Shown in pieces: positions 1 to 40,783 of a DNA stretch of 40,783 nucleotides. Both the position numbers and the translations under genes were made by a program. The stretch is from Clostridiales bacterium (GTDB lineage: Bacteria > Bacillota_A > Clostridia > Christensenellales > Borkfalkiaceae). Below the pieces are notes generated by a model. The model was not told the DNA's origin. It saw only the letters and a program-made list of their open reading frames with translations, and searched no databases. The DNA lies in assembly GCA_015055785.1 (NCBI GenBank), contig SVHQ01000002.1, forward strand, positions 1 to 40,783, given 5' to 3'. Each line of letters begins with the position of its first letter. The first letter of the stretch is position 1.

Positions 1-2
1 GT

Positions 3-737
3 ATTTTCCGTAATGAAGGTATGGACGCTTATCACAACCCCGAATTTACGACGATTGAAATGTATGAAGCGTACACCGACTACATCGGCATGATGGACAT
101 GATTGAAGAAATGTATAAAACGGTAACGCAGAAAGTGTGCGGTACGCTCGATATCAACTATCAGGGCACGGAAATCCACATGGGAAACTGGACCCGTCTT
201 ACGATGGCGGAAGCGGTGAAGAAGTATGCTGGCGTAGATTATAACGACTGGGCAACGGATGAAGACGCGAGAGCGGCTGCGAAATCGCTCGGTGTAGAGT
301 TGGAACACGAAAACGCAACGAAGGGCTGGGTTCTTATCGAACTCTTCGACGCATTCGTAGAGGACAACCTTATTCAGCCGACCGTGATTTACGATTATCC
401 CGTAGAAAACTCGCCTTTAGCAAAGCGTAAACCTTCTAATCCTGCATTCACCGAACGTTTTGAATACTTCATTTGCGGCCACGAATATGGCAACGCGTTC
501 TCGGAATTGAACGATCCCATCGATCAAAAACAACGTATGACCAAGCAAATCGAAGCAAAGCGTGCGAAGGGTAACAACGAAGCGCAGGTGGACGAAGATT
601 TCATCAATGCGTTGGAATACGGACTTCCTCCCACAGGCGGTTTGGGTATGGGGCTTGACAGATTTGTCATGCTTTTGACGGACAGCGCGACCATTCGTGA
701 CGTCATTCTCTTCCCCACAATGAAACCTAAAAAATAA
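3..737 (+). CDS. lysS: Lysyl-tRNA synthetase, class II (3' part)
   Basis: C-terminal part of a class II lysyl-tRNA synthetase; the 5' end lies before the window and the reading frame is open from base 3. The enzyme charges tRNA-Lys with lysine using ATP in the cytoplasm. The fragment starts in the catalytic domain ([15 protein letters not shown]), which is typical of LysS, continues through [16 protein letters not shown], and ends with class II motif 3 ([14 protein letters not shown]) and the usual terminal block [12 protein letters not shown]. It ends at the normal LysRS C-terminus, so nothing suggests a truncated gene. A strong terminator follows directly. The motifs distinguish it from AspRS and AsnRS, so confidence is high. 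Confidence 0.97.
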
Positions 738-743
738 GTAAGT

Positions 744-802
744 ATGCGTCGGTTTGCGTGAAGTTTGTTTGCGTAAATCGGCGCATTTTTGTCTTTTTTA
801 TA
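744..802 (+). terminator. Rho-independent terminator after lysS
   Basis: ATGCGTCGGTTTGCG (744-758) pairs with CGTAAATCGGCGCAT (772-786) over 15 bp, with only G-U exceptions. A T-rich tail follows to about 800. The position just after the lysS stop fits a transcription terminator. Confidence 0.85.
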
Positions 803-859
803 TAGGGTAGATTTATAAAATTATTCGGCAATTATAAATTTAAACAAACACCTGCCCTA

Positions 860-888
860 TTGATTTTTTTAAATTATATTCATTTATA
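860..888 (+). promoter_or_regulatory. Possible promoter of the 922 gene
   Basis: TTGATT (860-865) and TTTATA (883-888) with a 17-nt spacer lie upstream of the 922 start. Just before them, nested inverted repeats (ATTTATAA 811-818 / TTATAAAT 832-839, and outer ATAGGG / CCCTAT) could form a hairpin. The matches are moderate, so this is only a suggestion. Confidence 0.35.
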
Positions 889-921
889 CAATTTTCCATG
901 AATATATAATGGAGCGAAACA

Positions 922-1923
922 ATGGATACAAAAATCACGAAAACAAGATTGAGCAGAATGCTCTCATATGATTGGTTAAAGATTGTAGGCTTTTCCGTGG
1001 CGGCGATTATTGTATGGACGCTAATTTTCACCATGACGGCTACGCGTATTACGCCTGCACAAGAATTCACTGTGCTTAACTATGCAGGAAACCTTTCTTT
1101 AAGCAATAAATTTTTTGATTCTTACAACAAAACGATAGAAAACGGTGTGTTTTCGTATGAAGTAATAGAAACGAACAACAACGATTTAACCGCAAGCAAG
1201 GAATATTTAAACACCGTATTAGAAGCGCGTTTTACAACGGACGAAGGCGACGTGCTTTACGTTTCGTTGGAAAACGATCCCGATACTGCATACAAAGATG
1301 AAAACGATGAAACGCAATATAACAGCTACTATCAAAGCTTTTTAAACCGTTGGTTTCATTACGTGCACAGATTGGACGGTGAAAACGGATACTTTGCGCA
1401 GATGGAAAGCTATTTAAATATGTATTATACGAATGGTTACACGGATGCGGAAAGCTTGGATACGGCAAAGGTAGAGGCGGATTTCCGCGCGCGTATTAAG
1501 GAAAATAAGGATAAGCGTTTTAAAAAGGAAAGCCAGATAGAAAAAGGTGTGCAAGACGAAATTGTGCGTATTCAAAAATACCGCGATGCTTTAGTGAATT
1601 TTAACAGCTATTTGGCTGCTGGCTACGTAGAATTTACGGAAGGTTCGGTGACGTATACCTTCGAAAGCGGCGAACAAACGTATAGTGGTATGTATGCAAT
1701 CAATCTTTGTCCGAACGTGGAAACGATGGGCGGTTTGCAAGAATACGTCAGCTATTATTCCAGTTACGAGGACGAAAACGGCACGACGCAATACAAAACC
1801 ACGGCAGAAAATATGCAAATTGTCATTTTAGACCTTGATGGGGTGGCGCCTGAATTTAAATACGAAAGTCTTTTGTATATCAATTCGGTGATTGAAAGCT
1901 ATTGTACGGAATTAAATAAGTGA
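922..1923 (+). CDS. Membrane-anchored protein of unknown function
   Basis: I do not recognise a family. The 333-residue product has a short basic cytoplasmic N-terminus, one strong hydrophobic segment at about residues 22-41 (VGFSVAAIIVWTLIFTMTA), and then a long hydrophilic, acidic, Asn- and Tyr-rich domain of about 290 residues. This suggests a type II membrane protein with its bulk outside the membrane. No lipobox, catalytic motif or repeat was seen. The start is supported by GGAG 8 nt upstream. It stands alone between the lysS terminator and a GC-rich hairpin, so neighbours give no functional clue. The gene itself is probably real because of its length, RBS and coherent topology. Confidence 0.8.
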   Translation: MDTKITKTRLSRMLSYDWLKIVGFSVAAIIVWTLIFTMTATRITPAQEFTVLNYAGNLSLSNKFFDSYNKTIENGVFSYEVIETNNNDLTASKEYLNTVLEARFTTDEGDVLYVSLENDPDTAYKDENDETQYNSYYQSFLNRWFHYVHRLDGENGYFAQMESYLNMYYTNGYTDAESLDTAKVEADFRARIKENKDKRFKKESQIEKGVQDEIVRIQKYRDALVNFNSYLAAGYVEFTEGSVTYTFESGEQTYSGMYAINLCPNVETMGGLQEYVSYYSSYEDENGTTQYKTTAENMQIVILDLDGVAPEFKYESLLYINSVIESYCTELNK

Positions 1924-1931
1924 TAAAAATG

Positions 1932-1957
1932 CCGCCGCGCGAAAGAACGCGCGGCGG
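1932..1957. terminator. Very GC-rich perfect hairpin between genes
   Basis: CCGCCGCGCG (1932-1941) and CGCGCGGCGG (1948-1957) form a perfect 10-bp stem with a 6-nt A-rich loop, just after the stop of the 922 gene. On the plus strand no T-run follows; on the minus strand CATTTTTATC follows. It may end or stabilise transcripts, or attenuate read-through into the decarboxylase-tmk operon. Confidence 0.55.
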
Positions 1958-2004
1958 AAAACATAGAAAAGCGAAAAGATGATGAAAAAAGACGGAGGGG
2001 CGGT

Positions 2005-3339
2005 ATGCGGAGATATTTGAAAGATAAAAGCGTATTAAAAAAATGCCATATTTATCAGATGTTACGCCAATTTGCAAATCGCCCCCATCTGTCCTTTCAT
2101 ACGCCTGGGCATAAGATAGGGCGTTGGGACATCACCGAGCTTTCTTTTTCCGACAACCTTTCTTGTCCGCGCGGTTGTCTTGCGGATGCGGAAAAGGATA
2201 TCGCCGAAATTCTTGGCGCACACAAAAGCTTTATTTTAACAGATGGCAGCACCTCGGGGATATTGTCTATGTTGCACGCAGCGCGCGCGATGGGCGTGAA
2301 GAGTATCGCGGTGTGCGAAGCTTCGCATAAAAGCGTGTTTAACGCCTGCGCATTGCTGGGAATTACGCCGCTTTTATATCCACAAAAAACAAAAGAAAAA
2401 ATACCGTTCCCCTATACCATGTACGAGTTGAATGGGGATTTTTCCAATATTTTAAAAACGGCAGACGCTTTGTTTTTAACTTCTCCCGATTATTATGGTA
2501 ATATAGCGGATTTAGCGCAAATACGTGATTTTTGCGATAGGGAAGGGAAGTTTTTGTTCATTGATGGCGCACATGGCGGTCATTTGCATTTTGATAAAGA
2601 GTTATATGCAGGTAAATATGCAGATATGTGGGTGGACGGCGTGCATAAGAATTTACCGGCGTTTACGCAAGGCGCGGTGGTGTCGGCAAGGAACGCGTTT
2701 TTTGCGGAAAAATTAAGGCAAGCCGTGGACGTATTTCGAACGACCAGTCCCTCTTATCCCATCATGGCGTCGGTGGAATATGCGGTGAAATATCCACAAA
2801 ATACAGAGCTGGAACAAGCTGTTTTGCGTTTTGAAAAAGAGCAAGACCGTATATATTTCGGTGGAGATTGGACGAAGCTTTGCGCGGTGTTTGGCGAATC
2901 CGCTTTTGAAATAGAAAAACTGATAGAAAAGCAAGGCATTTATGCGGAATTTTGCGATGGAAACATTGTGATGTTTTATCTTTCCCCTGCGACAAGCTTG
3001 CGCCAATTTACAAGATTAAAAAAATGTTTAATTTCGCTGTTTGAAAGGTATCCTCTGCAAAGGGAAAAGCAAACGAAAATAAATGCCAAAAATGATATTC
3101 AACGCAACCCTGCCCCCGTCATTTCTTTTGATATACAGGAAACGGAATGGGTGGATATTGCGCAAGCAGAGGGCAGAATTTGTACGATTTCTTGCGGTTT
3201 ATTTCCGCCGTGTACGCCGCTTATACAAAAAGGTGAACGCGTAACGAAAGAAAAAATTCATTTGATAAAACAAGCAAATAACGTTTATGGATTGTTAAAC
3301 GATAAAATACAAGTATTGAAAAATAAAAACGAGGAATAA
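2005..3339 (+). CDS. Orn/Lys/Arg decarboxylase family PLP enzyme (YaaO-like)
   Basis: PLP-dependent fold-type I decarboxylase of the short Gram-positive Orn/Lys/Arg family (YaaO/SpeA-like), 444 residues. Visible marks are the N-terminal HTPGHKIG signature, LTDGSTSG in the cofactor-binding region, the FIDGAHGGHL strand with the PLP-binding Asp, and DGVHKNLPAFTQGA with the Schiff-base lysine at K215. Such enzymes decarboxylate arginine, lysine or ornithine for polyamine synthesis; the substrate cannot be told from sequence. A GGAGGGG ribosome binding site precedes the start. The stop lies 3 nt before tmk, the same pairing as yaaO-tmk in Bacillus, which implies co-transcription. Residues near 3098-3117 (NPAPV) are encoded by a copy of a dispersed repeat, in a region between conserved blocks. 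Confidence 0.9.
   Translation: MRRYLKDKSVLKKCHIYQMLRQFANRPHLSFHTPGHKIGRWDITELSFSDNLSCPRGCLADAEKDIAEILGAHKSFILTDGSTSGILSMLHAARAMGVKSIAVCEASHKSVFNACALLGITPLLYPQKTKEKIPFPYTMYELNGDFSNILKTADALFLTSPDYYGNIADLAQIRDFCDREGKFLFIDGAHGGHLHFDKELYAGKYADMWVDGVHKNLPAFTQGAVVSARNAFFAEKLRQAVDVFRTTSPSYPIMASVEYAVKYPQNTELEQAVLRFEKEQDRIYFGGDWTKLCAVFGESAFEIEKLIEKQGIYAEFCDGNIVMFYLSPATSLRQFTRLKKCLISLFERYPLQREKQTKINAKNDIQRNPAPVISFDIQETEWVDIAQAEGRICTISCGLFPPCTPLIQKGERVTKEKIHLIKQANNVYGLLNDKIQVLKNKNEE
3098..3117 (-). repeat. Dispersed GGGGGCAGG repeat, copy inside the decarboxylase gene
   Basis: On the minus strand this 20-mer (GGGGGCAGGGTTGCGTTGAA) is identical to 24436-24455 inside the rRNA methyltransferase gene. It belongs to the same family as the GGGGCAGGTATGCG copies. 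On the coding strand it is read as NPAPV in the decarboxylase. Confidence 0.7.
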
Positions 3340-3342
3340 GAT

Positions 3343-3972
3343 ATGAAAGGAAGAGGTAAATTTATCACGTTTGAAGGTTGTGAGGGTTGTGGCAAAAGTA
3401 CACAAGTGAAGTTATTCAACGAATATTTAACGAGGGAAAATATCCCCCACATTTTCACGCGCGAACCGGGTGGCGAGAAGATTTCCGAGGAAATCCGTCG
3501 CATTTTATTGGATGCAAACAACAAGGAAATGACGGACGAATGTGAAGCACTCTTGTACGCGGCTTCCCGTGTGCAGCATTTGAGTGACCGTGTAGAGCCT
3601 GCGCTTTCGCAAGGCAAGCTGGTGGTTTGCGATCGTTACGTGGATTCCTCTCTTGCTTATCAGGCGTATGCGCGCGGTCTTGGCGTGGACTTTGTTGGTA
3701 AAATTAACGCGTATGCTTTGACGAACTATCGCCCCGACGTCACAATTTTCATTGATTTAACCCCTGAAGCGGCATTTTTACGTAAACACGGTGCGGATGA
3801 AAATGACAGACTCGAACAAGCGGGTATGGCTTTCCATAAAAAAGTATATGAAGGATATAAACAGCTTGCCGCCAACGAACCCGATCGTATCGTTTGCATT
3901 GACGGTACGCAGACGCCCGACGAAGTTTTTGCCGACGTTTTAAAAGCGTTGCAGGAAAGAGGTATTTTGTAA
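3343..3972 (+). CDS. tmk: Thymidylate kinase
   Basis: dTMP kinase, 209 residues, the normal family length. It phosphorylates dTMP to dTDP in pyrimidine deoxynucleotide synthesis. The P-loop is at residues 12-20 (GCEGCGKST), followed by TREPGGEKISEEIR (dTMP binding) and VVCDRYVDSSLAYQAYARGL with the DR(Y) motif and LID-side elements, and later IFIDLTPEAAFLRK. It starts 3 nt after the decarboxylase stop, so the two genes are an operon. Unlike the Bacillus order, holB does not follow; mntP does. The 3' end shows a small 20-bp tandem duplication that spans the stop codon. Confidence 0.97.
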   Translation: MKGRGKFITFEGCEGCGKSTQVKLFNEYLTRENIPHIFTREPGGEKISEEIRRILLDANNKEMTDECEALLYAASRVQHLSDRVEPALSQGKLVVCDRYVDSSLAYQAYARGLGVDFVGKINAYALTNYRPDVTIFIDLTPEAAFLRKHGADENDRLEQAGMAFHKKVYEGYKQLAANEPDRIVCIDGTQTPDEVFADVLKALQERGIL

Positions 3973-3994
3973 TAGAAAGAGGTATTTTATAATC
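3955..3994 (+). repeat. Two-copy 20-bp tandem duplication at the tmk 3' end
   Basis: GAAAGAGGTATTTTGTAATA (3955-3974) is followed at once by GAAAGAGGTATTTTATAATC (3975-3994), 18 of 20 identical. The first copy encodes the last tmk residues and the stop; the second is non-coding and creates a TATAAT-like word. Confidence 0.9.
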
Positions 3995-4037
3995 AGAACG
4001 AGCTTTTTGAATAGTTTTGCAATATAGGGAGTAGCGT

Positions 4038-4652
4038 ATGGGCTTTTTAGAAGTTTTATTAGAGGGCATGGCGTTGTCAGCGGATGCATGTGCCGTGGGT
4101 ATGACAAACGGCATGACGGACAATAAAATGCCGATAAAACGAGTGTTACTAATTGCAGTGTTGTTTGGTTTATTTCAAATGTTCATGCCGCTGATTGGAT
4201 ATTTTCTCACGGGAATCATAACGGGAGCATTTGAAGAGGCTTTTGAAAAGATTTCCTCGTGGATTTCCTTTATTTTACTGGGATTTTTAGGCGGTAAAAT
4301 GATATGGGAGTTTTTTGCTTGTCAAAGACAAACGAAAGCGATTGAACAGGGCAAAATTCCTGAAAATAACGCTTGTGCTGTGCGGAAAATCGGCATCGGA
4401 CAGCTTTGCGTACAGGCGATTGCTACGTCGATAGACGCTTTGGCGATAGGCGTGGTGATGTATGGAGAAGGCTTGGTGCTTGGCGTGTGGTTGTCCACGG
4501 CGATTATCGGTGTGACCACGTTTTTCTTGGTAGTTGCCGCGGTGTATATCGGTAAAGTTTTTGGTGACAAGCTTGCAGATAAAGTAGGGCTTTTCGGTGG
4601 CGTTATTTTGGTGGGCATCGGCTTGAAAATTCTTTTGGAAGGACTTTTATAA
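4038..4652 (+). CDS. mntP: Manganese efflux pump MntP
   Basis: Small polytopic membrane protein of 204 residues in the MntP (DUF204) family, which exports Mn2+ and protects against manganese excess. The two internal repeats carry the typical acidic membrane motifs: ALSADACAVGMTNG near the N-terminus and ATSIDALAIGV in the second half. GFLGGKMIWE lies in the first half and GIGLKILLEGLL at the end. About six membrane segments are visible. A GGGAG ribosome binding site lies about 8 nt before ATG. I looked for a yybP-ykoY manganese riboswitch upstream and did not see one, so regulation is unknown. Confidence 0.93.
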   Translation: MGFLEVLLEGMALSADACAVGMTNGMTDNKMPIKRVLLIAVLFGLFQMFMPLIGYFLTGIITGAFEEAFEKISSWISFILLGFLGGKMIWEFFACQRQTKAIEQGKIPENNACAVRKIGIGQLCVQAIATSIDALAIGVVMYGEGLVLGVWLSTAIIGVTTFFLVVAAVYIGKVFGDKLADKVGLFGGVILVGIGLKILLEGLL

Positions 4653-4719
4653 TCGACAAAGACCTTTAAATTAAAGGAAACAAACGAAAAACGAACGAAA
4701 AAATAAGGCAGGGAAACTT

Positions 4720-6063
4720 ATGAAAAAGATAGACTTTGGAAAAAGAAATTGGCTGGTGTTGATTTTATTCGGACTTATCGGGCAAATTGCATGGGCGGTT
4801 GAAAATATGTATTTCAACTTGTTCGTTTTTGAAACGATTAAACCCGACCTTGACACCGTCACATTAATGGTGCAGTTATCGGGGATTGCGGCGACGGTGA
4901 CAACGCTGATTGCAGGCACGTTATCGGACAAAACGGGCAATCGGCGTGGTTATATTTCCTACGGCTACATCATTTGGGGTGTGACCGTAGCGTTGTTCGG
5001 TTTTATGAAAACCTCGAACATACAGGCATTTTTAAAGACGGACGAAGCACAAGCAATCGCGATAACGCTTGCTTTGGTGGTTGTGGGCGATTGCGTGATG
5101 ACGGTGTTTGGTTCGACGGCGAACGACGCGGCGTTTAACGCATGGGTGACGGACAACACGCGCGAGGAATACCGTGGCAGAGTGGAAGGCGTGTTGGCGA
5201 TTTTACCGCTCGTAGCCATGCTGATTGTGGCAGGCGGCTTTGGTATTTTGGTTTCGCTGATTGGTTATCAAGCCTTGTTTTTCGGTTTGGGTGCCGTTAT
5301 TACGATTTGCGGCGTGGTGGGTGTATTCACCATTCAAGATAGTCCTGCCTTAGAGAAAAAGGGAACGTTAAAGGATATTTTTTACGGCTTCAAACCGAGC
5401 GTTGTCAAAGGCAATCCCTCGTTGTATTTCAGTCTTTGCATCATGGGTATTTACGGCATCGCTTGCCAGATTTTTATGCCTTATCTCATTATTTATATGA
5501 AGACGTATTTACATTTCAGTGTTTTGGAATATAGCATTGTTTTCGGCCTTGCCATTGTGTTGGGCGCGGTCATCAATTTATTGCTGGGTAATCTCACCGA
5601 CCGTTTGGATAAATCAAAAATGTTATACATAGCGGCAGGAATTTTATCAGCAGGATTGTTGGGTATGTACTTTTCTCATTTTGAAAACAAGATGGCGACG
5701 CTTATCGTATTCGGTGTATTCGGTTTTGTCATGATTACGGGCTACATTTTGGTGTCGGCGCTTTGCGGTGCGCTTGTACGCGACTATACACCCGAAGAAA
5801 ATGCAGGAAAATTGCAGGGTGTGCGTATGATTTTCAGCGTGCTGATTCCCATGCTTTTAGGGCCAATGATTGGGAACGCCATCAACAAAGCGGCGGCGTT
5901 GCCCCTCGATTCTATGGTGGACGGCGCGATGAACCCCGATTTAATGACGACGGCGTATATTCCTGCCCCTGAAATTTTCCTTGCGGGCGCGATTTGCGCG
6001 GCATTGATGTTTGCTTTGATACCTTTGCTCACCAAGGCGGTGAATAAAGCAAAAACCAAATAA
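4720..6063 (+). CDS. Major facilitator superfamily transporter
   Basis: A 447-residue membrane protein with about twelve hydrophobic segments and an MFS motif A-like loop between segments 2 and 3 (GTLSDKTGNRRGY). A second similar loop is in the C-half (GNLTDRLDKSK), as expected for an MFS duplication. The opening FGLIGQIAWAVENMYFNLFVFE resembles sugar-cation symporter-type MFS members (GPH/MFS_2-like). The neighbour 25 nt downstream is a cytoplasmic GH2 glycosidase, so I infer that this protein imports the glycoside that the enzyme cleaves. Substrate and coupling ion are not readable from sequence. The start follows an AAGGCAGGGA stretch. Confidence 0.85.
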   Translation: MKKIDFGKRNWLVLILFGLIGQIAWAVENMYFNLFVFETIKPDLDTVTLMVQLSGIAATVTTLIAGTLSDKTGNRRGYISYGYIIWGVTVALFGFMKTSNIQAFLKTDEAQAIAITLALVVVGDCVMTVFGSTANDAAFNAWVTDNTREEYRGRVEGVLAILPLVAMLIVAGGFGILVSLIGYQALFFGLGAVITICGVVGVFTIQDSPALEKKGTLKDIFYGFKPSVVKGNPSLYFSLCIMGIYGIACQIFMPYLIIYMKTYLHFSVLEYSIVFGLAIVLGAVINLLLGNLTDRLDKSKMLYIAAGILSAGLLGMYFSHFENKMATLIVFGVFGFVMITGYILVSALCGALVRDYTPEENAGKLQGVRMIFSVLIPMLLGPMIGNAINKAAALPLDSMVDGAMNPDLMTTAYIPAPEIFLAGAICAALMFALIPLLTKAVNKAKTK

Positions 6064-6088
6064 AAAAGAGTCCTTTAAGGAGAAAAAT

Positions 6089-7831
6089 ATGCATTTAAAA
6101 ACAAATTATGCCGTTGGGGACGTGCCGCACAGCGAACACCCCATGCCACAGGCAATGCGTGAAAATTGGCTGTGTTTAAACGGTAAATGGCATTTAAAAA
6201 AGATAGATAGTTTGGGTGAAACGAGCTTTGACGGGGAAATCCTCGTTCCCTTTTCTCCTGAAACGCTCAATAGCGGCGTGGCGGAGGGTTTCACGTTGAA
6301 CGCAGGGGAATCCCTTGTGTATGAACGCAGCGTGTGCGTGGATAAAACGCTTTTACTCGGCAAGACCCTTTTACATTTCGGGGCGGTGGACAGCAAGTGT
6401 AAGGTGTATGTGAACGGCGTCAAAGTCGGTGCGCATAAGGGCGGATTTACGGCGTTTACGCTGGATATTAGCGAGCAAGTGAAAGAGGGTGAAAACCTCT
6501 TGCGTGTGGAATGTGAAGACGACGGCACGAGAAATCACGGCGCGCGCGGAAAACAAAGCGATGAACGCGGCGGCATTTGGTACACGCCTCAAAGCGGTAT
6601 TTGGCAGACGGTGTGGCTGGAAAGTATGCCCACAGAGCATATTGATAATTTAAAAATTACGCCGAACGTAACGGAAAAGAGCGTGCTTATCCAAGTGGAT
6701 AAAGATGGCGGAGAAAAGGAAATCGCGGTGTTTGACGGTGAACGGGAAATTTTGCGTAAAAAATTCGTGGAAAGAATTACGTTGGAACACCCTTTCAAGC
6801 TGTGGTCGCCTGAAAATCCGCATTTGTACGATATTGTTATCACGAACACGGCAGGGGATAAATTGCAATCCTATTTCGGTATGCGTTCGTTTGGAAAAAC
6901 GATAGACGAAAAGGGTATCGCGCGCCTTACGTTGAACGGCAAACCTTACTTTTTCAACGGCGTACTCGACCAAGGCTATTGGTCGGACGGTATGCTCACG
7001 TATCCGAGCGATGTTGCGGCGAAAGATGAACTGCAAATGCTTAAAGACATGGGTTTTAATACGGTGCGAAAGCATATAAAAATAGAGCCGATGCGCTGGT
7101 ATTATCATTGTGATAAAATTGGGCTTGTAGTGTGGCAAGATTTTGTAAACGGAGGGGGCAAGTATTCGTTCACGCACGTGGCGGCGTTTCCTTTCCTTGG
7201 TTTTCATCACCGTGACGACGGCGAGAAAAATTACAATTATTTCGCACGCGGCGCACTTGAGGGCAGGGAAGAATTTGCCGTCATGGTAGAGGAAACGTTG
7301 CAGCAGCTGTATAATTGTCCTTGCATTGGCGTATGGGTGCCTTTTAATGAGGGTTGGGGACAGTTTGATTCGGCGAAATGGACGGAGTATGTTCGCGAGA
7401 AAGACCCTACGCGCATCATTGATTCTGTCAGCGGTTGGCACGACCAAGGTGTTGGCAAAACCGACTTGAAGAGCTTGCACACTTATTACACCCCTTTAAA
7501 AGTGCCCAGAGATTCCAGACCGGTTGTTTTGAGTGAATTTGGCGGATATTCCATGAAATGCGATGGGCATGTCTTTGATGAAAGCAAGGAATTTGGCTAT
7601 AAAAAATTCAAAACGCAAGAGGAATTATTGTCGGCTTTGAAGAAATTGTATTTGGAAAAATTATTGCCACTTATTGAAAAGGGTTTATGTGGCTGCATTT
7701 ATACGCAGGTGTCGGACGTGGAAGAAGAAATAAACGGTTTGGTGACGTACGATAGAAAAATTATCAAAATACCCGTAGAGGAAATGGCGGAAATCAATCA
7801 ACAAATTAACGCTTATAATTTCCGTGATTAA
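6089..7831 (+). CDS. Glycoside hydrolase family 2 (beta-galactosidase/beta-glucuronidase-like)
   Basis: A 580-residue GH2 enzyme without a signal peptide, so cytoplasmic. Order: N-terminal jelly-roll sugar-binding domain (residues about 20-180), immunoglobulin-like domain (about 185-270), then a TIM barrel. The acid/base glutamate is E421 in FNEGWGQF and the nucleophile is E483 in VVLSEFGGY, both in the expected GH2 context. At 580 residues it is shorter than LacZ and closer to compact GH2 enzymes; no extra C-terminal domains are present. GGAG lies 8-11 nt before the start. It follows the MFS gene by 25 nt and is closed by a terminator, so the two look like a two-gene glycoside-use operon. 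Galactosidase, glucuronidase or mannosidase activity cannot be separated here. Confidence 0.92.
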   Translation: MHLKTNYAVGDVPHSEHPMPQAMRENWLCLNGKWHLKKIDSLGETSFDGEILVPFSPETLNSGVAEGFTLNAGESLVYERSVCVDKTLLLGKTLLHFGAVDSKCKVYVNGVKVGAHKGGFTAFTLDISEQVKEGENLLRVECEDDGTRNHGARGKQSDERGGIWYTPQSGIWQTVWLESMPTEHIDNLKITPNVTEKSVLIQVDKDGGEKEIAVFDGEREILRKKFVERITLEHPFKLWSPENPHLYDIVITNTAGDKLQSYFGMRSFGKTIDEKGIARLTLNGKPYFFNGVLDQGYWSDGMLTYPSDVAAKDELQMLKDMGFNTVRKHIKIEPMRWYYHCDKIGLVVWQDFVNGGGKYSFTHVAAFPFLGFHHRDDGEKNYNYFARGALEGREEFAVMVEETLQQLYNCPCIGVWVPFNEGWGQFDSAKWTEYVREKDPTRIIDSVSGWHDQGVGKTDLKSLHTYYTPLKVPRDSRPVVLSEFGGYSMKCDGHVFDESKEFGYKKFKTQEELLSALKKLYLEKLLPLIEKGLCGCIYTQVSDVEEEINGLVTYDRKIIKIPVEEMAEINQQINAYNFRD

Positions 7832-7846
7832 AATGTAAATGAGAAG

Positions 7847-7886
7847 AAACGATCTTGTCGGTATATGCCGATGGGGTCGTTTTTAT
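7847..7886 (+). terminator. Terminator of the MFS-GH2 operon
   Basis: A near-continuous stem of about 15 bp (left arm 7847-7861, loop TATATG, right arm 7868-7882, several G-U pairs) ends in a run of T. An ATG at 7865 lies inside this stem, which argues against it as the start of the next gene. Confidence 0.85.
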
Positions 7887-7972
7887 TTGTTGATTTTTGG
7901 GGTGGATTCTATGACGTAAAAAGGATAAAAATTTTCCATCTCCACAAACTGCTTTCAATGAGGGAGCGGCAG

Positions 7973-8545
7973 GTGGAAAGAAGAGAAAAAAAGGCGTATC
8001 AAGGCACCGTGTATGTGGCGAAATACATTTTATTGACCTTGGCTTTGTCGTTTATCGGCTGGCTATATGAAGTAGTGTTGGTAAAAATTCAATGGGGTGA
8101 GTGGACGGATAGAGGTTTTTTATGGTTGCCTTTCTGTCCGATTTATGGCTGTACGCTGCTCGTTGTTTATTTCTTTATGGGCACGCCAAAAGAGAAGAGA
8201 GGCGTTTTAAAGCGAGTAAAAAACCCAGTTTTACACACCGTGCTTTATTTGATATTAGCAGGCATTTTACCAACCCTTGCAGAACTGTTTGTCGGGTTGC
8301 TTTTTGATAAAGCTTTTCACGTAATGCTGTGGAGTTATAAAGGTATGCGGTATAATTATCACGGCTATATTTGTTTGGGTATTTCTCTTTTGTGGTCGGG
8401 GATGATATACCTATTCATGCGCTTTGTTTTTTCGCCGCTTAAAAGGCTGTTTTTTAAAACGCCAAACCGTCTTGCTCTTGCTTTATCGGCGTTCCTGCTG
8501 ATTGCCTGCACGGCGGACGCCATTATACAATTTTTTCGAATATAA
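7973..8545 (+). CDS. PF06541-type membrane protein (putative ABC transporter permease)
   Basis: About 190 residues with four to five hydrophobic segments. The block FIGWLYEVVLVK ... DRGFLWLPFCPIYGCTLLVVYF matches the CmpB-like 'putative ABC-transporter type IV' family (PF06541) found across Firmicutes; its function is not established. Start choice: a longer frame begins at 7865, inside the preceding terminator. GTG at 7973 has a clean AGGGAG 6 nt upstream, so I prefer it; ATG at 7958 is the alternative. It lies 11 nt before the flippase gene and probably shares its transcript. Confidence 0.78.
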   Translation: MERREKKAYQGTVYVAKYILLTLALSFIGWLYEVVLVKIQWGEWTDRGFLWLPFCPIYGCTLLVVYFFMGTPKEKRGVLKRVKNPVLHTVLYLILAGILPTLAELFVGLLFDKAFHVMLWSYKGMRYNYHGYICLGISLLWSGMIYLFMRFVFSPLKRLFFKTPNRLALALSAFLLIACTADAIIQFFRI

Positions 8546-8568
8546 GGGGGGCAGGTATGCGTTCAACG
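8546..8568 (+). repeat. Dispersed repeat overlapping a ribosome binding site and start codon
   Basis: Six G then CAGGTATGCGTTCAACG. The ATG inside it is the start codon of the flippase gene and the G-run is its ribosome binding site. The same 23-nt block, with one C/T difference, occurs at 11494-11516, where it plays the same role for the dus gene. Confidence 0.85.
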
Positions 8569-9942
8569 TCTTCAAAAAGCGTTAAAAAGGAAAAATACTC
8601 AAAATTCAGCCTATTAAAAGGCGCGGCATGGATAGCGGCGGGCGGTTTTGTAGCCAAGCTCATCGGTGCGCTTTATCGTATTCCGCTCACCAACCTCATT
8701 GGCGGTCACGGCATGGGTTTATATCAGCTTGTGTATCCCGTGTATTGCTTGCTCCTCACCGTGTCTGCCACGGGCATACCCTCGTCTATTGCCAAACTCA
8801 CCGCCGAGCGTGTTAGTAAAGGGGAAAATGCAGCGCCGCTTTTTAAAACGTCCATGTGGCTGTTTTTAATTATTGGCGGTGTGGGCAGTGTACTAATGGC
8901 GGTTTTTGCTCCCTTTTTATCCAAAGCACAAGGGAGCGAAGAGGTGCTGTGGGGGTATTATACGCTTGCGCCGTCGGTATTTTTGGTGTCGGCAATTTCC
9001 GTTTTTAGGGGCTGGTTTCAGGGAAATAATAAGATGCACCCCACGGCGTTTTCGGAGATTACAGAACAAGCCGTAAAAGTGGCTTTGGGTTTGTATTTTG
9101 CCAATCGTTATAAGGACAACGTGGGCAAAGCGGTGGTGTTTTTACTACTTTCTGTTACGTTGTCGGAATTGGCGGCATTATTTTTAATGTGGTGGCTGTA
9201 TAACAGGGAAAAACGCCGTAAAAAAAGAAAAACTCATCAAAACCCTGCCCCCATGGAAGAGGAAAATGAAAGGGGCAAGGTTGCGGTGAGTAAAGCGAGT
9301 GCCAAAACAATTTTAAAATTAAGCATTCCTGTCACGTTTAGTTCGATTTTATTGCCGCTGTCGGGGCTGTTAGACAGCGTTTTAGCACCAAGATTGCTCA
9401 GTGCCTACACCGCGGATGCCGTGACGCTGTTCGGATTGTTTGCAGGCGGCGCGGTGACGATTATCAATCTGCCCGTTTCCGTTTGTTACGGTGTTGCGGC
9501 GGCGAGCGTACCCGCCGTTGCTTCCTCAAAACAGCCAAGGAAGAAGCTCTTTTTTTCTCTTGCAATCACGGTGGCAGTTGCGCTTCCAAGTGCACTCGGC
9601 TTATATTTGTTTGCTTCTCCTGCGGCAAAAATCATCTTTCGTTCGCTTTCGGGCGAGGAATTAGAAACACTGATACGCCTTGTGAAAATATTCTCTATCA
9701 GCGCATTGACGCTCTCTTGCGTGCAAACGCTTTCGGCGTGTTTGACGGCGCAGGGCAAGCCGCAATATGCCGCTCTTTCGATGCTGCTCGCCGTGGTGGT
9801 GAAAACGGCAACGTACGTCTTTCTTTTGCAAAAACCCGAGGTTTCGATTTTTGGCATGGCGCACGCGACGAATATTTGTTATCTGGTTGCTTTTTTCTTG
9901 GATTTGTTGTATAATTTAAGGGTATCGAAAAAGCGACGTTAA
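8557..9942 (+). CDS. SpoVB/MurJ-like lipid-linked saccharide flippase
   Basis: A 461-residue polytopic protein of the MVF/polysaccharide-biosynthesis superfamily (SpoVB, YabM, MurJ-like). Early residues show GAAWIAAGGFVAKLIGALYR and TATGIPSS-like (SATGIPSSIAKLTAERV), followed by RGWFQGNNKMHPTAFSEITEQ, all typical of SpoVB-type proteins. Such proteins flip lipid-linked cell-wall precursors. The mazG fusion gene follows, the yabM-yabN order known from Bacillus. The linker after residue 225 (about KRRKKRKTHQNPAPMEEENERGK) is hydrophilic and contains a NPAP stretch encoded by a partial copy of the dispersed repeat. The N-terminal MRSTSS is itself encoded by another copy of that repeat. Confidence 0.9.
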   Translation: MRSTSSKSVKKEKYSKFSLLKGAAWIAAGGFVAKLIGALYRIPLTNLIGGHGMGLYQLVYPVYCLLLTVSATGIPSSIAKLTAERVSKGENAAPLFKTSMWLFLIIGGVGSVLMAVFAPFLSKAQGSEEVLWGYYTLAPSVFLVSAISVFRGWFQGNNKMHPTAFSEITEQAVKVALGLYFANRYKDNVGKAVVFLLLSVTLSELAALFLMWWLYNREKRRKKRKTHQNPAPMEEENERGKVAVSKASAKTILKLSIPVTFSSILLPLSGLLDSVLAPRLLSAYTADAVTLFGLFAGGAVTIINLPVSVCYGVAAASVPAVASSKQPRKKLFFSLAITVAVALPSALGLYLFASPAAKIIFRSLSGEELETLIRLVKIFSISALTLSCVQTLSACLTAQGKPQYAALSMLLAVVVKTATYVFLLQKPEVSIFGMAHATNICYLVAFFLDLLYNLRVSKKRR

Positions 9943-9976
9943 AACGGCGTCAAGAAGAAAGCGAGGATAACGAGAG

Positions 9977-11410
9977 ATGATTACGGTAATTGGTTTGGGG
10001 ATAGAAAAAGGCGACATTACAAAACGCGGCGAAGAAACGTTGTTGCAAGCGGCGAAAACGGGCAGACCGATTGTGGTGCGAACGGCACACACCCTTTCCT
10101 ATCAAACGGTGACGGATTTGGGGGTAGCACACACTTGTTTGGATTATGTGTATGAAAACAGCCGCAATTTTGCCACCCTTTCGAAAAATCTTGCCAAAGC
10201 CGTGGCAGATAGCGGTGAAAACGCCGTATACTTGGTGGACGGCGCGGCAACCGAGGATAATTCCGTAAAAGCACTTTTAAAACGCACGCGCGGGAAGATA
10301 GAAATTATCGATGGCGTATCGCGCGTAACGGCATTGGCGCGCGCGGCACGTTTTTCCGGTTGTTCTTATACGGCGGTGTCGGCGTACGAACTCGCAGAAA
10401 GAGCAAAAGACGGCGGTTTAAGTTTGCCGCTTATTGTGTATGACGTGGACGATAACGCTTTGGCGAGCGACGTTAAGCTTTTACTTGGGGACTTGTTTGG
10501 CGAGGAAACGCAAGCGGTATATTTGCAAGGCGGAGCTTCGAAGAAAATCTCCCTTTATCAATTGGATTGGCAAAAGCAGTACGATTACACCTCGGCTGTG
10601 GCGATTGAAAAGGTGGAACTTTTAGAAAAACAGCGTTTTACGTTGGACGATTTAAAGGAAATTGTGGTGCGACTTCGTGCGCCGAACGGTTGTCCTTGGG
10701 ATAGGGTGCAAACGAACGAAAGTATTAAAATGTCGGCGGTGGAAGAAGCGTATGAATTGGTGGATGCAATCGACGCTGGAGATGACGATAAAGTGTTGGA
10801 AGAGGCAGGGGATATCTTGTTGCAAACGGTGTTCCATGCCGTGATGAAAGAGGAAACGGGTGCGTTTAATTTAACGGACGTGTTGACGGGAATTTGTCAA
10901 AAACTCATCACAAGACATACCCATGTATTTGGTGAAGACAAAGCTAAGGACGGCGAGAGCGCGCTTTCCGTGTGGGAAAAGAACAAGATGACGGAAAAGC
11001 ATCAAGAGACGTTTGCCGATTCCGTCAACGACGTGCCTAAGTGCTTCCCCGCGGCAATGCGTGCGCAAAAAGTAGGCAAACGCGCAGGAAAAGCAGGTTT
11101 GGATTTTGCCGATGCCAAAGCGGCGGCAGAGCATTTGCAAAAAGAGCTTGACGAATTTTTCGAGGCGTATCGTGCAGGCGACAAGGAAGAAACGGAAAAG
11201 GAGCTTGGCGACGTACTCTTTGCTGCGGTGAATATCGGCAGAAAAGCAGGGTGCGATTGCGAAAAAGCGTTGAAAGAAAGCGTGGAAAGATTTGCTGCGC
11301 GTTTCACCAAGGCAGAAGCGATGGCGCTTGCTGATGGAAAGGACGTGACCAAGCTTTCGGACGAGGAATGGGACGAATATTATAAAAAAGCCAAAAAATT
11401 GTTGCAATAA
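9977..11410 (+). CDS. mazG: Tetrapyrrole-methylase/MazG fusion NTP pyrophosphohydrolase (YabN-like)
   Basis: A 477-residue two-domain protein. Residues 1-210 are a tetrapyrrole (corrin/porphyrin) methylase-like domain starting ITVIGLGIEKGDIT. From about residue 225 comes MazG, with LRAPNGCPWDRVQTNESIK, the EEAYELVDAID metal-binding helix and EEAGDILLQTVFHA; a second, less complete MazG repeat follows (EKELGDVLFAAVNIGRKAG). This matches YabN of Bacillus. MazG hydrolyses nucleoside triphosphates to monophosphates and is linked to pool sanitation; the role of the methylase domain is unknown. The gene starts 34 nt after the flippase gene and belongs to the same operon. Confidence 0.95.
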   Translation: MITVIGLGIEKGDITKRGEETLLQAAKTGRPIVVRTAHTLSYQTVTDLGVAHTCLDYVYENSRNFATLSKNLAKAVADSGENAVYLVDGAATEDNSVKALLKRTRGKIEIIDGVSRVTALARAARFSGCSYTAVSAYELAERAKDGGLSLPLIVYDVDDNALASDVKLLLGDLFGEETQAVYLQGGASKKISLYQLDWQKQYDYTSAVAIEKVELLEKQRFTLDDLKEIVVRLRAPNGCPWDRVQTNESIKMSAVEEAYELVDAIDAGDDDKVLEEAGDILLQTVFHAVMKEETGAFNLTDVLTGICQKLITRHTHVFGEDKAKDGESALSVWEKNKMTEKHQETFADSVNDVPKCFPAAMRAQKVGKRAGKAGLDFADAKAAAEHLQKELDEFFEAYRAGDKEETEKELGDVLFAAVNIGRKAGCDCEKALKESVERFAARFTKAEAMALADGKDVTKLSDEEWDEYYKKAKKLLQ

Positions 11411-11459
11411 AAATAACGCCATATCACACGGTAACGAATAGGCTATTTATAAGCTTGAA

Positions 11460-11516
11460 AGAAAGATAGAAAGACTTAATCCAACGGAACGTTGGGGGGC
11501 AGGTATGCGTTTAACG
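11460..11516 (+). repeat. Composite repeat region upstream of dus
   Basis: AGAAAGATAGAAAGAC (11460-11475) recurs exactly at 18772-18787. CCAACGGAACGTTGG (11481-11495) is a perfect 6-bp palindrome with a 3-nt loop, and its right part GGAACGTTGG also recurs in the 18.8-kb copy. From 11494 the GGGGGGCAGGTATGCG repeat follows and carries the dus start. Confidence 0.8.
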
Positions 11517-12443
11517 AGTATAAAGATAGGAAATGTCACAATTGAAAACAACGTATTCCTCGCGCCTTTGGCAGGATATACAAACTATCCTTTTCGCCGA
11601 CTTTGCAAAGGTTACGGCGCAGGACTTTGTTATACGGAAATGGTCAGTGCAAAGGGCTTAAAATACGGCAGTGAAAACACCAAAGAACTTCTTTACACAG
11701 ACGAAAAAGAGGGGCTTTGTGCAGCACAGATTTTTGGCAACGAACCGGATACCATGCGCGCGGCGTGTGAACACGAAGCATTGACCCCTTTCCCTATTAT
11801 TGATATTAATATGGGTTGCCCCGTGCCGAAAATTTATAAAAACGGCGAGGGTAGCGCACTCTTAGAAAACCCCATTTTAGCGGAAAAAATCGTCAACGAA
11901 TGCGTCAAGAGCGGAAAAATTATCACGGTAAAAATGCGCATCGGTATTCACGAGGGAGCATACATAACGGAGGAATTTGCCCGCCGTATGGAGGGGGCAG
12001 GCGCACAGCTTATCACCGTCCATGGCAGAACAAAAGACAAGGTGTATGCAGGCGACGTGCATTTTGATGAAATTGCCGCGGCGAAAAAAGCTGTAAAAAT
12101 TCCTGTGATTGCCAACGGCGGAGTGTTTTCAAACGAGGATGCGGAAAAGCTGTTAAAGGAAACGGGTGCGGACGGCGTGATGGTAGCAAGGGCTTCTCTT
12201 TTTCATCCGCAAATCTTCTGTGAACTGACGAATACGCCGACGGAAAACAAACTTCAAATGTTTGAAAAACAGTTAAAATGGACGGGGCAGGTATGCGACG
12301 AACGTTTTACAACGGTGTTCATGCGCAAGATGGCGGCGTTTTACGTAAAAGGGGAGCGCGGCGCAGCGGCGTACAAAGAAAGATTGTTCCAAGCGCAAAC
12401 CCCCGACGAGGTTTTGAAAATAGCCCAAGAAATGTGGGATTAA
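11505..12443 (+). CDS. dus: tRNA-dihydrouridine synthase (DusB-type)
   Basis: A 312-residue flavoenzyme that reduces uridine to dihydrouridine in tRNA. It shows the Dus opening NNVFLAPLAGYTNYPFR, AGLCYTEMVSAKGL, the catalytic loop INMGCPVPKIYKNGEGSALL with active-site C105, ITVHGRTK, and the FMN-phosphate loop VIANGGVFSNEDA followed by GADGVMVARA. Length and motifs fit DusB of Firmicutes. The start codon and ribosome binding site lie inside a dispersed repeat. Codons for TGQVCDE near the C-terminus contain a further copy of the 14-mer GGGGCAGGTATGCG (12284-12297). A terminator follows. Confidence 0.95.
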   Translation: MRLTSIKIGNVTIENNVFLAPLAGYTNYPFRRLCKGYGAGLCYTEMVSAKGLKYGSENTKELLYTDEKEGLCAAQIFGNEPDTMRAACEHEALTPFPIIDINMGCPVPKIYKNGEGSALLENPILAEKIVNECVKSGKIITVKMRIGIHEGAYITEEFARRMEGAGAQLITVHGRTKDKVYAGDVHFDEIAAAKKAVKIPVIANGGVFSNEDAEKLLKETGADGVMVARASLFHPQIFCELTNTPTENKLQMFEKQLKWTGQVCDERFTTVFMRKMAAFYVKGERGAAAYKERLFQAQTPDEVLKIAQEMWD

Positions 12444-12482
12444 GAATTATACAAAAAAACTATATAAAAACGCAATAAAAAG

Positions 12483-12514
12483 CACCCTCGGAAAATCCAC
12501 CGAAGGTGTTTTTT
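12483..12514 (+). terminator. Terminator after dus
   Basis: CACCCTCGG (12483-12491) and CCGAAGGTG (12500-12508) pair with one mismatch and are followed by TTTTTTG. Confidence 0.85.
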
Positions 12515-12571
12515 GTATAGGAGCTCCAGATAGTTAAGGAGACTTAATATAAGTGTTAGCGATGAATAGAA

Positions 12572-12787
12572 ATGTCATACCGACCGAGCGAAACGAGAGG
12601 AGCGTATCTCAAAGAGTGAAAAGGTAAAAGTGAATAGTGAAAGAGTGTGGTAGAATTAACGATGAGATTGTCGCGCATACGCCACGGGATTGCCGCATTT
12701 TATTCGCAATGACACGTGGCGTATGCGCGGCAATGACGGAGTGGAGATACACTCGACTTCGGGCTGCGCCTACGCTCGGTATGACAT
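12572..12787. mobile_element. MITE-like inverted-repeat element, about 216 bp
   Basis: The ends are complementary: ATGTCATACCGACCGAGCG (12572-12590) against CGCTCGGTATGACAT (12773-12787), with 4 extra bases on the left. Inside is a perfect 15-bp inverted repeat, CGCGCATACGCCACG (12672-12686) / CGTGGCGTATGCGCG (12715-12729). No ORF was seen. The left-end 19-mer recurs exactly, in inverse orientation, at 18711-18729. This fits a non-autonomous element in the gap between dus and the HTH gene (12444-12836), which otherwise holds only the dus terminator. Confidence 0.7.
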
Positions 12788-12836
12788 GGTTAAGGATGCA
12801 ATAAGAAAATTTTTTTAAAGTTACGCAAATAAGTGA

Positions 12837-13319
12837 TTAATGATTAAGGCTTGTTTCGTAATATTTATTTACTAATTGCAGCACTTGCTTGCGATCTCCT
12901 TTTAGAATAATACGAACACAAGCATTTAACGGAGCATCTAAAGAAAATTCAAGATTATGATAATCTCCGTTATTGATTTCATAGCAAAAAAATTGAGTAA
13001 TTTTCTTTCTGTCGCTATGGGGGATGTCTAAAATAATGCAACATTCTTCACGGGTTTTCTTTTTATCCAATAGAAAATCGTAAACGACTGCATTATTTTT
13101 TGCCAAAATACTCGGTCGAATAAAGGGATGTGCAATGAAAGACTCTACTTGTTCGGCTGTAAAATGCCAAATACCATTTATTTTTTCGCCTTGGAGTATT
13201 CCATTCGTCAAATGATTGCGCAACGTTCTATCAGAAAGTCCCGTAAATTGTGCAATATGTCCCAATGTATATAACGTATTTTCATTTTCAATATCTGTAA
13301 AAGAAAAATCTTCTTTCAT
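12837..13319 (-). CDS. Small HTH DNA-binding protein
   Basis: A 160-residue protein with an N-terminal winged-helix/MerR- or excisionase-like helix-turn-helix: YTLGHIAQFTGLSDRTLRNH, then GILQGEKINGIWHFTAEQVESFI (residues about 15-60). The remaining about 100 residues match no family I recognise. It is probably a transcription regulator of one or a few local targets. AGGAGGT lies just upstream and a good promoter is present. A perfect 12-bp inverted repeat 34 bp beyond its -35 box, between this gene and gyrB, is a candidate operator. The gene is on the opposite strand from its neighbours and next to a MITE-like element, so it may be a newcomer. Confidence 0.75.
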   Translation of the reverse strand: MKEDFSFTDIENENTLYTLGHIAQFTGLSDRTLRNHLTNGILQGEKINGIWHFTAEQVESFIAHPFIRPSILAKNNAVVYDFLLDKKKTREECCIILDIPHSDRKKITQFFCYEINNGDYHNLEFSLDAPLNACVRIILKGDRKQVLQLVNKYYETSLNH

Positions 13320-13368
13320 AAAAAATTACCTCCTGTGTAGTATAAGGTGATGCATGCTTCACATTTAT

Positions 13369-13397
13369 ATTATACAAAAATAAGGGAAAAACCGCAA
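13369..13397 (-). promoter_or_regulatory. Promoter of the HTH gene
   Basis: On the minus strand: TTGCGG (13397-13392), 17-nt spacer, TATAAT (13374-13369), then AGGAGGT before the ATG at 13319. Confidence 0.75.
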
Positions 13398-13405
13398 GAC
13401 AATCC

Positions 13406-13436
13406 TAATATGAAAAATCGCGACTTTTTCATATTA
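13406..13436. promoter_or_regulatory. Perfect 12-bp inverted repeat, possible operator
   Basis: TAATATGAAAAA (13406-13417), 7-nt centre TCGCGAC, TTTTTCATATTA (13425-13436). It sits in the 442-bp gap between the divergent HTH gene and gyrB, close to the HTH promoter. It could be an operator or a stem-loop. The rest of the gap holds the gyrB promoter and leader, and I see no gene in it. Confidence 0.55.
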
Positions 13437-13610
13437 AAACAAGTGTCACATGAACTCCGTAAAAATAGGGCGAAAATCAAACGCTTTTATGCGTAGCGGT
13501 ATTCTTACTCAAAGAAAGGCAAAAAACACGATTTTAGAGGGAAAGACGGGCGAATTTTTAACAATTTGCATAAAAAAGGTGCAAACGGAGAAAAACTTTT
13601 GCTCAAACGC

Positions 13611-13639
13611 TGTACTTTTGGAAAAAAATGTGTTATAAT
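13611..13639 (+). promoter_or_regulatory. Promoter of gyrB
   Basis: A weak -35 TGTACT (13611-13616), 17-nt spacer, consensus TATAAT (13634-13639). The leader to the ATG at 13762 is about 115 nt. Confidence 0.65.
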
Positions 13640-13658
13640 GATAAAGAAAGTGGCTTTT

Positions 13659-13683
13659 TCCCTTTTTTATATATAAAAAGGGA
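13659..13683 (+). promoter_or_regulatory. Leader hairpin of gyrB
   Basis: TCCCTTTTT (13659-13667), loop TATATAT, AAAAAGGGA (13675-13683): a perfect 9-bp stem near the predicted 5' end of the gyrB transcript. It may protect or regulate the mRNA; no T-run follows, so it is not a typical terminator. Confidence 0.5.
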
Positions 13684-13740
13684 AAGGGGCAAAGAAAACA
13701 AGGTTTTTTAAAAAGACAGAAAAGGGTACTTGAAAGGTAA

Positions 13741-15675
<1,935 letters not shown>

Positions 15676-15693
15676 AAACAACGACTGTTTTCT

Positions 15694-15920
15694 GTGAATT
15701 GCAAGCATAGCTCGCGTGAATTTTCGCTTCGCTCAGTGAATTGCTCACATACGTTCGCGTGAATTGCCAACGTACCGTTGGCGTTGCGGTAAGGATTTAT
15801 AAATAATAGCCACAACGCGAACCATAGGTTTGCAATTCACGTTTTCAAAGAAAACAATTCACGTTGCCATAGGCAACACTTCACGCCCGAAGGGCAATTC
15901 ACTTATATAGGGCAATTCAC
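15694..15920 (+). repeat. Mirror-image hairpin-repeat array with empty core (gyrB-gyrA gap)
   Basis: Left half: GTGAATTG at 15694, 15736 and 15759, with the variant GTGAATTT at 15716. Right half: its complement CAATTCAC at 15833, 15855, 15895 and 15913, with the variant CACTTCAC at 15877. Most spacers are self-complementary, for example GCCAACGTACCGTTGGC, GTTTTCAAAGAAAAC, GTTGCCATAGGCAAC and GCCCGAAGGGC. The centre (15781-15817) reads GCGTTGCGG, about 20 nt of AT-rich DNA, then CCACAACGC, which pairs with it with one mismatch. The layout matches the array around the four-helix-bundle gene at 39.6-40.2 kb, but without a gene. Confidence 0.9.
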
Positions 15921-15949
15921 TTATATATAGTAAGGAGAAAAAATAAAAA

Positions 15950-18574
15950 ATGGCTAAAAAAGAAACCAGCCCGGAATTAACCGAGGAATTTAGAAAAACA
16001 CTCTCGATGACGAAGATGCTCGACGTCGAAGTAGATGACGAGCTGAAACGTTCTTTCATTGCTTATGCAATGGCAGTAAATAAATCACGTGCAATTCCTG
16101 ACGTGCGCGACGGTCTTAAACCCGTTCACAGACGTATTTTGTTCTCTATGCACGAAATGGGGCTTTATAACGATAAGGCAACGAGAAAGTGCGCCCGTAT
16201 CGTAGGGGACTGCATGGGTAAATATCACCCCCACGGCGACAGTTCCGTTTACGATGCCCTCGTGCGTCTTGCGCAGGAATTTACCATCAATTTCCCCCTT
16301 GTATACGGCCATGGTAACTTTGGTTCTATCGATGGCGACGGGGCGGCGGCTATGCGTTATACGGAAGCAAAGCTTACCAAGCTCGCAGCCGAAATGCTCA
16401 AGGATTTGGATAAGGAAACGGTAGATTTCATTCCCAACTTCGACGCGACGGAAGAAGAACCCACCGTACTCCCTGCAAGATATCCAAACCTTTTGGTGAA
16501 CGGTGCAGACGGTATTGCTGTAGGTATGGCAACGAATATCCCGCCGCACAATCTTGCGGAGGTTATCGACGGCGCGATTGCCATGATTGACAACCCCGAA
16601 ATCACGATTGACGAGCTGATGGAAATTATTCCCGCTCCCGATTTCCCTACGGGCGGCATCATCATGGGCAGAAGCGGCATTAAAAAGGCGTACAGAACGG
16701 GGCAGGGTAACATCATTATCCGCTCCAAGTGCGAAATTGAAGAATACGGCTCTGGTGGCAACACCCGTTCCCGTATCGTTGTTACGGAAATTCCTTATCA
16801 GGTGAACAAAGCCCAACTCGTTAAAACGATTGCCGACATGGTAAACGACAAGCGTTTGGAGGGCATTTCCGATATCCGCGACGAATCAGGCAGAGACGGT
16901 ATGCGTATCGTCATTGAATGTAAAAAGGACGCGAATGCACAGGTCGTTTTAAATACGTTGTATAAAAAGACGAAATTGCAGACGTCGGATGGTATTATCT
17001 TGTTGGCTTTGGTGGAAAACGGCACCGAACCCAAGACCCTCAATTTGCAGGAAATTTTATATCATTATCTCAAGCACCAAAAAGACGTCATCACGAGAAG
17101 AACCCGTTTTGACTTGGCGAAAACGGAAGAACGTGCGCACATTATCGCAGGTTTGGTGCTTGCCCTTGCAAACGTGGACGAAGTGATTAAGATTATCAAG
17201 GCTTCGGCGGACAAGAATGCGGCAATCGAGGGTTTGACGGGTGCGTTTGAATTGGATGAAAAGCAAGCCAACGCTATTTTGGAAATGCGTTTGCAGCGTT
17301 TGACCTCTCTCGAAGTGGAAAAATTAAAGGCAGAACTTACAGAATTGCAGGCTTTGATTGCAGATTTGAAAGATATCCTCGCAAACGAATGGCGCGTTAT
17401 GGAAATTATCAAAAACGACCTCACCGAAATCAAATCGAAATATCCTTCTCCCAGAAAGACGGAAATTTCCATCGACTACGGCAACATCGACGATGAAGAC
17501 CTTATCGACAGAGAGGACGTTGTTATCACGATTACTCACGGCGGCTATATCAAACGTTTGCCCGTAGAAGAATACAAAGCGCAGGGCAGAGGCGGCAGAG
17601 GTATCACGGGGCACCGTCCTAAAGATGAGGACTACGTAGAAAAGATGTTCGTTTGCTGCACGCACGATCCTATTTTGCTCTTCTCCTCGAAAGGCAAGGT
17701 TTATTCGATTAAGGGTTATGAAATCCCCGAGGCAAATCGCACGGCGCGCGGCAGAGCGGTTGTTAATATCGTACAGCTTGACCCGGGTGAAAAGATTGAA
17801 ACAGTGTTGCCTGTTTTGGAAAACGGCACGGGCTATCTCGTAATGGCAACGGAAAAGGGCTTGATTAAGAAAACGGCAACGTCAGAATTTGCGCGTATTC
17901 CTAAGAATGGTAAGATTGCGATTAAGTTGCAGGAAGAAGACCGCTTGATTTCCGTACAATTTGCAACGGGTGAAAATGAAATCCTCGTGGCATCGCGTGC
18001 AGGTAAGTGTATCCGATTTGCAGAAACGGACGTTCGTCCTACGGGCAGAGGCACGCAGGGTGTGCGCGCAATCAACCTCGCAAAAGAAGATATCGTAGTG
18101 GATATGTTGATTGTCGATAAAGAACAAGACATCTTCACGTTGACTTCACTTGGCTATGGTAAGCGTTCGAGCATTGAAGATTACCGTTTACAGACGCGTG
18201 GCGGTAAGGGTATCAAAGCAGGTGTGTTCAACGAAAAGACGGGCGAGCTTGTCAATATGAAGCTGGTGACGGACGAAAACGACATCATGATTATTACGAC
18301 GGGCGGCACGATTATTCGTATGCATGCGGACACGATTAGCCGTATCGGCAGAACAACGCGCGGCGTGCGTGTAATGAACGTAAAAGATAGTTTTGTTGCT
18401 ACGGTGGACGTCACCGAACGCGACGATGAAGCGGAAACGCAAGCTCCTGAAGAAACGGCGGCGGATCTGAGTCCTGAAGATTTGGCGGAAGGCGTGGATG
18501 AAATGGAAGAAATCGAAGAAAACGTAGTTTTGGACGATGAAGTGGCAGAAGAAGCTCCTGTCGATGAAGAATAA
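15950..18574 (+). CDS. gyrA: DNA gyrase subunit A
   Basis: An 874-residue cleavage-ligation subunit of DNA gyrase. The active tyrosine is Y137 in AAAMRYTEAKL. The quinolone region reads HPHGDSSVYDALVRLAQEF; S98 and D102 are the residues equivalent to E. coli S83 and D87 and are unmutated. Y119 in LVYGHGNFGS stands where Asp is usual (VDGHGNFGS). The C-terminal beta-pinwheel carries the gyrase signature QTRGGKGIKAG, close to the canonical GyrA box, which argues for GyrA rather than ParC. The last about 45 residues are very acidic. A GGAG lies 12-15 nt before the ATG. A strong terminator follows. Confidence 0.96.
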   Translation: MAKKETSPELTEEFRKTLSMTKMLDVEVDDELKRSFIAYAMAVNKSRAIPDVRDGLKPVHRRILFSMHEMGLYNDKATRKCARIVGDCMGKYHPHGDSSVYDALVRLAQEFTINFPLVYGHGNFGSIDGDGAAAMRYTEAKLTKLAAEMLKDLDKETVDFIPNFDATEEEPTVLPARYPNLLVNGADGIAVGMATNIPPHNLAEVIDGAIAMIDNPEITIDELMEIIPAPDFPTGGIIMGRSGIKKAYRTGQGNIIIRSKCEIEEYGSGGNTRSRIVVTEIPYQVNKAQLVKTIADMVNDKRLEGISDIRDESGRDGMRIVIECKKDANAQVVLNTLYKKTKLQTSDGIILLALVENGTEPKTLNLQEILYHYLKHQKDVITRRTRFDLAKTEERAHIIAGLVLALANVDEVIKIIKASADKNAAIEGLTGAFELDEKQANAILEMRLQRLTSLEVEKLKAELTELQALIADLKDILANEWRVMEIIKNDLTEIKSKYPSPRKTEISIDYGNIDDEDLIDREDVVITITHGGYIKRLPVEEYKAQGRGGRGITGHRPKDEDYVEKMFVCCTHDPILLFSSKGKVYSIKGYEIPEANRTARGRAVVNIVQLDPGEKIETVLPVLENGTGYLVMATEKGLIKKTATSEFARIPKNGKIAIKLQEEDRLISVQFATGENEILVASRAGKCIRFAETDVRPTGRGTQGVRAINLAKEDIVVDMLIVDKEQDIFTLTSLGYGKRSSIEDYRLQTRGGKGIKAGVFNEKTGELVNMKLVTDENDIMIITTGGTIIRMHADTISRIGRTTRGVRVMNVKDSFVATVDVTERDDEAETQAPEETAADLSPEDLAEGVDEMEEIEENVVLDDEVAEEAPVDEE

Positions 18575-18596
18575 GCGGTAAATTGAATAAAAAAAT

Positions 18597-18632
18597 GCAC
18601 CGTCTGCAATATTTTGCAGACGGTGCTATTTT
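18597..18632 (+). terminator. Terminator after gyrA
   Basis: GCACCGTCTGCAA (18597-18609) and TTGCAGACGGTGC (18614-18626) form a perfect 13-bp stem with loop TATT, followed by a T-rich stretch. Confidence 0.9.
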
Positions 18633-18646
18633 ATGCATTTGAAGCC

Positions 18647-18663
18647 ACCATGTACGCGTTGAA
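18647..18663 (+). repeat. Dispersed motif ACCATGTACGCGTTGAA, copy 1
   Basis: Exact 17-mer, identical at 33589-33605; one-base variants occur at 23193-23209 and 29700-29716. All four copies are intergenic and in the same orientation. Confidence 0.8.
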
Positions 18664-18710
18664 AGGAAAATAGCGACATGATTTTCTATGAGATACACGC
18701 CATTCGCTAA

Positions 18711-18729
18711 CGCTCGGTCGGTATGACAT
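18711..18729 (-). repeat. End fragment of the MITE-like element
   Basis: CGCTCGGTCGGTATGACAT is the exact reverse complement of the left end of the element at 12572. Upstream, GAGATACAC is also shared with the interior of that element (12754-12762). It may be a solo or decayed copy. Confidence 0.65.
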
Positions 18730-18771
18730 TATAAATCTTTACTCCCGATAACGCACCTATCTAATCTATAT

Positions 18772-18815
18772 AGAAAGATAGAAAGACGAAACACCCTAAG
18801 GGTGCGGAACGTTGG
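18772..18815 (-). repeat. Composite repeat downstream of the P-type ATPase
   Basis: AGAAAGATAGAAAGAC (18772-18787), the hairpin CACCC TAA GGGTG (18792-18804), then GGAACGTTGG: the same parts in the same order as at 11460-11495. Read on the minus strand the hairpin is followed by GTTTCGTCTTTC, so it may act as a weak terminator for the P-type ATPase gene. Confidence 0.6.
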
Positions 18816-21425
18816 TTAGGAGTCAACGGGGTTGAGCATATCAAAGAAGCGTATCAAGAACCCTGAAACAGGGAAGCTGGCTTGAATAATGATAATCATC
18901 AGCAGCACTTGTTCCAATGGAATATGCACGTCGCCCCAACCGTCAAATACGACTTGCCCCAATTCAGGAATAGAAATCACGAGCAAACACAAGGACAAAG
19001 CAATGACGAACAGCACCGTACGGACAACGTTGAACGGCTGACAAATTCTATACAGCATGACAAGCCCCGAGAAAGTGAGTGCCAACATCATCAAAGCTTG
19101 ATATTCCAAGGTATCTCTGCCGTTGGAATCGATAAGCCCCAAACTTTCGGAAAGGGAGGTCTTGTGTAAGAAATACAGAATGAGTATCCCAAGCGCCATT
19201 GTTAGCGCACCCGGTATGGCACGGCTTAAAACGTAGGGAATAAACTTGCCTTTGACGCGGTCGGTATTCGGCTGTAAGGACAGCACGAAAGAGGGCAAGG
19301 CAGCAACGAAAAATTCGAACATCAACATATTGTTGGTCGTGAAGAAATATTCACTGTGCAGAAGAATACATACAACCGCCAAAATTAACGTCAATAACGT
19401 TTTCATGATATACAACGACGAGGAGTTTTTAATGTTATTGATTACTCGTCTGCCCTCGTTTACAATTTTAGGCATCGAACCGAAGTTATTATCCTGCAAA
19501 ACGAGGTTGGAAACGTTTCTTGCCGCTTCACTGCCCGATGCGACGGAAATAGCACAGTCGGATTCTTTCATGGCAAGGATATCGTTTACACCATCGCCGG
19601 TCATAGCCACGGTATGGCCGTTCTTTTTAATTGCGCGGATAAGAATGGCTTTTTGTTCAGGGGTAACGCGGCCGAACACCGTGTATTCATTGGCTGCGTT
19701 TTCCACTTCAATACGGGATAGCCCCTCTAAGGAAATGAAACGGGAAGCGTTTTGAATGCCCGCACGGCGCGCCACTTCCGACACCGTCACGGGATTATCC
19801 CCCGAAATAACCTTTACTTCTACGTCATTTTCCTTAAACCATTTAATCGTTTCAATGGCATCGGGGCGGATATTGTCGGTGAGCGTGATAATCGCCACAG
19901 CACGGAGCGCAGCAGGCACCTTATCGCCTTGAATCCCCGAGGGGGAGTGCGCCAACACCAACACACGCATACCCATTTGTGCATACTGTTTTACAATTTT
20001 TTCCACACGCGCGGGCATAGGTTTTAACACAAATTCCGGCGCACCGAGCGCAAACGTACCCACTTCGTCAAAGGTCACCGCCGAGAGCTTTCTCGCAGAG
20101 GAGAAGGGCAGGGCTGTGATGGGCTGCAACGCAGAGGAATATCCAAAACGTTCGTGCAAAGCAATTGAGGTTTGGTTGTTATCGTTCAAAGTCGCTTGCA
20201 TGGAGCCGACTATATCGTCTATCGAATACTCCGTCGTGTTATTGAGGAGAATACAATCGCTCACTTTCATTCTACCGTCGGTGATGGTGCCCGTTTTGTC
20301 TAAGCACAGCACGTTGACGCGCGCCAGCATTTCCAAGGAATACATATCTTGCACGAGGGTGTTATACTTGGCAAGACGAATCATGCCGACGGATAACGCC
20401 ACGGTGGTGAGCAGGATAAGCCCCGAGGGAATCATACCGATAACAACGGAAGCGGTTTTTTGAATGGTTTCACTGATAACGGGGTCGCCGTTGAATAGTT
20501 TGTAGAAGAAACCGTGATCGCCTGCAAGCCCTTCTGTGGATTGTTCGATGTTTTGATAATTGGTTAAGAATATGAAGATAGCCAAAGGTATGATAATCGC
20601 ACCGATAACCTTGATAAACAAACCGATGGAATTCATAATTTCCGAATTCGGACGTTTATACTGCTTTGCTCTTGCCGTCAGTTTGCTGATATACGTGTTA
20701 TTACCCAATTTATCCACGCGAACGGAGATTTGACCGCTGGATATAAACGAACCTGCGTATAAAAGGTCACCTTCGCTCTTTTTGATAGGCACCGATTCAC
20801 CCGTAAGCAGGGATTCGTTGGCTTCGGCGTGACCGTCCAAGACAAAACAGTCGGCAGGGACCTGCTGACCAGACGTTAAAATAAGTACGTCGTCGAGAAC
20901 GATTTGGTCGGAGGGGATTTCCTGCCGTTTCCCTTCACGCATGACGAGCGCGAGAGGGGAGGTGAGAATGGAGAGTTTGTCAATTTTGCGTTTTGCGCGG
21001 ATTTCCTGCACGATACCAATGACGATATTACAAAGGAAAATGGGCGCAAAAAGGAATTTATTCGGTTGCGCCCTTGCCAAAAGCAATGCAATGGCAGCGA
21101 TAAGACACAACAAGTTGAAGGAAGTGCAGATATTATCGATGAAAATACTGCGATAGGTCTTGGAATACTTCTTCACCGTTGTGTTCACGTAACCTTTCTT
21201 AATACGCTCTTCCACCTGCCTTGCTGACAAACCGTCCTCTGCAGACGGATGACAACGCCGAATTTTCGGCGGCGGTGCAACAGCGGCAGCTTGTTCCTTT
21301 TTCTTGAAAATTTTATCTATTAGCGTGGAAAGCTTACTTTGTTGTTCTTCTTCCTCTTCGGGTAAATCATTTTCGTTAAGTAACGATTCAGGAATTTCCG
21401 TTTTTTGGTTGTTTTCTTTTTTCAT
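18816..21425 (-). CDS. P-type cation-transporting ATPase (CtpE-like)
   Basis: An 869-residue P-type ATPase. The about 70 N-terminal residues are charged, with an acidic run (ENDLPEEEEEQQSK). Visible are the actuator motif SLLTGESVPI, the phosphorylation site LCLDKTGTITDG with D376, and the hinge TGDGVNDILAMKESDCA. The membrane-4 region reads IGMIPSGLILLTTVALSVGMIRL, close to the CtpE-type IPEGL motif and lacking the CPC of heavy-metal pumps, so I infer Ca2+ or another non-heavy-metal cation, with low certainty. An upstream open frame extends the ORF antisense through serS, but the real start is the ATG at 21425 with GGAGTG before it and a promoter behind it. It converges on gyrA and diverges from serS. 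Confidence 0.9.
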   Translation of the reverse strand: MKKENNQKTEIPESLLNENDLPEEEEEQQSKLSTLIDKIFKKKEQAAAVAPPPKIRRCHPSAEDGLSARQVEERIKKGYVNTTVKKYSKTYRSIFIDNICTSFNLLCLIAAIALLLARAQPNKFLFAPIFLCNIVIGIVQEIRAKRKIDKLSILTSPLALVMREGKRQEIPSDQIVLDDVLILTSGQQVPADCFVLDGHAEANESLLTGESVPIKKSEGDLLYAGSFISSGQISVRVDKLGNNTYISKLTARAKQYKRPNSEIMNSIGLFIKVIGAIIIPLAIFIFLTNYQNIEQSTEGLAGDHGFFYKLFNGDPVISETIQKTASVVIGMIPSGLILLTTVALSVGMIRLAKYNTLVQDMYSLEMLARVNVLCLDKTGTITDGRMKVSDCILLNNTTEYSIDDIVGSMQATLNDNNQTSIALHERFGYSSALQPITALPFSSARKLSAVTFDEVGTFALGAPEFVLKPMPARVEKIVKQYAQMGMRVLVLAHSPSGIQGDKVPAALRAVAIITLTDNIRPDAIETIKWFKENDVEVKVISGDNPVTVSEVARRAGIQNASRFISLEGLSRIEVENAANEYTVFGRVTPEQKAILIRAIKKNGHTVAMTGDGVNDILAMKESDCAISVASGSEAARNVSNLVLQDNNFGSMPKIVNEGRRVINNIKNSSSLYIMKTLLTLILAVVCILLHSEYFFTTNNMLMFEFFVAALPSFVLSLQPNTDRVKGKFIPYVLSRAIPGALTMALGILILYFLHKTSLSESLGLIDSNGRDTLEYQALMMLALTFSGLVMLYRICQPFNVVRTVLFVIALSLCLLVISIPELGQVVFDGWGDVHIPLEQVLLMIIIIQASFPVSGFLIRFFDMLNPVDS

Positions 21426-21456
21426 AGAACACTCCGTTTGATTGGAACTTGCTTTC

Positions 21457-21485
21457 ATTATAACATAAGGGTGGGCAAAATTCAA
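21457..21485 (-). promoter_or_regulatory. Promoter of the P-type ATPase gene
   Basis: On the minus strand: TTGAAT (21485-21480), 17-nt spacer, TATAAT (21462-21457). Confidence 0.8.
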
Positions 21486-21535
21486 GTTTTTTAAAGAAAT
21501 TTCACAAGAAAATACAATGCGGACTTTCCTTTTAA

Positions 21536-21564
21536 TTGCTTTTAAAAAGGAAAAGTTGTATAAT
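21536..21564 (+). promoter_or_regulatory. Promoter of serS
   Basis: TTGCTT (21536-21541), 17-nt spacer, TATAAT (21559-21564). The leader is only about 30 nt, so no T-box precedes serS. Confidence 0.8.
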
Positions 21565-21602
21565 AGAGAAAAATTAAGAAAATTACACAATGAGGTATTA
21601 TC

Positions 21603-22892
21603 ATGATTGATATCAATCTTATTCGCACCAATCCCGAACTCGTAAAGGAAAATATTAAAAAGAAATTCCAAGATCATAAGCTTGTGCTTGTCGATCAAGT
21701 GTTGGAATTGGATTCCAAACGCCGTGCATTGATTGCAGAAGGCGACGCTTTGCGTGCCGCTCGCAACACCCTTTCTAAACAAGTGGGTATGCTTATGAAA
21801 GAGGGTAAAAAAGAAGAAGCGGAAGCGGTGAAAGCACAGGTGAAAGCGGATGCGGACAGATTGCTCGCAATTGAAAAGGAAAACGAAGAAGTGGAAGCGG
21901 CTTTGAAGAAAGCTATGATGGCGATTCCCAATATCATCGCAGACGACGTGCCTCTTGGCAAGAACGATGAAGAAAACGTGGAATTGCAACGCTTCGGCGA
22001 AGCGGTTGTGCCTGAATTTGAAGTGCCTTATCACCTCGACATCTTGGAAAAATTGGACGGTATTGACGTCGATTCCGCGCGCCGTACGTCTGGTCAGGGT
22101 TTTTATTATCTCACAGGGGATATCGCTCGCTTGCATTCCGCAGTGCTCACCTATGCGCGCGATTTCATGATTGATAAAGGCTTCACGTACGTTATTCCCC
22201 CTTATATGATTCACGGCGACGTCGTTTCTGGCGTTATGAGCTTTGATGAAATGGAAAACATGATGTATAAAATCGAGGGTGAGGATTTGTATTTGATCGG
22301 TACGAGCGAACATTCCATGATCGGCAGATATATGGGGCAGATTATCGATGGCAAGAAATTGCCCTTGACGATGACCAGCTATTCTCCTTGTTTCCGTAAA
22401 GAAAAGGGTGCGCATGGCATTGAAGAACGCGGTATTTACCGTATCCACCAATTCGAAAAGCAGGAAATGATTGTTATTTGTCGTCCTGAAGAAAGCGCAG
22501 AGTGGTATGAAAAATTGTGGAGCTATACGGTGGAACTTTTCCGTTCGTTGGATATCCCTGTAAGACAGCTCGGCTGCTGCTCGGGCGACCTTGCTGATTT
22601 GAAATATAAGAGCTGTGACGTAGAAGCTTGGAGCCCTCGTCAGAAGAAATATTTCGAAGTGGGTTCTTGTTCCAACTTGACGGATGCGCAGGCTCGCCGT
22701 TTGTCCATTCGTTATAAGGATGAGGACGGCAAGTCGAAACTCGCGCACACGTTGAACAACACCGTTGTTGCGCCTCCTCGTATGTTGATTGCGTTCATTG
22801 AAAATCATTTGCAGGCAGACGGCAGTGTCACGATTCCCGAAGTGTTGCGTCCTTATATGGGCGGCAAGTCTGTTATTACTCCCAAGAACTAA
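21603..22892 (+). CDS. serS: Seryl-tRNA synthetase
   Basis: A 429-residue class II synthetase that charges tRNA-Ser, also the first step toward selenocysteine where used. The N-terminus MIDINLIRTNPELVKENIKKK begins the long antiparallel coiled coil that grips the tRNA-Ser extra arm (residues about 1-105). The catalytic core follows: TSGQGFYYLTGDIARL, LIGTSEHSMIG, motif 2 CFRKEKGAHGIEERGIYRIHQFEKQEM, and the motif 3 region near LNNTVVAPPRMLIAFIENH. The C-terminus VLRPYMGG is typical. It is monocistronic by its own promoter. An RBS-like GAGGT lies before the ATG. Confidence 0.98.
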   Translation: MIDINLIRTNPELVKENIKKKFQDHKLVLVDQVLELDSKRRALIAEGDALRAARNTLSKQVGMLMKEGKKEEAEAVKAQVKADADRLLAIEKENEEVEAALKKAMMAIPNIIADDVPLGKNDEENVELQRFGEAVVPEFEVPYHLDILEKLDGIDVDSARRTSGQGFYYLTGDIARLHSAVLTYARDFMIDKGFTYVIPPYMIHGDVVSGVMSFDEMENMMYKIEGEDLYLIGTSEHSMIGRYMGQIIDGKKLPLTMTSYSPCFRKEKGAHGIEERGIYRIHQFEKQEMIVICRPEESAEWYEKLWSYTVELFRSLDIPVRQLGCCSGDLADLKYKSCDVEAWSPRQKKYFEVGSCSNLTDAQARRLSIRYKDEDGKSKLAHTLNNTVVAPPRMLIAFIENHLQADGSVTIPEVLRPYMGGKSVITPKN

Positions 22893-22939
22893 TTAAGCGA
22901 AATGCGTATAGCACGGCAAATTATCCACAAAAACGGAAC

Positions 22940-23162
22940 TTGCCCTTGCTCGTTTACGTGTAGTAAACTCCCATCGGGCAAAACCCGTGTTTTGCGGCAC
23001 TTTGTCGCACTCTCCGCATTTTAACGTGGGATAGGGGGTGAGAAGTTAAGAAACTTAGTTTCTTGCGTGGTGTGGAGTGGAACTCCACGAAAACTGAACT
23101 CGAAAAAGCAAACGTTAGTTTGCGCCTATTATTGCCGAAAGGCAATCCATGGACGAAGTCCA
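22940..23162 (+). repeat. String of unrelated short palindromes after serS
   Basis: The 447-bp gap after serS holds successive perfect hairpins: GTTTAC/GTAAAC (22952-22968), GCAAAAC/GTTTTGC (22978-22995), AAGAAAC/GTTTCTT (23048-23064), GTGGAGT/ACTCCAC (23072-23088), GCAAAC/GTTTGC (23108-23123), TTGCC/GGCAA (23132-23145, GAAA loop) and TGGAC/GTCCA (23150-23162). TTGCCC (22940) and GGGCAA (22976) enclose the first. No gene is seen here. The style resembles the spacers of the GTGAATTG arrays, but the separators are not conserved. Confidence 0.8.
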
Positions 23163-23188
23163 AAAAGTGAGCGTAATAGCAAAAATAA

Positions 23189-23209
23189 GCATACCATGTA
23201 TGCGTTGAA
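23189..23209 (+). repeat. Dispersed motif ACCATGTATGCGTTGAA, copy 2
   Basis: Here the motif starts with GCATAC CAT GTATGC, a perfect 6-bp palindrome, and continues GTTGAA. It has one base changed from the copies at 18647 and 33589. Confidence 0.75.
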
Positions 23210-23260
23210 TGAAAATATTCAGCATTACAAAGTAAATTAGATTTTCCATATTATAATTTC

Positions 23261-23292
23261 GCAACAGGGGAGTATCCTTGTTGCGTTTTTTT
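23261..23292 (+). terminator. Hairpin with T-run upstream of the exonuclease gene
   Basis: GCAACAGGGG (23261-23270) pairs with GTATCC-side bases up to TGTTGC (23279-23284) over 10 bp including two G-T pairs, and is followed by GTTTTTTTA. It probably ends transcription entering from serS; its right arm overlaps the -35 box of the next gene. Confidence 0.7.
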
Positions 23293-23309
23293 ATCAAGTG
23301 TGTTATAAT
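23281..23309 (+). promoter_or_regulatory. Promoter of the exonuclease-rsmF operon
   Basis: TTGCGT (23281-23286), 17-nt spacer, TATAAT (23304-23309), 30 nt before the ATG at 23340. Confidence 0.75.
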
Positions 23310-23339
23310 ATTTTTGAAAAACACACAAAGAAGAAAAAC

Positions 23340-24308
23340 ATGAAATATTTATTTTTTGACATTGAATGTTCGGTGGTTTCTAAAAACGCTGCAAAAATTT
23401 GCGCGTTTGGGTATTGCCTCACCGATGAAAAATTTCGTATTTTAGAAAAGGAAGATATTCTAATCAATCCGCAGGGCGGCTTTCATCTCACAGACAGAAA
23501 GGGTACGCAGGGTTTAGTTTTGCCCTATAAATATGAGGATTTTAAGAAATATCCCACTTTTTGTGAGAAAAAGGACAAGATTTATTCCTTATTGCAGGAC
23601 GAGGACACCCTTGTTGTCGGCCATGCAACCATGAATGACGTCAAATATCTCAATTTAGAAAGCAAGCGTTTTTCTTTGCCCTCCTTTGATTTCTCTTTCG
23701 CCGATACGCAGTTTTTGTATATGAATCGCATTCAGGAATTTTCCCGTCAGTTCGGTTTGGGCGTGATAGCGGAAGAATTAAAGGTGGATTTTGTGGCGCA
23801 CCGCGCTGTGGATGACGCTTTTGCGACTATGAAAATAGCCGAAGCTTTGTGTAAAGCCGAAGGGGAAGACGTTACGTTGCCCCAATTCATTGAAAAATAC
23901 CAAATCACACTCGGGCGCATTTCCGATTACGAAATCACGCAATCGACCAGCGTGGCGTTCGCGGCTTATAAACAAGAAATCGAACGCAAAAAGGAAATGC
24001 GTGAAAAATTAAAAGCAGAATTTCACGTCTTTGCTGACCGTGAAAAACGCAAGCGCGCAAAAGAGGGTCTATTAAAGAATCAATCGGTGTGTTTTTCGCA
24101 CCCGTTGGAGATAGAATTGCCCTTATCCAAACGCTTGTTACAAGCCGCGTTTGCGCAAGCGGCACGCCTCACCTATCGTGCAGAAGAATGTGATATTTAC
24201 GTGTGCTTTGAGGGGGAGAGTGGTCCGCGATTGAAATCGGTGGAAAACGGCGGCGCAAAAATATTAACGACCTCTGAATTTGAAACCTATTTAGGAATAG
24301 GGGAATAA
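23340..24308 (+). CDS. DEDDh-type 3'-5' exonuclease domain protein
   Basis: A 322-residue protein with a DnaQ-like RNase T/exonuclease domain in the first about 185 residues: YLFFDIECSV carries the D-x-E motif, VVGHATMNDVKYL is the Exo II region, and HRAVDDAFATMKIAEAL gives the HxxxxD (Exo III) block. It should therefore cut DNA or RNA from the 3' end. The remaining about 135 residues are basic (KKEMREKLKAEFHVFADREKRKRAKEG) and match nothing I recognise; they may bind nucleic acid. An earlier in-frame ATG at 23298 lies in the -10 box, so I take 23340. It ends 1 nt before the rRNA methyltransferase gene, so the two are an operon. Confidence 0.88.
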   Translation: MKYLFFDIECSVVSKNAAKICAFGYCLTDEKFRILEKEDILINPQGGFHLTDRKGTQGLVLPYKYEDFKKYPTFCEKKDKIYSLLQDEDTLVVGHATMNDVKYLNLESKRFSLPSFDFSFADTQFLYMNRIQEFSRQFGLGVIAEELKVDFVAHRAVDDAFATMKIAEALCKAEGEDVTLPQFIEKYQITLGRISDYEITQSTSVAFAAYKQEIERKKEMREKLKAEFHVFADREKRKRAKEGLLKNQSVCFSHPLEIELPLSKRLLQAAFAQAARLTYRAEECDIYVCFEGESGPRLKSVENGGAKILTTSEFETYLGIGE

Positions 24309-24309
24309 T

Positions 24310-25611
24310 ATGTATCCATTACCTGAACAATTTATTAAAAACATGAAAAAACAGCTTCCCGAAAACGAATGGGAGGCGTTTTTTGGCGTGTATGCGAAAA
24401 AGCCCTTTAAAGGGGTGCGCTTGAACCCGTTGAAAGGGGGCAGGGTTGCGTTGAAAGAGAAATTGGACTTCTTGGACGCATCCGTGCCTTGGGAAGAAAA
24501 CGGCTATTATACGTCGGAAGAAAAGGTGGGGGCGTCGCCCTATCATACCGCAGGACTTTTCTATTCGCAGGAGCCGTCTGCAATGTGCGCCGCGCCGCTT
24601 TTAGACGTGCAAGCAGGGGAGCGAGTGCTTGACCTTTGTTCTGCACCAGGCGGAAAAGGTACGCAGCTTGCTTGTATGATGGAAGGGAAAGGCATTATTA
24701 TGCTGAATGAACCCATTTTATCGCGTGCTAAAATTCTTTCGCAAAACGTCGAGCGCATGGGCATTAAAAATGCCGTGGTGACGAGTGAACTTCCTGAAAA
24801 TTTATCCGTCAAATTTGCTGGATATTTTGATAAAATTCTTGTAGATGCGCCTTGTTCGGGAGAAGGTATGTTTCGAAAAAATGCCGAAGAAGCACTTGGG
24901 GAATGGAGTGAAGAAAACGTAGCCATGTGCGCGGAAAGGCAGGCGCATATTTTAAAAGAGGCGACAAAAATGTTGCGTGTGGGCGGTAGGCTCGTGTACT
25001 CCACTTGCACGTTCGCTTTTGCCGAAGACGAGGGGCAGGTATGCGACTATTTGAAAAATCAACCGCAAATGCGTCTTATTAAGCAGGAAAAATTATATCC
25101 GCATAAAGTGGACGGAGAGGGACATTTCGCGGCTCTATTTGAAAAGGTTTCTGCGGACGCCGAATGGGAATCGCGCATAAAGGACATGAAAGCGTGGTGT
25201 AGCAAGGATGCGGAAAAAGTCTATCGTGATTTTGAAAAGGTATTCTTTAAAGAAAAGCAAGCGAAATATATCCACGAAGCGAGCGGCATTTTATACGCCT
25301 TGCCTGAGGGAGTATTTGATTGGAAAGGAGTGCAGGTGCTTCGCGTGGGCATTCGATTGGGGGAAGTGAAAAACGGCAGATTCGAACCCTCACATTCCCT
25401 TGCTATGTGTGCGAAAAAGGAAGAATGTAACAACGTGTTAGATTTGGATTTGGACGATGTACGGCTGGATAAGTATTTCCGTGGTGAAACGATGGAAGGG
25501 GATTTAAAAAACGGCTGGTGTTTGGTGTGTGTGGACGGTTATCCCATCGGTCTTGGTAAAGCGGTGAACGGCACGGTGAAGAATCATCTGCCGAAAGGTT
25601 TAAGGAAATAA
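24310..25611 (+). CDS. RsmF/NOL1-NOP2-Sun family rRNA m5C methyltransferase
   Basis: A 433-residue SAM-dependent RNA cytosine-C5 methyltransferase. SAM motif I is DLCSAPGGKGTQLA (from D108). The two essential cysteines are C182 in VDAPCSGEGMF and C233 in VYSTCTFAF. The about 150-residue C-terminal part ends GKAVNGTVKNHLPKGLRK, the RsmF/YebU-type tail, so a 16S or 23S rRNA target is likely. It is translationally coupled with the exonuclease gene (1-nt gap). Two copies of the dispersed G-rich repeat lie within the gene: 24436-24455, encoding GGRVALK, and 25032-25045, encoding EGQVCD. Confidence 0.92.
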   Translation: MYPLPEQFIKNMKKQLPENEWEAFFGVYAKKPFKGVRLNPLKGGRVALKEKLDFLDASVPWEENGYYTSEEKVGASPYHTAGLFYSQEPSAMCAAPLLDVQAGERVLDLCSAPGGKGTQLACMMEGKGIIMLNEPILSRAKILSQNVERMGIKNAVVTSELPENLSVKFAGYFDKILVDAPCSGEGMFRKNAEEALGEWSEENVAMCAERQAHILKEATKMLRVGGRLVYSTCTFAFAEDEGQVCDYLKNQPQMRLIKQEKLYPHKVDGEGHFAALFEKVSADAEWESRIKDMKAWCSKDAEKVYRDFEKVFFKEKQAKYIHEASGILYALPEGVFDWKGVQVLRVGIRLGEVKNGRFEPSHSLAMCAKKEECNNVLDLDLDDVRLDKYFRGETMEGDLKNGWCLVCVDGYPIGLGKAVNGTVKNHLPKGLRK

Positions 25612-25631
25612 CAACAAAATAATGCAACAAA

Positions 25632-25659
25632 AAAGAAGCTCTCGTAAAAGAGCTTCTTT
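25632..25659. terminator. Bidirectional terminator
   Basis: AAAGAAGCTC (25632-25641) and GAGCTTCTTT (25650-25659), perfect 10 bp, with T-rich tails on both strands. It separates the convergent methyltransferase and large lipoprotein genes. Confidence 0.88.
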
Positions 25660-25698
25660 CTTTTATTTAAACCAAGTATCAAGAATGAAATCTATACA

Positions 25699-28600
25699 TT
25701 ATTTCGATTTCTTTTCTTTTTTCGTTTTTGCAGGAGCGACATAACCGTTCTTTTTGCGAACAGATGCAAGCACCTTACGAACAACTACTGCCACGATTGC
25801 AACGAGGAGAGCTGCTGCAACAGCGATGGAGCTTGCCAACAACCAAGGATTCATTTCCGATTCATGGTCGTGATCGTGATCATCTTCCGTAGGTGTATCG
25901 TCTTCTTCCGCATCAGGTGTTACGGTAACTTCAGACAAAGCATAGTTTGCATACATTTCATAAACGTTTTCGTTTACATATTCAAGGTATGCAACGCCAG
26001 AAGCCTGCGAAGAGGGAACGTAGCTTTCATAAGCATAGCCAACTTTGTTGTCGTCAACGAGTTCGTTGTAGCGGAGATACTTCGCGTTATCGAAGAAGGA
26101 GAATACGCTTTCGAAATAGTTTTCTTCGCTAACGTCTTCTTTTCTTTCGTCGATGAGCGCATTGAAAGACGTTTCATCAAGAGATGCAGGGGCGTAGGAA
26201 TCGAAGAATACATACGAACCAGCTTTGTTAACTTGTTCGCCGTCTCTCGAACCGCTCCATACTTCCAAACGGTAGCTCTTAGCGGTGTCGCCCGTGTGCA
26301 CGTAGAAGGATACGGTTGCCCATTCGCCGTTCGTGTCGGTCACTTCGAAGCGAAGGTCTTTCTTGTCTTCTGCTGCATAGCGGGGAGCAAGGCTCGTCGT
26401 GTTGAAATCGAATACTTCCGTTGTGAAAGTGTTTTCTGCGTAGTATTTGCCGTCTTTTGCGTAGAATGCAATGCCGTCTTTACCAACGCCGTTCCAGATG
26501 TCGTTATAATTATAGGTTACGCCACCTTCCGCAACGATTTTGTTGCCGTTGCTATCTTCTTCATAGTTAGCAAGGTTTGCAAAGTATTTGTTTGCGTCAA
26601 CGTCTTTCGCGCCTTCCCAAGCCGTGTTTACTTTATAAAGACCGTTCGATTGCAATTTGAACGCTACGTCTTTCTTTGCATTGAAATGTTCATCGGTGGG
26701 GTCTTTTGCGCAAACGTTGCCGTCGTCGTCATACCAGTAAATTACGTTGCTGCCGATGGAAAGATTGGTCTGATGCGAATCGTCGTTCATATCGATGAGA
26801 TAGATATTTGCCTTTGCATCTGCGCTTACCTTCACACGCAAGGAAATCGTCTTATAAGTGTTTGCTGCGATAGAGGTGATCTTACCAAAGTAGCCGAAGG
26901 AATTTTCCTGATCTTTTTCGTTATAGATAACGAGGGGTTGAGTAGCCGTACCGAATACGTCTTTCCAAGATTCGCCGCCGAGCTTGGTGAGGAGATCTTT
27001 ATAATTTTCTTCGTATTCTTTGTTCAACAAACCTGCATTTGCGTTCTTGTTTGTCGTGGTGTCACTGTACTTATCGGAAATATTCGCGTTGTTGTTGTAA
27101 ACACCTTTATAGTTCTTAGGAGCTGCGAAGCCCGTTTCAATTGCATCAGCGTGTACGCCTGCGGTGGAATCGAAACCGCTATCGCCCGTCGTAACGGTGT
27201 TATCCGTAAGAGAAACGACTTTGGAATACGTGCCGTTTACTGCGCCTTCAAATTCGATTTCGCTCATTTTATAAGTTTCGAATTTGGAGAATGCTGCAAA
27301 ACCTGCATAATATTCCGCTTTCGTCGTACCTACTACCGTAGTAGGACCGTAGTTGAAGGAAAGGGAAACCTTTCTATCTGCGTCCGTCGTGTTTTCCACG
27401 AAGAACAAGCACTGCTGCCAATCTTCATAGAAATCTTCCTTTTCGCCGATTTCTACGGAAGCAATCGTTGTCGTATCGATAGAGGAGATAGACGTCTTGT
27501 TGTTGCCGTCAATCAAGGTGATGCCTGCGCCCGTGAAGCCGTTCATATCCGACGTCTTAACGTAGCAGGAGATTGCAAGGTAGCTATTTGCTTTCACTTC
27601 AAATTCCTTGCTGGAGTTTGCCGTGTAAGCCGCGCCGTCTGCACTCAAGAGCATCAAAAGCTTTTCGCCGTTAAGGAATTCAACGTCCTTGAAGTATTTT
27701 TCGTAAGCTTTCTGCAAATATATATTGTCGGAGTCGTTCAAAGCAGCCGCGTTTTCGAATACTTTCGTTACGTCGTTTGCGGTGCTAAAGCCAAGACCGT
27801 TGTAAACTTCTGCGCCTTCTACGCCCATAGCCGCCGTGTAAACCTTCTTGTTAGAGGTTTCCGTCGTAGGCTTTGCGGTAATCGTGTTTTCTTCGGAAGC
27901 AGCGAGGAAGTCTTCCGTTACGAAAGCGCTATAGTAGTCCATAGCAAATTTCGTGTCGCTGGAAACGTAGGTGTTTACGATTTTATCTTTCTTATCCGTA
28001 CCGAAGTTGATGGTCACAAGATCTTTCGCTCTCGTGTCGAAATCTTCGTTCGTGATAACGTTGCATTGGATATCGTCGAAGAATGCGTAACCGTTTACGT
28101 ATTCAAGCTTGTCCGTCTTGCCGCCTTGGCCAAGACCGAGCACAATGTTGAACGTTGTGTCGGCATAAGCAGCGCCTCTCAAATAGAAAGAGTACTGCAC
28201 CCAACCGTTGTTTTCCGTTACGCCTGCCGTGTTGATGTTCTTCACTTCAAGCGCGTCCATTGATTTGCCGCCAACGGAGTGGGAAATGCTGATGTAAGCA
28301 CCCTTTTGAACAACGTCTTGCGCTTCACCGGATGTGTTGGAAGATTTTAAATCGCTCGTCTTAACCCAAACGGAAAATTCAACGGACGTGCCGGATTTTA
28401 CCGTAACGGTGGAAGAGGAGGTGTACTTCTGTGCCGTACCGATGATGTTATAAGAAGACGTGGAATCGGGAGCCGGATATTCGTTGTGAATCATGAGGAC
28501 GTTGGTGTTTTCAGCGTCGCCGTCATGTGTCCCAGGATTTTCGCAGGTGGGCAAATCTTCGTTGTCAATATTGAACGATTCGTAGAAACTGAGTTCTTTG

Positions 28601-29076
28601 GAAATCGTCTTATCCTTATTTGCCTTTTTCCATGCTGCGTAGTAATCGAGTTTGTCTTTTACAGTGAGGTTTTTCCACTGTTTTTCCGCTTCCGCTTTAT
28701 TATCCACCAATTTGGAAACGTCTACGTTCGACGTGGTCATCTGTTTCCAGCTTTCTTCGCTTGTGTCGATGATACCGCTTGCCGACGTAGAGGTGCTTGC
28801 GCTCCCCGTCGAAGAGGAACCTACCGAACGGGACCAACCCGTAGCACTGGTGCCGATAACGTTTTTACCATCGTTGGTGTTGAACGTTTCGAAACCGCCG
28901 TTCAATACCAAGGATTCGTCCTTTTCCGTACTCGTAGAAGAGGACGAGGAAGAGGAAGAAGAGGAATCGGCTTGATCTTCCTTACAAGCGGTAAGCGCTG
29001 TGAAGGAGGAGAACATCATCACCGATAAGCAGAGAGCAAGAAGTTGTTTCTTGCGATTTTTGATACTTGTTTTCAT
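25699..29076 (-). CDS. Very large lipoprotein with C-terminal membrane anchor
   Basis: I do not recognise the family. The 1125-residue product starts with a lipoprotein signal (MKTSIKNRKKQLLAL ... SFTALTAC, lipidation at C31), then a Ser-rich linker with ten consecutive serines. Next is VLNGGFETF, a start often seen in carbohydrate-binding-like extracellular domains, with several similar beta-rich segments (FDDIQ, FFVENTTDADRKVSL, FDSYAPASLDE). A His/Asp stretch (TEDDHDHDHESE) precedes a strong membrane helix (WLLASSIAVAAALLVAIVAVVV) and a Lys-rich cytoplasmic tail. It is thus probably an exported surface protein held at both ends. The real start (29076) has AGGTGG upstream; an in-frame upstream ATG at 29157 lacks one. 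A promoter lies at 29164-29192. Confidence 0.88.
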   Translation of the reverse strand: MKTSIKNRKKQLLALCLSVMMFSSFTALTACKEDQADSSSSSSSSSSTSTEKDESLVLNGGFETFNTNDGKNVIGTSATGWSRSVGSSSTGSASTSTSASGIIDTSEESWKQMTTSNVDVSKLVDNKAEAEKQWKNLTVKDKLDYYAAWKKANKDKTISKELSFYESFNIDNEDLPTCENPGTHDGDAENTNVLMIHNEYPAPDSTSSYNIIGTAQKYTSSSTVTVKSGTSVEFSVWVKTSDLKSSNTSGEAQDVVQKGAYISISHSVGGKSMDALEVKNINTAGVTENNGWVQYSFYLRGAAYADTTFNIVLGLGQGGKTDKLEYVNGYAFFDDIQCNVITNEDFDTRAKDLVTINFGTDKKDKIVNTYVSSDTKFAMDYYSAFVTEDFLAASEENTITAKPTTETSNKKVYTAAMGVEGAEVYNGLGFSTANDVTKVFENAAALNDSDNIYLQKAYEKYFKDVEFLNGEKLLMLLSADGAAYTANSSKEFEVKANSYLAISCYVKTSDMNGFTGAGITLIDGNNKTSISSIDTTTIASVEIGEKEDFYEDWQQCLFFVENTTDADRKVSLSFNYGPTTVVGTTKAEYYAGFAAFSKFETYKMSEIEFEGAVNGTYSKVVSLTDNTVTTGDSGFDSTAGVHADAIETGFAAPKNYKGVYNNNANISDKYSDTTTNKNANAGLLNKEYEENYKDLLTKLGGESWKDVFGTATQPLVIYNEKDQENSFGYFGKITSIAANTYKTISLRVKVSADAKANIYLIDMNDDSHQTNLSIGSNVIYWYDDDGNVCAKDPTDEHFNAKKDVAFKLQSNGLYKVNTAWEGAKDVDANKYFANLANYEEDSNGNKIVAEGGVTYNYNDIWNGVGKDGIAFYAKDGKYYAENTFTTEVFDFNTTSLAPRYAAEDKKDLRFEVTDTNGEWATVSFYVHTGDTAKSYRLEVWSGSRDGEQVNKAGSYVFFDSYAPASLDETSFNALIDERKEDVSEENYFESVFSFFDNAKYLRYNELVDDNKVGYAYESYVPSSQASGVAYLEYVNENVYEMYANYALSEVTVTPDAEEDDTPTEDDHDHDHESEMNPWLLASSIAVAAALLVAIVAVVVRKVLASVRKKNGYVAPAKTKKEKKSK

Positions 29077-29163
29077 GTAACCACCTTTTGGTTTTTGTTT
29101 TGTCTTTTTACTCGTAATTGCCCAAAAAGACGCTTTTCGAGCTTTCACGATATTCACTATATT

Positions 29164-29192
29164 ATTTTAATACAAAATCGCTTTGTTGGCAA
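29164..29192 (-). promoter_or_regulatory. Promoter of the large lipoprotein gene
   Basis: On the minus strand: TTGCCA (29192-29187), 17-nt spacer, TAAAAT (29169-29164). Confidence 0.7.
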
Positions 29193-29326
29193 GCGTTTAT
29201 ACCGCAAAATACGAGAAAAAGTTTTATAAAATTCAAAATTTTATCCATATTATATTGTAGAAAGAGGTTTTTTTCTCCTTTTTTAGTAAAATCGGGAAAA
29301 CAAAACGAAAAAATAGGGGGTAGGGC

Positions 29327-29689
29327 ATGGATAAAAATAAGCAGAATTTGCGAAAGGCGGTGTGTGGCGTGGCGGTGGGGGCGGCGAACAGTTTGTTTGG
29401 CGGCGGGGGCGGCATGATTGCTGTGCCAATGCTGGCAAAGACGGGTATGACGCAAAAAAAAGCGCACGCTACGGCAATTTTATTAATTTTGCCCATTTCT
29501 TTCGTGTCTTTTCTTTTTTATGCCTTTCGTGGCTTGTACGATTTTTCCGTCATGATTCCAACGGCGGTGGGGGTGAGCTTCGGTGGCATAATCGGGGCGA
29601 AAATGTTAGGAAAATTGCCTGTAAAAACGGTCAATCTCATCTTTGCCTTTTTACAGGCAGCGGCGGGTGTTTTTTTGTTTTTTTCTTAA
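29327..29689 (+). CDS. TauE/SafE-family half-size membrane protein 1
   Basis: A 120-residue protein, half the usual size of the TauE/SafE (TSUP, PF01925) family of sulfite/organosulfur exporters. It has the glycine-rich signature NSLFGGGGGMIAVPML in membrane segment 1 and VGVSFGGIIGAKMLGKLP in the third, giving about four segments. A second half-size homologue follows 171 nt downstream, so the two probably form a heterodimeric transporter. The start is preceded by GGGGGTAGGG. Substrate unknown. Confidence 0.85.
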   Translation: MDKNKQNLRKAVCGVAVGAANSLFGGGGGMIAVPMLAKTGMTQKKAHATAILLILPISFVSFLFYAFRGLYDFSVMIPTAVGVSFGGIIGAKMLGKLPVKTVNLIFAFLQAAAGVFLFFS

Positions 29690-29699
29690 AAATGAGCAT

Positions 29700-29716
29700 A
29701 CCGTGTACGCGTTGAA
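29700..29716 (+). repeat. Dispersed motif ACCGTGTACGCGTTGAA, copy 3
   Basis: One base different from the copies at 18647 and 33589; preceded by GCAT, as in copy 2. It lies between the two TauE/SafE halves. Confidence 0.75.
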
Positions 29717-29860
29717 TTAAAATTTTCATTATTTATTATTGCGGAGAAGACCGTTATTTTGTTGTTCCGATTAATATAAAAGAGGGTTGCCGTAAGGCGT
29801 TTGGTTTCGTAATGGAAAGATAGAAAACATGGTCCAGCGGTGCGCTAGGGGGAGGTAGAT

Positions 29861-30235
29861 ATGTCGTTTTACGTGTATTTAATTTTAGGTTTTTTAGGCG
29901 GAATTCCCGCTGGTATGGGCATGGGAGGGGGGACGGTGACGATTCCTCTTTTGGTGCTGCTTGGCGGTGTGGAGCAAAAAATAGCCCAAAGCGCCAATCT
30001 ATTCGCTTTTTTGCCGATGAGCGTCGGCGCGTTAAAAACGCACGCGCAAAACGGACTTTTAGAAACGGACGGGATTTGGTGGACGATTGTGCCTGCGTTG
30101 GCTTTGTCTGCGCTTGGTGCAACGATTGCAGGCGTTTTGCCCTCGGAAGTGTTGCGTAAATCTTTCGGTGTGTTTTTGATAGGACTTTCGTTTGTGGGTT
30201 TTTATCAATCGATGCAAGCGAGAACGCAAGAATAA
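29861..30235 (+). CDS. TauE/SafE-family half-size membrane protein 2
   Basis: A 124-residue second half: GIPAGMGMGGGTVTIPLLVLLGG is again the family's N-terminal glycine-rich motif, followed by AQSANLFAFLPMSVGALKTHAQNG and a closing pair of membrane segments. Both halves therefore resemble the same repeat of a full-length TSUP protein. GGGGGAGG lies directly upstream of the ATG. Together with the previous gene it probably makes one transporter. Confidence 0.85.
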   Translation: MSFYVYLILGFLGGIPAGMGMGGGTVTIPLLVLLGGVEQKIAQSANLFAFLPMSVGALKTHAQNGLLETDGIWWTIVPALALSALGATIAGVLPSEVLRKSFGVFLIGLSFVGFYQSMQARTQE

Positions 30236-30310
30236 ATCATTGACAAAAGCTGACTTTTATGGTAAAATTTTCCCGAAAATAACGACGTGAAGAACGGAAA
30301 GGAAGAGTAT

Positions 30311-30967
30311 ATGCGGAAATATAAATATTTACTTTTTGATTTGGACGGCACTTTAATCTATTCCCATATGGGGATATGGAATTGTTTTCGATATGCTATG
30401 CAAGAAATGGGCTATCCCGAACCGCAAGAAGAAGATTTAAAAAAATGTATCGGTCCTTCGCTGGAATATTCTTTCGCCACATTTTTCGGCATGGACGAGG
30501 CGTCGGCAAAGAAAGCAACGGCAAAATATCGCGAACAGTATAAAGTGACTGGCGTTTGGGAAAACGAACCCATCGAGGGGGCTTTGGAAGCTTTAAAAAG
30601 CTTAAAAGAAGCAGGATACATCATGGCTTTGGCGACGTCAAAACCGCTTGTATTTGCAGAAAAAATTTCCGCACGTTGGGGGTTTGCTCCTTATCTGGCG
30701 GCGGAAATCGGATGCGGAATAGACGGTAGCTTGCCGACAAAAGCGGACGTGGTGCGCGAAGCGATGAAACAGCTTAATGCGAAAGCGGAAGAGTGCCTTA
30801 TGGTGGGGGATAGATTTTACGATGTGGAGGGCGCGAGGGCGTGCGGCGTGGATTGTGCCATGCTACGCGTAGGATATGCCCCCGAAGAGGAATACGAGGC
30901 TTGTAACCCAGCGTACGTATTTAAAAATTTTGAAGAGTTGGTAAACTTTTTGGTAAAATGTGAATAA
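30311..30967 (+). CDS. HAD-family phosphatase (phosphoglycolate phosphatase-like)
   Basis: A 218-residue HAD hydrolase with motif I FDLDGTLIYS (nucleophile and acid aspartates), an alpha-helical cap, motif II LATSKP, the motif III lysine near LPTKADVV, and motif IV MVGDRFYDVEGARACGVD. This is the PGP/Gph branch, usually acting on small phosphoesters such as phosphoglycolate or pyrophosphate. An earlier in-frame ATG at 30287 has no RBS; ATG 30311 has GGAAGAG in front, so I choose it. A terminator follows. Confidence 0.9.
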   Translation: MRKYKYLLFDLDGTLIYSHMGIWNCFRYAMQEMGYPEPQEEDLKKCIGPSLEYSFATFFGMDEASAKKATAKYREQYKVTGVWENEPIEGALEALKSLKEAGYIMALATSKPLVFAEKISARWGFAPYLAAEIGCGIDGSLPTKADVVREAMKQLNAKAEECLMVGDRFYDVEGARACGVDCAMLRVGYAPEEEYEACNPAYVFKNFEELVNFLVKCE

Positions 30968-30993
30968 ATTTCAAAAAAAATGAAATAATGAAT

Positions 30994-31023
30994 GCGGAGG
31001 AAAAATTTTCTTCGCGTTTTTTT
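30994..31023 (+). terminator. Terminator after the HAD gene
   Basis: GCGGAGGAAAA (30994-31004) pairs with TTTTCTTCGC (31006-31015) over about 10 bp with G-T pairs, followed by GTTTTTTTG. Confidence 0.75.
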
Positions 31024-31148
31024 GTTTGAAATCATTCATTTTTTACATAGTAAAAAGTTTTACATTGTCAATTCGTACAAAAAAAAGGGCGCAAAATATC
31101 GAAAATGAAAAAAAGTTAAAAAAACACAAAAAATTTTCAAAAAGGGTA

Positions 31149-31177
31149 TTTACAAATTGGTGTTTATGTGGTAAACT
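31149..31177 (+). promoter_or_regulatory. Promoter of the ppx-like gene
   Basis: TTTACA (31149-31154), 17-nt spacer, TAAACT (31172-31177). The region between the HAD terminator and here (31024-31148) is AT-rich and I see nothing else in it. Confidence 0.7.
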
Positions 31178-31195
31178 ATGGGAAAAATTTAACAT

Positions 31196-31310
31196 GGGGA
31201 GAACGAGGCAATTTGACAAAGAAAGAAATTAATTGTCGATATTGAAGTTCTCCATATTAGTTAGTCTAAGAGGGAAAAGTGAAATACACAGAGCTGCAAA
31301 GGTTTTGCAG
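31196..31310 (+). promoter_or_regulatory. Structured leader of the ppx-like gene
   Basis: GGAGAAC (31198-31204) pairs with GTTCTCC (31247-31253), enclosing GACAA (31215-31219) / TTGTC (31233-31237). A second hairpin, CTGCAAA GGT TTTGCAG (31294-31310), lies 8 nt before the AGAGGT ribosome binding site. The leader is about 150 nt. I do not recognise it as a known riboswitch. Confidence 0.5.
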
Positions 31311-31332
31311 AACATAAAAGAGGTAAAAGAAA

Positions 31333-32844
31333 GTGGAAAAAATAGGCATCATTGATTTGGGTTCGAATACAGCGCGACTTGTCATTGTGGATATGTTCAC
31401 GGATGGACATTATATGGTCGTGGATGAGTTGAAAGAAAGTGTTCGCCTTGGTCAAGACATGGATAGAGACGGGTTTTTGAAACCCCAAAGAATTGCGGAA
31501 ACGATTAAGACGTTGAAAATGTTTAAACGCCTTTGCGACGCAAGAGGTGTGGAGCGTATTATTGCGGTTGGTACGGCGGCGGTGCGTCGTGCGAAAAACC
31601 AACGCTCTTTCTTAGATGAAATTCAGGTGAGCTGTAATATCACCATTCGCGTACTTTCGGAAGAGGAAGAAGCGTTCCTTGTTTATCGCGGCGTTATCAA
31701 TTCGATGGATATTCCCAAAGGGCTTATCTTGGAGATTGGCGGCGGTAGCACGAAAATTATTTATTATAATAGAAGAAATGTACTTAATTATGCGTCCTTG
31801 CCTTTTGGCGCAGTGACGCTCACCGATTTGTTTGCAAACGACGCGTCACCTGAAGACGCAGCAAAACACATCGAGGAATTTTTCACGGAACATTTGAAGA
31901 AATTGCCTTGGCTTAGCGAAATTGACCCCGAAACGCAGATGATTGGCGTTGGCGGTTCTTTCCGTAACTTGTTCAAAATCAGCAAGTTGATTTGTAAATA
32001 TCCCTTGGATATGGCGCATAATTACAAGCTTGCTGTGGAAGATTTTGAGAGTACGTATAACATGCTCAAAGCGTTGGACGTTGAGAAACGCAAGAAGATT
32101 AAAGGTCTTTCTCCTGCACGCGCGGATATCATGCCTGCGGCGATGGCAATTATTAAATCTTTCGTGTCCTACATGAACATCGAAACGTTTACCATTAGTG
32201 GCAGTGGTTTGCGCGAGGGGTTGATGGTGAATCAGGCATTGCCGATCACGGTAGAAAAACCCATCTCCGACGTGCTTACCTATTCGTTGGACCGTCTTAT
32301 TAAATATTACGGCTGCGATTCTAAGCATATTGAACACGTTTTGTCCCTTTCGGTGCAGCTTTTCAAACAGCTTCGTGTGTTGCATAAGTTCTCTCGTCAA
32401 TATCTCAAAGTGTTGAAGATTGCGGCGAGCTTGCACGACTGCGGTGAACGCGTGAAGTATTACGGTCATGCAAAGCATAGCTGGTATATGATTTTAAATT
32501 CGAATATCAGCGGTGCGACGCATAGAGAAATCGTGCTCGCGGCGTTTGTGGCAGGCTGTCACAACCATGAAGAAGTGCCTTTGAACGAATGGCAGAAATA
32601 TAAAGATATCGTTTTGGAAGAAGACCTTGACGCTGTGAAGAAATTGGGCGTTCTTCTTCGTATAGCCGAAAGTCTTGACAGAACGCATTGTGGCATGGTA
32701 ACAGGCTTGAATTGCGACGTTTTGGGTGATTCGGTGATTATGAAAACGGTGGTAGCAGGCGACGCGGCGTTGGAAATTCGCGACGCGGAAGCGGCAAACC
32801 CCGAATTCAAACGTGCATTCAAGAAAAATCTCGAAATTTTATAA
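31333..32844 (+). CDS. ppx: Ppx/GppA phosphatase with HD domain
   Basis: A 503-residue protein of the exopolyphosphatase/guanosine pentaphosphatase family. The actin-like ATPase-fold domain is N-terminal: IGIIDLGSNTARLVI is phosphate-binding loop 1, AVGTAAVRRAKN, then LEIGGGSTKIIYY is loop 2. After residue about 320 comes an HD-like domain with ASLHDCGERVKYYGHAKHSWYMI and HNHEEVP. It may degrade polyphosphate or pppGpp. The start is GTG with AGAGGT 8 nt upstream. It is monocistronic, with a structured leader and its own terminator. Confidence 0.92.
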   Translation: MEKIGIIDLGSNTARLVIVDMFTDGHYMVVDELKESVRLGQDMDRDGFLKPQRIAETIKTLKMFKRLCDARGVERIIAVGTAAVRRAKNQRSFLDEIQVSCNITIRVLSEEEEAFLVYRGVINSMDIPKGLILEIGGGSTKIIYYNRRNVLNYASLPFGAVTLTDLFANDASPEDAAKHIEEFFTEHLKKLPWLSEIDPETQMIGVGGSFRNLFKISKLICKYPLDMAHNYKLAVEDFESTYNMLKALDVEKRKKIKGLSPARADIMPAAMAIIKSFVSYMNIETFTISGSGLREGLMVNQALPITVEKPISDVLTYSLDRLIKYYGCDSKHIEHVLSLSVQLFKQLRVLHKFSRQYLKVLKIAASLHDCGERVKYYGHAKHSWYMILNSNISGATHREIVLAAFVAGCHNHEEVPLNEWQKYKDIVLEEDLDAVKKLGVLLRIAESLDRTHCGMVTGLNCDVLGDSVIMKTVVAGDAALEIRDAEAANPEFKRAFKKNLEIL

Positions 32845-32854
32845 TGTAGCAGGA

Positions 32855-32902
32855 AAGCCGCTCGTTCTTCTCGGTTAAAAAGGAGAGAGCGGCTTCTTTT
32901 TT
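32855..32902 (+). terminator. Terminator after ppx
   Basis: AAGCCGCTC (32855-32863) and GAGCGGCTT (32887-32895), perfect 9 bp with further pairing possible inside, followed by CTTTTTTTC. Confidence 0.88.
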
Positions 32903-32949
32903 TCGTAGCCTTTTTCGTGGTATTTTTTGGTAGAGAAAGCGGTTTTTAT

Positions 32950-33531
32950 ATGGAGTGGATTTTAGCAAGCGCGTCTCCGCGGCGCAAAGAACTTTTGTCG
33001 GAGCTTTTACAATCCTTTGAAATTCTGCCCTCGAAAGGGGAGGAATGTATCGAAGGCAATCCCACGCCTGAGGAACTGGTGAAAAAGTTGGCTTTGCAAA
33101 AAGCAACGGAAGTGGCGGCGTATCCGCAAGCGGCAGGGAAAGCGGTGATTGGTTCGGATACGGTGGTCGCGTTGGATGGCGAAATCCTTGGTAAACCGAA
33201 AAATGCGGCACATGCAAAAGAAATGTTAAAAGGGTTGTCGGACAGAAGCCATGAGGTGTATACGGGCGTTTGTATAATTTTTCCGACGGAAAATGGCGCG
33301 GAAACGTTGGTGGACGCGGCGTGTACAAAGGTGCATTTTTTGCCTTTGACCGACAAACAGATAGAAACTTACGTAGCGACGGGCTCGCCTATGGATAAAG
33401 CGGGTGCTTACGGCATACAGGACGGCGGTTTGGTGGAACGGATTGAAGGCAGTTTTTCCAACGTGGTGGGTTTGCCGTTAGAGCTTTGTCAAGAGATGAT
33501 TAAGAAAGTGGAAGCGGCGAGAAGAAAGTAA
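32950..33531 (+). CDS. maf: Maf-family nucleotide pyrophosphatase
   Basis: A 193-residue Maf/YhdE-type protein: ILASASPRRKELL at the N-terminus, VIGSDTVVALDGEILGKP with the catalytic Asp, SHEVYTGVCI, and DKAGAYGIQDGG near the C-terminus. Maf proteins hydrolyse dTTP, UTP or modified nucleotides and are linked to division arrest. The ORF is open from 32917, but the conserved N-terminus begins MEWILASASPRR, so ATG 32950 is the start; its ribosome binding site is weak. The mreB-family gene follows about 100 nt later, the neighbourhood also seen in Bacillus (maf-radC-mreB). Confidence 0.93.
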   Translation: MEWILASASPRRKELLSELLQSFEILPSKGEECIEGNPTPEELVKKLALQKATEVAAYPQAAGKAVIGSDTVVALDGEILGKPKNAAHAKEMLKGLSDRSHEVYTGVCIIFPTENGAETLVDAACTKVHFLPLTDKQIETYVATGSPMDKAGAYGIQDGGLVERIEGSFSNVVGLPLELCQEMIKKVEAARRK

Positions 33532-33588
33532 CGTTAAGACGGAAGATACACAAAGCGTATAAAGCGGACGTTTTTAAAAAATGACGGC

Positions 33589-33605
33589 ACCATGTACGCG
33601 TTGAA
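33589..33605 (+). repeat. Dispersed motif ACCATGTACGCGTTGAA, copy 4
   Basis: Identical to copy 1. The ATG within it opens a frame that runs into mreB, but the repeat itself is not expected to be coding because mreB has a better start at 33628. Confidence 0.8.
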
Positions 33606-33627
33606 AACAAAGAAAAGAGGTACGGAT

Positions 33628-34635
33628 ATGATAAAAATTGCGATCGATTTAGGCTCGACAATGACAAAAATCTACCGCGCGGACACCAATAATGGTATTG
33701 TTTTGGCGGAACCCTCTTGCGTGGCTATTGCTGGCGAGGGTGAAGAGGAAACAGTGAAAGCGGTAGGGAAAGAGGCGAAAAATCTGATTGGAAAAACAGC
33801 GGAATTTACCAATATCCTTTATCCGATTTTTGAGGGCGAGATTGTCGATATGCGTCTTGCCGTGATTATGCTGAAAGAATTTTTATCCCGTATTGATTTG
33901 CACAGCGGCAACTTATTCCGTCGCGTGCAAGCCTTGATTAGCGTTCCTTGCGGAATTTCTGATGCTTCCCTTGCAAGATATAGAACGTTGGCGGAAGAAT
34001 GCGGATTGCATAAGGTCTGGTTTGTAGAACAGCCCTATTTGTCGGCGCTTGGCGTAGGCGCGGTGATGAGCGACCCCGTATTTTGTTTGGATATTGGCGG
34101 CGGCGTGGCGAATGCCGCGGTGGTTTCCCCCGAGGGGATTATTGCCGGGCTTTCCATGAATATCGGCGGCAATAACATGGACGACAATATTATTAATAAA
34201 GTGTCGGAATTGCATAAACTGCTCATCGGTTCGCTTTCGGCGGAGCGTATTAAGAATGAAATTGGCACACTTGCGCCTGTGGCAAGAGGTTCGGTGGTGG
34301 CAGAGGGGCGTTCGACGGAAACGCTGCAACCGGCCGCTGTGCCCGTGCAGGCTGGCGACGTATCCGAGTGCATACGCGTATATATAAAGAAGATAGTGGA
34401 ATATGCTTCCACGGTGCTTTGGAATTTACCTGCGGAAGTGGCGGCGACGGTTAACCGCGGCGGCATTTACCTCTCCGGCGGCATTATGAAAATTCCTTAC
34501 GTACCGCAGTATATCGCAACGCAGTTGGGTATGCGTTATCGCGTGTATGAAGAACCGCAATTTGCGACGGTGCTTGGCGGCGGCGTGTTGCTTCAGGACA
34601 GAGAATTGCTGAACCGTTTTGCAAAGAAAAACTAA
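33628..34635 (+). CDS. MreB/Mbl-family rod-shape protein
   Basis: A 335-residue bacterial actin. Phosphate 1 loop is IAIDLGSTMTKIY, the Mre-type connector is YPIFEGEIVDMRLAVIMLKEFL, phosphate 2 is FCLDIGGGVANAAVV, and the adenosine motif is IYLSGGIMKIPYVPQYI, with AVLGGG-like ATVLGGGVLL near the end. Filaments of these proteins guide lateral cell-wall synthesis under the membrane. MreB, Mbl and MreBH cannot be separated here. The start at 33628 (MIKIAIDLG) has AGAGG about 8 nt upstream; the longer frame from 33592 begins inside a dispersed repeat. No mreC/mreD follow. Confidence 0.93.
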   Translation: MIKIAIDLGSTMTKIYRADTNNGIVLAEPSCVAIAGEGEEETVKAVGKEAKNLIGKTAEFTNILYPIFEGEIVDMRLAVIMLKEFLSRIDLHSGNLFRRVQALISVPCGISDASLARYRTLAEECGLHKVWFVEQPYLSALGVGAVMSDPVFCLDIGGGVANAAVVSPEGIIAGLSMNIGGNNMDDNIINKVSELHKLLIGSLSAERIKNEIGTLAPVARGSVVAEGRSTETLQPAAVPVQAGDVSECIRVYIKKIVEYASTVLWNLPAEVAATVNRGGIYLSGGIMKIPYVPQYIATQLGMRYRVYEEPQFATVLGGGVLLQDRELLNRFAKKN

Positions 34636-34655
34636 CAAAATTTTATAAAAATATC

Positions 34656-34700
34656 AAGACGAAGAGGCTTTTTTAAGCAAAATCTTCGTCTTTTTTCTTT
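34656..34700 (+). terminator. Terminator after the mreB-family gene
   Basis: AAGACGAAGA (34656-34665) and TCTTCGTCTT (34683-34692), perfect 10 bp, followed by TTTTCTTTG. Confidence 0.88.
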
Positions 34701-34803
34701 GATTTAAAAAAATTTATAAGGCGGATTCCCTTTAAAATAAAGGCTTTGCGATATGTTGCTAAAAAAAATTTATAAAATTTGCAAAAAAATTTTAAAAAAC
34801 CCC

Positions 34804-34831
34804 TTGACAAACGAAAAATATCTGCTATAAT
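34804..34831 (+). promoter_or_regulatory. Near-consensus promoter of the long non-coding transcript
   Basis: TTGACA (34804-34809), 16-nt spacer, TGC-TATAAT (34826-34831, extended -10). A/T tracts at 34700-34803 could be an UP element. It is one of the two best promoters in the window; expected start of RNA is about 34838. Confidence 0.92.
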
Positions 34832-34837
34832 AAAGGT

Positions 34838-35597
34838 ACAAAAGAAAGAAACGAACAAAAAATGTTCAAATCTTTCACTTTTAGAAATGGAGAAAAACCA
34901 ATGCACAAATAAAAGGGTCGGCAGGGGTCGACAAAAGAGCAGCAGGGATGCAGCAAAACAAAAAAAATGGAAAGGAGGGTACTAAAAGCGATGATTCCTT
35001 CCCACAGTGAGGCGAAAGTTTTATAAAATAAAACGAAAAGCCTTAAAAAGAGAAATGTAGGTGGTCGATTGCGAATCCGTGAACAAGACAAATGGAGAGT
35101 TGACGAATTCTCGGTAGGTACTTGGCGAGCCGTAGGGCAGGAGTAGAATCGATTGGCACGAACGCTGAAAAGATTTGACGAAATGTAAGCAGGTGATCGG
35201 AAGGAGCTGTGAAACAGCGAGGAAAAGAAAAAGGAGGTACACGAATATGACCTGTGTAACTTCGAGAAATAACACCGAAAGGAAGGGAGAAACTCCAACG
35301 TACACGTAATCCCTACCGACGGAAGGTCGGAAGGAATTATGAGAAAAGGAGGTATGAATCGAGATGATTTGGACCTATCGTACGGAGAATATGAAAGCTA
35401 TTAAAAAAGGTATAAAGGGGTAAACGCCAATGAACTATCAAATAGAGGACGTTAAATAAAAAAGTAACCTGAGATTTTGCGGGAAGCCGAACCGCCTGCG
35501 ACGTATGATCGCGACAAACAGGTGAAAAATAAGACAAGGAACGTCTTAAAACTGAATATGAATATAACGCCCTTGTAGGAATACAAGGGCTTTTATG
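34838..35597 (+). ncRNA. Large structured RNA candidate, about 760 nt
   Basis: The transcript between the strong promoter and the terminator at 35569-35597 has no substantial ORF but many stems. AGGC with GTTTTAT/ATAAAAC and GCCT lies at about 35014-35050. GTCGATT (35068) pairs with AATCGAT (35147) and encloses GAGAGTT/AATTCTC. Further stems are GCTGT/ACAGC (35206-35219), TACAC/GTGTA, GGAG/CTCC, CCGAC/GTCGG, AAGAC/GTCTT, and a three-way junction closed by ACCTG/CAGGT (about 35467-35523) holding GCGG/CCGC and GCGA/TCGC. The RNA is purine-rich with GNRA-like and GGAA loops. RNase P, tmRNA and SRP RNA signatures are absent. Size and style resemble ornate large RNAs (OLE, GOLLD, ROOL), but I cannot assign it. 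Confidence 0.75.
35569..35597 (+). terminator. Terminator of the long RNA
   Basis: GCCCTTGTA (35569-35577), GGAA tetraloop, TACAAGGGC (35582-35590), perfect 9 bp, then TTTT and a further T6 run. Confidence 0.92.
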
Positions 35598-35652
35598 ATG
35601 TTTTTTGATGAGTATGATAGAAAAAAGTGAGAAAATATTTTTTGAAAAGGTA

Positions 35653-35681
35653 TTGACAAAATATGTAAGGAGTGTTATAAT
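35653..35681 (+). promoter_or_regulatory. Consensus promoter of the small lipoprotein gene
   Basis: TTGACA (35653-35658), 17-nt spacer, TATAAT (35676-35681): both hexamers match the consensus exactly. Confidence 0.93.
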
Positions 35682-35712
35682 TCTCTTATCTAAAATTTGG
35701 AGGAAATATATT

Positions 35713-36069
35713 ATGAAGAAATTTTTAGCTGCAATTTTTGCTTTTGTTATGTGCCTTGCTTTGGTTGCTTGTGTTCCTGCTGATTTGGATAAAGCAGAAG
35801 ACAAGATGGAAGAAGCTGGCTACAAGGTTACGGTTATGAGCGGTGACGCTGCAGAGTTATTGTATGGCGAAGAAGTGGTTGGTTTGATTACGGCTACGAA
35901 GGCAGAGGGTAGCGGCATTTTAAACACGAAGACGTATACCGTTAACGCAGTTCTTTTTGAAAGTAGCAAAGCTGCAAAAGATTATGCTGAAGACAAAGAT
36001 GACGTTGAAGTTAGCGGCAAGTGGGCTATCAGCGGCGACGAAGAAGCTATAAAAGCATTCAAAAAATAA
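35713..36069 (+). CDS. Small lipoprotein of unknown function
   Basis: A 118-residue secreted lipoprotein. Signal peptide MKKFLAAIFAFVMCLALVAC ends in a good lipobox with lipidation at C20; the mature part of about 98 residues is soluble and acidic, with no recognised domain. An in-frame upstream frame from 35605 is not used: ATG 35713 has GGAGG 9 nt upstream and a perfect promoter 32 nt before. A terminator follows, so it is a highly expressed single gene. It sits next to the long RNA, but nothing shows a functional link. Confidence 0.88.
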   Translation: MKKFLAAIFAFVMCLALVACVPADLDKAEDKMEEAGYKVTVMSGDAAELLYGEEVVGLITATKAEGSGILNTKTYTVNAVLFESSKAAKDYAEDKDDVEVSGKWAISGDEEAIKAFKK

Positions 36070-36083
36070 TTGATAAAACGAAG

Positions 36084-36114
36084 AAATCGGGCGAGAATAA
36101 CTCGTCCGATTTTT
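36084..36114 (+). terminator. Terminator of the small lipoprotein gene
   Basis: A 12-bp stem (36084-36095 with 36101-36112, one G-T pair), loop AATAA, with the T-run in and after the right arm. Confidence 0.88.
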
Positions 36115-36135
36115 CATATAAATAGAAAAATGCAA

Positions 36136-36168
36136 GGGGCAGGTATGCGTTCAACGCATACCTGCCCC
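36136..36168. repeat. Palindromic copy of the GGGGCAGGTATGCG repeat
   Basis: GGGGCAGGTATGCG (36136-36149), TTCAA loop, CGCATACCTGCCCC (36155-36168): a perfect 14-bp hairpin built from the 14-mer found elsewhere in single form. On the minus strand it is followed by TTGCATTTTTC, so it can serve as the terminator of glyS. Confidence 0.85.
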
Positions 36169-36256
36169 CATGTTTTAATAAAATTTATTTCATTCAACCA
36201 AGCCTCTATCCAAGCGATCAAGAAGGATGGAAAGTCTGGGTGCAGGCTCAGCCTGC

Positions 36257-37657
36257 TTAGAAGTTGATTTTTTCTTCGATATACTTGATTGCCTCGTCCA
36301 CGGAAAGACGGATTTGTTCCATCGTGTCACGGTCACGAACAGTAATCGTGTCGTTTTCCAACGTGTCGAAGTCGATGGTTACGCAGAAAGGCGTACCGAT
36401 TTCGTCCTGACGGCGATAACGTTTCCCGATCGAACCCGTAACGTCGTACGTCGTGGGGAATTTCTTCATCATCTTCGCATAAATTTCGTCTGCCTTTTCG
36501 GAAAGGTTTTTCTGTAAAGGCAATACAGCGCATTTATAGGGTGCGAGGAAAGGATGCAATCTCAAAACGGTGCGCACGTCGTTCTTTTCCGCATCCACCA
36601 CTTCTTCGTCGTAAGCATCCGTAAGGAAAGCGAGCACAACACGGTCAGCACCCAAAGAGGGTTCGACAACGTAGGGTACGTATCTTTCATTGGTGACGGG
36701 GTCGAGATAGGTGATGGGTTTACCGCATTCTTTTGCGTGTTGCGATAAATCGTAATCCGTTCTGTCAGCAATGCCCCAAAGTTCACCCCAACCGAATGCG
36801 AATTTATATTCAAAGTCGGTGGTTGCCTTGGAATAGAAGCAAAGTTCTTCGGGAGAATGATCGCGAAGGTGGAGATTTTCTTCCTTCATGCCGAGGGAAA
36901 GAAGCCAATTCTTGCAATAGTCTTTCCAGTAAGCAAACCATTCCAAATCAGTGCCGGGTTTGCAGAAAAATTCAAGTTCCATTTGTTCAAATTCACGAGT
37001 ACGGAACGTGAAGTTGCCCGGCGTAATTTCATTACGGAACGACTTACCGATTTGACCGATACCGAAAGGCACGCGCATACGCGTAGAACGCTGTACGTTT
37101 TCGAAGTTTACGAAAATACCCTGCGCTGTTTCAGGACGGAGGTAAACGGTGTTTGCGCTATCTTCCGTAACACCTTGGAAGGTTTTGAACATCAAATTGA
37201 ATTTACGAATAGAGGTGAAATCGGAATTACCGCAAACAGGGCAAACGATTTTGTGTTCGTTAATAAACGCTTCGAGTGCGTCGTTATCCATCGCTTCCAC
37301 TTTCACGTCCATGCCTTTTTTGGCAACGTAATTTTCCACGAGATTATCCGCGCGGTGACGTGCTTTACAGCTCTTACAATCCATCAAAGGGTCGGAGAAA
37401 CCGCCAAGGTGACCAGAAGCCTGCCAAGTACGCGTATTCATCAAAATAGCGCAGTCCACACCCGTGTTGTAGGGATTTTCCTGTATAAATTTCTTCCACC
37501 AAGCTTTTTTAACGTTGTTCTTGAGTTCCACACCCAAAGGGCCGTAATCCCAAGTGTTTGCAAGACCGCCGTAAATTTCACTGCCGGGGAAAATGAAACC
37601 TCTGTTTTTGCAAAGGGAAACGAGTTTTTCCATCGTTACCGCTCTCTTTTCTGCCAT
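36257..37657 (-). CDS. glyS: Glycyl-tRNA synthetase, dimeric type
   Basis: A 466-residue single-chain (alpha2) class II glycyl-tRNA synthetase. It shows [31 protein letters not shown] at the N-terminus, [16 protein letters not shown], the motif 2 region [26 protein letters not shown], and a C-terminal anticodon-binding domain ([20 protein letters not shown]). A zinc-binding-like CXXC pair occurs (CKSC; CPVC). The ORF is open from 37750, but ATG 37657 has AGGAGA and starts the conserved sequence. The gene has its own promoter at 37785 and no T-box leader is visible. It is convergent with the small lipoprotein gene. Confidence 0.97.
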
Positions 37658-37755
37658 AACCAATATTCTCCTTTTATGTACTTTTAAGCAAATTTTAAGT
37701 AAAAGTTTTCCCGAACGTTCTTCTATTTGTTCGAAGATATAAATTTTCACTGATA

Positions 37756-37785
37756 ATTATACGACATTTTGCGCGGTCAAGTCAA
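37756..37785 (-). promoter_or_regulatory. Promoter of glyS
   Basis: On the minus strand: TTGACT (37785-37780), 18-nt spacer, TATAAT (37761-37756). Confidence 0.75.
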
Positions 37786-37906
37786 ATGTTTTTAATATAT
37801 TTTTTGCCTTTTGGCAAAAGGAAAGGAGCTGGAAAAAATTTTTTTGAAAAATTTAAAAAAAATCCTAAAAAATACGCGGAGAATTATTCCTTTTTTTGAA
37901 ATTATA

Positions 37907-37915
37907 TGCTATAAT
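37907..37915 (+). promoter_or_regulatory. Extended -10 promoter of fhs
   Basis: TGCTATAAT (TGn plus TATAAT) 34 nt before the fhs ATG; no good -35 is visible, which fits an extended -10 promoter. The rest of the 37658-37948 gap holds this, the glyS promoter and AT-rich DNA. Confidence 0.6.
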
Positions 37916-37948
37916 GTTATGAGAGAAAATATATAATGTGAGGATTTT

Positions 37949-39604
37949 ATGCTTTCTGATATCGAAATCGCCGAAAGAGCAGAACTTATTGACATACGCG
38001 AAGTGGCAAAAAAATTAAATTTGACTGAACAGGAATTGGAACTTTACGGTAAATACAAAGCGAAAATTTCTTTGCCGAAGGAAGCGAAGAGAAATGCTAA
38101 ACTTATTTTGGTGACGGCAATCAATCCCACGGCCTCGGGTGAAGGAAAAACGACGGTGTCGATTGGGCTTGCAGACGGTTTGTCGAAGATTGGAAAGAGT
38201 GCGTGTCTTGCCTTGCGTGAACCCTCGCTTGGGCCTGTGTTTGGTATCAAAGGCGGCGCGGCAGGCGGCGGTTATGCACAAGTGGTGCCCATGGCGGATA
38301 TAAATTTGCATTTTACGGGCGATTTACATGCGATTACGGCGGCGAATAATTTGCTTTGTGCTTTGATGGACAACCATATTTTCCGCGGTAATGAATTAAA
38401 AATTGATACGAATAATATCTATTTCCATCGTTGTATGGATATGAACGAACGCCAGCTCATCAATATCACAATCGGCGGTAAAGGCAGAGGCGTGGAAAGA
38501 GAGGACCATTTCGATATCACGGCGGCAAGCGAAATAATGGCTGTGCTGTGTTTGGCTACTGATATCGACGATTTGAAAAAACGCCTTGGCAACATCATTG
38601 TGGGCTTGAACGTGGACGGCGACTACGTGCGCGCAAAAGATATCCCTGGTGCGGTGGGTTCGATGGCAGTGCTTTTGAAAGAGGCAATGAAGCCCAATCT
38701 TGTTCAGACCCTCGAACATACGCCTGCGATTATCCACGGCGGACCTTTTGCCAACATCGCGCACGGCTGCAACAGCGTGCAAGCGACGTATGCGGCGATG
38801 AGCCTTGCTGATTATGCCGTTACGGAAGCGGGGTTTGGTGCAGACCTTGGCGCAGAGAAATTCCTCGATACGAAATGCCGTGCGGCGGGTATTGAACCCG
38901 ATTGCGTTGTCATCGTAGCGACGGTGAAAGCATTGAAATTACACGGTGGGGCGGACAAAACGACGTTGTCGGAAGAGAACCTCGGCGCACTTGAAAAGGG
39001 TATGCCCAACCTTTTGAAGCATATTGAAAACATTAAAAACGTATATAAGAAACCCGTTGTTGTTGCGATGAACAGATTTTTCACGGACACGCAAGCGGAG
39101 ACCGATTTGGTTATCAAGACGGTGCGCGAAGCTGGGTCTGTAGCGGTGTTCACGGACGTGTTCTTAAAGGGCGGCGACGGCGGCAAGGAACTTGCGGAAG
39201 AAGTAGTAAAGGCTTGCGAAATCCCGTCTAAATTGTGCCATCCTTATGAGTTGGACGAAGGGGTTTGCGAGAAGATAGAGAACGTGGCGAAGAAGATTTA
39301 CGGCGCAGACGGCGTGGATTTTTCAGAAGAAGCTTTGGAAAAAATCAAGACGATTGAAGAAAAGGGCTGTGGAAATTTGCCCGTAATTATTGCAAAAACG
39401 CAGTATTCGTTATCGGACAATGCAGAACTCTTAGGCAGACCTGAAGGTTTCCGCATCACGGTGCGTGACATCGTATTAAAAGGCGGTGCGGGTTTTATCG
39501 TGGCGATTGCAGGCAAAATTATGTTGATGCCCGGGCTTGGCGCACACCCTACTGCGGAGAAGATTGATTTGCTTTCCGACGGCACGATTGTCGGACTTTC
39601 CTAA
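37949..39604 (+). CDS. fhs: Formate-tetrahydrofolate ligase
   Basis: A 551-residue formyltetrahydrofolate synthetase that makes 10-formyl-THF from formate, THF and ATP, feeding purine and fMet synthesis or the acetyl-CoA methyl branch. The ATP loop is [23 protein letters not shown]; family blocks include [36 protein letters not shown] (in parts), [28 protein letters not shown] and [16 protein letters not shown] at the C-terminus. Length is normal for bacteria. GTGAGGAT precedes the start. The gene is followed directly by the GTGAATTG array. Confidence 0.98.
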
Positions 39605-39607
39605 GCA

Positions 39608-39709
39608 GTGAATTGCAACGCAAGCGTTGCGTGAATTGAAAACCTATGGTTTTCGTGAATTGCATTCTGCGAATGCGTGAATTGCAATGCAAGCATTGCG
39701 TTGAGGGAA
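39608..39709 (+). repeat. Left arm of the hairpin-repeat element: four GTGAATTG units
   Basis: GTGAATTG at 39608, 39631, 39655 and 39677 (periods 22-24). Each is followed by a different palindromic spacer: CAACGCAAGCGTTGC, AAAACCTATGGTTTTC, CATTCTGCGAATGC, CAATGCAAGCATTGC (with the last G of the repeat each is a perfect 6-7 bp hairpin). The arm ends GCGTTGAGG just before the four-helix-bundle gene. Confidence 0.92.
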
Positions 39710-39716
39710 TATTAAA

Positions 39717-40070
39717 ATGGCGGAAGAGAAACTAATAGACCTATCTAAAAGTTTTGCAATACATATCGTGAATATTTGCAAAGAGATAAGAGAAAATCGT
39801 AATGAGAAAGTTTTGGTTAATCAATTATTACGTAGTGGCACAAGTATCGGTGCAAATATCCACGAAGCAAATTATGCAAGTAGCCGTGCCGATTTTGTTA
39901 ATAAATTACAAATAGCCTTAAAAGAATGTTTCGAAACGGAGTACTGGTTGGATATTCTTCAAAAAACAGAGTATTTGGAGTTGATAGAATATCAACGATT
40001 ATATGAGGATTGTAGCAAAATTAGGAAAAAGTTAAGTGCGTCTATTACGACGGCAAAGCAAAAATTATAA
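39717..40070 (+). CDS. Four-helix-bundle protein (23S-IVS/Avd-like)
   Basis: A 117-residue protein of the four-helix-bundle family (TIGR02436, 23S rRNA-intervening-sequence protein, related to the Avd accessory protein of diversity-generating retroelements). The typical block is [48 protein letters not shown]. The family is widespread; its known gene sites include inserts in 23S rRNA, and no enzyme activity is established. Here it is enclosed by hairpin-repeat arms whose ends (GCGTTGAGG at 39698-39706 and CCACAACG at 40078-40085) can pair. I infer that the gene is cargo or the encoded partner of this element. No reverse transcriptase or variable repeat, as expected for a diversity-generating retroelement, is seen nearby. 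Confidence 0.93.
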
Positions 40071-40077
40071 AATTTAG

Positions 40078-40184
40078 CCACAACGAATTGATGGCAAAGC
40101 CAACAATTCAATTCACTGAGCGTAAGCGAAAATTCACGCCAACGAAAGTTGGCAATTCACGAAAGGCAAAGCCTTTCAATTCAC
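40078..40184 (+). repeat. Right arm of the hairpin-repeat element: CAATTCAC units
   Basis: CCACAACG at the inner end, then the hairpin GAATTG-A-TGGC AAA GCCA-A-CAATTC (40085-40109). CAATTCAC follows at 40109, 40153 and 40177, with the variant AAATTCAC at 40130. Spacers include GCCAAC GAAA GTTGGC and GAAAGGC AAA GCCTTTC, both perfect. One spacer (TGAGCGTAAGCGA) is the inverse of a spacer in the gyrB-gyrA array. Confidence 0.9.
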
Positions 40185-40210
40185 AAAGATATATAAAAAG
40201 TGAGTGTAGT

Positions 40211-40783
40211 ATGAATACAATAGAAGCAACAAATTTTATTGAACAAATCATAAACGAGGATATCGAAAACGGGAAAATCCAAGCCGTGCAGACCCGTTTC
40301 CCCCCCGAACCGAATGGTTATCTGCACATCGGGCACGTAAAGAGTATGCTCGTCAATTTCGGTACGGCGAAAAAATACAACGGTAAATGCAATCTTTTCT
40401 TCGATGACACAAACCCGTCTAAAGAAAAGACGGAATTTGTAGATGCTATTCGTAAAGATATTTCTTGGATTGGTTACGATTGGGCAAAGGAAGTGTATGC
40501 TTCCGATTTCTTCGACACCATCTATGAATATGCTGAAAAATTAATTATGGACGGCAAAGCATTCGTTTGCGATCTTTCTCCTGAAGAGATTTCCGCAACG
40601 CGCGGCAGCTTGACGGAAGGGGGCAAGGAAAGCCCTTACAGAAACCGCAGTGTAGAGGAAAATTTACAGCTTTTCCGTGAAATGAAAGAGGGAAAATATC
40701 CCGATGGCAGCAGATGTTTGCGTGCAAAAATAGATATGGCTTCGCCCAACATGAACATGCGCGACCCCGTTATCTACCGTATT
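40211..40783 (+). CDS. glnS: Glutaminyl-tRNA synthetase (5' part)
   Basis: The first 191 residues of a class I glutaminyl-tRNA synthetase, running off the window. The HIGH-type motif is in [18 protein letters not shown], followed by [21 protein letters not shown] and [36 protein letters not shown] is also typical. The lack of an archaeal/GluRS-type N-terminus and the presence of RDPVIYRI favour GlnRS. The RBS is weak (GTGAG). Many Firmicutes make Gln-tRNA by GatCAB instead, so a GlnRS gene here may be an old acquisition. Confidence 0.94.

Follow-up and report, generated by a model that had tools for sequence, protein, structure and literature searches.

Intervening sequences (IVSs) that carry an S23p gene within rRNA are an already known kind of element. 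In the available text on the 23S rRNA IVS of Coxiella burnetii, this 428-nt insert has an S23p open reading frame (ORF), a 28-bp terminal stem and heptameric repeats (GACAGAT) beside the ORF and is excised by RNase III, and S23p is judged probably not to be made in vivo (PMC4990558). Dispersed heptamers have been described as GGGAATC in Xanthomonas and GGGGA(C/T)T in Nostoc (PMC4692102) and as TAACTGA in Beggiatoaceae, cyanobacteria and Bacteroidetes (PMC4679880). As far as the available text of these two papers goes, they form intergenic arrays of a 7-nt word, with 70 and 75 convergent (inverted) pairs in Xanthomonas, as does the element described here; unlike it, they are tied to no four-helix-bundle (4HB) gene, and 4HB or S23 terms are absent from both papers. 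Structures have been solved for the S23p family, and its relatives number in the thousands (at least 7,918 at E ≤ 1e-10 among 8,000 candidates scored), yet no function is given for it in the papers that we found.

The locus to be compared with these systems lies in a stretch of 40,783 nucleotides, here called the window, which we placed in the genus of genome G003 or very near it (its glnS is 95% identical over 191 amino acids to those of G051 and G002). The window carries fhs (formate-tetrahydrofolate ligase), then a 117-amino-acid ORF, then the start of glnS. The ORF belongs to an element of ∼580 nt, and a gene-less copy lies elsewhere in the window:

39608..39698, + strand: left arm, with words GTGAATT(G) at 39608, 39631, 39655 and 39677 and a hairpin after each
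39699..39706, + strand: left half of the closing core helix, CGTTGAGG
39717..40070, + strand: gene for a 117-amino-acid four-helix-bundle protein (S23p, 23S rRNA-intervening-sequence family; TIGR02436, PF05635)
40078..40085, + strand: right half of the closing core helix, CCACAACG
40086..40184, + strand: right arm, with words (C)AATTCAC at 40109, 40131 (variant), 40153 and 40177 and hairpins between them
15694..15920, + strand: gene-less array, with left words at 15694, 15736 and 15759 (plus a variant) and right words at 15833, 15855, 15895 and 15913 (plus a variant)

This anatomy agrees with the initial annotation, which had described a 4HB gene enclosed by mirror-image arrays of a short repeat with palindromic spacers. 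The left array consists of four exact copies of GTGAATTG on the + strand, and the right array of three exact copies of CAATTCAC and the variant at 40131-40137 (AATTCAC, with the leading C missing). On the left, every spacer is a perfect hairpin; on the right, all but one (40117-40130) of three are, and the predicted closing helix CGTTGAGG/CCACAACG is present with one mismatch. Counting both strands of the whole window, GTGAATTG occurs 14 times, half of them at the fhs-glnS element and the other 7 at 15694-15920; 100 dinucleotide shuffles gave a mean of 2.33 and a maximum of 5. Arms of 33 nt are 85% complementary (39631-39663 versus 40152-40184), and the minimum free energy RNA fold of the element (−155.2 kcal/mol, z −4.9) was not equaled by any of 100 shuffles. 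The arms had further been proposed to pair in register into a tree: the fold does beat shuffles, but it pairs 39631-39663 with 40152-40184 and is not fully in register. Full register of hairpin-interleaved arms would amount to stacked four-way junctions, of which the predicted fold shows part. CRISPR had been dismissed from the start, and we agree, given that, in place of direct repeats, unique spacers and cas genes (the last judged from the neighbors), we found 7-nt words in two inverted arms, self-complementary spacers and the neighbors fhs and glnS. As in the 23S rRNA IVS (available text of PMC4990558), an S23p/PF05635 ORF sits in the loop of a terminal inverted repeat with heptamers nearby, and the whole is small (428 nt in Coxiella versus ∼580 nt). 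Unlike the IVS, the window element has protein genes as neighbors, carries hairpins between the words of both arms, and has gene-less copies dispersed in the genome. Since it is situated between fhs and glnS, and no Rfam family, rRNA included, matched anywhere in the window at gathering score, we do not file it as a 23S rRNA IVS but only as an element that may work like one.

The 117-amino-acid ORF matches TIGR02436 (E 2.6e-30) and PF05635 (E 1.8e-26), and its predicted structure has four helices with a mean pLDDT of 95.5; no PADLOC or PHROGs match was found for it. The fold matches 2RLD, 2GSC and Avd of diversity-generating retroelements (4DWL; TM ∼0.79). Avd, which PDB record titles (4DWL, 8UBE) place in a ribonucleoprotein with a reverse transcriptase, shares this fold but only 14% identity in the alignment, and the neighbors of the window gene are fhs and glnS. 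The leads that had been drawn from the protein, to 23S rRNA inserts and to Avd, were both right, the former because other loci of the family lie inside 23S rRNA (see below).

The repeat itself needs to be redefined. Instead of the 8-nt unit first assumed, it is better read as the 7-nt word GTGAATT followed by a hairpin, since the eighth base, G, pairs with the C that precedes the next word. Among 173 spacers (140 distinct) between GTGAATT words of the window and 48 chosen loci, 152 start with G and end with C, and 128 can form a Watson-Crick stem of ≥4 bp inward from the spacer ends, versus 2 of 173 after each spacer was shuffled. Positions 2 to 6 of the distinct stem-bearing spacers show three or four pair types each, where pairing at positions 1-4 is given by how these spacers were selected. 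Across these spacers, the sequence differs while the predicted pairing is kept.

The array at 15694-15920, which the initial annotation had not reported in this finding, lies between gyrB and gyrA. It shares arms and core with the fhs-glnS element, the core reading GTTGCGG, 20 nt and CCACAAC, with the 20 AT-rich bases in the place of the gene, and its RNA fold (z −6.3) is better than all 200 shuffles. To gain an idea of how widespread such arrays are, we searched 57 genomes of the window's genus for GTGAATT-N10-20-GTGAATT, which occurs in 28 of them with up to 159 matches per genome; the reversed pattern gave 0 matches in all 57. TIGR02436 was found in 20 of the 57 genomes, at 27 places. The 14 array-rich genomes (at least 11 matches) divide evenly into 7 with and 7 without a TIGR02436 match, but these are drafts, in which absence is not proof. 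In this search of related Clostridia, a dependence of the arrays on a 4HB gene in the same genome found no support. Nor can an array of GTGAATTG around a 4HB gene serve as the defining unit, as most GTGAATT arrays lack the gene and many other words are in use at 4HB genes. A wider scan returned at least 120 genome-contig stretches with word arrays, many of them Clostridia metagenome-assembled genomes with bilateral gene-less arrays and others simple tandem repeats in other phyla, and a viral scan returned 10 stretches. Of 22 distinct gene-less cores lying between two left and two right words, 12 have both core halves, all of them from the window and loci of its genus. In L164 and L174, the closing core is altered on both sides (CATTGCGG/CCGCAATG and AAGTTGAGG/CCATAACTT, respectively). 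Separately, five Bacteroidetes and Acidobacteria contigs (L119, L116, L014, L041 and L054) carry bilateral GTGAATTG/CAATTCAC tandem arrays without hairpin units.

REP, REPIN, BIME and MITE-like hairpin repeats are short, dispersed, noncoding palindromic units that occur many times per genome, often as inverted pairs. Hairpin units headed by a fixed word, common inverted pairs and many gene-less copies would fit DNA elements of this type, propagated in single-stranded form by a Y1 transposase (of the RAYT or IS200 type) with the 4HB gene as a passenger. We consider this origin quite unlikely. Full-length PF01797 was found in 4 of 14 genomes rich in arrays, compared with 7 of the 43 others, although draft status weakens absence, and none was found in the drafts G002 (101 matches) and G010 (69 matches), so that a Y1 transposase is not supported as the driver of the arrays. 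The window element also differs from REP, REPIN and BIME units in having up to eight units, two fixed-word arms around a core and, in some copies, a 4HB gene, and such an origin would leave unexplained the inverted word arms at 4HB genes of other phyla described below. The reading that we favor, and hold to be the probable one, is that of an IVS-like selfish element outside rRNA, with hairpin-interleaved arms and gene-less derivatives.

Occupied and empty sites were compared among relatives. We surveyed 51 fhs-glnS loci, of which 2 had no adjacent fhs and 49 were counted. Five of the 49 carry a 4HB gene with arrays, 1 has two words without a gene in decayed form, 16 have gaps of at most 60 nt, and 27 have other or intermediate sequence. 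Repeats standing in these gaps without a gene, which the annotation had named as the sign that would speak against an element, occurred only in the one decayed case, and 43 of the 49 loci have at most one word; the comparison of gaps leaves the element standing at this site. A single unit that remains in L185 suggests loss of the element there. The 4HB proteins at fhs-glnS (the window and 5 others) are 61-84% identical, and pN is 0.12-0.24 versus pS of 0.72-0.90 (15 pairs), indicating purifying selection and old residence. Their spacers are wholly different, while word and pairing are kept, the words being degenerate in L164. At gyrB-gyrA, 30 loci came from 56 matching genomes, with both genes visible in 28; elements are present in 3 of these (L221, L222 and, with ATGAATT as its predominant word, L225), gaps of 13-39 nt in 12, and other or intermediate sequence in 13. 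Only gene-less forms were seen among the 30 loci. No clean target-site duplication was found; a TAAGGAGATAA repeat flanking the insert at gyrB-gyrA of G065 (L221) was tried as one and rejected, as it could be a stop codon plus ribosome-binding site. The gaps at fhs-glnS and gyrB-gyrA of several relatives (L192, L204, L205, L208, L209, L219, L226, L231 and L237) also contain another dispersed intergenic repeat, starting roughly ACGTATATACTTCGCATTTC.

The variation in occupancy bears on whether the arms could be regulatory RNA, that is, untranslated-region structures through which the 4HB protein regulates its mRNA, with the gene-less arrays forming a posttranscriptional regulon in operons. The arms do flank or precede the gene, both window arrays sit between codirectional genes, and the protein is under purifying selection. 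Presence at the same gene pair nevertheless varies between close relatives, positions vary, the adjacent genes are unrelated and insertions also occur inside 23S rRNA and RNase P RNA, and gene-less arrays are numerous in genomes in which no TIGR02436 was found. On balance, we regard such a regulatory role as unlikely.

To assess whether inverted arms accompany 4HB genes in general, we first looked at 24 array-bearing genomes, 15 of which have 4HB matches (57 places, 30 loci), and found inverted arrays with other words, e.g., ATGATGT, GTTATGA, GTGAAGT and ATATCGA. As these genomes had been selected for arrays, we then sought TIGR02436 in evenly drawn genomes, with matches in 42 of 249 Bacillota and 88 of 118 Bacteroidota. 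The best new loci (29 Bacillota and 30 Bacteroidota) and then lower-scoring ones (20 and 20, one of which was dropped for a short flank) were tested against 30 plus 30 loci of HU (PF00216) from the same phyla, a conserved housekeeping gene rather than an accessory one. A one-mismatch heptamer score proved too noisy, and we used instead exact inverted 8-mer pairing between the upstream and downstream 300 nt, judged against dinucleotide shuffles (p ≤ 0.01), together with a mismatched-flank control, in which the upstream flank was paired with downstream flanks of other loci (rank p ≤ 0.05). Flanks were inverted beyond shuffles at 25 of 48 Bacillota loci (16/29 best and 9/19 lower scoring) and 18 of 50 Bacteroidota loci (9/30 and 9/20), versus 2 of 60 HU loci (2/30 and 0/30), and the mismatched-flank control was passed by 28/48, 21/50 and 3/60, respectively. 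The biased sets gave 20/28 (array-selected genomes) and 19/29 (other phyla from array-selected genomes) in the shuffle test and 18/28 and 18/29 in the mismatched-flank control. Within the genus (L161-L183, 21 of 23 loci kept), 10/21 have inverted flanks, 11/21 pass with a whole array upstream of the gene, and 18/21 pass with either layout; only 4/21 pass the mismatched-flank control, in a set whose words recur between loci and whose arrays often lie entirely upstream. In L162, L163, L167, L170, L172, L176, L181 and L183, the array follows this second layout, with both arms complete and lying upstream of the 4HB gene. Since the shuffle test was failed by 23 of 48 Bacillota and 32 of 50 Bacteroidota loci, about half of those sampled, the plan is not universal or decays. 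On these flank comparisons, the association is clear against the HU controls, and the plan appears to be general, with a word that differs between loci; we found no consensus uniting all words.

The arms take two forms. Upstream autocorrelation of 4HB loci shows peaks at lags of 7, 14, 21 and 28 in Bacillota and, more weakly, of 7, 14 and 21 in Bacteroidota. Strong lag-7 tandem repeats occur at 21/48 Bacillota, 15/29 other-phyla, 10/29 array-selected, 5/50 Bacteroidota, 2/21 genus and 1/60 HU loci. We infer that the word-hairpin arms of the window and the tandem heptamers are two forms of a single plan; the genus 4HB loci have no lag-7 peak upstream, and their form may have descended from tandem heptamers. 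Replication slippage, by which heptamer and hairpin repeats would grow and accumulate near weakly constrained genes, might be invoked here. Heptamer repeats are over-represented in many bacteria (PMC4692102, in its available text), and one arm of L137 is a tandem expansion of a two-unit block. Slippage, however, gives no inverted arms around one gene family (2 or 3 of 60 HU loci) and neither self-complementary spacers nor a shared core, and we deem it very improbable as the explanation. The block in question expands the fhs-glnS right arm of L193/L137, with about five copies in tandem, and contains GCCAAC..GTTGGC and GAAAAC..GTTTTC hairpins with words.

We chose 36 4HB domains, of which two were partial and left out; in the tree of the other 34, proteins cluster by word irrespective of site and genome: GTGAAGT in L174, L179 and L144 (100/100), CGATAT words in L160, L176 and L183 (100/99), GTTATGA in L173 and L138 (100/98), and ATGATGT in L146 and L148 (100/94) with ATGATAT of L154 (92/93). 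Exceptions are L182 (ATGATAT), which falls elsewhere, and the forks around the row of the window, which are weak. For a quantitative comparison, we used the loci in which an inverted 7-mer recurs (140 of 173) and removed 64 pairs sharing a flanking gene. At least two 6-mers are shared by 33 of 68 pairs at ≥60% protein identity, by 23 of 373 at 50-60% and by 34 of 4,940 under 28%, and the Mantel r of 0.20 was reached in none of 2,000 permutations (largest, 0.052). Closely related proteins at different sites therefore tend to share a word, to judge by these pairs. Some pairs speak against a strict code: among L265, L266, L267 and L270, four listed pairs are 67-72% identical and three of them share no 6-mers, as is also the case for L143 and L159 at 73% identity. 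We also considered a concerted switch of word at def-fmt (ATGAATT in L171; GTGAAGT in L174 and L179), which the tree disfavors: the L171 protein groups with L165, L156 and L139 (91/91, not strong), and L174 and L179 with L144 from another site (100/100). The copies at def-fmt seem to represent distinct lineages. We propose that the 4HB protein probably acts on the arms of its own element, but the correlation between word and protein is accounted for equally well by recognition and by common descent of whole elements.

We ran Rfam on 44 4HB loci (29 Bacillota and 15 from other phyla, four of them picked for rRNA-like flanks). L275, L281 and L282 lie inside 23S rRNA matches and L287 and L290 inside RNase P RNA matches. 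The RNase P RNA insert is ∼400 nt long, sits at model position 136/137 in an apical loop and has heptamer-like arms at its ends, and such interrupting elements are seen at L287, L290, L483 (1501-2275, − strand) and L484, from two genomes. RNase P RNA is expected to be essential, and the single RNase P RNA that RF00010 detected in each of G121 and G195 is the interrupted one, which makes the question of excision a sharp one. In the proposed mechanism, the two inverted arms, which repeat a single 7-nt word and here alternate it with hairpins, hold an S23p-type 4HB gene in their loop, and the element sits between codirectional genes rather than within the 23S rRNA gene. As RNA, the arms could close around the gene as a branched double-stranded stem; host RNase III, we infer, would cut this stem, as has been shown for 23S rRNA IVSs, and either the insert would be released or the host transcript would be functional in pieces, so that an insertion would be tolerated even within 23S rRNA or RNase P RNA. 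After loss of the gene, copies could persist and spread as nonautonomous arrays, and the word would be inherited with the protein lineage but drift.

A broader reading, which we put forward as tentative and somewhat doubtful, is that these loci belong to a widespread, undescribed mobile superfamily that passes through an RNA stage, the 23S rRNA IVS being only its best-known insertion. Its S23p/Avd-like protein would read a private 7-nt word and, with host or other enzymes, copy and expand arms and disseminate arrays without the gene in trans; such elements would then have left many of the orphan heptamer repeats known from bacteria. In the part of the literature covered, we found no title or abstract that connects heptamer arms with 4HB genes generally or describes a 4HB insert in RNase P RNA, and we did not find the non-rRNA placement, private words, hairpin arms, gene-less swarms or RNase P RNA insertion described there. 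The frequent association with inverted word arrays offers a candidate ligand for the S23p family, and it would connect the IVSs of 23S rRNA with heptamer repeats that lack an explanation and with the gene-less hairpin arrays found in this Clostridia genus.

As an additional observation, a tRNA or transfer-messenger RNA (tmRNA) gene is present in the fetched stretch of 12 of 53 4HB loci from one set (L131-L183), versus 1 of 59 from another (L264-L322) and 1 of 60 HU loci. In most of these 12 loci (L140, L142, L143, L152, L154, L166, L169, L170, L172, L177, L178 and L182), it lies just upstream of the array.
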